Source of the DNA: Deuterostichococcus epilithicus
Lineage: Eukaryota; Chlorophyta; Trebouxiophyceae; Prasiolales; Stichococcaceae
Assembly (NCBI GenBank): GCA_033439295.1
Contig: JAVTLE010000013.1
Span: 2,232,001 to 2,296,000 of the forward strand
Direction of reading: 5' to 3'
Length of the DNA: 64,000 nucleotides
Shown: positions 1 through 64,000 of the stretch, one piece after another
Position numbering within the stretch: the stretch's first letter is position 1
Layout: each line of letters starts with the position of its first letter
Made by a program: the position numbers and the translations under genes
The notes under the pieces: generated by a model
Database searches by the model: none
Seen by the model: the letters and a program-made list of their open reading frames with translations, nothing else
Told to the model about the DNA's origin: nothing

Positions 1-34
1 GGAACGAGGGCGCAAGACCCCATCGACTGGCAAG

Positions 35-1608
35 ATGTCGACGTCACCTCTCCCTATCGACGGAGGTGCAACCTACCTTGGACAGTCTTAAAGCCGATTC
101 GCGGCATCAGGGAAAGCTTTTGAAATGTCAAATTGCAAGTTCAAGAACCGCTACCGCAGCACAGCGTCCAGAAGCCGGACACGGCATCTGCGACCGGCAG
201 CGCCGCCGGCGGCACAGCCATTGTGACAGGAGGCTGTTCCTACCTTGGACAAGCGGCAGCGAGGGCCTTGTCCAAGACCCATAAGGTGGTCATAGCCGAC
301 CTGCCGGACAGGGCGGAAGAAGGCCGGGCCCTGGCGGCAAGTAAGGCTGGGCGCTGACGCCGCCGCCCTGTTCCTGGAATGCGACGTCAGGTGGGGCCAA
401 GGTTGTTCAAAATAATGGTAACTTGTTGTAGGCCATAACTTAGCTGGCAGCTTGGCGCTGCAGGATGGTGCACTGCACTGCACTGCCGTGGCCGTCGCGC
501 AGCATCGGTGGAAACCCATGGTCATCGCGCTGCGGTTTGCCTCCGCCCAGGGTGGAACAGGCCATTGAGAGGGCCTTCCAGGAGGCTGTCGATCATTCTG
601 ATATGCCGCTGGCGTGCCTCGTCAATAACGCCGCCGTTTGCCTTGTCGCCAGCAACAAGAACTTCGGAGACATGAGTGTGGACGGTTTTGACCTTACGCA
701 CTCGGCAGGTTTCCTTGTAGCCTGCACCCTGTTCTGATGGCCTTGCTGATGACCAGGCATGCTCTGGGCACGAATGTGGCATAGTCCTGGCTATCTGTGC
801 TGTGTGGCAGGCAGCTGTGAGGTTTAACAGACATGACATCACATCCGCAGGAACACGCATGGCGCATTCCTCTGCACCCGCGCCTGATGCAGCCGCAGCG
901 GCGGGGCTCCATCATCAACATCTCCAGCATCGCGGGCATCAGCCGGGCTCTGCCGTTTGAGGTGCCGAGCTACTCCGTGTCCAAATTTGCACTGGCCGGC
1001 ATGACGCAGGTCAAACCCTATACAACGCTGCAGCGCGGCTGCTGGCAAACTGCCTGCTGTTTGGGCCCCTGTATGCACGCACACATGCGGTGCCTATGTT
1101 GTGTACGTTGCCGCAGCAGACTTCCACCTCGTTGCATTGTGCGTAGGTTGCTGCCGCCAAGTTGGCGCCTCACTCCATCCGCGTCAATGCCCTGTCGCCA
1201 ACAGCCATTGCAAATTCGGCGAGCCTCCATCCATATGCACGCTGTGCTGTGACGCATCCAGAGTTTACATGGACGACGCAAGATTTGTCTGTTCCTGCGA
1301 CCATCTATGCAGTGCTATGGCAGTCCCCCAGGACATGACCTGGAGACATGCGGCATTATGCCACCGCAGCCGCTGGTGCTCAATTCCATCAAGGCATCGG
1401 GCCAGGAGCCTGATGCCGGAATGCAGATGACACAGCAGCTGTTTGCCACGCTGCACCCCACCCCGGCGAGCTCACTCCTGTCAGCGCGGTGGCAGACGCC
1501 ATCGAGTTTCTGGCCAGTGGCAGATCCCTCCACATCACCGGCATCAATATTCCGGTCGACCAGGTGATGAGAGACAGCAGTGCTGATGGAGTCGCAACCT
1601 GCTTCTGA
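35..1608 (+). CDS. Short-chain dehydrogenase/reductase (SDR), with apparent frameshift
   Basis: An NAD(P)-dependent oxidoreductase of the classical SDR family; the substrate cannot be told. In order the pieces show a Rossmann start with TGGCSYLG (TGxxxxxG, about 226-250), an acidic end of beta-2 (VIADLPDRAEE), NNAA after 'ACLV' (about 625), NISS (about 918), the catalytic YSVSK (YxxxK, about 972), VNALSP (about 1185) and a C-terminal ITGINIPVDQ strand ending at TGA 1606. Likely exons: 35-65 (tentative start), 140-390, 551-718, 831-1009, 1147 onward, and a last exon ending at 1608; the junction before the last exon is not resolved. Near 343 one extra base is needed to explain the frame: reading AAGCTGGGC instead of AAGGCTGGGC restores ...SKLGAD...ECDV. 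This is either a sequencing error or a real lesion. The first exon could lie outside the window. It is convergent with the next gene. Confidence 0.62.
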
Positions 1609-2073
1609 TTGCGATGTAGCAGGGCCGGTGACTGCTTCGACGCACTATGTACATGCACAGGGCTGGGCGGCGGACGCAATTAACATGCCGGCATAAACCG
1701 TTTCGGCTTCCAGCAGCTTGGCTAGTAGGTAGGGTGAAGCCGTCTGTCTGGCGGGTGTTAGCCTGCTTGTTCAGAAGAGAAAGACGTATGGCTTGGTTCT
1801 TCTGCCAGGTCAGCCAAGTGTACAATGCAGCAAAATTGCATAGCCAGTATTGATGACGAATCCAGCCTTGTCAGCTGGACGCAATTTGACTCGATGCAAA
1901 CGCTCTATGCAGCCCAGAACGTTCAGCCAGTCAGGTACATCGACAAGTAAATATAGAGATGAGGTATGCGAATTGCTTTGGCCAATGACTGCCTGTTTCG
2001 TGTTCGTGGCGCTCCTCGAATGGAACAACTCACCCAGCTGACTTCCACGATACAGACCTCTGATTCAGACCCC
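1609..2073. other. Convergent intergenic spacer
   Basis: Lies between the stop of the dehydrogenase and the stop of the minus-strand phosphatase-like gene. I see no coding exon or structured RNA; it should hold both 3' UTRs. Confidence 0.5.
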
Positions 2074-3996
2074 TCAAATGCACGCCGGGGGATGAGGGCA
2101 AGCAAATCGCGATGATTTGTTTGCGACAGGCATCTCTGACGCCAGCTGCAGTGGCCGCGCCTCGCCTGGCTGGAAGGCAAACTGCCTGTGATTTCGCAAG
2201 TCCGCCCCCACAGCCGCTGCCTGCACTCGCAATTGATCACGGCTAAGTGTTGCCATTGAACAAGCATGTCGATGAAGTTTTGGACATCAGAGGTCATCAA
2301 AGGTTCCAGGTGGATTGCACCATGCTGGAATCAGACCTGCAGGATGGAGAGATTGTCGCTGTCGGGCGACACAATGATGATAGCCGCGCCGCTCCACTGG
2401 CTCTCTGTGATGCTGACCACCTGCTCATGTGCACATAAACCCCCGCCGGTAGCCCAGCCATTTGGCACAGCAGCAAACGAGCAAACGAGCGCTGAGATGA
2501 AGTTGTCGTGTTTTTGTAATACGGAGCGCACCTGCCGGACACGAACCAGCACATCAGCTGCCGACTCGTTCGGCGTGCCGTCGGTGCCGTGGAAGGGCCG
2601 CCACGACGGCGACTGCCGGTCGCCTGCCTCAACCTGAATGCCAGCCTCTTCCAGCCTGCGACGGCAGGGCGCATACATGGAAGTCACCATCACCTCAAAT
2701 GGCCGGTGCACAATTGTTCTGATTTGGCTGTCATCTGCCGCGCATGAGGCAAGTGTCCGCTTGTCTTTAGAGCAGCAGAGGTGTTCCAAAACGAAGACGG
2801 CGTTTGGGCACTCACGTGTAACCTTCCAGTGCGCCGAGCCCGCGCGGGTCCAGGAAGGAGAACTCTGCGGCACATTTCGAGCGTTGCGGGAGGTCCTTCG
2901 CAGCATCAGCAGGATTTTATCACTCTCCCATGCCGAGACGTGCATGTCCATGCAACTACCACACAGCGGCACATTAAGCGCTGAAGGATGAGGTCACAAC
3001 GTCCTGCGCCTGAGTGAGCACCTGGTACGATGCGGTTGCGGCCGACGCCCAGCTGAGACCCCAGAATCTCTGCTGTCTGATAGGACCGCTGCGTAATGGA
3101 TGGCCAGAAGTAGATGGACTCATTCTCCCAGTCGAAACCTGCTGCAGCCCTAATGGCTGGCAGGGCTCCTTTCACAACCTGCGCACCGCGAGCGAGGAAA
3201 AGCGATGGTGGACAGCCAGTGGGAATACCTCCCAAGGACACAGACAGATGCCCAGAGATAAAGCCGCACATGCTGCAACTGGGCCCTGGTTACAGAAATC
3301 GCCTCGCTGCGTCATCTCTGGTGGCTTGGCTTGCAGGGTGGTCATTGGCTGTCGGGCTCTCGTGAAAAGGTGCAGCGGCACATGCAATTCTCAACAGAGC
3401 CGATGGTGGCGCCTCACCTGGCGCTTGCCCAGCTGGCTCAGCCCCGAGTCCATTGAGGTTTTCGCCACAGGGTTCGTCAGCACGTATCCGGCCGCCTCCG
3501 CCTCCGACTCGCCGGCCCGCACGAGGATGTACTTGTTTTTCATGCTGCTGGCGGGGAACTGCACCAGCGCGGCGTCCGCGCTGCCTGGCCGCGCCCACCT
3601 GCAGTGCGCTTCGGATGATGTGCACGTGCCTTCTGCGGACAAGATCGGCTTGATGGCTCATATGCATGTTCAAAAGACTGTTGGCTGTGGGAGTGCTGGC
3701 GCTGATGTGGTCATGCTCAGGGAACATGTCGCGCCACAGTGCGCCCACCTGGTGCCAGTTTCCAGCGCCGCCGTCAGCGCCGCCAGCTGCAGCAGGGCCT
3801 GCCTCCGGCTGCTGCCCGCGTCTGCAACAGGCATCATATCGCGTGCGGCTGAATCATGGCGCTCCAGGGGTCGCGACGCATCGCTGCTGCTAGGCGCCGC
3901 AAATGCTGGGTGCAGGTGCGCTCTGCGATTGCAGTGAGCGCCGACGAACGGCCTGCAGTAAGTCCTTAGGTTACACGCGGCTGGTAATGCTTGCAT
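2074..3996 (-). CDS. Thylakoid-lumen-targeted histidine-phosphatase-fold protein, catalytic histidines lost
   Basis: Seven exons: 3996-3749, 3598-3418, 3178-3022, 2864-2816, 2718-2532, 2420-2337 and 2220-2074, giving 350 residues in one frame. The N terminus looks like a chloroplast transit peptide, followed by a twin-arginine hydrophobic stretch (SSRRQALLQLAALTAALE), the signature of Tat import into the thylakoid lumen. The body follows the phosphoglycerate-mutase/histidine-phosphatase fold: NKYILVRAGESE, SGLSQLGKRQ, FWPSITQRSYQTAEILG, FLDPRGLGALEGYT and AIIIVSPDSDNLSIL. In active members the first motif is RHGE and the last carries SHG; here they are RAGE and SPD, so both catalytic histidines are replaced. 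A pseudo-phosphatase with a binding or structural role is the natural inference. The start is the ATG at 3996; the frame is open a little further upstream but without ATG. Confidence 0.8.
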
Positions 3997-4528
3997 CGTG
4001 CTGTGAACAGGCGCGAAGACCGTCAAATGTGAAAGTGATGGCAGGCAAGTTGATTATGGTCCCAGGTCACATGGCCAATTTGACAAGGGAGAGAGTGCGG
4101 ATGCCTCGCAACCTATGCTGAGCAAGAGAGACAATGATTTGCATTGTTCAAAGCCCAGTGTAGCTTGATCTGTGCCTTGCATGCGTCGTACCACACGAGA
4201 GTCCCTCACCATGTAGTCCCCGTGCCGCCGTGTGACATCGGTTTCCTCAGCTACGGAGTCTCGGAGGGACGGAGGCCAAGAAACCCGCTGAGAGCCTAGC
4301 AGGTCAGTGATCAAGCTGCAACGAATTCGTATCCTCGCCCGCAAAATCCGAAGTCCAAAGTGTGCTGCTTTGTCTGCGGAAGCTCATATTTAGGTTGGCT
4401 GTCTGCCGCAGCGATTGCTCTTGCTGGCTGCAAATGGCAGCTTGACTGGACTCGAGCCGAGCGTGATCGCGAATGCGGGCGTCTGATCCGCCTCGAAGAC
4501 TTGTTTAGATATTTGAAACGCAATCTGC
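3997..4528. promoter_or_regulatory. Divergent intergenic region
   Basis: About 530 bp between the start codons of the minus-strand phosphatase-like gene and the plus-strand recombinase gene. It must hold both 5' ends if the start calls are right. I see no individual element I can name. Confidence 0.35.
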
Positions 4529-7500
4529 ATGCTGTGCTGTGCTACCTATCGATGCAGACTGCGGCACGAGACTGTCACCGCGGCGCAGCCGATGAGGCAG
4601 TTGTGTCAGGCTTTGCCGGGCATTCGGCGAAATTTACTGACAGCATGCAAGACAGCTGCCGGCTCGACGGCACTCTCAACGACAGAATGCCTAATTGCCA
4701 GCGCTGCTCTGCCACGGGCGTGCTGCCGCCCTGCTGGCAGCAGCATCGGCAGCAGCGGGTCGGTCGCCACAGCAGCAGCTGGGGCGCGCCCGACAAGCTT
4801 TGCATCGCAAGCACTGGAAGTAAGACGTCAGACCGCAGAGGACGCACTGACGGTGGACTCTGACATCGAAACAGCCATGCGCGCCTGCTTCATGCAGCTG
4901 GGCCGCAGCCCCGACAGCCCCGAGTGCACGGCCATGGTGAGCGTCCTGTATTGAACTGCATCCAGAAAGTAAGCCATTGATGAGCTCGTAATCAGAGGTG
5001 TTGGCATGCGGCAATATCGAACGATGGTGGAGATGCTGGAAGCGCGTGTCGCACCGCAGGGAGACTGTGCGCACATGCTGCTTGACTCACTCATCCACTT
5101 TCCTTCAACACCAGGTGGCCACGCTGCGGGAAAATTGGTACTCCACTGCAGGCGATGCGCTTCAGATGTCTGAGGTGCGCACATATTTGCTCAGCATCTT
5201 GCATCGTGGCGGCAGGAGGACAGGAAGGAGCTGCATGCTGCCGCAGGTTGGTGTGCTTCGGATGAGATAGCTTGATGCGCAGCATTCTGTCTGAGGCACA
5301 CAGGTGTCCCTATCTACGGCCCTTTGCGAATGCAGAAAGGGTCTAAGGGCTCTGCAACGCGCTATGCATTGCCTGCAGGCGCAAGCGGTGGCAATGCGCG
5401 TGCCGCTGCGGCTGCTAGATGCGATGCGGTCGCTGCTGCAACAGCCGGAGGAGGGCCGGCAGGCTGATGACACGCCGGCCGCCGCGCCGGCAGCGGCTCC
5501 GTTCGCAGTAGCGGAGGCTGCCGCAGCAGCAGCAGCAGCAGCAGTCGTGTCGTTGTCAGAACCTGAAGACTCTGACGCCGAGGCGGAGGCAGCCGCGGCG
5601 CTGGCGGATGTAGACCCGCTCAGCGACATAGATCTGACGAGCGCTGTGATCCTAGCCGGTGCGCTGTGCTGCACACTTCACTGTCACCTGCTGCAGCTTT
5701 AAACATGTGCGCATGTGCAGCCGATGGACTGGCTCCATCTGGGCTTCGGCAAGGCGGCGACACACAGGATGAAAATCAGCGGCCGAACGAGATGATTGGA
5801 CACAGCTGTATGCGAAATTTCGCCGTTTTGGCTCCGGCCGTCTCGCTGTTCCACCAGTCACAGCATCAGTGGACCTTGGTTCAACGCCAGTCATGGCACC
5901 GCCACAGAGAAGGTGAGCGCAGCCATGCCAGAGCTGGACCCGGACATCATGCGGCGGCGGTGCCCCAGGCGGCAGCGGGCGACCACAGCGGACGGACTGC
6001 CGGCAGATCAACTGCGCGTGACCACACGCAAGCGCCTGCCTCCCTACGCGCTGAAGGTGCACCGTCTGCGCCTTTTCGACTGCTGTGTGGCGGGGGGTTG
6101 CTTCTGGTGGAAGCTAAGCTCCTCTTTGCGACCGAATGCATCAAGGGTGTCGAGTTCCAGGCAGGCGTGCCAGGATTCTGCCGAGCTGCCCGTGCGTCAC
6201 GCTGCACAGCGGCCTTGCAGATGCTCCAATGTAGGTGTTCCCTTGCTCGACACTTGCCGGCTGCAAGCCAGCAACAGGTTGCAGGACATGCGTCTATTCA
6301 GACATGTTGTGCATCCAATCGCGTCCCGCGGCCTTGCCGCCAGGTCAAGGACATGCCGGAGCGGCTGGCAGCGGAGGTGGAGGCCTTCCGGAAGTGGAGT
6401 ACCGTCAAGCACTTTGGTGCGCAGTCGGAGCCCGTTGCGCCTGTCACCGCCAACAAGTACATCGACCACCTGCGGTGAGCATGTCGCACGTCAACGCTTG
6501 CTTTTCTTCGAGGCCGCACCCCCGCAGATGCGGGCAGATATGTGTCATGGCGTCTCCTGCAGCCTTCAGCACACCCACCGGGACGTCCTGTGGGCGCACA
6601 TTGCAGCTGCGGAGGGTGCTGCACGGAGTGTACACGGTCACTGCAAGAGCGTTTCGAGGATCCGCGAACGAACTGGCCTGTGAGCTGTGCATTTCATGGC
6701 CACAAAATGCAGGGGCATCCTGGGGTGGCTGGTCAGCGAGAAAGGGGTTCTGCTGGACGAGCTGACGCTGCGGCATGCCATCCCCTCCCACGACCGGCAG
6801 GTGTGACCGTGTGCTGTTCTGGCTCGCAGTATAGCAGCAAGCGCAACAGAGAGCAGGTGCTGTGCCGCAGCGGCCCCCAGGCTTTCTGATCCTTGTCTAG
6901 GTTGTGCCGGGCCTGATGCAGCTAGGCTTCGACCCATTCTCCCAGCCAAGCATGCAAGTTTTGCCTTACAGCCTGCACCCGTCTCATTACCTCGGAAGGG
7001 GCCAAAGCCGCTCCTTTCCACATCAGCCGGCACAGTGAGGGGGCCTGCTGGGCGGTGTGCTGCCGCAGGGGGTGGCGGTGGTGTTCGACTACGTGCAGTG
7101 GCTGACGGGCGAGCGCGGCGTCAACGCGCGGACGGAGGGCATCGTCATCCGCTCCATCATGGCAGCCGCTAAGTTCCTGTACCACGAGGAATCCACGGTG
7201 AGGCGGCGTCTCAGGCGTGGTCTGGGCTGGGAGGCCAGGTGCCTGCACCACGACAGATGAACAGGGCTCCGCCGGCGTCTTGGGGCATGGTTTCCGTCGG
7301 CCGCCGCCCGGGGGCGCCCCTTCCGCGCATTCCACAGAGGCTTGACGCGGCCCCTGCTCTGCGTGCTTGCGCGAGCCCCACTCTGCGCGTCAAGACAGCC
7401 TCGAGCTGGGCGTGCAGCCGGCGCCGGTCGCCTGCAGGCCCACAGTCACCCCGGCCTGCCGCCACAGGGTCAGCAGCCACCAACCGCTCCACGAGTGATG

Positions 7501-10306
7501 AGGTGTTCGCGACCTGCACGCCTGCTGCATCTGCGGTGTGACAGGTGCGGCCCGCGGAGGGCGACAGAGCGTACAGCGACCTGGAGGTGGTGCGAGAGCT
7601 GCGCGCCATGGCCAATGCCGCCAAAAAGGTGTGTCCTGTGCCGGCGCGCGGCACAAAGGGTCATGGAGGAGCTTTGCTTCCCTGAGGCCGAGCCACCATG
7701 GCCACGCGGCTGCGGCCCCCGCGCAGCCGCTAACAGCTGCCAGGCTGCGCTTCACTGGGTGGCAGTCCAGCCCGCTCTGCATATCAGTGCAGGAAGAGAC
7801 CCTGCTACCTGCTGACGCTGCCTGCTGGGCATCAGTCGGCGCGCTGCAGCGATGGCCGAAACCGCTGTGGTGCGCAGGCGGGCAGGGTGGCAGGCCGCAC
7901 CAGCGATGAGGCCAAGAAGTGGCTCGACTGGCCGCAGTACCTAGCCATGGTGCAGCAGCTGCGCCTGGAGTGCGCAGGTGTGAGACAGTCGTGCCACGGT
8001 CTCTCACAGGACTGCCTCGCCATTTTCATGTGGAGGGACGCCACTTGCTGGGTCAAGATCGACAACGTTCAAGTGGACCATCGTGCTGATGCAGTCTCTG
8101 ACGGTGCCTTCCACTCTGATGACCCAGTCTCGTAGGCCGAGCCCGGGTGATACAGAGCCAGCGTTCATCCGAGCCAAGCACGGGAAAGGAGGCCATTTCG
8201 GCATTGAGCTCCATGAAGCGTACTAACAGCAGCGACTCTGCTGCTCGTGCCGCCGCAGGGCTGGAACCAGGTGGCAGGCAGCGGGCGCCGGGCGCTGTGG
8301 CATGGAGCCTGCAGCGCTATCTCATCTTCGCCATCCTGTCGTGCGTGCCGGACCGCCAGCGCACGCTGCGGGAGCTGCGCGTCGGCAAGACCCTCGTGAA
8401 GGAGGCCGACACGTGCGCATTGCCGTGCTTCCCCTGCGCCGCCATGCCCCCTCCAGAAGTGACCTGCCCGAGAAGGGAGGACTCAAATTCTTCAGCTTTT
8501 GGCGCAACATGAGGATTTCATGCAGCCGATCAACAGCCCATGGGTGCCTGCATGAGCCGCTGCAGGCGAGCTGCCGCCATCAGCGGCAGCTGCCTGCACA
8601 AGCAAGGTGCCCTGGCGGGGCGAGGCGCAGCCGCGGCGAGCGGCCTGCAGCTGCTGCCAACACACCACAGCTGCTTGCTGTGGTGCTTCACTTCCGTGCT
8701 GTGGTGTTGCTACCCTTGAGCAAAGCAAAGACAGTGTGGGCGAACGGCGCGGCAGACGGGCGGCTCACCTGGCTCGGTGCGGGTGACTGCACACCTGCCG
8801 CCTGCCGTGGCTGCTGGCCGCCAAAGAGCTTGCACTGACGGGGTGGCTGCATGGTGCCGGCAGGTGGCTCATCCGCCACGGGGCGGGCGACTACAAGACG
8901 GGGCGCTCCTACGGGGAGCGGCCGCCCTTGACTCTTGCGCCACACATCTATCCCGAGCTGGAGGCTTTCATGGCAACCTGGCGGGCGCACCTGGCGCCGC
9001 GCCACGACTTCCTTTTCAGCAGGTACGAAGTTTTGCTTTGCACTGCTATGTGGTTGCCTGACGGCCGGCGCCCAGCTGGGCGGAGTGTGGACACAACCCC
9101 ACATGCCACAGACGCATCGTGGCGGCACACGAGGCTGCCTGCAACAGCATGTGTGCTTGGCAGTCGCGCGCCGAGCCGCATCCATCCTGACGCAAACTTT
9201 CATATAGGCAGCCGAACTTGCGAGATCCTTGTTCCCACAGCCACCACTGGGGCAGCGGCCTCCAGCAAAGCGTCAGCAAACCGGACCGGCAAACCGCTGC
9301 AGATGCCCTGCATGCCTGGGACAGTGGCGAGCCGCGGTGTCCTTGATGTTTGTTGAACAGGCGGGACGGGTTGCCGCTGGACGACAGCCACCTGTACAAG
9401 CTCTTCTGGACGACGAGTCTGCGGCTGTCCGGCAAGCGCATGAACCCGCACCTGGTAGGGGCAGGGCAGCGATGCCCGACTCGACCCGCGTGCGGCTTCA
9501 CTTGCTTGGCAGCACCCTTATGTGCTGCACGGAAGGGTGCTCAGAGGCTCGCATGTGCAACACCCGCGCACATTGTGCAGGGCTGTGCCGCATCATAGCA
9601 GGTTGCACTCGTGAAGGATGAGTGCACTGCTGCACTGCAGGTGAGGGACTCCTGCGTCTCGTACCTCAGGTGAGCTGTGAGGGCAGCACAGTCACTGCTG
9701 CCTGCATGGCTGCAGACAAAGGCGGCAACAAATCGCTTCTCATGCCCTGCTGCACAATGCACACACCTTCTGGAGCAGCGATGATCGGTGGGCTCCCTGC
9801 CTGCGTGTGTCACACGACATCGAGGACTACTGTGCATGGCGCAGGGGTGACGGCGGCGCCACCGAGCGCGAGCTGGAGGCCCTGGTGCGAAATCAGCTGT
9901 GCCCCGCGCAGCATGGCTTCGCGGCTTTCCTGACGTCCTGCTTGCAGCCGTGGAGATGGCACCGACAGTATGTGCCCCACCTGCGTGCAGGCGATCTACA
10001 TGTCTGTGCGAACACCATCGAACTGAACCCGGCAATTCTTGCACTTCGTCTTGATCGTACAGGCGATCTACATGGGTCACAGCGTATCGATCCAGCGCGA
10101 CACCTACGATCGGCGCACCAAGGGCCAAAAGGTACAGTCACGCTTCTCTGATCCGATATATGACTGCGCCATTTTGCCGCCCATGGTGCGCAATCGGGAA
10201 ATCGCTGTGGTTTGGGAATGGTTGCTTAATGCCTGACTTGCAGGTGGCACCAGCCGTCGAGTTGCTGGCATCGCTGAATCGCCGAGCAACAAGCAAAAAC
10301 CAATGA
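4529..10306 (+). CDS. Intron-rich tyrosine recombinase/integrase-like protein
   Basis: Sixteen exons: 4529-4936, 5115-5174, 5304-5658, 5923-6056, 6344-6474, 6713-6800, 7069-7197, 7545-7628, 7878-7977, 8259-8412, 8864-9022, 9361-9454, 9641-9669, 9845-9884, 10063-10131, 10244-10306. Their lengths sum to 2097 nt, an uninterrupted 698-residue frame. An N-terminal helical region with an Ala/Glu-rich linker precedes a core-binding-like domain (VEAFRKWSTVKHF, NKYIDHLRGILGWLV). The catalytic domain has every expected residue: arginine I in DRQRTLRELRVGKTL, the lysine in GDYKTGRSYG, HxxR as NPHLVRD, the late histidine in YMGHS and the nucleophile tyrosine in DTYDRRTKGQK. Such enzymes cut and rejoin DNA through a covalent 3'-phosphotyrosine. 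In eukaryotes the fold occurs in Crypton and DIRS-type elements. Fifteen introns and no terminal repeats argue for a domesticated or long-resident gene. The ATG at 4529 is the first in frame; the exact start is uncertain. Confidence 0.85.
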
Positions 10307-10352
10307 TTACAGAGAGTGGCAGCGAAGCTGGAAGAGCGGACCAATTTTTTAG

Positions 10353-10410
10353 ATATCAACAGTCTACGTAGTATGTGTTGTGTTCGTTGTCACATATCGA
10401 CAGTCTACGT
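10353..10410. repeat. Imperfect 17-bp direct repeat 3' of the recombinase
   Basis: Copies at 10353-10369 and 10394-10410 (core ACAGTCTACGT) differ at one base and are 41 bp apart. They begin 47 bp after the recombinase stop codon. Confidence 0.6.
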
Positions 10411-10624
10411 GTGGATCCCGAGTCCATGCCTGGACCGCTAGAGGTGCTGGTGCAAAGTCTAGTGCCGTTGCTGCCAATATTGCTGGCCATGACGTCCATC
10501 CCATGTCATGTGCCGCTGCCGCTGGCAAGGCAGCAGCATGGTGGTTGCCGGCGCCCAACCCAAGCGTCCTCATTGACAAGGGGTAGGTCGGCCACTAGTT
10601 CATTGTGCCACATTGGACTGGAAT
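10411..10624. other. Convergent spacer with an unassigned open stretch
   Basis: Spacer between the recombinase and DMP stop codons. A plus-strand frame is open from about 10380 to the TAG at 10584, with composition like local exons, but I could not join it to a gene and it matches no family I know. Confidence 0.3.
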
Positions 10625-11146
10625 CTACACCACCTGCTCAGCGGGCACGCCAACGCCAGGCCTTGGGGACCGCAGCATGAGCAGCACGCCAGACGCTGCC
10701 AAAGCCAAGATTGGTGGCACCGCTTTCACCACAGTGCCGGACAGGTGTGGGTAATAGCACGTCGTGACCGGCGGCGTCAAAAGCGCCAGCACCGCCAGCA
10801 GCACCGTCGAGACGATAGCGTGCACCCAGTCCTGCAACCCCAACGGCTGGTTGTGCAGATGTTTGCTGTCTGCTGACGCCAGCGTTGTGCTCACGAAGCC
10901 TTTCACAGGCACCATCAGGCCGTGGTGCTTCTTGCCCTCACTGTCTTTCACGCTGTCCGTGAAGGCTGTCACGAAGCACACGAAGCACAGGACCGCGAGG
11001 AAGATGCCGGTGACCGCCTTCTCCGCCGCGCCGCACTTGCCGTCGTTGGTCGTCACCGGGGCCAAGGTCTGGAACAGCAGAAACGTTCCAGTCGGCAGAT
11101 ACGCGGCTAGCTTGCTCCATGAACCCTGTGTGGCGGCGTCGGCCAT
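10625..11146 (-). CDS. DMP (DUF679) family membrane protein
   Basis: Single exon of 173 residues from the ATG at 11146. It matches the DUF679 membrane protein family in length and order: LPTGTFLLFQTLAPVTTNDG (TM1 and loop), a second TM around LAVLCFVCFVTAFTDSV, then DSEGK, GFVSTTL, a third TM after LQDWVHAIVST, the conserved CYYPHL loop and a fourth TM near the C terminus. In Arabidopsis, DMPs act at the ER/tonoplast, and DMP8/DMP9 are needed in sperm for gamete fusion and also serve as haploid-induction genes. Being intronless among intron-rich neighbours is unusual and could reflect retroposition. The function here is unknown; the family call is strong. Confidence 0.88.
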   Translation of the reverse strand: MADAATQGSWSKLAAYLPTGTFLLFQTLAPVTTNDGKCGAAEKAVTGIFLAVLCFVCFVTAFTDSVKDSEGKKHHGLMVPVKGFVSTTLASADSKHLHNQPLGLQDWVHAIVSTVLLAVLALLTPPVTTCYYPHLSGTVVKAVPPILALAASGVLLMLRSPRPGVGVPAEQVV

Positions 11147-11895
11147 GCCGTCAACGGGTGACCACCCGTAGGCACTGCACCTGTTGCAAGTGGATCACAG
11201 ATGGTTAGAATCGAGCAGGTGCAGCTGACTAGTCAGAACGATGTCAAAATGTTTTGTATTTGATTACTGAGGCTGGTGAAGCTCACAGCGACAAACAGTT
11301 TGTCTCCTAGGGTTCGTGCAACTGCTGGTGATCGTGACTGGGTTATGTGTGTGCACCTGGCCGATGACCGTTCCTTGTCGTTGGCGTGTATGCGGTGTCA
11401 CACTGTTGGCTGTTTCCTGATATTCGCTGACGCCACCAACTCGTATGCAGCCCAGCTAGGGAATGAGGCAGTAGTGAATTGTACGACACAAATTGCAAGG
11501 CTGTCAAGCGGTCGTGCATTACGCCATTTAACATTTTCAAGTGATCTGCCACGTCAGCCGATTGAGGTAATGCAGATAGAGGTCCGGAAGGCTGTTGCTG
11601 GAGGAGTGTCCCTTCACTGCAACGTACGAGTGGTATTAGGCCAGTCAGCCGCCGACAGACCTGCTGCCCAGCAGGACGCGTCGGCTCATTGTGGCACAAC
11701 TACGTACAGGCGCTTGCCGGCGGCCACGACAGCGAGCTCGCTGGCTCGTTCCGAATCACCACATGCTACTCTCCTATAAGTTGTTCAGACGTGATGACCA
11801 CCTTGAGATGGCACCATCATCAGAGCCGTGCAGGGTTTCTCAGACTTCAGACAGCAGCCCCCGTGAGACAGGAGTACTGTTTGTCGAAGTAGGGC
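11147..11895. other. Spacer between two minus-strand genes
   Basis: Upstream of the DMP gene and downstream of the coiled-coil gene. A 168-codon plus-strand frame at 11276-11779 has no ATG start and no recognisable similarity; I regard it as chance. The 5' region of the DMP gene should be near 11150-11300. Confidence 0.4.
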
Positions 11896-13274
11896 TCATG
11901 CTGTCTGCTCATCCTCATTGTAGTGCCCCGCTGAAGCGGCAGCAGCCGCTGCATCGATGACCGTCCTATTGGTGCCGCCGATGGCATCCGCCAGCTGCTG
12001 CACCTGCCGGCTCAGGTCCTGGATGTAATGCAGCTCCTCGTCAACACCCGCGCGCTCCTGCACTCGCAGCCCACTCGCTCATCACGGAGCTGTCGACCGA
12101 AACCGAGTCTCTTCTTCAAGGGTATCTCCACTACTGGACATCACGAGAGGGTGGTTAGCCCCTGCTGCTGCCGCCTCTACATGCCACAGTGCCAGCCAGC
12201 GACAAAACGAACTGTGGCATGAAACTGGTGGTGGTTCAAATGGTCGTGGATGATGTCGGTATGATGCAAACTGGATCATAACATGCAGGATACATGCGCG
12301 TCTCCTTCACCTCGAGCACCTCAGCGCTGAGACATTGGACCCTCTCCGCCATTGAGTGCATGTCCGCGTGCACGGCCCTCAGCAGGTCTGCCTTGGCTTG
12401 AACTGCCGTCGCCGCCACACCCAGCACGTCTGCTCGCTGCATCAGCGCGGCGTCCGCGTCTGTCACCCCCGCCCTGCTGCTGTTCGCCTGCGGCGACCGG
12501 GGGGGCAGCTCAAGGTCGTTGCGATGCTTCCGCCAGCAAAACAGCGATTCATTTGCAGGCACGACACCTGCTGCGCCACGCCTCATAGACACGAAGCCAG
12601 GCGCCCCGCAGTGCGCAGGCGCGCTCCGTCATGCTATGCTAAACACACACTAAAAGTATGATTTGGTGCCGCGCTTTGGTGCCGCGCTCAAAGTCTGCTG
12701 AACACGCTTCGTTTTATTGCTCATCTGCATGCTGCTGTCGAAGGCGGAAGCAGACACAGCGTCCAAGGCAAGCGTGACGGTGAGATGAAGAGAAGCAGCC
12801 CACAGGTGCATCGATCACGGTTGCGGAGCAGCTTCGTGAAATATACTCAGTTGCAATATTGCAGCTACAAAGGCAGGAGGGTCATACTGACAGCTGCAGC
12901 ATAGCGGCATTCAGCTGGATTTGTGCATTCAAGGCCTCCACATCTGCCGCCTGCTCCTTCACGCCCATGCTCAGCTCCTCCGCATCTTCCGCTTTTGCCT
13001 GCAACATAAAGTCTGCACCAGCATGGCACAAGGTGCATATTGTCTCCGGCACCATGCACGTGCGCGTAACAGCACCACAACCCTTCGATGCAAAGTGTGC
13101 AACGAGTGCCCACCCGCCATGGCATTGAGTGGTGGTGCGGCAGCTCACCTGCAGCTGGGAATTGAGAATTGCGATTTCCTCTGACTTGGCGCCCACTGCA
13201 ACACACGCCGCCTGCAACTTTGCGTTTGCCGCCTGCACTCTGCTGTTGTACGCTGCTGCCTCCTGTTTGGGCAT
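11896..13274 (-). CDS. Small coiled-coil protein, unknown function
   Basis: Four exons, 13274-13149, 12998-12888, 12487-12311 and 12057-11896, all joined in phase 0, give 191 residues from the first ATG in frame. The sequence is almost entirely heptad-like helix with Ala/Gln/Glu spacing: MPKQEAAAYNSRVQAANAK, AKSEEIAILNSQLQ, AKAEDAEELSMGVKEQ, VLGVAATAVQAKADLLRAV, and ELHYIQDLSRQVQQLADAIG before a short acidic tail. There are no membrane segments and no motif of a named family. Such proteins often serve as structural or tethering subunits (cytoskeleton, flagellar or organelle contact), but nothing here decides between them. Extra 5' exons cannot be excluded. It lies between the DMP and K+ channel genes, all on the same strand. 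Confidence 0.55.
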
Positions 13275-13873
13275 CGAGACGGGGCTGAGAATCAATCAGA
13301 GAGATACACGTCCGGTTAGCATCACCAGGATACGCACGGTGTCGCCTGTGCAGGCAAAGCCAAGCATTCATGATGATGGAGTGTTGGAGTCCATCACTAC
13401 CTGCTGTGCAGAGCAACCCCCAGACCCAGTCGTCATCGTGTCTGCGGCCGGTCTCAGTTGCACTACTCAGGTCTCCGCGAAAAAGTCGCGAGTTGTCTTA
13501 ACAACGTTGCAGTTTGTTGGTGCCGATGCTTTACAGGTACCGCCGAATTGCCCGCTGGCACTCGCAAAAACATATACACTTGCACACTGGACATCCGGAC
13601 GACCAAGGCTCGCGCTTTCTTCTCTTAGCACACAAGGACGACATGCGGCTGTCCCGGATCAGATTACGCGAACGACCCCATTTTCTGAAACCTCTGTTCG
13701 CAAAGCGACGCTGAACAAAGCAGCCGCAGTCGCCAAGACCAGGCGTGCCATCAACATCAATCAATCCTCTCAAAATCGTAGACCTGCATGCCACCTCTGC
13801 TCGCCATGCAACCGCATCCTCTGACAACTCGCCTCGTTGTACCTAATGCTGTTTGATCCTAAGCTTTGGGCCA
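13275..13873. other. Spacer upstream of the coiled-coil gene
   Basis: About 600 bp between the K+ channel stop and the coiled-coil start, both on the minus strand. A long plus-strand open frame (13129-13824) overlaps the coiled-coil first exon in antisense and has no ATG-led coding signature; I do not call it. Confidence 0.4.
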
Positions 13874-16800
13874 TCATGTGCTGCCGTCACTGCCATCAAA
13901 GCCGTCGCTGCTGCCACCATTGTTCCGCTCCCGTGCCGCTTCGCGCTCAGCACGCACGCCCCGGTCGAAGCCCATGAGGTCAAGGCTGCGCCGCAGTCGC
14001 GGGCTATGCCTGCAGGATTGCCGCCGCTTGAATATGATGATGTAAATTTGGAGACAGGGCTGCGCATGCTGGCATACCCCACACAACACAATCAGGCCCC
14101 TCGTCTCTATCCCGTGCCGCAGCACCCTACAGGCAATGGTCAAGGCTGCGCCGCAGTCGTGGGCTGTGCCTGCAGGATTACCGCCGCTTGGATATGACGG
14201 TGAAAACCTGGACGGAGACAGGGCTGCGCATGCTGGCATACCCCACACAACACAGTCAGGCCCCTCGTCTCTGTCCCACAGCACGCATGCCTCTCATGCC
14301 GGCAGGCCTGCTCCTCATCAGACATCGCGCCTCGATAGCGATGTGCCACCACACGCAGCGCGCAGCGAGCCCCACCTGTCAGCCACCGCGGCGGTGAGGC
14401 GGTCGCGCAGGTCGGGGAAGGTGCGTAGCAGCGGCTGCAGCTCCGACACCACCAGCGCCCACAGCGTGCAGCCGCCGACGGCGCGGTAGGCGCACTGCCG
14501 CAGCGGCGCCTCGCGCCCGGGCCCCGCCAACAGCGCCTCCTCCCCTGCGGTCTGTACCCGCACGGGTCACGGTCTGAACAGGAGTGCGATCGGGACCCGC
14601 TGTGCGGGCAAGTTCGAGCAGAAGGCGGCTCGCTGCCGCACGGCGCTGCCACAGCCGGGTCTGCCCTGCTGCACCCACACTGCAGTGCGGGTGGCGCACC
14701 GCCCCACCTGTAGCACATGGCGCCCCCAGCCATGAACGAGCACATGGCCCAAGTTGCCCGGCTTGACATGTGGAATAATGGTGGCGAAGCATGCTCCGCT
14801 CCAGGCGCGCAGTCGGCTTGCTGCAAACAACAGAATGAGCTCGAGGGTAGGCGGCAGCGCACCCACGAGGGCGGGCGCCTTCAGACGCTTCCACTGCACC
14901 GCATGCTTAATGGCCAATAACTCCCCTTCTTGAAGCAGCCATAGGCACTGTGCCGGCTCGCCCTCCTGCGGCAGGCACAGCAGCGCCTTGCGAGAGTGTC
15001 GCCTGCGTCAGCACGCCGCATGCGGGCAATCGGCTTGGCAGCACCTTTGCGTCGGCTGCAGCGGATGACGTGCCGCCGGAACGACAAGCAGATCGGTGCT
15101 GGACCGGCAGAAGGAAGGGACGGGCACCAACAATAACTGGTGAGCGATCCCAAGACTAACCTGGCAGAGGTCGTGACCAGGCAGGAGCTGCTGAGGGTGC
15201 AGGATCGCCGACAGGCGCCACCGCTCGCTCTCTGGCAGCGCCTGCGTGTCAGCACCGGCAACAATCAGCGCGCAGCTTCGAGCCGGCAATGTCGGGGTTG
15301 CCGCGCACAGATGCGAGATAGTTCCAATCCAGATTTCAAGAGGACGCGACACACAGCAGTGTCATGGCGCTGATCAGGTAGCTCAGAAGCAAGGATGCAG
15401 ACTGCGGGCGCACCTCCCACCAGCCGGTCGAGTCCAGCACCTCGTGCAGAAGCTGCCCTGCAACCTGGCCACGCAGGAACGCCGGCAACTCCTCGAACAG
15501 CTTGGCCTCATGAATCTCGGCCTGCGACTTGTCGAAGTGTGGGATCTTGACGGGGATGCAGGTCACATATGTCCTGCCGGCAGCAAGCTGACAGCCATGT
15601 GCATGCGGCCAGTTGTGGGCCTCCGCAGGTGATACATTCATGTGGACCATGTCAATACGAGTATGTTGTGCCACCCAGCGATGACTGAGCGCATATTATT
15701 TCTAAAAGCTGCCTGTGCCACACCTGCGGCACCCAGGCGTTGGCGTAGTACCCCGTGATTTCAGTGCGCAGCTTTCCAGGCAGCTGCCGGTAACTCATCC
15801 AGGCGTCCACCTGCATTCACACACTCTGTCTGTTCCAGCGTTGTACGATTACAATTAACAGGATCAGAAAATAACAGCATAGTGACAGCAGGAGGCAGCA
15901 TGTCCGCTGTCGTGGTGCAGGAAGCACCCATCTCACCTTGTTGATCTTGTCCCTGAAGAGCACCGCGCGCCGCGCCTCCGGACTTGACATCTGCGCGTGG
16001 CAGCGGTGGAATCCATGATGAGCGTGCTGAGCGGTGGGATCCATGCTAAACGTGCTGAGATGCTGTAACATGTCAAGCAACGAGATGTACTTTTGAAACA
16101 AAATAAATAGAGCAGCGCACTTCGAGCAACCTGCCCAGAGCCGAGATGACGAACCCGAAGAATAGCACCCCCACCTGTGCGGCACCAGACGCCTTGTGGC
16201 ATGCAGAACGCGCCAGCGCAAGATGGCTGTTCTTGGGCGGCAGCTAGGCAGAAAGGCTGCTGTAGAGTGCAAATGTCAGACACGAGACACAGGGAATGTC
16301 ACCAGCATGATAAGCAGCACGACTGCGCGCTCCGGCGTGGTCCGCGCCCTGATGTCACCATAGCTGCAGCAAGAGCACGCAGAGCTTGGACGCAGGGCGG
16401 CCGGCAAGGGTTTGGCACTATATCGGATGCCTTGTGGCATATCATAGTTCTAGATCCTGTCAGCATGCTTGCAGTGCACTTATTGCTGACACAAACGAGC
16501 GCAGAGCACATGCAGCCTGCTTATCTGTCGAAATATTTGTGTAGAAGGGAAAGCTGTCGAAAACGCTGAACTGATGGCACAGGGATCCGGCACACAACCT
16601 GCAGCACTTACCCGACTGTCGACATGGTTGCCATAGCGAACAGCACCGCTGCCATATACTGGTCGACTGGCCGCGCAATGGCGAGGTCCTCCCCACCTGC
16701 ACACCGCAGGCAGCCTGACCTGTCACACTGCACACTTTGTGCACGAGATGCACAGACACTCATTACGCGCGGCTCATGCGAATCGTGCGCACTGGAGCTC

Positions 16801-18195
16801 AAAAGTGTGCAGCTCAAAACCGCCCAACTCCTCTGCTTGGGCTTCCACAGCAGCAGTGCAGCCCGGCAGCCGTGAGAGCAGCTCTGTGGTAGCTCGGGAG
16901 AGCGGTCCAAATCGCGCACCAACATCGGCGAGCCAGCTGTTCTCCAGGCCCTCGCACTGGGCAGTGAACAGCCACGCCATGCCCAGCACGTTGGTCAGCA
17001 CCATGCCGCAATAAAGAATGTCCACAAGGAACAGGGTGGTCAGCGGCACGCGCCACGCCAGCAGCCGCCGCCCCAGGCGCCCCAGCAGGCTCGCCACAAA
17101 CTGCGCCTGCAGACCAACACCACGAGCTGGTAAATGCTGACCCGCCGATAACGATGGCTGCCAGTATGTGGATGTTGCAGAGGTGCAGACACCAGGGATT
17201 GTGAAGCCCCCCGACTCACCCTCAGAAACAGCACTAGGCGGAGCATGCGCAGCCACCGCAGCGCCAACAGCGCACGGAACAGGCTGCTGCTCGGCGGCCC
17301 GAGAATGTGAAACAGACTTAGCGCCTGCAGGCAAGACGATCAGGAGATGTACATCGTGAGGCTCAACCAGTGCGTGGGCTTGAAAACTGCAACACGGACG
17401 GGCTTGAGGCAGCACGGCCAGGTTGGACACCGCACGTTATGACAGCAACAGCATGGACGCGGACCTGCACTATTGCAGGCAGCGTTGATAGCACGTCCGC
17501 CGCCATGCTGCCCTCGATGATATAGTACTTTGCCACAATCCTGCCGTCCATCACCACGCGGCGCTGCAGGTTGTACCGGACGACGATGCCTGACAGTCCA
17601 ACCATGCATCTGATATGAGGTGTGCAAGCAGGAAGCAATAAGGTCGCCTATTGACATGGCAGTACGGCAACATCAGCGCCATCGACGCACAGGTTGGCAG
17701 GGCACAGGTCGGAGGGCTGAACGGCTGCTACAGAAGCTGCGACGCAGGCTCGCCTGTCTGCAGGTTTTGGAGGATGTTGAGCGCAAACACAGCACCTGCG
17801 GTAGCCCCCGAATGCGATGTCGAGGAGTTGCGATCTCAAGCTGCAAAGCTGCAAAGCTCGTGCTGACACACTGCAGCACTGGAACACATGCATCGCCTCC
17901 TGATGCATGTCCTCCTGACAGGCTGTCAAGCGTACCCGCAACGAGGTCCCATACAGACATGAAGGACCACGATCCGAGGTTTGTAAAGAAAGCGATCGAT
18001 ATCGGCACTGCAAATGCTGTGTAGGTCATATCTGCAACAGGATCGAGAACTGTCTCAGCGCAGGTCACATGGCACATGGACGCCAGTAGCCCGGATTACA
18101 GCACGCATGCCTCATGCCAGCGTTCATGCCTGTCAAGATGATGAGGATGGTCCCCAGTTCCGCCAGAGTGCTTTGCGGCTGCAGCATGGGCAGGC
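13874..18195 (-). CDS. Voltage-gated K+ channel with C-linker and cyclic-nucleotide-binding domain (5' end unresolved)
   Basis: Sixteen joined exons: 18195-18130, 18031-17936, 17795-17754, 17589-17465, 17324-17220, 17106-16920, 16696-16612, 16363-16303, 16174-16121, 15990-15937, 15810-15724, 15521-15414, 15241-15161, 14965-14863, 14544-14376, 14009-13874 (518 codons plus stop). Order of parts: S1 (DMTYTAFAVPISIAFF), S2 (AVFALNILQNLQTG), S3 (VVMDGRIVAKYYI), arginine-bearing S4 (RWLRMLRLVLFLR), S5 (LTTLFLVDILYCGMVL), pore with TMSTVGYGDI, S6 (VGVLFFGFVISALGRLLE), C-linker (INKVDAWMSYRQLPGKLRTE) and a CNBD ending in GEEALLAGPG and CTLWAL. GYGD marks potassium selectivity, as in KAT/EAG/HCN relatives, not plant CNGCs. 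One more likely N-terminal exon, 18531-18397 (acidic, AAAEEPLLGTLP), is not connected. Two introns use GC donors. There are no ankyrin repeats. Confidence 0.85.
13979..14290. repeat. Tandem duplication (about 160-bp unit) spanning a splice acceptor
   Basis: The unit starting at 13979 recurs at 14139 with about 85-90% identity by eye. On the minus strand it contains the end of the last K+ channel intron, its polypyrimidine tract and CAG acceptor, and the first 30 nt of the last exon. Both copies keep a usable acceptor (exon starts at 14009 and 14169). Confidence 0.85.
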
Positions 18196-19213
18196 CTAGA
18201 ACCGACCGCGGGTGCCTGCCGCACCAGCGTCATTTGATGAAGAATCCAATGGCTAGTTGCAGGAAGCAGGTGCGGGGCGTTTCAACATCAACAGCAGCCT
18301 CGCTTCCCCAGTGGCAGGATGGCAGAGGCTGCAAGGATTCAGCATGACAAGGCAGCATCGGTAAGTATCACCGTCAGACTAGGGGCCGCAATGCACGCAC
18401 TTGGCGGGCAGCGTGCCCAGCAGCGGCTCCTCGGCTGCGGCCTCGACATCCTCTTCCCGAACTGATTTTTTCTGGCTGGAGCTCCAGTGCTGCGTGGCGA
18501 AGCCCTCCAGCCGGCTGCTGTAGTTGATGGCCTGTTGCGCCGCAAAACATTAGGCTGAACGCGCCGCCTCTTGTGGATCGATGTGCGTCATCAGCACTAA
18601 CCAACGCTGGGTGCAGGCAGAGGTGAAATATTGCTGCGGGGCATCTGACCTTGCCGACGGTAGGCCTGGCTTGGTGCCACGCTGCCGACGTTACTTCGGA
18701 CGGATGCGCGGCATCAGCATGCTGCATAGCTCCCTCTGACGCGAAAGTCAGCCCCTCTGAGCAGATGGGATCTGTGATGCACGCGTGACTTGAATGCTAT
18801 CCACCGCGCATGTCATTGCTATCGCCTCGGTGCCATGACTCTCACAAACGGAGCAACATCACCCGCGATCATTGCCAGGTCAGCAAGCAATCTCATTGGT
18901 AGCTGGTCGGAAGCTGCGAATTTTTCAACTCAACCGTGAAATGGCGACAGTATTTTGTTGTGGATAAATATGAATCAAGGAGAAAAAACAAGAGGGTATC
19001 TCACAAATAGAAACGACTACGTCTACAAATATAAGAAATGATGAAGCGTCAGCTGCATGCTCACACTCAATCAGGCGCCGTCAACCGCCAGAATCCACAA
19101 CTCTTGCCACCTTTGGCCGACACATGACCAGACTTGAGACGTTACCGTCGTGGCAAAACCCCGGCAAGCCTTCCACATGCGCCAGCATTGCTGGCGCGGG
19201 CGCGACCACCTAC
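18196..19213. other. 5' region of the K+ channel gene and spacer
   Basis: Contains one candidate N-terminal exon (18531-18397, minus strand, open in one frame, hydrophilic) preceded by a CAG acceptor, so at least one more 5' exon or an untranslated exon must exist upstream. About 18930-19050 is notably AT-rich. I see no other gene before the kinase stop at 19214. Confidence 0.4.
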
Positions 19214-21438
19214 TTACAGGACGCTGGCTGAGTGGTGGCTGCCCTTTGCTTGGCTGAGCACCGCACGCACCGCCTCCTCATCCTGAGACTGCGTTCTCCG
19301 GTGGCTGTAGCCACGAGGCGCGGCCTGCAAGCAGCAGTGGCACGGATGTTGAGGCTCATCGCTCATCCCTCCAGGCTCAATGCGGACCACACGAGAGAGA
19401 AATGCCACAGAGCAGGCCGTGTCCGAGACGTATCCAGCGTGATTGGCATTGCGTGGGCATACGGCGATTTGCAGGAGCTGTCGCTCATAAAAGAGCTCAC
19501 CTGCCAGCCCTGCGGGTCCTCCTGCAGGAGCCAGGGGTGCTGCTGGATCTCCGGGATGGTGATACGCTGCAGTGGGTCCGGGCTCAGGATGCGCTGGATG
19601 AGGTTGAAGCATTCGCCACTCAGCCGGATGCTTGGCGGAAACTGGTACAATCCCATCCTGATGTTCTGTGCTTGCACACAGCAGCGGCGTAAGCAGGCGG
19701 CTCTGGCAGCTGCGGCGCTGTGGAGGCTTGGCGGCGCAGCGGAGTCCTACACATGCCAATACTGCAGCACTGATGCTGCGTTCGACAAGTGGCCCTCGTG
19801 ACACCAAGTTCTCACAGTCAGCCACGAGTCGCAGCTTTCAAGCTTGCCGGCCCTCGTGCTGCACACCCATGCTGTGGCGCCTAACCTGCTTGATGGTGCG
19901 CGTCTTGTCGCCGGGGACAGCCTCGAAGGGGTACGTCGCCGTTACCAGCAGGAACCTGCAGGCAGGTGCAACTGCAAAGGACTGCCTGCAGGTTCTTTTG
20001 CATTGCCGTGCAGAAGATGCACTGCGTCAGGGTTGAGAAGGCAGTCGTTACTGTACTCCATGATGCCGTAGGACTGACGCTGCCATCTTGCCCTTGCGAA
20101 TCCAGGAGAGTTTGTGGATGAGGCGCATTGCGATGAGATCTCCCGGTAACTCACAGAATGACGCCGCAGGACCAGGTGTCGGCCATCTTGCCATCATACT
20201 TGGAGCCCTCGCGGCTCCAGCCGGCGGAGATGACCTCAGGCGCGATATAGTCGGGCGACCCCTTGCACGAGTTGGCCGTGGAGTGGTTCAGCAGGTGCTG
20301 CGAGAGGCGCAAGCAAGCGCATGTGTCAGACAGCCAGCCTTCCAGAACACGGGAGGAGGAGGTCCCGGGCGATGAGCATCAAGCCGAGCATCAAGCACAC
20401 ATGACAGCATAATGGCACAGGCGACAAACGCCGTGACAAACAGCAGGTGCCCAGGGCCGGCGGCAGTGGCTGTCGAAGCCGGACTGCCACATGCCGCAGC
20501 CTGCAGAGGGTACAAACGAAGCCAGGGGTGAACCTGCATATGTCACGTGCACCTTTGAAAAGCCGAAGTCCGCAATCTTCAGAACTGGCCGCCCTCTGCC
20601 CTCCGTGTGCAGCAGGATGTTCTCCAACTTCAGGTCGCGGTGCATGACGTGGTTGACGTGGCAATGGTGCATAGCGCTAACGAGCTGCCGGAACAGCGGC
20701 CGCGCGGCCGCCTCCGGCAGCGGCCCATTGTCCAGCACCCCGAAGAGTTCTCCCCGTGAAGCCAGCTCCATCACTACCACCAAGTCCTTCTCCGTTGTGT
20801 ACACCTGTCGCGGGCAAGTGATAGCACCCAGACTCATTTGGGGGACTCGACGACTTCGAAGCTGTGGGGTCTCCAGAGCGCCGACATGGCTGGCTGCGCT
20901 CCTGCGGAACGGCCACGGTGTTGCTAAGTATTTGGAGCGGTGACCCACCTCGATGAAGCGGATGATATTCTCATGGTCCAGCAGCCTGTGATTCAAGATC
21001 TCTCGCTCCACGTCCTCTGTGATCTGCAAGCACATGCAGGGGGCTTGGCATCACCGGATTTGCACGTGCAAGAGACCACACAGCCTGGCAGTCGATCGCC
21101 TCGGCAAGGCGATTCACACCTGGTTCAAAGGAATAAATTTGCCCGCATACTGCTGCCCCGTCCGCCTGTTGACCAGAATCTTGGTCACGCCGAAGTTGCC
21201 CCGGCCCAGCTCTTTGCCCTGCCGACACAGGAACCTCCATCACGGGCACTGCACCTCGCGATCCAAACCCATCAGTCAGGCGCAGATACATTTCCTTGCC
21301 AAGACGCACCTCGATGTACGTGTCCGCGCTGGGTCTTCCCGGAGCCAGCTTGGCAAAAATTCTTCGGGCATGCTGTGCAAAGCTTGTCCCACTGCTGCGA
21401 ACGCGCTTCTGTCCCCGCGACGGCAGCGCCAGCGCCAT
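19214..21438 (-). CDS. SnRK2-like serine/threonine protein kinase
   Basis: Eight exons, 21438-21310, 21218-21120, 21023-20949, 20804-20553, 20297-20155, 19955-19886, 19665-19501 and 19324-19214, total 347 residues, the usual SnRK2 size. Kinase signatures in order: glycine loop [11 protein letters not shown], lysine in [26 protein letters not shown] (alpha-C with the SnRK2-like NHR/HENIIRF), [10 protein letters not shown], catalytic [14 protein letters not shown], activation segment [24 protein letters not shown], and a C-lobe ending in [14 protein letters not shown]. The KMAD(T/V)WSCGV and RITI..I..H.W(F/L)L strings are typical of SnRK2 osmotic-stress/ABA-type kinases. The tail is short, with [14 protein letters not shown], and lacks the long acidic patch of land-plant SnRK2s. 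The 40-residue Ser/Arg-rich N-terminal extension is an open feature. It is transcribed in the same direction as the sirtuin, 415 bp downstream of its stop. Confidence 0.9.
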
Positions 21439-21853
21439 AACCTCACATCTTGAGCGCTTGATGCGTGGGAGGTGTGCCGTGCGCGACCACGCAAGCGGCC
21501 GTACTCAATCACGACAGTACAACTCATTCGCAATGTGGAGAGTCACAGCCAAAACCCTCGCCATCCATGATTCGTTGCCCCTTTCGTTGTTAGTCGTTAT
21601 TCAACTTGGCAAGTACTCACTGGCAGCAAATTGTCCGAAATGTGAAGTTGGCAGCTACCGCGTGTCACCTAGCGCATTTGTTGCGTCGCAGGGCAAGCTG
21701 CTGCTGGCGGGGCAGCGCAAGCTGGTTTTGCATACACCGTGCATCATGCTACCCTTGATAGGGACAATGCCGTCGCAGTAGCGAGACAACGGGATCAGTA
21801 GCTGCGACCAGTAGTGTACACACAGCGCCCTGCAGCACAGAGCGCGGCTGCCG
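21439..21853. other. Spacer upstream of the kinase gene
   Basis: About 415 bp between the sirtuin stop and the kinase start, both on the minus strand. No exon seen; presumed sirtuin 3' UTR plus kinase promoter. Confidence 0.4.
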
Positions 21854-24066
21854 CTAGGAGGCATCGATGAGCGCTTGCAAATCGTCCCCCCAACCCAGCA
21901 GCTCGCAGAGCTCAAGGACACCGTCGTCGGCGTCGCCGATGAAGGCGGCATCCCTGACATTGTCAGCCTCCCGATCGAACAGGAACCCACGGCTGGACCG
22001 TGCCTCTGCCACGCCCACCTTCTCACGGTTGATGAGCAGCCGCGGGCACTCCGGGCCCACATCATCTGCAAGCGCTAGCAGCCACTGTGTCAGGCTGGCA
22101 GCACTGACCTTTGATGTTGCAAAGCGCATCTTGAATTGTATCTCGCGCGGGACGGCGCTGAAGGCAAGCATCCCAGGACAGCACCAGAAGATCGAAGCAC
22201 TCAGGGCAGCTGCCAGCAGGAGCTGCGAAGTCCTACCTATGAGCGATGCGAACGGGTGCACGACAAGAGAGGTGCCCATCGTAATCAGTAGGTCAGCGCG
22301 AGGCAGGTCGGCCGCCCGCCTCTTGAAGAAGCGAATGGGCAGCGACTCCCTGTCGGCACCAGCAACGCCAGCAGCTCGAAAATTTAAAGGTCACACTTCT
22401 GAAGCGGGAACAAAGTACAGATCCTGCGCACACTTCGGCCATGGCGGCGGCCATCAGCCGGTGAGCTGGCACATACTTATGAAGGGTGACAGCCCAGACA
22501 GGGCGAGAAGCCTCACCCAAAGAACACGATGTCAGGCTTCACAAGGCCGCCGCACGAGTCGCAGCGGCAGATCTCGTTGGCCATCACGGCTGCCTTCACA
22601 AACCCTGTGGTGTGCTCCTTCTTGCAGCCCAAGCAGTGCGCGCTATCAAAGTTGCCGTGCGCAGCGACGATGGCGTCATGCGGCAAGCGAGCTTGATGCT
22701 CCAATGAGTCGATGTTTTGGGTGAAACATCGAAGCAGTAGCCCCTTTTCGTGCAGCAGCCGCATGAAATGGTGCGCCGGCGTCGGCTTGAAGGTGCCTGG
22801 GAACAGCTCCTGCACCAGCAGGGTCTAGGAGTTCAAGCAGCAATAGCAAGGCCGCAACATCAGAACGACATCCAGGCACCAATGTCGCCCGTGAGGCATC
22901 AAGCCCGGATGCACCAGCATGGACACACCAATCATAGTAGCTGATCACCTTTGCCAATGTATGGAAAGGCTGTGGGTTCTGCCTGGGGTAGGAACATGCA
23001 GCATCAGCGGCAGGGTGCTCGAAGGCACAGTGACAAGCGAAGCAGGCAGCGGAGTGCGGCCTTGTGCTTAGTTGTGGTAGCCTGACAGCCCACCTGAAGA
23101 AATCAATTTCGAAGAGCGCCTGCGGGTGTGGCAGGTTGTACTCTTCCAGCTGGCTGTACAGCCCAGTGCCCGGGCTGCGGAAGTCTGCGACAACATCCCT
23201 GACGGCCCTCAGTGCACACAGCAACAACTTGTTGGAAACCACCGTACAACCTACCCTGGCTGCTGTCGCTGCGACATCCTGCAATCACATGGTTGTCCTG
23301 GCGGGCGAAATGCTGGTGTTCGATGTGTGGCCGGCATGCACCTGGGATGCCGGCGCTCACAGAGATGCCGGCACCGACCATGCACACGATGCGGCGAGCG
23401 CGCCCAGAGGCGATGTACTCAGCCACGCCCGCCAGGTCAAAGGAGCTGAGCAACCGCTCCCGCACTGTCTGCAGGATCAGCACAGTCGCTGTCCTGGAAG
23501 GCCTGATGGTGTCGTGCTCGAGAGGCGGTGGCAAGTTCACGCATGATGCAACACCAGAATCGGCTTCCCGCCCATTTGAGACTCAACAGACAGAAAGCGG
23601 GTGAACCTGGGGAGCGGACAAGTGCAGCTGCAACCTCTGCAGCCGCGCATACAGCCACGACTCGTCCTCGCCATCACTGTCTTCTTCCTCGTCCTGCAAT
23701 GACTGTGCGTTGTTTGCATCACGATGAACTGCCGACTTCCCACTCTGTCATGTCAGGTGACGGCAGCATACGCTAGATCCACAATGGGACATGCATGTGC
23801 AGCGTCTTTACCCCATCAGAGCCTGAATCCAATTGCTCCTCTGATACGCTGTCGTTTGCCTGCACCACCTCTGCCACGTCTCGCGCGATCCGCTCTGCAT
23901 TGGCCGCTGCCGCCGCTGGCGGCGCTTTTTCGCCGCTGACAACATGCGGCGCTGGATCGTTTGCCTGCTCATCTAGACGAGCAGTGGATTGCCGGTCTTC
24001 TGATGCTGTGGCGTCGGTTTGTGGCTGTGACCTAACCGCACCATCTCTTGCGACAGACCCGGCCAT
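21854..24066 (-). CDS. Sirtuin (SIR2 family NAD-dependent deacylase)
   Basis: Eight exons: 24066-23812, 23693-23607, 23468-23342, 23184-23094, 22982-22949, 22809-22517, 22349-22237, 22065-21854; 403 residues. An 85-residue Ala/Asp/Glu-rich leader and an acidic [13 protein letters not shown] segment precede the catalytic domain. NAD-binding GAGIS ([20 protein letters not shown]), [11 protein letters not shown], the catalytic histidine in [11 protein letters not shown], a zinc site (CLGC with CRCDSC), [10 protein letters not shown], and [14 protein letters not shown] are all intact. [22 protein letters not shown] and [15 protein letters not shown] are class I (SIRT1/2/3-like). The enzyme should remove acyl groups from lysines using NAD+. 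The acidic leader without an obvious transit peptide favours a nuclear/cytosolic location, which is inference. It is divergent from the PP6 subunit gene. Confidence 0.92.
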
Positions 24067-25010
24067 GGCTATCCTTCCGAGGTGGGCCCAGGGTGGGGCA
24101 TCGGATGCGTGTCAAGTGGTAACATGTGCGGTGAGCCGCAAATCAGCGATGGCCGAGGCGCATGTTCAGTATTCCAAAGACATGTTGAGGCCCGCAACTT
24201 CATCACTTGTATCTACGCCCGATGCAGGAGCACTGCTGGAGCCCTGGAGCAGGCAGACTGGCAGAGACTGCCAGACTAGTGAGATGGGAATCCCGCCAGC
24301 TTTTCGGATGCGTGCAGTCGAGAGCGAACGTGCGTTTGCAGCGCCTCAATTGGCTGATCCGGCTTTACACCGGTGCGTGTGACTGTTGCTGCACTGCGGC
24401 GTTTGGCCGGCGCAACGCTTGGTGCCCGCCAACATTGTCACAGGGGGTTTTCTGAGCAGCACGCGCCAGGTGCGGCGTGCGCGTTTGACCAATCGCTGAT
24501 GGACCTGTGCACCTGGCGGGATCGTCAGACCGGCGTCCAGAGTCCTGCGCTTCTCTCGTGTTTCCGCATCCCTTCAAAATCGGGCTGTCAACCGGGGCAG
24601 CACTTGCCGCCGGCAGCCTATCTTGCAGCGCTGGTAGCGCAAGCATGTGCCTGAGAAAGGTGTGCCGCTCGTGTGGCGCGGCATTAGTCCATTTCGTTTT
24701 TACACTCTCGACTGCAGGTCTTAGCGAAGTAGCGAACGGCCGGCGATTGCGCACACGCGCAGCTCGCAAGCCGGCTTCGGGACTGAGGCTTAGTAGTAAG
24801 TGACTGGCCGGCCGCACCGCTGCGGGCTCTGGCAGTGAGCAGCACAGCTCACCGCCTTTGAGGGTTGGCGCACTGAAAGCACAGCTGCGGGTGCCCGGCC
24901 GGCAGGCAGGCCACTCGGAGGAGCAGCGACCCGGCAGCATGCTCAGTTGGGCGCGCCAACAACGATAGCGGCCGCAAGCACGCTCGTGTTCATTGTCCGG
25001 ACGACGCGCC
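24067..25010. promoter_or_regulatory. Divergent intergenic region (sirtuin / PP6 subunit)
   Basis: About 940 bp between two opposing start codons. Parts are open in minus-strand frames, but nothing resembles a gene. It presumably holds both promoters and 5' UTRs. Confidence 0.4.
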
Positions 25011-28000
25011 ATGTTTTGGCGCGTGGCCAGCTTCAACCAGACATCGCCGGTCGAGGCGGTACTCGACCGGCCGGACTTCACGCTCGAGGACCTGCTCGAG
25101 GAGGATGACCTCATACAAGTGCGGCTGCGTGCTGTTTTGCACCCGAGCTGCCAGGCGCAGCCTGATGCTCTTGCGCACGGCCGGCAAAGTCGGCTCCGCT
25201 CGGCACACGGCAAACATGCTGATGTACACATCCTGCAGTCATCTGCACGAGCCGTGCATCAGTGACATCACCTCTCTCCGCCCTGTAGGAGTGCAAGGCG
25301 CTCAACGCACGGCTCATCGACTTTCTCAAGCTTCCGGAGTCGGTGGCGAAACTGCTGGAGTACATCACACAGCCCGCGGGCATGGACGCCGACGACAAGC
25401 GGCAATTTAAGTACCCCTTCTCCTCCTGCGAGGTGGGTGTTGAACCTGGGAGCCTGCCAGTCTCTCACAAGAGCCTGCCAGCAGCGCAATGGTCGGCCAC
25501 ATACACAGTTCCATATTGAGCGCGCCGATCCACGCCGCCTACCGCCGCTGCCATGCGGGGAAGTGCCTGGCACATGCAGGCATTTGGCCGTTTGGTTTTC
25601 CGACGGGGCAAAAGGACCTTCCTGATTAATGCTGTTGATAGCTCGCTGTTCCCGCGTGCAGGTGCTGTGCTGCGAGGTGAACGCCATCTTCAGCACGGTG
25701 CTGGAGGACGATGAACTGTGCGGCAAACTGTTCACGCTGCTCGACCAGCCGCGGCCGCTGGACTGCATGCTGGCGGGCTACTTTGCGCGTGTGCTGGTGT
25801 GCCTGCTCATGCGCCGCTCCCCCGCCCTGCTGAGCTACCTCAAGGTGCGCCCCGACGGATGCTGCCCGCCTCGGTCCCTGGCAGCTTTGCCACTGCCTCG
25901 TGGAGGGGGTCGAGCCGCCTCCCACTGGCAAGCCAAGCCCACGCACCACCGATGCAGCAGAGACGCCACCACAGCTCCCCTCGCTGTGCATGCCGCGCAC
26001 CACAGCTCCGCGCAGTGCACCGCAGCGATGCCCCTGCTGAACCCCCGCCTGACACAGCCGGTCACGAGGCCCATTGCATACTCGTCAACCCCCGCAAAAG
26101 CGTCAAACCTGTAGTACTGAAGTACAGAAGCCGAACAGGAGCACCGGGACCACCTGGCCAAAATGCTGCCACAGCGTCAAGCTGTAATGCTGAAGCACTG
26201 AAATCGGACAGGAGCACCGGGAGCACCTGCCCAAGATGGTGGGCCATATGGAGAATACCTCCGTGGCGGAGGGGCTGGCGCACCTGCTGGGCGCCGACGA
26301 CCTGAGCGCCACCTTCATGGCGCCCGGGGACCTGGCCTGGCTGGCCGACACGCCGGTGCTGCAGCAGCTGCTGGACACGCTCGGGGCGGCCTCGGGGGGC
26401 CCCGCCCGCGAGAACGCCGCCATCGTGCTGTCGGCGGTCGCGCGCTCCAACACCTGCCCGCTCACGCACGCGCTAGGTGCCCCCCCNNCGCGCGGCGCGG
26501 GGTATCAGTGGGCCAGTGGCCCACGAGACTGCGGCTGTCTGCAGCAGTCTTCTGGCTCGCAGGCGCAGAGGCCACCCGCGCAGGCCAGGCGGGATGGCAG
26601 CTGCAGGCCGTGACAGTGGAGCGCACGGAAGCCAAGCCCTGATTGCCCCTGTGCATTTGCCGTCCCCTGCGCGTCGCCGCCCCCCCGCTCACCGCCCGCG
26701 GCCTGCGCACTCTCCCGCAGGCAGCGCCGAGTTTCTGGACCAGCTGCTGAGCCGCGCGACGGCGAGCGGCGGCAGCGGCGCGGAGGTGGCGCAGGCACTG
26801 GACGTGCCGATTGCGCTGCTGGAGCGGCGCGCGGCGCTGGAGGCCGCGCGGCAGCACTACCCCCAGGAGGCAGGGCCCACCGACGCCGACGTCCGCGTGG
26901 AGGAGCAGGTGGGCGACAAACTGGGAGTTCCAGCCAGAAACGAGGCTGGCCCTGTGTTTCCGACAGTTGCTGCTGACACACAGGCTCGCTGCTGTCGCCC
27001 ACGATTCGCTGGTGCTGTTCTTTGGTGCACAAGGGGGAATGCCTGGTGGATTCTCCACCTGCAGCAGATGCCGCTGGCAGCTCAGACGTGCGCAAGCTCA
27101 CCGAGTCTGCCGTGGCGGCTGAAGCCCTGTCATCGTGGCGCCGTGCAGACGGCAGCGGCGGTGGCGGCGCACGCGGTGGCCCTGGCGGGCATGCTGGAGC
27201 CGGCGGACGGCGCGGCTGTGCAGCTGACTCCGTTCGGCTGCCTGGCGCCGCCCCTGGGCCTCGCCCGCATCAAGGCAAGTGATGGCTCCGCACCTGATGC
27301 CATCCGTAATGAAACACGTGCATTCTTGGCGCGCAAGTCCACACACCTGCAGCACTGAGGGGGATGCTGGCTGGAGCAGAGTTAGCGTGGCAAGGCCAGC
27401 AAACCCACACCGGCGCACGGCGTCGCAGTGCAGCAACCGCACAGTAGCCCCTTGCTCGTCAGGGCTCACAGGCGGCAAACTGAAAAGTGATGCGCAGGTC
27501 GCGGAGCTGTTTGCGGCGCTGCTGGGCGTTGGCAGCGCGCCCGCCGGCGAGGCGGTCGCGGCGGCGGGCGTGCTGCAGCGCACACTGGCCCTCGTCCTGC
27601 AGTTCCCCTTCAACAACATCCTGCACGCTCAGGTGCGTGCGAGTGGCTGCCGACCCTGCGCCACATCATTGGGTGATCGGTGCAAGCAGGGGATGCCTGT
27701 CGGTGCATACCTGCCGGTGCTACATCGCAGAAACAGTCAGTGTGGCGATGCAGGGAAGGGTGTGACAAACTGCAGCCTATGGTCAGGTGGCAGTCGGTGG
27801 TGTAGGCGCCATGCGCTCTGCGCTTGCTGGCAGCAAGCACATCGCAGGTCGGCCTGTGCTGAGAGGTGTGGCAATCAATTTCGGTCAGCCTCCGGGGTGC
27901 AACCCTTGCAATGCTCCGCCGAGATGATGAATATGCGCCGTAGGCAACCCGGATGCTGCTTGCCAGCCTGGAGTATGGCGACGATGCGCTTTTGGACCAC

Positions 28001-31000
28001 CTTTTCTCGGACTGCGAGCTCATTGGCTGGCTGACGTCAGCGCCGGAATCAGTGATGCCGACCCCCGCGCCGGCGGCAGATTTAGAGGCCGAGCCAAGTG
28101 GTGGTGCCAGCAGCAATGGCGCAGCTGGTGGCGGCGGCAGCTCTGGCGGCAGCACAGCCAGCGGCAGCGCCGCAAGCAGCCCGGCCGGGCGCGGTAGCCC
28201 GGGCAGCAAGAGCCCTGCGCAGGCCAGCAGCGAGGCCTCCACCCCCACAGAACCAGCTGCTGCAGGTAGGCACCTTGCGTTGACAGGTTCTGGACCGCGG
28301 CTGCGCACAATGTGCTTCGGAGGGCATCCTAGCTCGGGCCTGCCAAGGTGGTGCTGCATGCGCCGCGTGCTCTACAGCACATGCTGCCATTGCGCCCGGC
28401 CACATCCGTCTGTTCGTGAACAGAAGCCCCTGCTCGGCCGGGCCGCTCCCTCGACGCCGGTGGCCAGCATCCTGTCGTGCAAAGAGCATGAAACAGCAGT
28501 GCTCAGGCGCCGCGCTGCATGGTCGTGCAGGCGGAGCGCGGGCACCGCTGCGGGCAGGCTACCTCGGGCACCTCACGCTGGTGGCAAACCGCATGGCGGG
28601 AGCGGCGGGGCGGCGGCGCACCGTCAAGCGCCACCTGGACGGCAGCGACGCCTGGGCCGCTTTCCTGGCGGGCGCCCTGAAGGCGAGCACCTCCCAAGTA
28701 TCTGCAAAGTTTCCAGTCCTCACGAGACTGCAGGCAGTCCTTGCGACCACAGACTTCGGGCTCGTGTACACAGATGAAAATGCTTGCTGAGAGGCGGCGG
28801 CTGCGCTGCGCGGGCCCGCAGCAGTGTCCCGTCCGTCCTCTGCGCCGGCAGCGCGGCACCGGCCTCCGTGCCGGTGGATTGGCGACCGGACGCAAGCATG
28901 ACTCCTGCACACGTAACCAGGGTGCGTCGCCTGTGCAGGAGCGCAACGGCGTGGAGGATGTTGGGGCATGGGAGTGCGGGCGGCCGGACCCGCGCACCAT
29001 TCCCCAGACGGCGCCCATGGACGCCGACGAGCCGAGCGCCGCGCCCTTCTCCGAGGACGACCTGGTGGGTTTTCCCGTTCTGGTTTTCGTATCTGCTTCT
29101 CGTATCCAGGCGTTCAACACATGCATGGCAGGAATATCTCGTGAAGGGGCAGGTGCGAGCCAGCCGCTGGATACCTGTCAAGCAACAGGCTGTATTGTCT
29201 GGCTGGCTGCGATCCTGGCACGCAGCGCACACAAGGCACCGGCTGAGCTCCGCTCCCTCTGGCGTGCATGAGGAAGGACAGACCGCTGTCACAGATTCCA
29301 GCATCAGCAGTCCAGTCGTGAAGCGGCATCCTCCGCAATGACATGTGCGAACCCGGCTCCGGATGCACTCTGTGAGCCGTCGCCTTGCCCACCCCGTAGG
29401 AGAAGCTGCCGGGCGGCTATGGCAGCAGCGGCGGCAGCCCGTCCGGCAGCCCCAGCGGCAGCCCCACGGCGGAGGGGCGCTACGCAGGCGCGGAGGGCGT
29501 CAGTTTCGGGGACGTGGAGGAGGACGAGGGCGCGACCGGCAACCCGGGCCTGTCCGATCTGCAGGCAGGCGACGGCGACGGCCAGGTGAATTTGCGCACG
29601 CAGAAACACCCCAAGCTCCCGGCTCTCAGCTCCAGGACAGCCGGTCACAGCCCCGCAAACGAGGGGCACCGCGGCAGCGCACCAGCCTCGAGTTTGGTTG
29701 CAGCGCACCCACCGGGCAGGCTGCTGTTGCGGATCTGCGGACGGCACGGGGCGGCTGCGCCCGCATGGCTGCTATTAGCGCTCAGAAGGCCGCTTCACGA
29801 AGGGGGACGGGTCAAGGGGCGGCTCAAATTCCAGCAAGCTGGCAACAACACAGCATGTCACGCAGATGGAAAACATTGCAGGTGCTTTGGTCGCGCCTGA
29901 CCCACCAACATCGCTGAAATCGCAAGCGGACCACATGAACATGCTTTGGTCGCGCCTGACTTGAAGGCATCCCTGGCCTTGCAGTTGGACCATGTGGAGG
30001 TGCTGATAGATGCGGTGAAGGCGCTGGACGCGCTGCGCCTAGGGGAGGGCCCCCGCGGGCGGTCGCCCACGCTGGCCGCCACCGGCGGCGCGCTGTCCGC
30101 GCCGCTGCCCACAGCCACCTCCTCCCCCACGACGCAGCAGGCGCGTCCCGTGCTCGTGCGCTGCCGCCCCAGCGCCCCGCAGCCTGCAGCTCCCTGCGTG
30201 CCTCGCTCCTGCCGGCCTCTGGCGGTGGCATGCATCTGGGGCTTGAGTAGTCGACGGACGGCCACTCGGATGTCGTCTTTCGACATCAGCAGAAGCGGTC
30301 ATCGGGGTGTACCAGGCGCGCACGCACAGCAGGACCGACAGCACGCCTTGCGATGTATGCTTGTGCGACAGCGCGTCCTGCTCTCGGGCCGGCAGCCCTC
30401 GTTCTGACTGCCGCAAGCCCTCCGCTGCCGGGTCTGACAGCCATATTTTCCCACTGCTGCAACAGGATGCAATGTCGAGCGACTGGGAAGTGGAAATGGA
30501 CGCTGCGGGCGCGCCTGCTACAAGTTCAGCGGCGGCGGCTGCAGCGGCAGAGCCCGGCAGTCCCAGCTGCAGCTCGTCTGACGGTGAGCCTGGCGCCACG
30601 CAGCGCATCAGACCTGCGATCCAACAGTGTGAGCTTGTGTCAGCCCAGTAGCGCCTCCGGCAAACACTCTGCCCTGCTGCGGGCTTTCCTGATGCGAGTG
30701 GCAGCGGCGATGCAGCGCATGCCAGCCTCGAGCAGGCGTCGTGGCTGCAGCTATGCAGTGAGCGTATGCCAGGAGCCGCTTTGGGCAATCTGTACGGATG
30801 TCTCACGAGCTTTGCATGCGCCTGCAGTCTCCTGCAAGCCAGCTCGTGCAGCAGCGCGGGTGATGGTGACCCAACAATCCCATCTTCGGTCCATCTCAGA
30901 GTGTGTCAGAGAGTTAGAGCGTGTACCTTGCAATGATGCTGACGATGCATTGAAGCTGGAAAATTTGTGCTGTCGCAGGTGAGGCGAGTCCAGCAGAGAA

Positions 31001-32742
31001 GGAGGTCGCAGATGTGGCGGTGGATCTGTTCCGCTCGCCGCGCAGCAAGGGCGGCTTCGGCGACATATCCGATTGGGCGGACTTCCCACAGCCATCGGTG
31101 CGACATCCACAAGACATCCACAAAGTCCCCCTGTGCTGTCCCCCTGTGCTGTCGCCAAAGCCACAAGTGTATTGGCATGCAGATGCTGGCCAATCTGAGC
31201 CGCCTGTGCTCCACAACCTGCAGCGGTGCACCACACAGTTGGTGCTGCCGGCACTTCTTCAGAGCCGGTGGACTTGTTCAGAGCCTGCTGCAATCCCCCT
31301 CACGCCCTTTGGCAACTCGGCAGTGCGCTCATCTCCGCAATGTGTTTTCAACCTGCAGACATCGTCAGGCAGCCCGCTAGCGCAGCCGCAGCCAGCAGGG
31401 AGCGCTTCCCCCGCTTCTGGAGCCGCGAGCGGTGCCCCGCTGGCCGCACTGCGCACGCCGCCCATGCGAGGTGCGCTCGCCTGCAGCTATGCTGGTGCTA
31501 GTCCGACGCCGCAATTCATCACGGTCCATGCAAGTGCACTCGATGGGGCACCTGGCCTACGCTGCCGGTCTGATTCATCAGGCGTCATGTGTCCGAGGGG
31601 CACTTTGCCAACACACTCCTGCCTTCTGAAACTGCAGCGGGCAGCTTCACCAGGGGGCCGCGCGCCGCCGCCAGCCCGACGGCAGACGCCGGCGGCGCGC
31701 ACGCCTCGCCAGGCTCCCCCGCCCAGGCAGCCCCGCCGCGCCGGGCGGCGGCAGCCCGAGGGGCGGCGGCGGCAGCCCGCGCGGGGGCTCCCCCTCCTCG
31801 CCGCTGATGTCGGCGCCGATGCCGATCGCCGCGCCGGCGGTCATGCCGCCCGAGGGCTCAGTGGGGCCGCCGTTGCCGGCGGCGCACGGNNTGAGCCCGT
31901 CGGCGGTGCTGGCGCTGCCGCTGGCCAGCAGCTCGCCGCCGGGCAGCCCGTCGCGTCTCGCGGCGCCCTCGCTGCTACACCGGCTGGCCGCGCCGCACCC
32001 CGGCAGCCTGCTGGCCGGCCCCGCCGCGCCAGCCAGCGAGGCCGCCGGCAGCCCCACGGCCGGCAGCCCCACGGCCGGCGGCAACGGCACAGTGACGGGC
32101 GGCGGCTTGGCGGCAGCCATGCCGGCATCGTTTCAGTCGCCAGCCGCCCTGCCCCGCGGCCAGCTTTCAGCCAGCCTGTCCGCTGCTGCCGCCGTGGCGG
32201 CGGCAGCACAAGCAGGAGATGGGACCGGAGGAGCGGCAATCGCAGCGGTGCCAGTCGTCGCTGTGCCTGCGCAGCCCATGACGGTGGGCGGTCCCAGCGA
32301 CCCCCCACGGCCGCCGCAGCCAGGCGCCGCAGCGGCGGCAGCGACAGGCGGCAGTTCTGCAGAGGACGAGGCTGGCTCGGCAGCGAGGCCCGCCAGCAGC
32401 GAGGGCAGCGGGGGGGCTGGCTTATCGCTGGCAGGGGAGGCAGCTGCGCCAGCGGCGGAACCTGCGGCAGGCGGCAGCGAGGGCGGCGGCGCGGCGGCGG
32501 CGGGCTTTGCCTACTGGGCCAACTTCGGCAGCGCATCCGCCCAGCCAGACTCGGGGCAGCCGGCGGCAGACACCACGGCAGCGGCGCCCGCCGGCCAGCA
32601 GCAGCAGTCGGAGCAGCAGCAGGCAGCCGAGGATGACGAGGGGCAGTCGACATCGCCCTTCAAGCGCACCGGCAGCCTGCGGGCGCACAACTTCTGGCAG
32701 TACGACCCTGCTGCCGAGACGGACTCAGATCGGGACGAGTGA
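25011..32742 (+). CDS. PP6 regulatory subunit, SAPS (SIT4-associated) domain protein
   Basis: Seventeen exons: 25011-25118, 25289-25432, 25662-25844, 26212-26476, 26721-26908, 27034-27111, 27149-27274, 27498-27632, 27944-28265, 28558-28697, 28939-29064, 29400-29585, 29985-30155, 30466-30583, 30979-31097, 31359-31470, 31727-32742; 1178 residues. The start MFWRVASFNQTSPVEAVLDR followed by FTLEDLLEEDDLIQECKALN is diagnostic of the SAPS family, which holds the PP6-type phosphatase catalytic subunit. Further matches: LLEYITQPAG, FPFNNILHAQ, GYLGHLTLVANRM and WECGRPDP. The last 400 residues are low-complexity Gly/Ser/Ala/Pro ending in FKRTGSLRAHNFWQYDP. The intron at 27275-27497 has a GC donor. Two unresolved bases lie in exon 17 and two in an intron; the frame holds if their count is right. 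Confidence 0.9.
26100..26238. repeat. Tandem duplication (about 74 bp) spanning a splice acceptor
   Basis: 26100-26173 and 26174-26238 are diverged copies sharing GCGTCAA..., then ACAGGAGCACCGGGA and CACCTG. Each carries a CAG acceptor (exon starts 26139 and 26212) and the head of SAPS exon 4. Confidence 0.75.
26487..26488. other. Unresolved bases (NN)
   Basis: Two N bases in a C-rich run inside an intron of the SAPS gene. Other N sites: 31890-31891 (SAPS last exon), 54171 (exon of the large membrane protein), 59887 and 59892 (mARC intron). Confidence 0.95.
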
Positions 32743-33761
32743 TTCACAATTGATACACGCGAGGCGCGGGGATCGGGGGCATTGTGTACGGCGCGTCCAG
32801 TCTCCGTACGGTTGGATGGATGGAGCATACGCAAGTATGGCAAATTGAGGTACCTACATCCAGCCTGCGATGTTGGTGTCGTGGCAGGGATGGGTGTGTG
32901 GTGCGAAGCTAGCCATAACGTTGGGCAGTGGCGCTCAGGGCCCTTGGAACAAAGGCATTGTCTGTGCTGTGGTGACCTGCCTGGGACTCCGCCTTGTCTG
33001 GAGGAACTCCGAGCTGATGACGCTTGCTACCTAGTAGCTGCTGGTCCCAACCGTGCAGCCTTGTCAAGGTGTGGACTCGGGGGCTATGATACCTGCTAGT
33101 GGTGTCTGGGGCAACAGCCTGGCGAAAAATTTGCGCGGCGGCAAATGCAAATTAGGGTTTTGCAAATTAGGTTCGATGCCAGTCCACAACACCTTGCCCA
33201 CAGTACCTACCACTCTATATCTCTATATACACACCACTGATCAGAGAGACATGGTAGAATTCTACTGACTGACTGTTCAACCCCAAAGCAAAAGAGGCGG
33301 ACAGACAAGCCGAGTCATATTTATCTGCACGAGACACTCAGCTCCTGCAGCAGAACCCGTTCGTTCCACATGTACAATTTCCAGATACAGCATCGAGTCG
33401 CAGCAGACTTTCTGGACTTTACGTACTGCCGCGCCTCAAGCACGCACATTAAATGGCCACAGGCCCTTTGCCACGCGAGCCAAACAGGTGCAGAGCTGGC
33501 CCGCCGGCGTCCCACAGAACAAAGCAGCAGTGCAGCGAGGTCATTCGTCGTTGATCGTCACGAGCGTGGCAACTGCACGGCACAGGTAGCATGGTGACCA
33601 GCGTTGCCACTGCGCGCGGCACACGCAGCACGGTTCAGGCGCTTGGCGCAGCAGACGAGTAGTTGGCAGGGTGCGCCAGGCACTGGCAGGCAGGCTGGTG
33701 TGAGTCTCGGCCGCGGCTCAGCACGACAAGTGTGCGCGAGGCAGGACGTGCGGGGAGCGCA
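32743..33761. other. Convergent intergenic spacer
   Basis: About 1 kb between the SAPS stop and the transporter stop. It includes a small direct repeat (GCAAATTAGG near 33148 and 33165). No exon or RNA gene recognised; it should hold two 3' UTRs. Confidence 0.45.
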
Positions 33762-36700
33762 TCAAGCTTTGCCCCTCGCGCCGGACAGCAGAGCAGGTAG
33801 TTCACCTGCCACAAAGAGGCCGACGACCAGCACGCTCAGCGGCGTCAGGATGCGCCACTGCAGGACAGAAAGGCAAGCTTGACTGGACGCAACGCCTGCT
33901 CCATGCAGCCGCAGCCGCAACATGACTTTGCGGTCCCCTCCAGCCGGGCGACCATCAAGCAGCACACTGCCGCCGCGCACCGCTGGACCTGCCCACGCCC
34001 AGTGCAGGGACCCCGCTGGAACGCAGCCCCACAGGATGGCATGCGCCATGGCTGCATCTTGTATCAGCCAGCTTAAGGGTCAGGGTGCGGGGTTCCGGGG
34101 GAATCCGCGCGGGGGGTGGGGCGCACACCACCAGCATCTTGGCCCCCCAGCCGTCAGTGCTGAAGCTGGGGTAGAAATACGGCTCCTCGTCCAGCATCTC
34201 CGGGTGCTCGATGGCCAGCTCCTTGGCCTTTGCCGCCACGTCCTCCGAATACAGGTCGTACCTACGGATCCAGGTTCTTTCAGTAGGTTTTTAACCATGC
34301 AGGGTTCAGGGCGGCATCCAAGATTGATGGAACCCCGGAATGCCCAGCTACCCTCTTGCACACGGCAGCTGCACACAGGCAGGCAGTGTATGGCTTCCAC
34401 ACATTGCCGTTGTTTTTCCCTTTGCTGCGGCGTCGCAGTGCGCAGTCGGTCGCAGCACATGGCGTCACTGCTGCGCAAGCAGGCGGGCAAGTGTGCAGGC
34501 GCATCTGCCGGGGGTGAGTGCTCGTCACAACGGGTCCGCACCCGATGGGGTTCTGCCCCTGGTCCACAGGGTCGTGCGGCAGGCCGCCGCCACTGGTGAG
34601 CGATTCCACCGGCGAGGCGCCTCCGGCGCGTGCGGCACTGTCCTCCAGCGCCGGCCGTGGCCCGGGGTCGCGGCTGGTGTAGCTGCCCTCGTACCCCTGC
34701 GGTAGCGCGTATGGATGGATCATCGGGGCTCGGCTCGAATTGCAGTGCCTGAGCAGTGGCGCCGGAACGACTCGTCTCAACCGAACGCCGTGACAGGATG
34801 CACTGACATCATAATCTGCGCCTGCAATGCGTCGCAGGGTCTTGATTGCAACCCCGATGCGAGCCTGTGAGGCAGGCAGCTTCTCACCCCGGGACGGCGC
34901 ATGCACCGTGCCCAGCCAAAGTACAGCAGAAAATGGTTGACCACCTGTGCATGGGGACATGCTCACGTCGTGAGGGCAGCTGCAGGGTGCTATGGCACGT
35001 GATCACTGGGATGCGCTCGAGAGTTGTTGCAGCCCATTTGCGGAGCACATGCAGGCGTACCGGAATGACGTAGGACACCATGCCCGAGCCGACAGCGCCT
35101 GTCACCGTGATGACCTGCGGACCCCACCAGAGATGTTGATCTAGCCGACCATCTCTGCAGCGAACACATGTTACTTTCTGCTGGCTTGTTCGTTGATCCA
35201 TTTTACCTTGGCAGACTTGCCGGGGATGGCGACAGCGATGCCGGTGGAGAACCCGTAGATGCAGAATGCCAAGATGATCTTTCTGTAGAACAGCTTGATG
35301 TTCATGAACCTGAAGCGCTGCGCCAGGCTCTCCCACCTGCGCAGCGTTTCAGAATGGCATTTCCCAGTGTCCAGTCAGCACAAATCACTGGATGTTGAGG
35401 TGGCATGTATGCGCAGGGCAAATCCTTCGCGGCAACATCCTGGTGGGGCAGTGTGGAACAGCTACTGTTTCACTCGGTGAGCCTTTCAGTGCATGTACTC
35501 CCTCACTAGCTTCAACTGTAGCAGCTGTGACAAAATGCAGAGGCAAAGGCTACAATACGATGGAGCTGGCAAGCACGGTGCTGCACAGTGGTCCAACCAG
35601 GAGCAACGCGCTACCAGCCAGCCATCAGCCAGTGCCGCACCATTTCATCATGCTGTGGCGGGTGACGTATTCGAAGGGCGGCATGCTTAACACGAGGTAC
35701 ACCGTGTAGATCACGTTCAAAGCGCCTTGCGTTTTACCGCTTCCGCCCAAGTCGTTCTCCAAAACATTGCCTGCATCAACCGCCGCCGCTCCAAACCATG
35801 ATGCCCCGAAGAATCCTGCAAGCAAAAAGCTTTCGTCAGCAACCTCTGCAAGATCATCAGCTCAGCTCGCATACTAAATGGAGTTTCCATCTTTGTTGAC
35901 TAAAGTCGGAACTTGTATTTCATTCAATATTTGAGAGACTGCACGAGTGTCAAACAAGTTTGTTGTGAGTTGACTGCCGGTGTGCTGCGGTGTGCATGGT
36001 ATCCCGAATAACAGGGCACCTTGAATCATGCCTTACTCACCTACGACGTAGTACACGAAGACGCCGGTGCCAAGGATGGCGATAGTTGTACCCCAGCTCA
36101 GCAGCTGCAATTGGTTATCACGTGACACGTTATATAACTTCTGCCGGGGTGCAGCAGTCTTCACCCATCTTCGCGGCGTGGCATTTGCAAATACGCAGAC
36201 AGCTGCCGCAGCTGCCACACGTGTCACAGGCATGACCCTGCCTACTTAATGACACTTACCTGTACGCTGCGCCGGCCTCGGGGCATTTCCTCGAGCATCG
36301 CCATAGAGAAGGGCTGGCTGTAAGAACAACCGCCCCAAACTAGATCAGGCATTGCAGCACTTTGAAGATTTCAACATGCACTTCGCAGCAGACATGCACC
36401 ATCGCACAGTGCTTTGATGCTGAGCGTGATCGCTGAAGCAAATCCCGCGACGCAGCGGCATGCACTCAACCATCTCCCAAGCGCCTCAAGCTGAGCATGC
36501 TGTTCCAGAGACTCACATGTAAAAAATGTAACTGCATCAAACGGTGGCACAGAAGATCAGTGGTTGTATAGCTGGCAGCAGGAAGCAAGAACAGAGCTCC
36601 GGCAAACAACGTAATTTCCGAAGCGCTCAAGCACTTGCTTCGAAGGATTGCCACTCTTGACAGCCGAATGTCATTGAAAGCTTACCCTGCAGCAGCACCG

Positions 36701-38714
36701 ACGATACAGACTCTCAGGTCAACCTTAGATGCGGTACTATACTGGGTTTGGCACTGCATGCACATGTGATGCTGGTCTGAGGCAGAGCCACACCCTGTTT
36801 ATATACAGCAGCAGAGCAGATGCTGCTGCGCAACGGTGCACCTGTGGTGATGGAAGGGGGGTCTCACCGTAGGTGCCAACAAGAGAGAGCACGTTGGTCA
36901 GGCTCGTGAAGCCCACGATCTCGAATTCGCCATCCCTCCCCAGGTATGGCATGCCGTGCGTGATCGCATTGACAATGACCACAATCACCAGAACCTGATT
37001 GATGACCTGGCAACACCACGAGGACAAACCTCGAGAGCGGAACACTTGTCAGGCGATCAACAGCCTCAAGCTGAGCATATAGACACGCAGAAGGAGGTAG
37101 GGGCACAGTTACTCACAATGCCGACATCGCCAGCGGTCTCGAGTTGCTTCAGCCCGTTGAGGAAGACCAACGGCGCGCACACGCCGACCACAGCAATAGC
37201 CATGATCAACCGACCGTCGCCTGCCGCACACCACAACGAGACTTGCGGATGAGCTCCTTGCCACCATGCCAGTATGCACGGCTGCGTCAGCCCCGCGTGT
37301 ACTCACAGACGCCCCTGGAGCCTGTGCTTGTTCGCTCAGGCTCCAGCACGCCAAGAGAACAAAATCACCCATGCACCTTGCACAAAGACGCCGGTGTAGT
37401 CCGGATCGATGTAGCTGGCTCCCGAAGCCGCACTCTCCCCGATCTGCTGGATGCCGGAGATGAGTGTGCCCACCATGAGGATGATGAGGCTGATTTCCGT
37501 CGCAAACTGCAGGCGCACCGCAGCTGGTCAGGCACTCATCGAGACCATTATGCAGCATCACTTACTGACTTGTACGATGGCTCGATGTGCTGATGGGTTG
37601 GTGGTCATGAGAACTGGTGTGCTCCATAAGATATGCCACTGGTTTACTGGGTGATATGGGTATAAGATATGCCATTGGCACTATGGTCCATAAGATATGT
37701 ATGGTATGTCCATAATATGCAGCGCCAGCAGGGGTGATATCAGGGTTAAGGGTTTACCTTGTACCAAGGCCCAGCGACAGCATCTGAGAGCGTCTCGTAG
37801 TCATGACGTCGGCATGCATGTGCCTGCCAGAGCAAGATGTCGTTGCCTGCAACAGAACGGAGAACATGCATGTGAGCACACTGCTACCAGGCATGACGCC
37901 GTACACGGTGGCAGCTCATGTTCCTTGGCGCATCACATATCTAGAGAACGCGGGCTGTGCGCCACATCGAGCCACTCACTATATACGTTGGCGAAGGCGA
38001 CGACAATGATCAGAATCGTCGCGCATACCAGGCCAGTTGATGCGAATGCGCCAGGCAGCGGCAGCACCGCGCTGCAGCGCATTGCAGGATTTGTCGCAAG
38101 GATCACATGGAAACGAGGTGATACGAAAGCGCTCAGCGAATCCAAGCGAATTGGCATGTGGCAATCATTTTAGAACACGCTGTCTTCTGACCGCGCAAGG
38201 AATGAAAGCACACCCGCCGTTGATGGCGAGGCAGAGAACTGCGACGATGCACAGGAGCAGCTTCCAGTCGGTCCAGGTGAGTGTGAGGAACTTCCTTTGG
38301 CGTGGACTCCCTATTGCGAGCTCTGGATCCAAATTTGCACCTGGCCAGCATCAGAAAGCAGCAGGCTTAACGAGACTTTGTGCAAGGACGCCGGCAGCCG
38401 CGGCGTGACGCTAAACATCTCAAGCTCCCCTGGAGCCTTGATGATGATAATGATGCAATCGCGCAACGCAACCGCTGAGGTCCCGGTGTGGACCCATTCC
38501 AGAGTTGCACGCAGCAAACGCCACTTCGTGCGGCTGGTCGCCGGCACAGGCCACCGCCGTACAGTAGAGCCACATGCTCCCAATTCCACTGACTCTGAGT
38601 GTTCCTGATCGCGCTGGCAGGGGGTGAAGGCACCCCTGCACCCACCACAAGCTGCGGGCAGGTCATTGTTTCATAGGCGCCGCACGACTCACCTGCCTCC
38701 ATGCCTGCCGGCAT
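33762..38714 (-). CDS. Amino acid/auxin permease (AAAP) family transporter
   Basis: Sixteen exons: 38714-38693, 38340-38214, 38071-37980, 37846-37758, 37506-37377, 37220-37117, 37006-36842, 36313-36260, 36104-36041, 35815-35641, 35336-35207, 35114-35061, 34944-34888, 34696-34542, 34261-34132, 33857-33762; 547 residues from the first small exon MPAGMEAG. AAAP features in order: TM1 with AINGGAVLPLPGAFASTG, TM2 (LVCATILIIVVAFANVY), HDYETLSDAVAGPWYK, TM3 (EISLIILMVGTLISGIQQIG), TM5 (IMAIAVVGVCAPLVFLNGL), FTSLTNVLSLVGTYG, MAMLEEMPRG, two TMs around VYLVLSMPPFEY and IILAFCIYGFSTGIAVAI, GSGMVSYVIPVVNHFLLYF, then a roughly 90-residue hydrophilic loop and a final TM (WRILTPLSVLVVGLFVAG). It should be a proton-coupled amino-acid transporter; substrate and membrane unknown. 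The long loop before the last TM is unusual. Confidence 0.85.
37623..37720. repeat. Degenerate short repeats in a transporter intron
   Basis: Four copies of a CCATAAGATATG-like motif at 37623, 37661, 37688 and 37710, with variable spacing, inside the intron at 37507-37757. Confidence 0.6.
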
Positions 38715-39299
38715 GATACAACAGAATTACTCTTCACGTTGCGGCAGCGAGCAGCGCCTTATACAGCGCAGCGCGGCGTGCCCTGCGGGGCCCGTGTTCC
38801 CCGTGGGTTGTGGGTTATCAAGATCCAACGCTTCGCGCCCTCACTTTGCCCGCAAGACCCACGCGCGGCTGCCTCTAGACTTCAAAGGTTGGAAGCGGTG
38901 CAAAGGACAGGCTGAAGTGAGGGGAACACCGGACATTTGAGTCAGTCAGCCGGGTGACTCATTACGATTGGTCATCGTGTGTTACGGCCAGGTGCACTGG
39001 CATCTGCGACAGCGCCAGTTGCGGAACGCTAGCACAGCTGGATTATATCGTTGTTTGCTCGGTTCTTCGCCTATCTCGGGCTTTTACACGACACGGAATC
39101 TGTGCACTCGGCCAGCGTCAACCAACCCTAGCCTTCTGGCGTTCACCGTTCCAGCTGTGTAACAAAATCACAGCACAACCATTCGAATTGATCACCCGTC
39201 TGTCTATCACCTTTTCCAGAGTAACGCGCTTCACCTTGGCTGCTCACCGCAGTCCCGGAGTACAATCCAGCAGCAATTGGGAGCAGCCAGCGAAACGAG
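38715..39299. promoter_or_regulatory. Divergent intergenic region (transporter / amine oxidase)
   Basis: 585 bp between opposing start codons. No coding exon supported. I cannot name individual promoter elements. Confidence 0.4.
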
Positions 39300-42200
39300 A
39301 TGGATTTCGGAACCCCATGGCACAGCGTCGTCATCGTCGGCTGTGGCTTGTCAGGGCTGTACGCTGCCAGGCTCCTGCGAAAGCAGTTTCCTGACCTGCT
39401 GTGTGTTGAGGTGCGCGTGTCCTGATATCAATATGATACTGGCGGGCCGCCGGCAATGTCTACACATTGCATGCCGACAGACTTGCACGCCTGACAAGGC
39501 ACCGCGGTAGGTCTTGGATCCTCAGACTGGTACACAAGGCTGTGCTCTCTCGCATTTAGGCGAATGACCGCGTCGGCGGCAGAGTACAACACCTGGAGGG
39601 TTTCGTTGCGTGGCCGGTGCAAGAGGGCCCGGAGTTCGTGCACGGCTTCAATGCGCCGCTGAGGGTTTGCAGCCTCCTCACACGCCCTGCCACTGTGTTT
39701 GACCACGGTTGCATTTGCCCGGCACCATGCCACTTGCGCCATGCAGAGCACCCATGCATCAGTGTATGCTGAATGTTCGAACGGCGCTGTTCCCATAAGC
39801 TGGCCGGCGCTGCCACGGCTGCACGAGGTAGATTTATTGCCATCAGAAGAACCCATGCCAGACGCCATGCGACTGCCTGTCACATCCACCGCTCGGCAAC
39901 CGATGTTCTGCGGCGCAGAAACTGGTAGAGGAGATGGGCATGGATGTGCGCGAATTCTCATGGCCTGACCGCTGGTGGCTCGCCAAGGAGGGCAAGATGC
40001 TCGAGGCGCACGATACGGACGACGAGATCGATAAGATGCACGACCTTTTTGCGCGCATTTTCACAGAGGAGTACCCTGTGGAGGACGTGTCGGCGGCGGA
40101 CTGGCTCACACAGCAAGTGGGCATTTGCCTAGTTGTTTCTGTGTCAGATAGCCTTGTTCGTCTGGATAGCAGTGCAACGCGCCTATGCTGACTCGCCATG
40201 GACACACAGCTCGGTTCGTGGATTCGTCACAGCGCCCGGCCAGCAAATGCGCGCTTGTGTGCTGCAGGGCGCCACACCAAAGATGCTGGCAGCGGCTGAC
40301 GCATGCTATGCGAACGACTATGGGTGGGTGCCGAAGCCTCCTCCCCTGCTGCCGCCATTTCCTGTATGCATCTGGTGAAGCTGGCGCCCAACACCGCCAT
40401 GTCTGCGCACCTCCTGCTGCGTCAGGCGCGGGCTGACTAGCAGACTGATACGAATGCAGGTGCAGCCTGCGGGATCTGGGGCTTCGCGAGCTGATCACAG
40501 AAGCGCGGCGGACTGATGCGAGTAAGAAGCTCTCTCCGCTGTGAATGACCTGCCTTGCCTCTGGCTGCAACTCTGGTCCCGAGATCCCATGTGCTGCACA
40601 GCTGCTGCAGGACGACGCCATCTTGCCCCTTTCATATAACCAGCTTTTCCCTAAGCAGAACATCGCACACAGGTCATGCGCGCATCAGCGGCGAGCCGTA
40701 TGTGCTGCTCGATCGCTCAATCGAGGAGGTCATCCGTTTCATGGCCAAGGACCTGGAGGGACGCATCAAGCTGTCGTGGCCTGTCTCCAAGGTGCGAATT
40801 GCATGACACTTGTCGGTGTGCTCGTCTGCTGTCATGCCGTCCAGTCTGCTGCCATCTTGCCACGATGGCATTGCAAGATGCACCAATGCCTGTGGTATAC
40901 ATTCGCACCTGCCGCGTTCGGGGTAGCACCCTGCCATAATAGAACCGGAGTCGTGCATGCAACTGTTGCACAGGTGGAGTATGGCGCCGGCGGTGCAGTG
41001 GTGCACGGTCCAGAGGGGCAGTGCATCCGCTGCCAGCATGTGCTGATCACAGCGCCCATAGCATGTCTTGGCGCGGAGGACATTGCGTTCAAGCCGCCGC
41101 TGCCGATGCGGAAGCAGGTGCGCAGTCTAGGATTGTAGTGTCTTCGTGATTGAAAGATGTTGACTTATTGGATGGTGGTTGACAGATCCGAGGCATGAGC
41201 TTGACATCAGTTCGCCTTCGCACTGCACGCAGCTTGCGATGAAGCGCGTCCAGATGTGCAATGCGGTGAAGGTTTTGCTGGCATTTTCCACCCCCTTCTG
41301 GCCGGAGTCCTTCTTTGACGTCATCTGCACAGGTGAAACCCTCTGCAGGTTTCCTCTTGCCACCGCACTCCTAAGCATAGTGCACACTGTTGTAGCCTCT
41401 AGCTGTGTCCATGCAAAACGCACTGCACTGTGGCAGCCGCTGGAAAAGCAGGGTGCAACTGCCAGGCTGTCAGCGCGAGGCCGCACGTGATGAGGCAATG
41501 TATGTCTCACTTGCAGACTCCTTTGTGCCCGAGTTTTGGGTCACCAAGTATCCGCCAACAACAGACGACCCTGAGCTGCTCAGCCTGCACCAGATGACCG
41601 GTTTCATGGCGGTGAGTCGTGCAGTACGCTTCGCTGCGCTGCTTGGGGCACTGCTCAAGCCTGACACGCCGGTAATCTGAGCAGGTGTTCGGGCTGTGTC
41701 GTGGATTTCGGCTCCTTGACGAAGCCTGACCGCAAGACTGCCTGCACCTAGGAAGAGCACTGAGGAAGAGCACCACGTCGCCTGCGAGTTGCGACGCAGG
41801 GCCTCTTGCCTGCAACAGCCTATTGCCGCCGCCGTGTTGCGCAAGCGCCGGACCACTGATGAGGAAGCTGCGGCAACGCAGGGCGCGGAGGCGGATGTCG
41901 CCAGCAAGCTGTCGGAGCAGGAGGTGGTGGACCGGACGCTGGGTCAGCTGAATCAAATGTTTGGTGCGTCGCCGCCGCATGAATATCAACAGGCATCACA
42001 TTGATGACGGGCGGGCATGAAGACTCGGCGCGCGTAGTCAATGCTGCAGGCAGCTCCCTGCTTCGTTGAGCGAGCTCGGAGACGGCGCCTTGCTGTTCCA
42101 GACAAGACGCGCAGTAATGGATTCAGCAGGCAGCCGCAGCTAGGGCCTCATGAGGCTTGTGCGGTGGCGCAAAGGCCACAGACGGACAGCTGTTCCATTC

Positions 42201-42626
42201 TCAAATGTCGTGCAGGGACGGAGGCGACGCCGACACCAGCTTCAGACACCTTCGTCAAGGCCAAGGTGGTCGACTGGAGCCAGCGGAAGTACACGCGCGG
42301 CTGCTACAGCCACCCTTCTCTGGGTACGCCTCAGACACCACGCTCAATTCTCCCTGTTGCTCTGAGCTGTTGGCACAGAGGGCCGCATCTGGCGGTGCAA
42401 ATGCCACCCCGTGTCACCCCCTTTTGATATCCTCCATCGCGGCACAGGCGCGCTGGTGGGTGACCGGGAGGCGCTGGCGGCGCCCGTGAGCAGCACCATC
42501 TTCTTCGCGGGCGAGGCCACGCACCCCGCCATCAACCCCTGCATGCAGTTTGCGCTGCAGACGGGGGAGCATGCCGCCGCGCAGATCGTGGATGCTGCCT
42601 ACCCGGGCAGGCATTCCAGGATCTGA
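39300..42626 (+). CDS. Flavin-containing amine oxidase (polyamine oxidase/LSD-like)
   Basis: Twelve exons: 39300-39410, 39560-39664, 39919-40116, 40268-40323, 40460-40521, 40673-40791, 40974-41117, 41233-41332, 41517-41611, 41819-41963, 42216-42323, 42448-42626; 473 residues. The N terminus carries the FAD dinucleotide site VIVGCGLSGLYAARLL (GxGxxG) and the following ANDRVGGRVQ, the standard amine-oxidase E-x-x-x-R-x-G-G-R block. Later come GPEFVHG, ISGEPYVLLDRSIEEVI, SWPVSKVEYGAGG, VLITAPIACLG, VVDWSQRKYTRGCYSHPSLG and the C-terminal FAD motif IFFAGEATHPAINPCMQFAL. It should oxidise an amine (polyamine or N-methyl-lysine) with O2, giving H2O2. There is no SWIRM or tower domain, so a metabolic oxidase is likelier than a histone demethylase. 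There is no evident targeting peptide. The C terminus replaces the usual GAY/SG segment with PCMQFALQTG. Confidence 0.88.
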
Positions 42627-43174
42627 GGGGGCATCTGGAAACCCTATCAGACTCGGCAGCGAGTGTGTTCTCGGACTGAACCAAGTTCAGGCCAAGAGAA
42701 CGCTCCGTACGATAGCTTGGGGGGCAGGAGAGAATGAACAGAATTCGAATTTGTTTGTAGGATTGTACGTGATCTGATTGTACAGATTGATTCAAGCACA
42801 CACTGCGTACGCAAGTGTGATGTTTGCGGTGAAGCGTTTGGTGCAAAGATGAAGGTCCAGTGCCCAGTCATGCACATTATCAGCACGACACACAGATTCA
42901 AGCAATGTAGGTATTGGTCGCAATGAGTCTTGCTGGTCTGTTTCGCAATGACTGCAGCAACGACAGCCTTGAATACAGAGCGCTCACACAGGGCTATCGA
43001 AGAAACAGCAGGTGCCTTTGAGAATCGCCAGCACATGGAAGATGGCTTTCACGCCAGTCGCATGACGCCGGCCACACGTGCGCGGTAGTTCATTCAGCGA
43101 ATTTCTAGCTAGAATTCTTAGCTGAGACCCAGCAGTAGGTATGTTACAGCCTCAGATTGGCCAGCGGGGCTGCT
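42627..43174. other. Convergent intergenic spacer
   Basis: About 550 bp between the amine oxidase stop and the HAD gene stop; more AT-rich than the flanking exons and with no exon seen. It should hold both 3' UTRs. Confidence 0.45.
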
Positions 43175-45079
43175 TCAGGCCGCAGACGCCACCTCATCCA
43201 GCACCCGAAGCAGCTCCGTCACGTGCTCGACAGTGTACGTCGGCTGCGGAGCGGCGGGCGGCAGCGGCAGCCCCTGCGGGTTGACCCACACCGTGGCGGC
43301 CAGCCCCGCGTTGATGCCGCCCTGAATGTCCGCCCCCAGGCTGTCTCCTATATGCACCGCCTGTCCACCAGCAGCCAGAGGTTAACGATAATCCTCCGAT
43401 CCCTCTCCATACTGCAGTGATGGGTGCAGGCGCCCCTGCCCTGGGCCGTCAGAATTTTTGGAACAGCCACCTGGGGGAGGAGAGTGACGCCCACGCAAGT
43501 GCCAGGCAAAAGCGGGGCCTCCAGGAAGCCGGGTGCAAGGACACGCCTCGTGCGGCTCGCAGCCCGCGAGGTTGCAGGCGCTGCGGAAGATGCTGGCCGC
43601 AGGCTTCTCGGCGCGCCCGGCAGCGACCTCCTCGCCGCCGACCAGGATGTGTGCGAAGGAGGTCTCGGCGCCGCAGGCCGCGATCTTGGAGCGCTGCACC
43701 TCCGGGTGGCCGTTGGTGATGATCACCGCCTGCAGCCCCCGCGCCCGCACCTCCTTGACCAGGTCCTGTCACAGGCGGGATCAGAGAGCGTGAGGATGTG
43801 CAGAGTGGGCTGCTTGTAGGCTTGCGAGCCCACGCTGTTGGTCCCCTGCAGGGTGCTGTGCGGCACAGGCGCTGACATGTGCAACTCCGTACCATGCTTG
43901 TGATCCTCGTGCACAGGAGCGCAGGTGCATGAAGCAAACCAGCAGGACCTCTGTTTGGTCGAGCTCCTCCTTTTGAATCGCCAGGCATGGCGGCGCCAGC
44001 AGAGCTGCAAGCCCCACCGACCGGAAACGCTGCAACCACCTCAGAGGAGTCGCCGGCTCCCAGCTGTCAAAACGCTCACCACGACGCGCGGCTCGAAGGT
44101 GAAGCCGGCGGTGCGGCGCTCGGTGAAGTGCGCCTGCAGGCGGGCGCCGAGCGCCTCATCCTGCACGCCGCTGCCGCGCAGCGCGTCCTGCCACAGCCGC
44201 GCCCGCCACTCCTCGACAGGCACCTGCGGCCGGCGGCGTTGCCACAGCTCAGGCTGCTCGGCGAAACCTCGCAAGCGCCTGCCGAGCTGTGCTCAGCATC
44301 GGTCTCCGGCGCGGGCTGCTCCGGGCTGCGCAGAGCGCCAGGGCCGTTGCAATGTTGCAGCGCACAGAGTGCAGCCGAAGTGCAGCGGCGAGATAGAGGC
44401 ATTGTTATTCGCATAACGAAACACATCATTGTACGGCCCGTAATACTTCTTCCTGCAGCGGTCTTGGCGCAGGGAAACCTGTGCGGGCTCGTGTGTCATG
44501 TGCGGAGCGCACGGCGGGCGGCGCGCCGCGTTGCACCCCGAGGGGTGTGCGACACGCCGCGCCGGGCGGGATCTGTCGGGCGGCATGTGGGTACACATGC
44601 CGCCCGCCCCGCCGGCGCCGCCGCGCGCTCCGGGAAGATAGTTTGATCAATCCTAGCGAAAACTCCCGGGCCAGAAGCAGCTGCAGCTGTCGCCCATGCT
44701 CAGAGTGCCCGCGCGGCGGCAAGAGGTGCACATGGTGTGGCCAGTATGCTCGGCGATGGCATGTCACCTTGTGGGTCTTGTCCCAGGGCGCCTTGGAGAA
44801 AGCGGCCTTCCAGGCGGCGTGCACCTGTTGCCACGACACGTCGGGGTGGCTGCCCGCCAGCAGTGCCGCGACGTCCAGCAGCGCCTGTGAATCCGAGGCC
44901 GTCGTCGGCAGCAGCGTGTCGTCCAGATCTGCATTGAGGGATCTCAGCATTGAAAGCGCTTGCGTCGGCGATCCCCAGCCTGCTGCAGCTTGGGCAAGGG
45001 AGCTGCCATGAGGCATAAATCCATCGGTGCAGGGTTGCGCACCAAAGAAAACCGCCTTGATCTTGCCGTTGGGAGGCAT
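43175..45079 (-). CDS. HAD-superfamily phosphatase, N-acylneuraminate-9-phosphatase type
   Basis: Five exons, 45079-45043, 44928-44768, 44223-44080, 43765-43547 and 43360-43175, total 248 residues, the size of NANP-like proteins. HAD motif I is split by the first intron: KIKAVFF joins DLDDTLLPT, giving the nucleophile D and the acid/base D two residues on. Motif II is VIITNGHPEVQRSKI, motif III the lysine in AEKPAASIF, and motif IV HIGDSLGADIQGGINAG. The protein should hydrolyse a small phosphorylated metabolite; sialic acid itself is unlikely in an alga, so the family name should not be read as substrate. The last intron begins with GC (donor GAG|GCGTGT), the only donor that keeps the GCEPHEAVHIGDS frame. 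It is head to head with the zinc-finger gene, 276 bp apart. Confidence 0.85.
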
Positions 45080-45355
45080 GCGCGGCCTGTGTTTCTGCTC
45101 TCTAGGCGAGCCGCTTGCCCCCTTGCCTGCCGCGCACGTGAAGTGGCGAGCTCTGGGAAGAAGATGCTCTGGCTGAGCTTGAAAACTAGGTTTACGTAAC
45201 AGTTGCGGACAGCAAGCTTGCTGTCTCGCGGCCGGGCACCTGGCTCATAACCAAGTTACATTGGCTCGGTGGAAGCGAAGCAGTCTTGTCGGTATCGATC
45301 GAACGCTCGCACGTCGGGAAGTGTCGCTGCCGTTTCGACTTCGGATCCCAGATCA
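45080..45355. promoter_or_regulatory. Short divergent promoter region
   Basis: 276 bp separate the start codons of the HAD phosphatase (minus) and the DNL zinc-finger gene (plus). A shared bidirectional promoter is the simplest reading; no element identified. Confidence 0.4.
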
Positions 45356-46731
45356 ATGCTGACATTATTGCCCTGCGCACCTGGCCTGCAGACTGCCAGA
45401 GTCTGCCAGGCCAAACGGTCTGCACGAGACACGCGATGCATATCCCGCGAAGCCTTACGGCGCGACGCATCAGGCAGTGGGGCCGGCGCCGGTGAAACCC
45501 CGCCAAGCAGACAGCTGGCCCATGGCCAAGGTTTCATGCTGGACGCCGCTTCTGCGGCGCATGACGTTGTTTACGGCCAGAATTTTGGCTTCGTCATCAC
45601 GCGGCCGCGGCGCGACCCCAGAGGCCTGGTTCGTTGCCCAGGTGCAGGCCCTATGCACTGCGCCCGGCAGCTGAGTCGTCGCGTGCGGCACATACCTGCC
45701 TTGTCAGTCGGCACCGAATTCATTTGCTGACCTTAAACACCACATGCTCATGTTGGCAGGCGCCCAGATGCAGCCCTTCAAGGCGAAGGGACAGACCAGT
45801 AACCTGGCCCTGGCGCTCGCGACGATGCAGACGCAGACCGGAATGGTGCCCTTCGGCTTCAGCGGCATAGCGGACGGCTCAATTGTGATCGACACTTGGG
45901 CCGAGGACGTCACAGGCAGCAGCGACGGTGGTGCTGCGGCTGCCAGTGCCTGCCTGGGCATTGTGCCCTATGTCGCGCCTGGCGCCACAGACTCGGATGC
46001 AGCTTCAGCTTCAACCGAGGTGCGAGGGCAATGTAGAACCACTCCTTGCATGTGCAGGCTGCCCTGTTTCTATTTTAGAAGGGCTGCCTCACCACAGCAG
46101 ACGCTACGTCTTGTGGCACTTTAGCGTCTGTCCACTGATAGCATGTCATACATTGAAGCATTCAAGGGACGAACGGGACTGAGGGTGGTCGCACAGGACG
46201 TGTGGGTGGTCGAAACCAGCAGCAGCAACCCACGGCGCACACAGAAGGTCAAGTTCACCTGCAATCTGTGCGGCTGCTGCACCATCTCGCCCGTCAACCC
46301 GCATGCCATGGCCAAGGGCAGCGTCTTCGCCCGCTGCGGCGGCTGCAACGTTATCCACAAGGCAAGCGGCAATGCCCTTGATGCATCCATCTGTGGTTGC
46401 CGTATCTGCCCCGCGAGGCTTTGACAGCGCATGCGCAAAGCACCGCACGTCTCATGCAGTCTTTGCGTGAATGCAGTAAGTAGGACATGCATGAGGTCAG
46501 CACTGCAATGACCTTCTGCGCCTGAGCCTGCCTGTGGACACCCACGCGCAGCTGCGGGACAACCTGAAGCTGTTCCTCGAAGTCAAGGGACCGGTGATGC
46601 GGCCGCGCCCGCGGGTGGCCATCCCGAAGGGCCTGCCGCAATTTCCGGGGCGCGGCCTGCAGGGTGCGCGGATCGGAGGCGCGCCCGTTCTCCACCCGCC
46701 GTCGGACAGCACCGGCGATGCAAAGGTTTGA
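45356..46731 (+). CDS. DNL-type zinc-finger protein (Zim17/HEP family), probably chloroplast
   Basis: Four exons: 45356-45641, 45760-46019, 46245-46361, 46552-46731; 280 residues. The start MLTLLPCAPGLQTARVCQAK followed by Arg/Ser-rich sequence looks like an organelle transit peptide. The zinc domain KVKFTCNLCGCCT...NPHAMAKGSVFARCGGCNVIHK carries the two CxxC pairs, and the next exon supplies LRDNLKLF, containing the DNL signature. Family members (yeast Zim17, plant HEP/ZR proteins) keep organellar Hsp70 soluble and stimulate its ATPase. The region before the finger (GMVPFGFSGIADGS..., Ser/Ala-rich) is not conserved in my recollection. The intron between the finger and the DNL exon uses a GC donor (AAG|GCAAGC); no GT donor there keeps the frame. 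The C-terminal tail is Pro/Arg/Gly-rich. Confidence 0.85.
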
Positions 46732-47121
46732 GAGGTGATCTCGACACCTTTGCAGCTACTTTGACAGCAGATTCCAGCAGAGTCCATTCCAATGTAGGAT
46801 CCATTCCAGCGGTTTCCGGCAGAACCAAGCAAATTCCGTCAGATTTGTGATGCTGGCCGGGTCGCAGCAGCAACTCCCTTGTATCGAGAGCCTGAGTTTG
46901 TGCTAAGTTGAAGGTCCAATTGTTACAGTGCTGCGGGCCATTGTTCAAGGCGCAATTTAACAATATGCAAAACCTGCGCATGATTGATTGTACAGATTTA
47001 TTGACGCTGCTGTACTCTAGCCATCTGAGGCTGAGCTGTTTCGGGTGTGTTTATGCTGAACATTGTAAACGTTGTGCATTCGTGCCCACTTCTTGCAGTG
47101 CCTGATCAAGCAGATTGCAAA
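46732..47121. other. Convergent intergenic spacer
   Basis: 390 bp between two stop codons. Contains several ATTCCA/TTCCAG-type short repeats near 46755-46830. No exon seen. Confidence 0.4.
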
Positions 47122-48257
47122 CTACGATACGGTTCCGTGCTGTTGAGCCGTGCCGTCTCTTCGTGACATGATGTGCCCGTGCCACACAGCCGGAATGGAC
47201 GCCAGCGACTCTGGATTCTTGAAGTAAAGAATCTCCCAGCCATTGCAGTGATCTTCAAAAACCTGCAATGCATGCGGTATAGTACTTAGTCTGGCACTGC
47301 AATCCTACATGTCGGGAAAAACCTATCACAAATCAAGTGCCTATCATCTCGTTCATGCATTACACCTGTTGAAGCTCCTGTTCTGACAGCGGCCGCGTGC
47401 ACCACACATTATGGTGCTTGACGCCCTCCTCCACGTGGTACGGAAAGTCCTGCAGGAGAAGGCAGCGTTTGTCAAACACTGAAGCCAAGGTCATCTGTCC
47501 ATTCGGGTGAGATAGAAGGCCATCGATTGCCACCTCACATTTTCTTTGAAGGTGACATGCGGTTGGCCATCCACCTCTGCTGGCGGCGCCCCCGCCCTTA
47601 TCTTTCCGTCTGCAAATGAAGGACCAAGGCCCCGGTGTGATTTGCCTCACACAGGTGCTATGCAATCACAGAAGCCATGCAGCGACATCGGGCAGGGTCC
47701 GCCTACCTGCCCCTGTGATGGCTTCAAAGTCCAGCTTTGTGATCTTGACGTAGTCTTCCATGCTGACAAACGACTTCAGTGTCTGCAGCCCCAGCGCTGT
47801 GTGCATCAGTGCCGAATGCCGACGCTGAGAACGTATCTAGAGCAGATTGCCGCATGGGCGCACTGCGGACATCTCACCTCCCTCCTGAACTTCCAGTAGA
47901 TCGCGATGTCTGCAGGCTTGCGCCCTAGACAGCCCAAAGACTCCTCTGTGCCCGCCTGCCACAGCATCAGGCCGACGTGAACCAAGCACTGCAGTAGTGC
48001 GGCTGAATGACGCAAGATGCCGGACGCAAGGTACACTGGATGATACTGCGTATATACTCCCTTGATCAGGACTCCTCGGGGGTTTGTGTATCTTGTAAAC
48101 ACACCAGTATCAGCTCAGTTAGCCTCTCCCACGACATCCTGTCCAGGCAGAAACCTGGCGTCCACCGCAGCCGCGCATACTCGCCCGTCAGCTCGTTGTT
48201 GATGATGCGCTCTACCTCCGGCCGATCTAACGGCCTCCTCTCCGTTTCTGGAACCAT
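47122..48257 (-). CDS. DUF3605 family protein
   Basis: Six exons, 48257-48105, 47955-47878, 47782-47707, 47609-47539, 47449-47366 and 47262-47122, give exactly 200 residues. The order matches the uncharacterised DUF3605 family of fungi and algae: ELTGEYARLRWTPGFCLDR, LGRKPADIAIYWKFRRE, SMEDYVKITKLDFEAITG, a middle part close to AEVDGQPHVTFKEN, then DFPYHVEEGVKHHNVWCTRPLSE and NGWEILYFKNPESLASIPAVWHGHI. The dense aromatic and histidine residues of the FPYHVE..V.H...W block are the family hallmark and could bind metal or a small ligand, but no activity is established. There is no targeting signal and no membrane segment. It is head to head with a HAD phosphatase gene, 488 bp apart. Confidence 0.82.
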
Positions 48258-48745
48258 TGTGGCAGATGGGTCGTGGCGTGCACGGGGGTAGAAGGGATGT
48301 GCGCAACACAGATCTGTTTTCAGATCAGTCAGCGGCGGTGTTGCCTTTTGAAATTCGGACGCGATCGAGAGCGGCGGTGTTGTCACAAGTGGACAGCCGT
48401 GTGCTTGGCAGCGATTGCGCAGAGTGGCGCTTTCTTCACGAAACGGCGAAGTGCTGATAGAGAGCAAGTGCTGATACATGCATGAGTCATGCATCATGCA
48501 TGCTGGAATTGCCAGCCGGACTCGCCGTAAGTATGCACTGTTTGCGTCGACCTCTGAATTCTTTGTTACTTGAGAGGCACGCGCCGCCGCGCGCTCCTGA
48601 AACATTGCGTAGTTATTCATTATGCACTGCCACTGAGACTCAATCCTTCTCTGAAAGAAAGCAATCTTGCACCTCAGCTTGCCACTGCCATTTGCTGCCT
48701 CAATCAAAGCCTGCATTTACACTCAAATCGCTGCACACTCTCAAC
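48258..48745. promoter_or_regulatory. Divergent promoter region with bZIP-like palindrome
   Basis: 488 bp between opposing start codons. At 48477-48502 there are overlapping ATGCAT motifs flanking TGAGTCA (48483-48489), a GCN4/AP-1-type bZIP core inside the near-palindrome GCATGAGTCATGC. Whether it is used is unknown. Confidence 0.35.
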
Positions 48746-50054
48746 ATGGCGGCCGTGCCCCAAGCGCTGCTGCCGGACGGCGCAAACGGCCTCGTGCCCC
48801 AAGCGCTGCTGCCGGACGGCGCAATGGCGATTGTGCTGGATTGCGATGGCACGCTCATGGACACCATGTCGCAGCACTGGCAGAGCTGGAAGCTGGCGTG
48901 CCAAAAGTTTGGGGTCAGCATCACCGTCGAGCAGTTCATTGACTACGCGGGGAAGCCGGGCAGTGAGATCATTGGAATTCTTTGCGAACAGCAGGTGCGC
49001 AGCGGTTCTGGCGCAAGCAAGCAGCTCGATGGGTGACTTGTACCAGCTGAACTATGTCTGAGCGTGTGTTGCTGTGCAGGGCAAGATCATAGATCAGGAG
49101 GCATTCATCAAATGGAAGCGTGACTGGTACACCTCACAGCTTCACCTGGTGGGTGACCAATTTTGCACCGAAGCCCGTCATGTGCAATGTGCATGGTCAA
49201 AGGCCGCCTGTATGTAGCATGGGAATTCGCGCTGTCCAATACCAAGCACAAACTGACTTTGATGTTGCTGTGTGCGCAGGTGAAGCCAATCGAGCCGGTG
49301 CTCGCGATTGCCCTGGAGGCCCAGCGGCGCGGCATCCCCATGGCCATTGCCTCTGGCGGCGGCAGGACACACGTGCTCGGCGCAATCCAGGCAAACGGCA
49401 TCGAGCGCATGTTCGAGGTCTTCATCTGTGCGGAGGTAACTCATAGCCCGCACGTGGTGGCTGAACCTGTGTCTGCCGCAACCTCAGGCCACATCGTTGG
49501 CCCGCTGTAAACCTAACAGTCGCCCACATCGTGAGGTTTGCAGCACAACTGCAGGACTATGTCAACAGTAAGCCAGCGCCGGACTGCTTCCTTTTAGCGG
49601 CTGAGAAGCTTGGCGTGCCGCCGGAAAAATGCGTCGGTAATCATCTACATTGAATGGCCTTTCAAACATCATCCTGTGAGACAGTCTTTGGACACCCGGA
49701 AATCCCGGCATCTCCATGGCAGTTGCCCGTGACAGGATGGTTGCTACAATCTCACTGTCGCTCGTCTTCACTGTCGCTCGTCCTCATTGCCTCCAGGATA
49801 CGAAGATGCCGTGCTAGGCATGCAGTCAATCAGGTGCAAATTTTGCCACATTGCAATTGACCGCACACACCAGTCATACGCTTGCACAAGCACACAGATC
49901 ATGCGCGTGCCGCGAGCGCCACTTGCTCCGCGCATCACTTGCGCGGCTTCAGTTGGCTCAACTGGTTGTATCGCTTGATTACAGGGCAGCAGGGTTCATG
50001 GCCGCCATTGACGTGACGAAGATCCCAGGATACCCTGATTTGGTAGACCCTTGA
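48746..50054 (+). CDS. HAD-superfamily hydrolase, beta-phosphoglucomutase/sugar-phosphatase-like
   Basis: Six exons: 48746-48994, 49080-49148, 49280-49435, 49555-49636, 49797-49833, 49985-50054; 220 residues. Motif I is AIVLDCDGTLMDTM, with nucleophile Asp and DGT typical of the beta-PGM/phosphatase subfamily. The cap region (HWQSWKLACQKFGVSITVEQ) lies between motifs I and II as in subclass I, motif II is AIASGGGRTHV, motif III the lysine in NSKPAPDCFLLAAEKLG, and motif IV GYEDAVLGMQSIRAAGF. It resembles plant cytosolic sugar-phosphate phosphatases (SGPP/DOG-type). The first 26 residues contain a perfect in-frame duplication (VPQALLPDGA twice), without effect on the fold. No targeting peptide is evident. 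Confidence 0.87.
48754..48824. repeat. In-frame 39-bp tandem repeat in the HAD gene N terminus
   Basis: A perfect 32-bp match at 48754-48785 and 48793-48824 (period 39 bp = 13 codons) duplicates the VPQALLPDGA segment. Confidence 0.9.
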
Positions 50055-50507
50055 TGAGAGCCGATTTTATTGCAGGGCACAACCCGCTCAGGTTGTTTCG
50101 CAACACCCTCAAAGTAGGGTGTCCACGCCCTGCGCGGCCAATGACTCCCAAGAATTTGATTGTATTGCTATTCGTACAATGAACTGAACTGCAGACTGTG
50201 CTTCGGATCTGGACAGAAACTCTGCCAGAATTCCAGTTGGAATCGTCAGCGCTGCTTACGTACTAGGGCCGAGGCAGGTGCTTCATTCAAACTGCTCACC
50301 CTGCAGTCTGCTGGTTCAGCTGTCACTAACTGAGGACTACATGCTCAGCAACCCAGCTATGCCTGTTTGTAGCTTGCTCCGGTCCTATATATATTATGGT
50401 GTAGTATATTATCGTCATGTGATGAACGAACGACCCAGCGCCGGTTCATATGAGTACACGTCAGCGGCGCCTGCCGCCGCCAGCGCATCAAGCGTTTACC
50501 TGCTGGA
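50055..50507. other. Spacer upstream of the large membrane-protein gene
   Basis: About 450 bp between two plus-strand genes, with TATATATATTATGG-like AT stretches near 50388-50412 that could serve as a core promoter. No exon seen. Confidence 0.35.
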
Positions 50508-53500
50508 ATGGATGCTTTCTCCGTGTTGCACAATTTTGAAGCAGAAGCTGCCAGTGTTGTGCAGTCTGAATTGGGAGCTCAGGCAGGGGACGATCTCCTG
50601 TATGGCGGATTAGGCGGCGGCAGCCATACGCATACCAGTCTTCCCCAAAAACCCCAACAATAATCCTCCAAGCGACGTCGTCCTCGAATTTCATTGAATG
50701 ATGCACATGCTCGCATCCGATTAACGGTACGCAGTCAGTGGCGCTCCATCTAATCTTGCATGATCTATGAAGTACTCCGAGCGAGGCGGCGTCGTGTGAA
50801 GTGCTGCGTGGTGTGTGTCACTGGCTGGGGGGATCGATAGACAGGCAGCAATTTGCGAGACACGTCTTGGTAAGTCCTGCTGCTAATGTTTGATCAGGCA
50901 GCACCCCAGCAGCAGATTACACACCACGCCACAAGAGCACGCTGCCGCCGATTATGCCTTGATGGCCAAACAAACCCGGAAATTCAAATTGTCACAGTTC
51001 GAGGTTCGCGACCCTGCGTCGACACACCCAGCACCGCATTTATAGCAGTGAAGGTTCCGATAGGAAGTTCAACAACCATATTGCCGGCGGCCCGCGCAAA
51101 ATCCGTTGAAACCTGTGAAGCACCCTTGACCTCGGATGAACCTGTTGTGATGGGCGACCGTCAAACTCTGGTTAATTGCCTTTAAAGAGGACTGAGAAGG
51201 TTCAAAGTGCCTGTAGTGGCACAGGAGTGGTGTCAGGGGCCTCCCGCCGGGCGTGTGGCTCTTTTCAGACCCAGGGAGGACAAGTGAGTCAGCGTTCTTT
51301 CGACACCAACAACTACTTGCAGGTCAGCGCCTCACTGCTGCCGCTTACCGCCCGTGACGCATATAGCAAACTTGATCGATCAGCCTCCACACTGTCTCGC
51401 AAGCGCCTCTGCACGGCTGTGTGAGAAACTTGCTGGCCTGCTAGGTCTGTCGGCACCGGTGGCCTTCAAACGGTTTGCAATGCGTGCAGCTTGGTTCAAG
51501 TGTCTCAGGGCGAGAAGTGATGAAGGATGTTAGCAGTCCCGCGGCTTTAGAGGTGCGTCCTGCAGCGTTAACGCATCGAATATGCCAGTCACTACTCCCA
51601 GGCCTGCTGTCATCGCCACCTTAGAGCCTGGTCGCGGCATTGCAGGTGGCCGCCAGCAGCCCAGCTAAGGCTCGCGGCAGCGCCAGACTGCGTTTGTCGT
51701 TTGAGGAGACCAAGGAGACTTGGGACTCGGCGGCATCACAGAAACACGAGCGCCGCCGCCACACACAGGTGGGTGAACTTAGCCCCTCGACAAGGCACAA
51801 TGATCATGGTGTCTCTGCTCTGCCAGGCAGCTGTGCGTGTCTCAATGGGACATGTTATCACAGTGCCTGGTGCCTCCACCCAGCCATGATGGTGCGCCAT
51901 TCCCATTTGTGCAGGATGAGTTTGGGCCTGCCAGCCCACAGCGAGGGGCCACCGTCTCACCGCCGCGTCCCACAAGCAGCAGCGGCGATGTCAGCCGCTT
52001 GACGCGCCGCACGCTCAGCCTCAGCGGCCCAGGCAAGGGCAAAATCACACAGACCTCGCAGTGGCTGGACGATCTGCGCCAGAGCTTTGGCAGGCCACGG
52101 CCATCGATTCAGCTAGAGGAACTGCCGCCCGCCTTGCCGGCGCCCGGCAGCGGAGCAGCGGCACAAACTTCCGTTGCCAGTCCCAGTTTGCCGAGGCGAG
52201 CTCCGGACGCGGCAGTCCTTGCGGCAGCCCTCGCGGCTCGGCTGCAGGCCTCGCCCTCGGAGCGCCTTCTCAGGTAAGGGCCTAGCTCTGTGCGGCGTGT
52301 CCCCTCCCCTCCTCGTGTGGGAGTCCGTAGTCTGCGACAGCCCGGGCTGGCTGCCATCCCTGGGCAAATGGCTGGCCAGGGGTGGCAGTGTGAAGTCGCC
52401 CTGCCTGTGGGTTCATCACATTGTGGATGGGCCGCCAGCATTAAAGTCAGTGAATACAAGTCCTGCCCGCGTGATGACTGGTCTTAGATATACAGCGGCC
52501 CATGTCCAATCTTTCAGCTTGATTTTTGCAGGCAACACCACTCGGCAGACAGCCCAGCTGTTCGACAGCGCGGATGGCCTTCGCCTGGCTGCCGCTCCAC
52601 CGCTGACGCTGTCGTCCCAGCCGTCCCCAGCCCGCAGCCCGGCAGCAGCCGCGTCCCGGGAGAGGCCGCGTCGCCGGCCCGCCGGCGCGAGCACTCTGTG
52701 CCGCTGTCGGACATATCGCTGACGCCGCCGCGCCGCAGATCGCCGTCTCCAGGCGGCAGCAGCCGCGCACGCCGCCACACAGGTGGCAGCCTGACCACGC
52801 CCGCTCCAGGGCTGCAGCTCGGTGGCGCCGGCAGGAGCGACAGCATGGCGCCGGGGTCCAGCGGCAGCGAGCTCAGCCTTATCGAGAAGGCTGTCGTGGT
52901 GTCGGTGGGCATGCTCGCATACCCGTTCATGAGGACGCCACCCTCGACCGAGAGCGGCGACGCGCAGGCGGACGGGGGCCGATCACAGGAGGTGGGCCCC
53001 GAGCAGCGCACGCCGGGCAAGCGGGCGACTGGCAGCCCAGCCGCTGCAGAGGCGCTGATGCCCATCACGAACCTGGCCACCCGCCTGACGGACGCGGCTG
53101 GCATGCCTAGCGAGGACGCGAACGCCGCGGCAGACGTATTCTCGGCGACTGCGACCTTTGGCAGCGCCGCGGCTCGCGAAGCGAGCGGCGCCACGCCTGC
53201 CGGCAGTGGCAACGCTGCCGCAGCCCCCGGCGGCGATGCCGCAGACAGCGCCGGCGCGTCCCCGGTCCTGCGGCAGCCGCTCGCCGCCGCGCAGCAGGGC
53301 GGCTATGATGAACAGGAGCTGATGGGTTGTGACGGCAGCGCCGCGCCGCCGCCATCGTCGCCGCCGGCGGGCGGTGCTGCTGCTGCTGCTGCTGGGGACG
53401 GGGCGGCCACTGAGGCGGCGACTGCAGCAGAGCTGGCAGATGAGGAGGCGCCCTACGGCCGCACGCTGCGGGCGACTTACGGCAGCATCCCTGCAGCGGC

Positions 53501-56500
53501 GGCAGACGACGCTGCTGCCTTCGATGTTGCGGTGGCCGCCGCCATGTCGGAGCTGGCTGATGGCAGCGTTGTCCACGATGCCGCAGCTGATGATACCGCA
53601 GACGGCGGTGCCGCAGCCGACGGCGGCGCAGGCGAAGCCCCTGCTGCCATCGCTGGCGCACCCGGCAATCAGGCTGCAACGCGCATCGGGCAGGATGCAC
53701 CGGCCCCTGCGGCAACTGGAGGGGCCGCAGCGCCGTCGGCCGCTGCATTAGGCCGCTCCACCAGCGGCTGCCGTGGTACCCTGGCCAGCATGCCCTCCAT
53801 CTCAGAGGCCACCGCCGAAGCCCACACCTCTCAGGGTGAGCACTGCATGGCGCTTTGGGCAGCAGGCAGCGCTGCACTGCCTTTTGGTAGCCTGGAAGCA
53901 GGCAACAGTCGCCGCTCTGCATGACCGCTGGTCTGACTACGGCCCTTGAAGGTGTTGGCGCAGATGCTGCTTTTGTGATTTGACACCTGTCTGCTGTTTT
54001 CTGCATTGCAGGCAAGGAAGAGGCGCAGGTGGCAACGACAGCACCCTCAAGGGCCGTCGAGGGTCCGCTGCCATCTGCTGTGCGCCATCGCGCGGCGCCG
54101 TCGCCCAAGTTGCAACAGCAGGCGCTGCAGCCGCAGTCAGCGGAGCGCACCGCCGCACCAACGGGCGCGGNGGTGCCGGGGGCGGCAGCCCGGCATGCCA
54201 CGGGGCGGCGCCGCGCTCCCATCGCCACGCCCGGCGCACTGCTTGCCATGCTGGCGCTGCTGGCGCTGCTGGCCACTGGCCTCCTGGCCTCCTACGATCC
54301 AGCGTCGGGGCGGCTCTCGGCTGCCACTGCGGTCGCGCGCGCGGAGCAAGCTTCAAGCCTCGCCAGGCGGCAGGCAGCGGCGGCCGGCGGCAGCGCCAAA
54401 CACATGGCGCATGCGTCGGCGACGTGGTGTGCTGACGCCGCCAGAGGCGCCCCGCCTTACTTGGGAAAAGTAGGGAAGGAGTGCTGGCAGGGCCTCGGGG
54501 CTGCGGCCGCGGCTGCAAGGCACGCCGCTGCCGCAGCTCCGCCAGCAGCTGGGGACCTGTGGCGTCGCGCCGTCAACGGCACTCAAGCAGACGTGCGGCT
54601 GGTAGCCGCTGCAGGCCGGCGGCTGAGCAGCGGCCTCAGCAAGTCAGCGGCAGCAATGGCCGCAGCCGTGGCACGGGAGGCGCGGGCGGCTGTCGCGGGT
54701 CCTGCGTCCTGGGCTGCCTGTCAGGCCAGGTGTGGCATCAGCTGTGCTTGGTACTGCTGCTTCTTGGAGGGTGCATCCACGGCGTTCAGCCGCCGTGGAA
54801 GGCGCACGTAGTAGAGCCTTGCAGGCTGACAGTCTGCTGCAGCCGGTCTGATGGGCCAGCTGCATCCGAGATCTGAGCAACGCCCGATGCGATGATTGAT
54901 GACAAATCCTGTGTGTTGCAGCGCCATGTGGACGCGGTCTGCCCATGCGGCGCACGCTGCAAACTCCAAGCTGGCGGTGGAAGGTCGCGGCATGGTGGAC
55001 GCTGCGGCTGATGCGCTGCAGCGGGACTGGCGCCGCATGGCCGCTGCCGCCAGTCGTCTGCAAAGGTGTGCGGTGCTGCCCAGACTGCCGCCTGCTCCAG
55101 TGCAGATCCTGCAGGCTGCAGGGGCCGGGCCCGCACAACCTGTTGCTGCCGTCCTGGAGTCGCGATCCCCTGAAGCATGGAGGCGACACAGATTATGGCT
55201 TGCAGCCAGCATGTGACGATCCTCACACCGGCAGTTTGCATGGCGAAAGGAGGTGACTGTGTGTCGGCAGGCATGTCCCCCGCTCGAGGCAGGAGCTGGA
55301 GGTAGCTGCAAGGGCCGGCGCTGGCTCGCTGCGCGCTGCCGCCATCGCCGCTGCCGCAGGCGCCGCTGCAGGCAGCCACGCCGTCAAAGCCTGGGCTCGC
55401 CAGCTGGTGCAGCCTGCCGCAACGCCCCCGCCGCCACCCAAGTCGGCAGCCGCCCGGGTGTGGGCTAGCATCAGCAGCCGCGGGCCGCCCCCCGAAGGCG
55501 CTTCCGCGGCAATGGCAGCCGAATCCAGGGCAGCCCCGGCTCCGGCGGCGCAGCCACCAACGGCGAGCCCACCGCCCGCCGTCAAGCCTGCACTCAGCGC
55601 ACCAGCAGCCGTGCCAACAAGAGGCAGCGTCAAGCCCGGAGGTGCACCTCTGCGCAGCTCCATGTGGCTGACGCCGTCGAGCAAGCCCGCCGCACAGAGC
55701 ACAGTGGCAGCTCCCGAGAACCCCAAACCGCAGGCTGCCGCGGCAACCGCCGCCAAGGGCGCCGCCGCCGCGAGCGCCGCCAGCAGGCGGGCCGAGACGG
55801 CGCCGGCGGCGCTGAGCCCAACTCCAGCCGGCAAGCCCGCTGCAGCGACGCCGCGTTATGGTGTTGCGCCCACTGCACTGCAGCACCTGGCGGCAGGCGC
55901 TGCCGCCCCCGCCGCGACAGCAGCCAGACTCCCAGCCCCTGCTGCCGCCGCGCTGCCTGCAGCGCACAGCACTGCCCAGGCCGCGGGCGCGCCGCTCGTC
56001 AAGGCGTCATCCGGCGTGCACGCGATGGCGGCAGGCTGCCTGGTTGCGCTGGCGGTGTGTGGCGTTGCCGCAGCCCTGCACTGGCTGGGCTGGCTGCCTG
56101 GCGGCGCCCAGACACCACACGAGCAGCTAGACAGCTCAGGTGGGGATTGCACTTACTCTTCTTGCTGGCGACCGAGTGACCGTCCCTCTCCGCACCAGAC
56201 GCTGCCGATGCCCAAAGCACACGACCTCTAGTTCCTCCACGTGACAGCGGCCTAACCGATGCCGGCAGGGCCAGCAGTCATGTTGCAGAGAGTCGGCCTT
56301 GGTTCGGCTGCATCGTCATGCCCCGGAACAGCACGTCGGGACAGGCTGCTTGTCACACCCATAGTACTGGTGCTGACCAATTCATTTGAGGTGCCACTGT
56401 TCGAACCCCTGCAGGCGCCAGAGAGGACGCGTATGAGGGGCCGGACGCGGACGCGGCCGACGCGTTTGATGGCAGCCTGCTGGACCGCGCAGCCTTCGAC

Positions 56501-57347
56501 GCGGCGCTGGCAGACGGGCGGCCGCCCCCCGCCCGCCGGCACACCATCGCCACCGACCAGCCACAGGTGCGGGCGCGGCCGGCAGCCTCGTGACCTGCAT
56601 GCGCCTGATGCCTTGCAGGGACTCCGCGGGATGTCCACAGAAGCAACAGAACACGACAGCGACCAAATGTATGCTCGTTGCATCATGCTCCCGAAGCCCA
56701 GCGCGAATCATGCCGGCGCAGGGGCGCGCGTTCACGTGGCTGCGGCCCAACGAGGTGGTGACACGCGCCACGACCGCGGGCGCCTCATCCGGGCTGGACT
56801 ATCTGTGGTTGCGGTCCAGGGTGATTGTCAAGCTGTCACCCGAGGCACAGGGCCGCATCGCAAGGTGCGCCCCCCCTCTGGCAAACCTCAGCAAGCGCAA
56901 AAGTCAAGGTGGTTGATCTAATCGTATATGGTGGATATTGTCGACTTTGTCAGCCATTCCTTTTGGTGGGCACTCGCAGCTGTTGCGTGTCTTTTCGCAG
57001 TCCCAGAGTGCCGACGAGCATGCTGGCTACCGCTGGGCTCTCTAATGCTGCATCCGCTGCGGTGCCTCCTGGGCGCACTGCGCGCCGCAACTGAAAACTG
57101 ACACTTTCGTGTCGCGTGCAGGTCGTCCGACCTCGAGGCGCTGGGGCGCGGTACCTCCTTTCGCAGCCCCATGGCGGCGCTGCGGGACGTCCACTTTGAC
57201 GGCCGGCGCGGCGGTCGCCGCAGCCCGCCCAGTGGCGGCAGCGCTGCCGCCGTCGCCGCCGCCGCCGAGCCCCGACAACCCGAGACGCCGATCTCCGGCG
57301 GCGCCGCCGCTGCCCAGCGAGCATCAAGGCGCCAGACGCTGGGCTGA
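50508..57347 (+). CDS. Unrecognised 1437-residue Ala/Pro/Ser-rich protein with two candidate membrane segments
   Basis: Modelled exons: 50508-50599, 50898-51003, 51323-51418, 51646-51768, 51915-52273, 52532-53835, 54012-54729, 54922-55065, 55289-56139, 56415-56566, 56722-56864, 57122-57347. They sum to 4314 nt, one frame from ATG to TGA. I know no family for it. Visible parts: an N-terminal segment with QTRKFKLSQFE; basic Ser/Pro runs (LTPPRRRSPSPGG); long Ala/Gly/Asp low-complexity tracts; a hydrophobic ALLAMLALLALLATGLLASY near 54229-54290; an Ala-rich helical region; a second hydrophobic AAGCLVALAVCGVAAALHWL near 56028-56090; and a better-ordered C-terminal block, GRAFTWLRPNEVVTRATT, LDYLWLRSRVIVKLSP, RSSDLEALGRGTSFRSP. 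One N base is in exon 7. The first three exons are the least certain. A membrane scaffold is possible but unproved. Confidence 0.6.
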
Positions 57348-57960
57348 AGGAGCCAGGGTCGACTGTGTGCGGCGCCGTTTCAGGCGCAAAGCGGTGGCGG
57401 GCCCCTGGCGTCAACCCCATAGCAGGCATGTGTGCCCGTCGCACAGGCTGCGCTGCAGACCCCGCACCGGTGGTGTGGCTCTGAGCTGCGATCCTGCAGA
57501 GCTAGAATTCTCAGCTTTCAGTTATGGCATGTGCTGCATTTCGGCCACGGCGTGGGTAGCATCGGAACTCATCACGAGAATCTGCATTGCACGTCATGCA
57601 TCAGCAAACATCCAAGCCAGGAGGATCGGGGCATATACATCATTGAACTTCTTGAACATTGGATCAGGCAGGCCAGAACAGGCCAGGTGATATCATCACG
57701 GGCGCATGGGCAGCATTGGCAACTGCAACGCATGTTGGCAACAAGTTGAGCGGCACGATAAATATAGACGGCACGCACGAAGACGTAACTTACACAGCGG
57801 AGACATTTGCAAAACATTTGAACCACATTCCAGCTTCAAGCTTAACCTCAAGTGTAAGCCCTGCTGACTGCACGAGAATTTGCCATCATCAGTCGCGATG
57901 CAGCAACCTTCCTCTTGAAACGTGCAGCCACTGTAGAAACACCGTGCCAACGCCTCGACC
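57348..57960. other. Convergent intergenic spacer
   Basis: About 610 bp between two stop codons; no exon recognised. More AT-rich than the flanking exons. Confidence 0.45.
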
Positions 57961-60737
57961 TCAGGTCTCGTTCGTCTTCCACACCACAGCGCCACTGCTG
58001 GTGGTATTCCGCCTCGCAGTGATGCTAACGACGTCGCCTGCACACAGCAACACCTGAGTCATCGGCAGCATCGCGCATGGCGTCAGCGTCTGGAGTGACC
58101 CACAGTCAACCAGCTACCAGACCTCACCTGCTGTCACGCTGCCGCTGGTCCGTCGTGTGACCAGGTTCTCGCCAAAGAAAACTGCAAATAGAAAGGATCT
58201 GTCACAACGCATCTGGCAGGCGGGTGGATCGCAGTAAAACCGCATTGCAAGTCAAATTTGATGATGCTGTGCGGGTGCAGGTGCAACGACGCAAGGTCTG
58301 TCGAGCCTCAGCAAGAGGACGCTGTGCAGCAGCCAGCGAGGCGAGAGCGGCCGCATGCAGAGGACGTTTCACCTGAATGCTTCCACGACTTGATGCCTGC
58401 AGTCGTCAGCAAGCGGTTCAGCAACTCTTGTGCACGCTGCTGCTGAGCACGCGTGACAGGCGACTGCAGGCACTTTTTGGCACGAAGCACGGGCGCGGGC
58501 GATCCTCAGCACCACAGACTGGCGAAGCAGAGGGGCGAAGCACTTCTCAGCGCAAACGAAGAGGCGAAGGCACGCCTAGGAGCGAAAGGCAAGTGTTGGC
58601 GCACCTGTTGACTCTGCCCAGCCCAGCGTGCCGCCAGAACGGAAGCTGTGCAGTGCCTCCAGCGGCTCCTTGCCGCGCACCCCCGTCGCCTGGTCCACCG
58701 TCGTCAGCTGCGGGAGCACAAGCACGGGACCACACTTGGCGGCAGGTGCGGACAGCCAGATGGCATTGCCGGACTTCGAGCAACACAGAATTCCGAACAA
58801 GGCAACCGCGGTCAGGTGTCACAAGGGAGGCCTCACCCTGCACCGGCTGCAGGGCTTGACGGTGTCGAAGTCGACGCCGGCAATGCTCAGCGACCGCCAG
58901 CAGTCCTCGGCAAAGGGCGGCGTGCCGGAGACCACGATGTTGGGCCGGAAGCGGTTCATCGGCACCTCCACCGGCAGGTGCCTGTTCAGCTCTGTTAGCG
59001 AGCCCTGATGCAAGCACATGTGGCGGCCTGGGCGTCGGTCTTGCAGCGCATTCAGCTCGAAGAGAAGGCGATGCCGGATTCGTGTAATGTGGAGGCCTTG
59101 GCATGCCGAGATGGTGTATAAACGGTCAGGGGCAACATCTGGCAGCAAGTGTGTGCACACCTCAACCGACCAAGGGTTGCGCATACCTCGGAGATGAGGA
59201 GGTAGGGGAAACCATCCGCATATGCAGTCTCGTGCGCGGGCGCAAAATCAGCATCCGTCTCCCGCCGCCTGGGGTCGCCGATGGCCTCCCCGGCGCCTGG
59301 CTGCCCTGCGCGGCGCAGAGGAGAGTTTGCTGACGGGAACTTCACGACAAAGCCATCGTTGACTGCGAGCCGCAGGTGGCAGCCTGCCTGCCTGCCTGCC
59401 GCCTCCCCCAAACCTTGATGGCAATGCAGTGGGGCACGGCGCGGCCCCTTGAGCGGCCCTGTGCTGGCCAGGGCTGATGCACTGCTGCACACATGGCGCC
59501 GCAAGCCTGGCGTAGTGCACGGCCTGGTGCCGAGCGGACATGCCGACGCACCGGCGTAGCGCACGAGGCGCACAGCCTTGCCCAGGAGGGCGGAGAACCA
59601 GGCTGCGGCGGCGTCCCCCATGTCGGCCGCGGGGCCGGTCCACTCCCACACGCTGCACCGCCTGTACTGCGCCGAGGCCGTCGGCGGGTCCAGCGGCACC
59701 TGCATCTCAGTTCCTTCCCAATCTTATCCATGCACCGCTCCGAGGCTCTGCAGCAGAATCTGTGCATGCCCATGGTGTCTACACCCAGGGCTTGGACCGG
59801 CGCCCACATTCCTGCAATCGGGTCTGCATCATGAGGGGTGCCGTCCAGGACCTGTGCGCGCCGGCTCTCGAGTCTGGGGTGGTACGNCGCTNGCGCGGCC
59901 GCCCCCCCGCCCACCCCACCATCACTCCATCCTGCGGCTCACCTCAAGCGTGTCGCGCCCGCCAGCGGCGGAGACACGCATGACCAGGCCCTGCGGCAGC
60001 GGGGTGCCAGGCGCCGCGTCCAGCGCCTGCTGCGGCAGCTCCACCTTCACCAGCGCCAGACGTGGCTCCTGTGGTTACCGGCTTGTGTTGTGTTCATGTG
60101 AATTTGAGCAGCTTGCAGCCGCAACATAGAAGTGTTGCATCGCGCTCGGGGCGCAGTACATCATGGCTGATGCGGTACCACGGTGTTAGTGCATGCCTGT
60201 GATTGTGTGCCCTGGGAGCAGGGCGCCAGCAGGCATCATGCGCAGCTGCACCGTTGCTCCCCATGCGGCGGCACCGGGTCGCACCTCGCGCTGCGTGACG
60301 AACTTGCCGGTCTCCTCACGTACAAGCATCCACTGACGATCGTATGCAAAGCCTGCACGCATGTTTGATCCATTTTGACATGGAGGAGATCCAAAATGGC
60401 AGCACCTTCTCACCAGTGTGGACTGCAAAGGCCCCAGAAATACCACAGCATGAAACAGACCTGTTGGTGTGACATTAGCCGTGTCAACAGTGATGCCGCT
60501 GCAGCTCTTGATTGGGTATATGTGAAGGCTTTTAACTGCCACCGGGCCTTCCGCTGTAGAAATGACATGTTGGTGGGCTGGTGCATTGGAGACGGTACTG
60601 CGGGCGCCCGCTGGAGCAGACCTTCCTGACAGTGCAGTGACAGCCCAGTATACCGCCGCTGCTGCGCAGACAGAGAGGATTAGCCATGTACCAGCCTCAC
60701 TCAGACTGGTTTTGAGCCCAAAATCTGGCGATACCAT
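57961..60737 (-). CDS. mARC-like MOSC-domain molybdenum enzyme
   Basis: Nine exons: 60737-60461, 60352-60285, 60068-59943, 59699-59552, 59305-59187, 59004-58837, 58707-58605, 58181-58128, 58037-57961; 379 residues. A short N terminus and one membrane anchor (GTWLILSVCAAAAVYWAVTAL) precede the MOSC N-terminal domain (VKSLHIYPIKSCSGITVDTA, FAYDRQWMLVREETGKFVTQ) and the MOSC domain (VWEWTGPAADMGDAAAAW, TAYADGFPYLLISEGSL, PMNRFRPNIVVSG, TVKPCSRC, GVFFGENLVTR). The cysteine in VKPCSRC is the expected molybdenum ligand. In Chlamydomonas the homologous amidoxime-reducing component, fed by cytochrome b5 and its reductase, reduces N-hydroxylated compounds and can make NO from nitrite. The anchor suggests attachment to a membrane, as for mammalian mARC. 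The start is the first ATG in frame. It is head to head with RACK1. Confidence 0.9.
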
Positions 60738-61085
60738 GCTGAAATGTAGCAAGATGGTGTGCAATGCTGTTGCAACCTGCACAGGAATGCTGTAGAACGC
60801 GGGCTGTGAAGCTGCAGATCGGAGCCACTCTATGCTCGGGGAGTACCAAGGAGCACAGGGGAATGCCGATGGCGTTGTGCACCTGCCTCCAAGGTGGAAG
60901 CCATCATTGGCTTAATCTCCCTCCGACAGTTTTCCGATAGTGCTGCGGTCCCATCAGCTTCCTGCTGCCAGGGACTACCAACGCATGAGGCGGCTGACTT
61001 GCAAGCGAGGCTGCACGGCCGGCCCTTTCCGACGGTGCAACGCCTGCACACGCCTCCCCAGCAGTGTTACTCACCATCTGACATC
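60738..61085. promoter_or_regulatory. Divergent intergenic region (mARC / RACK1)
   Basis: 348 bp between the opposing start codons of mARC and RACK1. It must carry the 5' UTR and promoter of the highly expressed RACK1 gene. No element named. Confidence 0.4.
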
Positions 61086-63982
61086 ATGGCCGAGCAGCTC
61101 AGCCTCCGCGTACGTCTGCTTTGCCATTTGAGCTGTGATGTTTGCTTGACACACATCACTGCTCGCTTTGTGCCTTGCACCATTCAGTATCAATGCTCAT
61201 GGACGGGGACATCTGATATGTGTGTATGCCATCATGGATGTCACAGAGAAAGCACCGCAGTGCGTCTGTTGATCATTCATGCCTCATGCCTGCAGGGTAC
61301 TCTGGAGGGTCACACCGGCTGGGTCACCAGGTCCGTACATCTGATTTTCTGGCACCATTCTGTGCAGTACCGCTGTACATTGCAGCAGGCACACCCGGAT
61401 TGGTTGCACCTGGCTCGGAGCCACTGACATTGTTTCCTTGCCGCTTGCAGCATCGCGACGCCGCTGGACCCCAACAGCGACATCGTCCTGTCCTCCTCTC
61501 GGTGCGCCGTGCTGCACTGCAATGGCGGTCCACATGACAGACTCTGCTTCTGTTACAACCTGCTGAAGATGCACTGCCAGGTGTCTCAAATTTGCTGCGG
61601 ACTCGACCGGCATGCAGGGACAAGACAGTGATCGTCTGGCAGCTGACGCGCGAGGAGGGCGCCTACGGCTTCGCGCGCCGCGCCCTGCGCGGCCACTCGC
61701 ACTTTGTGCAGGTCAGTGTGTCGAACCTGGAATAATCCAGAAAGACTCCTTGTTACTGGAGGGCGTGGAAGGGGTTCTCTGCCGTGTGCCGGGAACGGTG
61801 CACACAAGGCACACTGTACAGGCTCAATCTGGTTGGAGCCGGCTGCAGCAGCGTGCCGTCCTGATCGCCGCGCTGGACACCCGCTGGCGCTTCCTTCACA
61901 CATGCAAGTCGCCGGCGCGCAAGTTGAACCCCCGCCCTTCCCGCCTGCAGGATGTGGTTATCTCCTCGGACGGCCAGTTCGCGCTGTCGGGCTCGTGGGA
62001 CTCGACGCTGCGGCTGTGGGACCTGAACAGCGGCAACACCACCCGCCGCTTCATCGGCCACGCCAAGGATGTTCTGTCCGTCGCCTTCTCTGTGGACAAC
62101 CGCCAGGTCTGTTTCATCTCCATTTTCCCCCTGAAGTTCCCCCTCGTTGACAGTTGGTCACCCAGCACACTGCGAGCTGTGAGCCGTTCTCCTCGGGGCA
62201 CACCCTCTTTTGGGTGTCTGCAAAGCGGCGGGCGCCGGCGGCGCGGCGCACTCCCGCGGCTCGTGCAGCCCCCGCAGCACCGGCATGTGCGCCACACGTT
62301 GTGCCAGGGGGCCCCTACCAGCTGTGGGATCGGATGCCTGGTACTGAACGTCCTGCTCCTGCTCACTGCACACGCAGATCGTGTCAGGCAGCCGCGACAG
62401 GACCATCAAGCTGTGGAACACGCTGGGCGAGTGCAAGTACACCATCGGCGAGCCGGACGGCCACACCGAGTGGGTCTCCTGCGTCCGCTTCTCCCCCGTC
62501 ACCACCAACCCCATCATCGTCTCCGCCGGATGGGACAAGCTCGTCAAGGTGGCCTCTCGTCCTTCCCGAGTCGCAAGCTGTATTGTCCATCCTCGCCAGC
62601 TGCTGGAAAGCTCCTGGAGAGTTGGTTGGGGTGCCACATTGCTGTGCTGCGGCAGGCGCCCACTGTTGCCAGTTCTGGACAGGAGTTGCACTGGTCACCA
62701 GGCGTGAGGATTGGCACATGCCAGACGCCACTGGCTGGGGAGCATCGTCCCGGGGAGCGTTGCGGGGCTGAGGCGGCTCCCATGTTCTGTGGCGCAGGTG
62801 TGGAACCTGACGAACTGCAAGCTGCGCGCGGACCTGCGGGGCCACACCGGCTACATCAACACAGTCACCGTCTCCCCCGACGGCTCCCTGTGCGCCTCCG
62901 GTGGCAAGGTGAGCCTCACATCCGCCCTGAGTGTGCCCCCCCGCGCTGCATGCTCGATGTTTGCCCTTGCAAACGCATGGTCCAGGTAACAGGCCCATCT
63001 GCCCTGCTATGCGCAGCGCCATGCCACCTGCTCGGTCGCGGCCCTGGACGAAGCGCGGCCCTGGACGGAGCGCGCTCCCCGCAGCCAGTCAGGCCCTCGG
63101 TACGCATGCACCTGAGCAGACGCGTGTGCCCTGCCCGTGCAGGACGGCGTGGCAATGCTGTGGGACCTGGCTGAGGGCAAGCGCCTGTACAGCCTGGACG
63201 CCGGCGACATCATCCACGCCCTGACCTTTTCCCCCAACCGCTACTGGCTGTGCGCTGCCACCCAGGTGCGCCACTGCTTCCCCGACCCCCCCCGGAGCTC
63301 CTGCAGCTTGCGGTCGTTGCTGCTGCCCTGTCTGCTGCAGCCTGTCTGGTTCCGCCGCGACTCTGCACTGGCAACGCCCGGTGTTATGGCCAAGATTGGG
63401 CGGCCGTCCTGGACCTGGGGCTCATGTTGTGCATGCATGGCTGCCACATCCACGCCTGCTTCTGGAGCTGACTCCGTTTGACGCAAGTTTCGTCGTACAT
63501 ACGCAGTCCTGCATCAAGATCTGGGACCTGGAGAGCAAGTCGATCGTCGATGAGCTGCGGCCGGATTTCCCTCCAGTGTCGAAAAAGGCCACTGTGAGTT
63601 CCTGGACTCCCGACTTGCCCCGTGTGCTGTTCTGAGCTGTCCAATCTGTCATCAGATGTGTGTGGGAATGTATATGACAGCCGCAACGCGTGCCCGGTGA
63701 ATGCGCAGGTGCCATACTGCACCTCGGTCGCCTGGTCGGCAGATGGCGCCACGCTGTACACCGGCTACACCGACGGCCAGGTGTGCTCGAAAACGATCGG
63801 CTCTGGGTTGCAAGAACCACAAAGACTGGATCAGTAGGCAGCATTGTGATTGGCCTGCGGCTCCCGAGCCGTCCTGGTTGTCGAGATGGCCGTGTTCCTC
63901 ACCATTGCATGTCAAACCCTTCACATCCGTGCCTCCCTCCGGCTTGCAGATCCGCGTCTGGAGCGTGGGGCGCACCGTCTAG
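61086..63982 (+). CDS. RACK1: RACK1 (G-protein beta-subunit-like, small ribosomal subunit scaffold)
   Basis: Eleven exons: 61086-61109, 61296-61330, 61451-61501, 61618-61711, 61951-62106, 62378-62548, 62798-62908, 63143-63265, 63507-63593, 63709-63780, 63950-63982; 318 residues, the usual RACK1 length. Seven WD repeats follow in order, with the landmark pieces [122 protein letters not shown] and [17 protein letters not shown], ending VWSVGRTV. Chlamydomonas knows it as Cblp. RACK1 sits on the 40S head near the mRNA exit and docks signalling proteins, including kinases. All exon joins are standard GT-AG. The gene is complete, its stop 18 bp before the window edge. Confidence 0.97.
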
Positions 63983-64000
63983 GCGACAGCTGTCAAGGTA

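Follow-up and report, generated by a model that had tools for sequence, protein, structure and literature searches.

The window, a 64,000-nucleotide stretch (C11:2232001-2296000) of a green algal genome of 46.8 Mb in 21 contigs, carries a recombinase gene on the + strand at 4529–10306: a multi-exon gene whose introns read from the sequence as GT-AG with consistent phase. We regard this gene as real because the exons spanning 5908–10131 have coding-type composition and because contig C19 carries another such gene, about 51% identical in protein, whose 13 introns all recur here in position and phase. A scripted model of 17 exons joined by GT-AG introns yields 697 residues and a stop at 10304–10306; leaving out a 57-nt exon at 6901–6957 reduces it to 16 exons with 15 introns and to 678 residues. 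The 57-nt exon is probably not real, since the C19 paralog has no counterpart of it. An earlier note on this DNA had described 16 exons, 15 introns and a protein of 698 residues; the count is reproduced once the 57-nt exon is dropped, whereas the length, given by neither of our models, is not safe, since the first two exons and the optional one are unsupported.

Third-position G+C is 0.82–1.00 in the twelve exons spanning 5908–10131, 0.65–0.67 in exons 1–3 and 0.52 in the last exon. Exon 1 of the earlier model (4529–4936; G+C per codon position 0.58/0.65/0.67) is an open frame of doubtful coding status, and exon 2 (5115–5174; 0.60/0.50/0.65) is doubtful on the same grounds, namely composition and the absence of a counterpart in the C19 paralog model and in the bacterial relatives. 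Exon 3 (5379–5658) is a plausible true first coding exon, and translation may start at ATG 5364 or ATG 5394; it contains a low-complexity stretch of alanine and acidic residues, and the exon ends at a phase-1 intron that is also present in the paralog. Everything 5′ of exon 4 is treated here as unsettled.

Exon 4 (5908–6056) is where homology with the paralog and with Nostoc sets in, within the exon (LRVTTRKRLPPYALK). This exon matches the C19 paralog at E 4e-4 and aligns in register with the Nostoc sp. HK-01 protein (E 0.36 when taken alone). Comparison with the paralog and the relatives places the start of a presumed N-terminal DNA-binding part in exon 5 (6344–6474); exon 6 (6713–6800) is 88 nt long, as it is in the paralog. 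Exon 7 of the 16-exon model (7069–7197; 129 nt in both paralogs) would encode the latter half of what is presumed to be the core-binding part (QWL...AAKFLYHEES) and is recovered by tblastn from Nostoc HK-01 at E 8e-6. Exon 8 (7545–7628) was delimited by comparison with the paralog, and exon 9 (7878–7977; 100 nt in both paralogs) carries the motif KKWLDW, found as KKW[LV]DW in three Nostoc/Aulosira proteins.

Catalytic residues and superfamily membership

The main copy keeps Arg, Lys, His-x-x-Arg, His and Tyr in this order, and all of their codons could be located, in agreement with the intact set that had been reported from a first reading. Arginine I lies in the PDRQR of exon 10 (8259–8412; codon 8354–8356) and the lysine in the DYKTG of exon 11 (8864–9022; codon 8895–8897). 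The HxxR codons are divided by an intron: the histidine is in exon 12 (9361–9454; codon 9449–9451) and the arginine in exon 13 (9641–9669; codon 9644–9646; 29 nt in both paralogs). After exon 14 (9845–9884; 40 nt in both), exon 15 (10063–10131; 69 nt in both) holds the late histidine of MGHS (10078–10080) and the nucleophilic tyrosine (10105–10107), and exon 16 (10244–10306) ends in the stop codon TGA. Arginine I, the lysine, arginine II, the late histidine and the tyrosine are present in 16/16 aligned sequences (2 algal, 14 cyanobacterial). The histidine of HxxR is kept in 12 of them; the C19 paralog has Asn in its place (NxxR), and three of the 14 cyanobacterial relatives likewise lack it, with Gln, Lys or Asn. 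By its sequence, the main gene encodes a tyrosine recombinase whose catalytic set is complete.

Against PF00589 the main algal protein scores 13.2 bits, below the cut-off of 27.1, and it matches the phrog_1 integrase profile at E 2.5e-7; the C19 paralog matches neither of the two, and an NCBIfam scan of the algal proteins returned no match. All seven cyanobacterial relatives scanned match PF00589, five above the cut-off (32.4 to 53.1 bits, the Aulosira/Nostoc three at 41–53 bits) and two below. A PDB search with the algal protein or the algal pair alone gave nothing relevant. A profile of ten sequences (2 algal, 8 cyanobacterial) has among its matches solved structures of XerC-like, XerA, XerD, XerH and Int recombinases (E 4e-8 to 4e-5), and in a profile comparison it reaches 93.9% against an alignment of XerC, XerD, lambda Int and Cre. 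The catalytic layout is common to the algal protein and the Xer recombinases, whose solved structures the combined profile matches, whereas the algal pair alone hardly matches the XerC/XerD/lambda Int/Cre profile (1.2% local, 14.2% global). One PDB match of the ten-sequence profile is named as a ribosome-associated factor. Searches of the genome with PF00589 and phrog_1 found nothing and missed the main gene itself too, so their silence does not speak against further recombinases or transposons in the genome.

The paralog on C19 and the surroundings of both copies

A protein search of the genome at E < 0.01, with the best candidates scored, led to one further place, on C19, and a genome search with the paralog, scored in the same way, returned the same two places only. 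The C19 gene (locus L016, minus strand, 8309–4769) is readable as 14 exons encoding 479 residues. This model was built under the guidance of the main gene. Starting at the exon 3/4 junction, 13/13 of its introns coincide with introns of the main gene in both position and phase, which gives the junctions independent support, and the consistent phases that the earlier note described for the main gene are confirmed; eight of the 13 exons common to the two genes have identical length. Two of the 13 introns need GC-AG ends, so the alga may have GC-AG introns or the C19 copy may be decaying. The C19 introns at L016 6963–6844 and 5155–5039 begin GCGCGT, and the first of these can also be read through without a stop.

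Over 389 aligned codons the two genes differ with pN 0.326 and pS 0.614, which corresponds to a dN/dS of about 0.34, a rough ratio because dS is 1.28. By this comparison both copies are under constraint, in line with the selection that had been proposed for the main gene. A rate test counted 31 changes in the paralog only and 21 in the main gene only (p 0.21, not significant). Catalysis could be a leftover and the protein a DNA-binding regulator, like many animal Crypton-derived genes, and the loss of the HxxR histidine from the C19 copy fits such a change of role; we consider it rather unlikely, since nothing of the catalytic set, the tyrosine included, is missing from the main copy, even though about every second residue differs between the two proteins.

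The copies have no common flanks: blastn between the main and the C19 locus gives three matches, all overlapping recombinase exons. A tblastx comparison of the window with 30 kb round the paralog gave, among the matches listed, many short scattered ones besides the shared exons, which we read as noise, relying on the blastn result. When a 9.4-kb stretch round the main gene was searched against the genome, with simple repeats and very common words skipped, no repeated flanks were found; its matches are the paralog exons (two places) and three short places, all within the alanine-rich part of exon 3. The many near-identical copies by which an ordinary mobile element had been expected to betray itself were looked for, and what the genome searches found is one divergent paralog with unrepeated flanks, not repeated copies of the Crypton, DIRS or Ngaro type. 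A run of 5,000 N lies at C19:1767530-1772529, about 3 kb downstream of the paralog.

The surroundings in the window were scanned with Pfam in 30 of the 106 ORFs listed; four match at E up to 0.01 and 26 do not, in a scan that intron-rich genes can escape. An ORF on the minus strand at 10625–11146, 318 bases downstream of the recombinase gene, matches DUF679 (E 7.4e-39), which we take to be the plant DMP family of membrane proteins. The others are a protein kinase ORF (20394–21035), a SIR2 ORF below its cut-off (22679–23284) and a WD40 ORF (61612–63171). As the first reading had it, neither a transposon-type domain nor a reverse transcriptase as in DIRS or Ngaro elements turned up in these 30 ORFs, and neither tRNA nor Rfam families were found in the window. 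Elsewhere in the assembly, contig C21 carries a plastid-type rbcL, which, like the DUF679 ORF, is in keeping with a green alga.

These surroundings bear on whether the gene is the recombinase of a resident low-copy mobile or viral element, such as a polinton-like virus or an integrated plasmid. In favour of such an element, two recombinases that a motif search picked up on virus contigs are matched by the ten-sequence profile (96.9%, E 1.3e-10); against it stand the two loci without common flanks by blastn, the unrepeated flanks, the many introns and the ordinary domains of the window such as DUF679 and the kinase. We consider it quite improbable. The profile match itself scores 77.0, compared with 17.7 for the best of 60 shuffles, and a YomM/Xer profile gives a similar result (95.2), from which a distant kinship of the virus-contig recombinases with the algal and cyanobacterial family appears likely. 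Descent from a polinton-like virus was rejected: with the algal pair alone the score is 21.0, the best of 40 shuffles reaching 21.7, and the Nostoc match is far closer. The two virus-contig recombinases lie at L045 431–1360 (−) and L046 6060–6968 (+) and reach 97.8% against the eight cyanobacterial rows alone, a hint that recombinases of viruses and of plasmids may be linked.

Relatives on cyanobacterial plasmids and the origin of the gene

A tblastn search with the 340-aa algal core against 72,556 plasmid records gave 50 records at E up to 10. The three best are Aulosira laxa NIES-50 (AP018311; 38.0% identity, E 2e-69), Nostoc sp. C057 (NZ_CP040290; 37.0%, E 7e-68) and Nostoc sp. HK-01 (AP018324; 38.0%, E 8e-67), each over 99% of the core, and the same three are best with the C19 paralog as query (34–36%, E 4e-52 to 2e-54). 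Sixteen further plasmid records, all from cyanobacterial genera, follow at E < 1e-4 and 23–31% identity; among the non-cyanobacterial plasmid records only Azospirillum lies below E 1e-3 (E 4e-6). In sensitive searches that covered plasmid and phage records, integrases of cyanobacterial plasmids are thus the closest relatives found by sequence similarity. Short peptide and DNA patterns returned no relatives from virus-contig and genome-contig collections; kin at 38% identity can escape such patterns, so this result does not speak against relatives on cyanobacterial chromosomes. Among phage records nothing matches the Nostoc HK-01 protein at E up to 0.01.

Homology to the Nostoc/Aulosira proteins covers the catalytic and core-binding parts, with the same catalytic residues and the common motifs PDRxR, KTG, PHxxRDS, MxH and YDRRT. 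Unlike the algal genes, which are intron-bearing and lie on nuclear contigs, the Nostoc/Aulosira genes are uninterrupted, encode 570–577 aa and include an N-terminal region, for which no convincing match was found 5′ of algal exon 4. Two of the three closest plasmid integrases (L047, L048, L049) are annotated as hypothetical proteins, and the Nostoc C057 plasmid has a ParA-type gene within 6 kb of its integrase.

The Bacillus phage SPbeta protein YomM, an early best lead (phage tblastn, E 0.06), was replaced by the plasmid matches. YomM and a Psychrobacillus phage integrase are detectable from the algal pair alone, at 93.3% with the two phage proteins only and at 94.7% (E 6e-8) with XerC and XerD added to the profile, 40 column shuffles of the YomM-type comparison giving at most 0.6%. 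They are about 25% identical to the algal protein in a portion of the domain, and the cyanobacterial match is far stronger.

A rival reading, in the direction of the earlier note, which had thought of a domesticated recombinase possibly of Crypton descent, is a domesticated Crypton or another eukaryotic tyrosine-recombinase transposon. Nuclear location and the absence of repeated copies would suit such a descent, and Crypton domestication is known in animals, as reported in PMC3212892, whose species key also includes Chlamydomonas reinhardtii. The animal Crypton-derived genes, which carry DUF3504, resemble the algal gene in being host genes that derive from a tyrosine recombinase, as PMC3212892 describes them; they differ from it in source lineage, and neither algal protein has a reported match to DUF3504 (in HMMER, whose filters drop most matches above E ~0.1). 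DUF3504 and DUF3435 are unmatched in the genome too, by searches that are weak and equally silent in 14/14 control genomes, and the cyanobacterial plasmid matches reach the E values given above. With Cryptons judged by domain profile and plasmid integrases as the nearest relatives found, Crypton descent is unsupported and we consider it very improbable. A Starship captain was discarded as well, DUF3435 being unmatched in the two algal proteins and the genome search as silent as in the 14 controls.

For phylogenetic analysis, rows were chosen by hand: 14 cyanobacterial rows entered a 16-row tree, and 16 entered a 24-row tree that has six outgroup rows and two more cyanobacteria. Among the records left out are one Planktothrix, three Geminocystis, a second plasmid of Annamia and further ones of Nostoc; rows of the alga and of Nostoc/Aulosira were trimmed to the core, and the Azospirillum row is an open frame from an unannotated record. 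In the 16-row tree the two algal sequences pair at 100/100, and this pair groups with the three Nostoc/Aulosira proteins at 91/89 (not starred); in the 24-row tree the group of alga and Nostoc/Aulosira receives 76/94 (not starred). The comparison makes the lineage clear as that of cyanobacterial-plasmid integrases. The direction of transfer is not proven, because the outgroup root is weak (branch 59/78) and the outgroup branches are long.

The gene might instead have arrived with the plastid ancestor, by endosymbiotic gene transfer and not by later transfer from a free-living cyanobacterium, a variant of the route with which the same mechanism is compatible. The AU test does not reject a topology that unites the 16 cyanobacterial rows to the exclusion of the alga (p 0.155), and plant genes that group solely with cyanobacteria are treated as likely plastid-derived in a 2025 re-analysis (PMC12711439). 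The best trees nevertheless put the alga with one group, Nostoc/Aulosira, at the supports given above, and the relatives found sit on plasmids. We rate arrival with the plastid ancestor as possible but the less probable route, and transfer from a cyanobacterial plasmid as somewhat more likely, since the relatives seen, in plasmid and phage records, are plasmid-borne.

A probable cyanobacterial-type recombinase in the algal nucleus

Taken together, we think it probable that the locus is a nuclear green-algal gene for a catalytically complete tyrosine recombinase of the cyanobacterial-plasmid type that was gained, enriched in introns and then duplicated. An algal ancestor would have gained the gene from a cyanobacterial source, by either route; the gene would then have acquired introns and lost the bacterial N-terminal region, and the duplication would have come after intron gain, since the introns are common to both copies.

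Enzymes of the tyrosine recombinase superfamily act as a tetramer on two short sites and exchange strands via a tyrosine-DNA intermediate. Beyond the homology, catalytic residues, shared introns and constraint that the locus displays, activity and site-specific recombination are what we infer by analogy with these enzymes. The N-terminal arm and the catalytic domain would clamp a short, roughly palindromic DNA site, the tyrosine would attack the backbone with the assistance of the Arg-Lys-His-Arg-His set, and the strands would be exchanged by way of a Holliday junction, on the model of Xer or Int enzymes. It is a guess by analogy that the two paralogs form an unequal pair like XerC and XerD. 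That a cyanobacterial plasmid recombinase was domesticated in the algal nucleus and duplicated into such a pair, for programmed or maintenance rearrangement at defined nuclear or organellar sites, is a speculative extension that we put forward with low confidence.

To our knowledge, most of the tyrosine recombinases known from eukaryotic nuclei belong to mobile elements. The present pair is rich in introns, catalytically complete, not repeated in the genome and related to cyanobacterial plasmid integrases; it points to a different source of nuclear tyrosine recombinases, and makes it a testable idea that site-specific recombination serves a green alga as a host function. A literature search with partial coverage (titles and abstract openings) found no description of such a nuclear algal gene. 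The Oedogonium chloroplast gene int (orf512) is likewise a green-algal tyrosine recombinase, one that its authors think was gained horizontally; compared by its description in PMC2442088, it differs from the present gene in being chloroplast-encoded and in having mitochondrial green-algal ORFs as best matches.

The first 35 residues of the C19 paralog contain four basic and no acidic residues. This composition is no evidence for organelle targeting, since four or more basic residues and none that is acidic also occur in 137 of the window's 1045 open 35-codon ATG frames.
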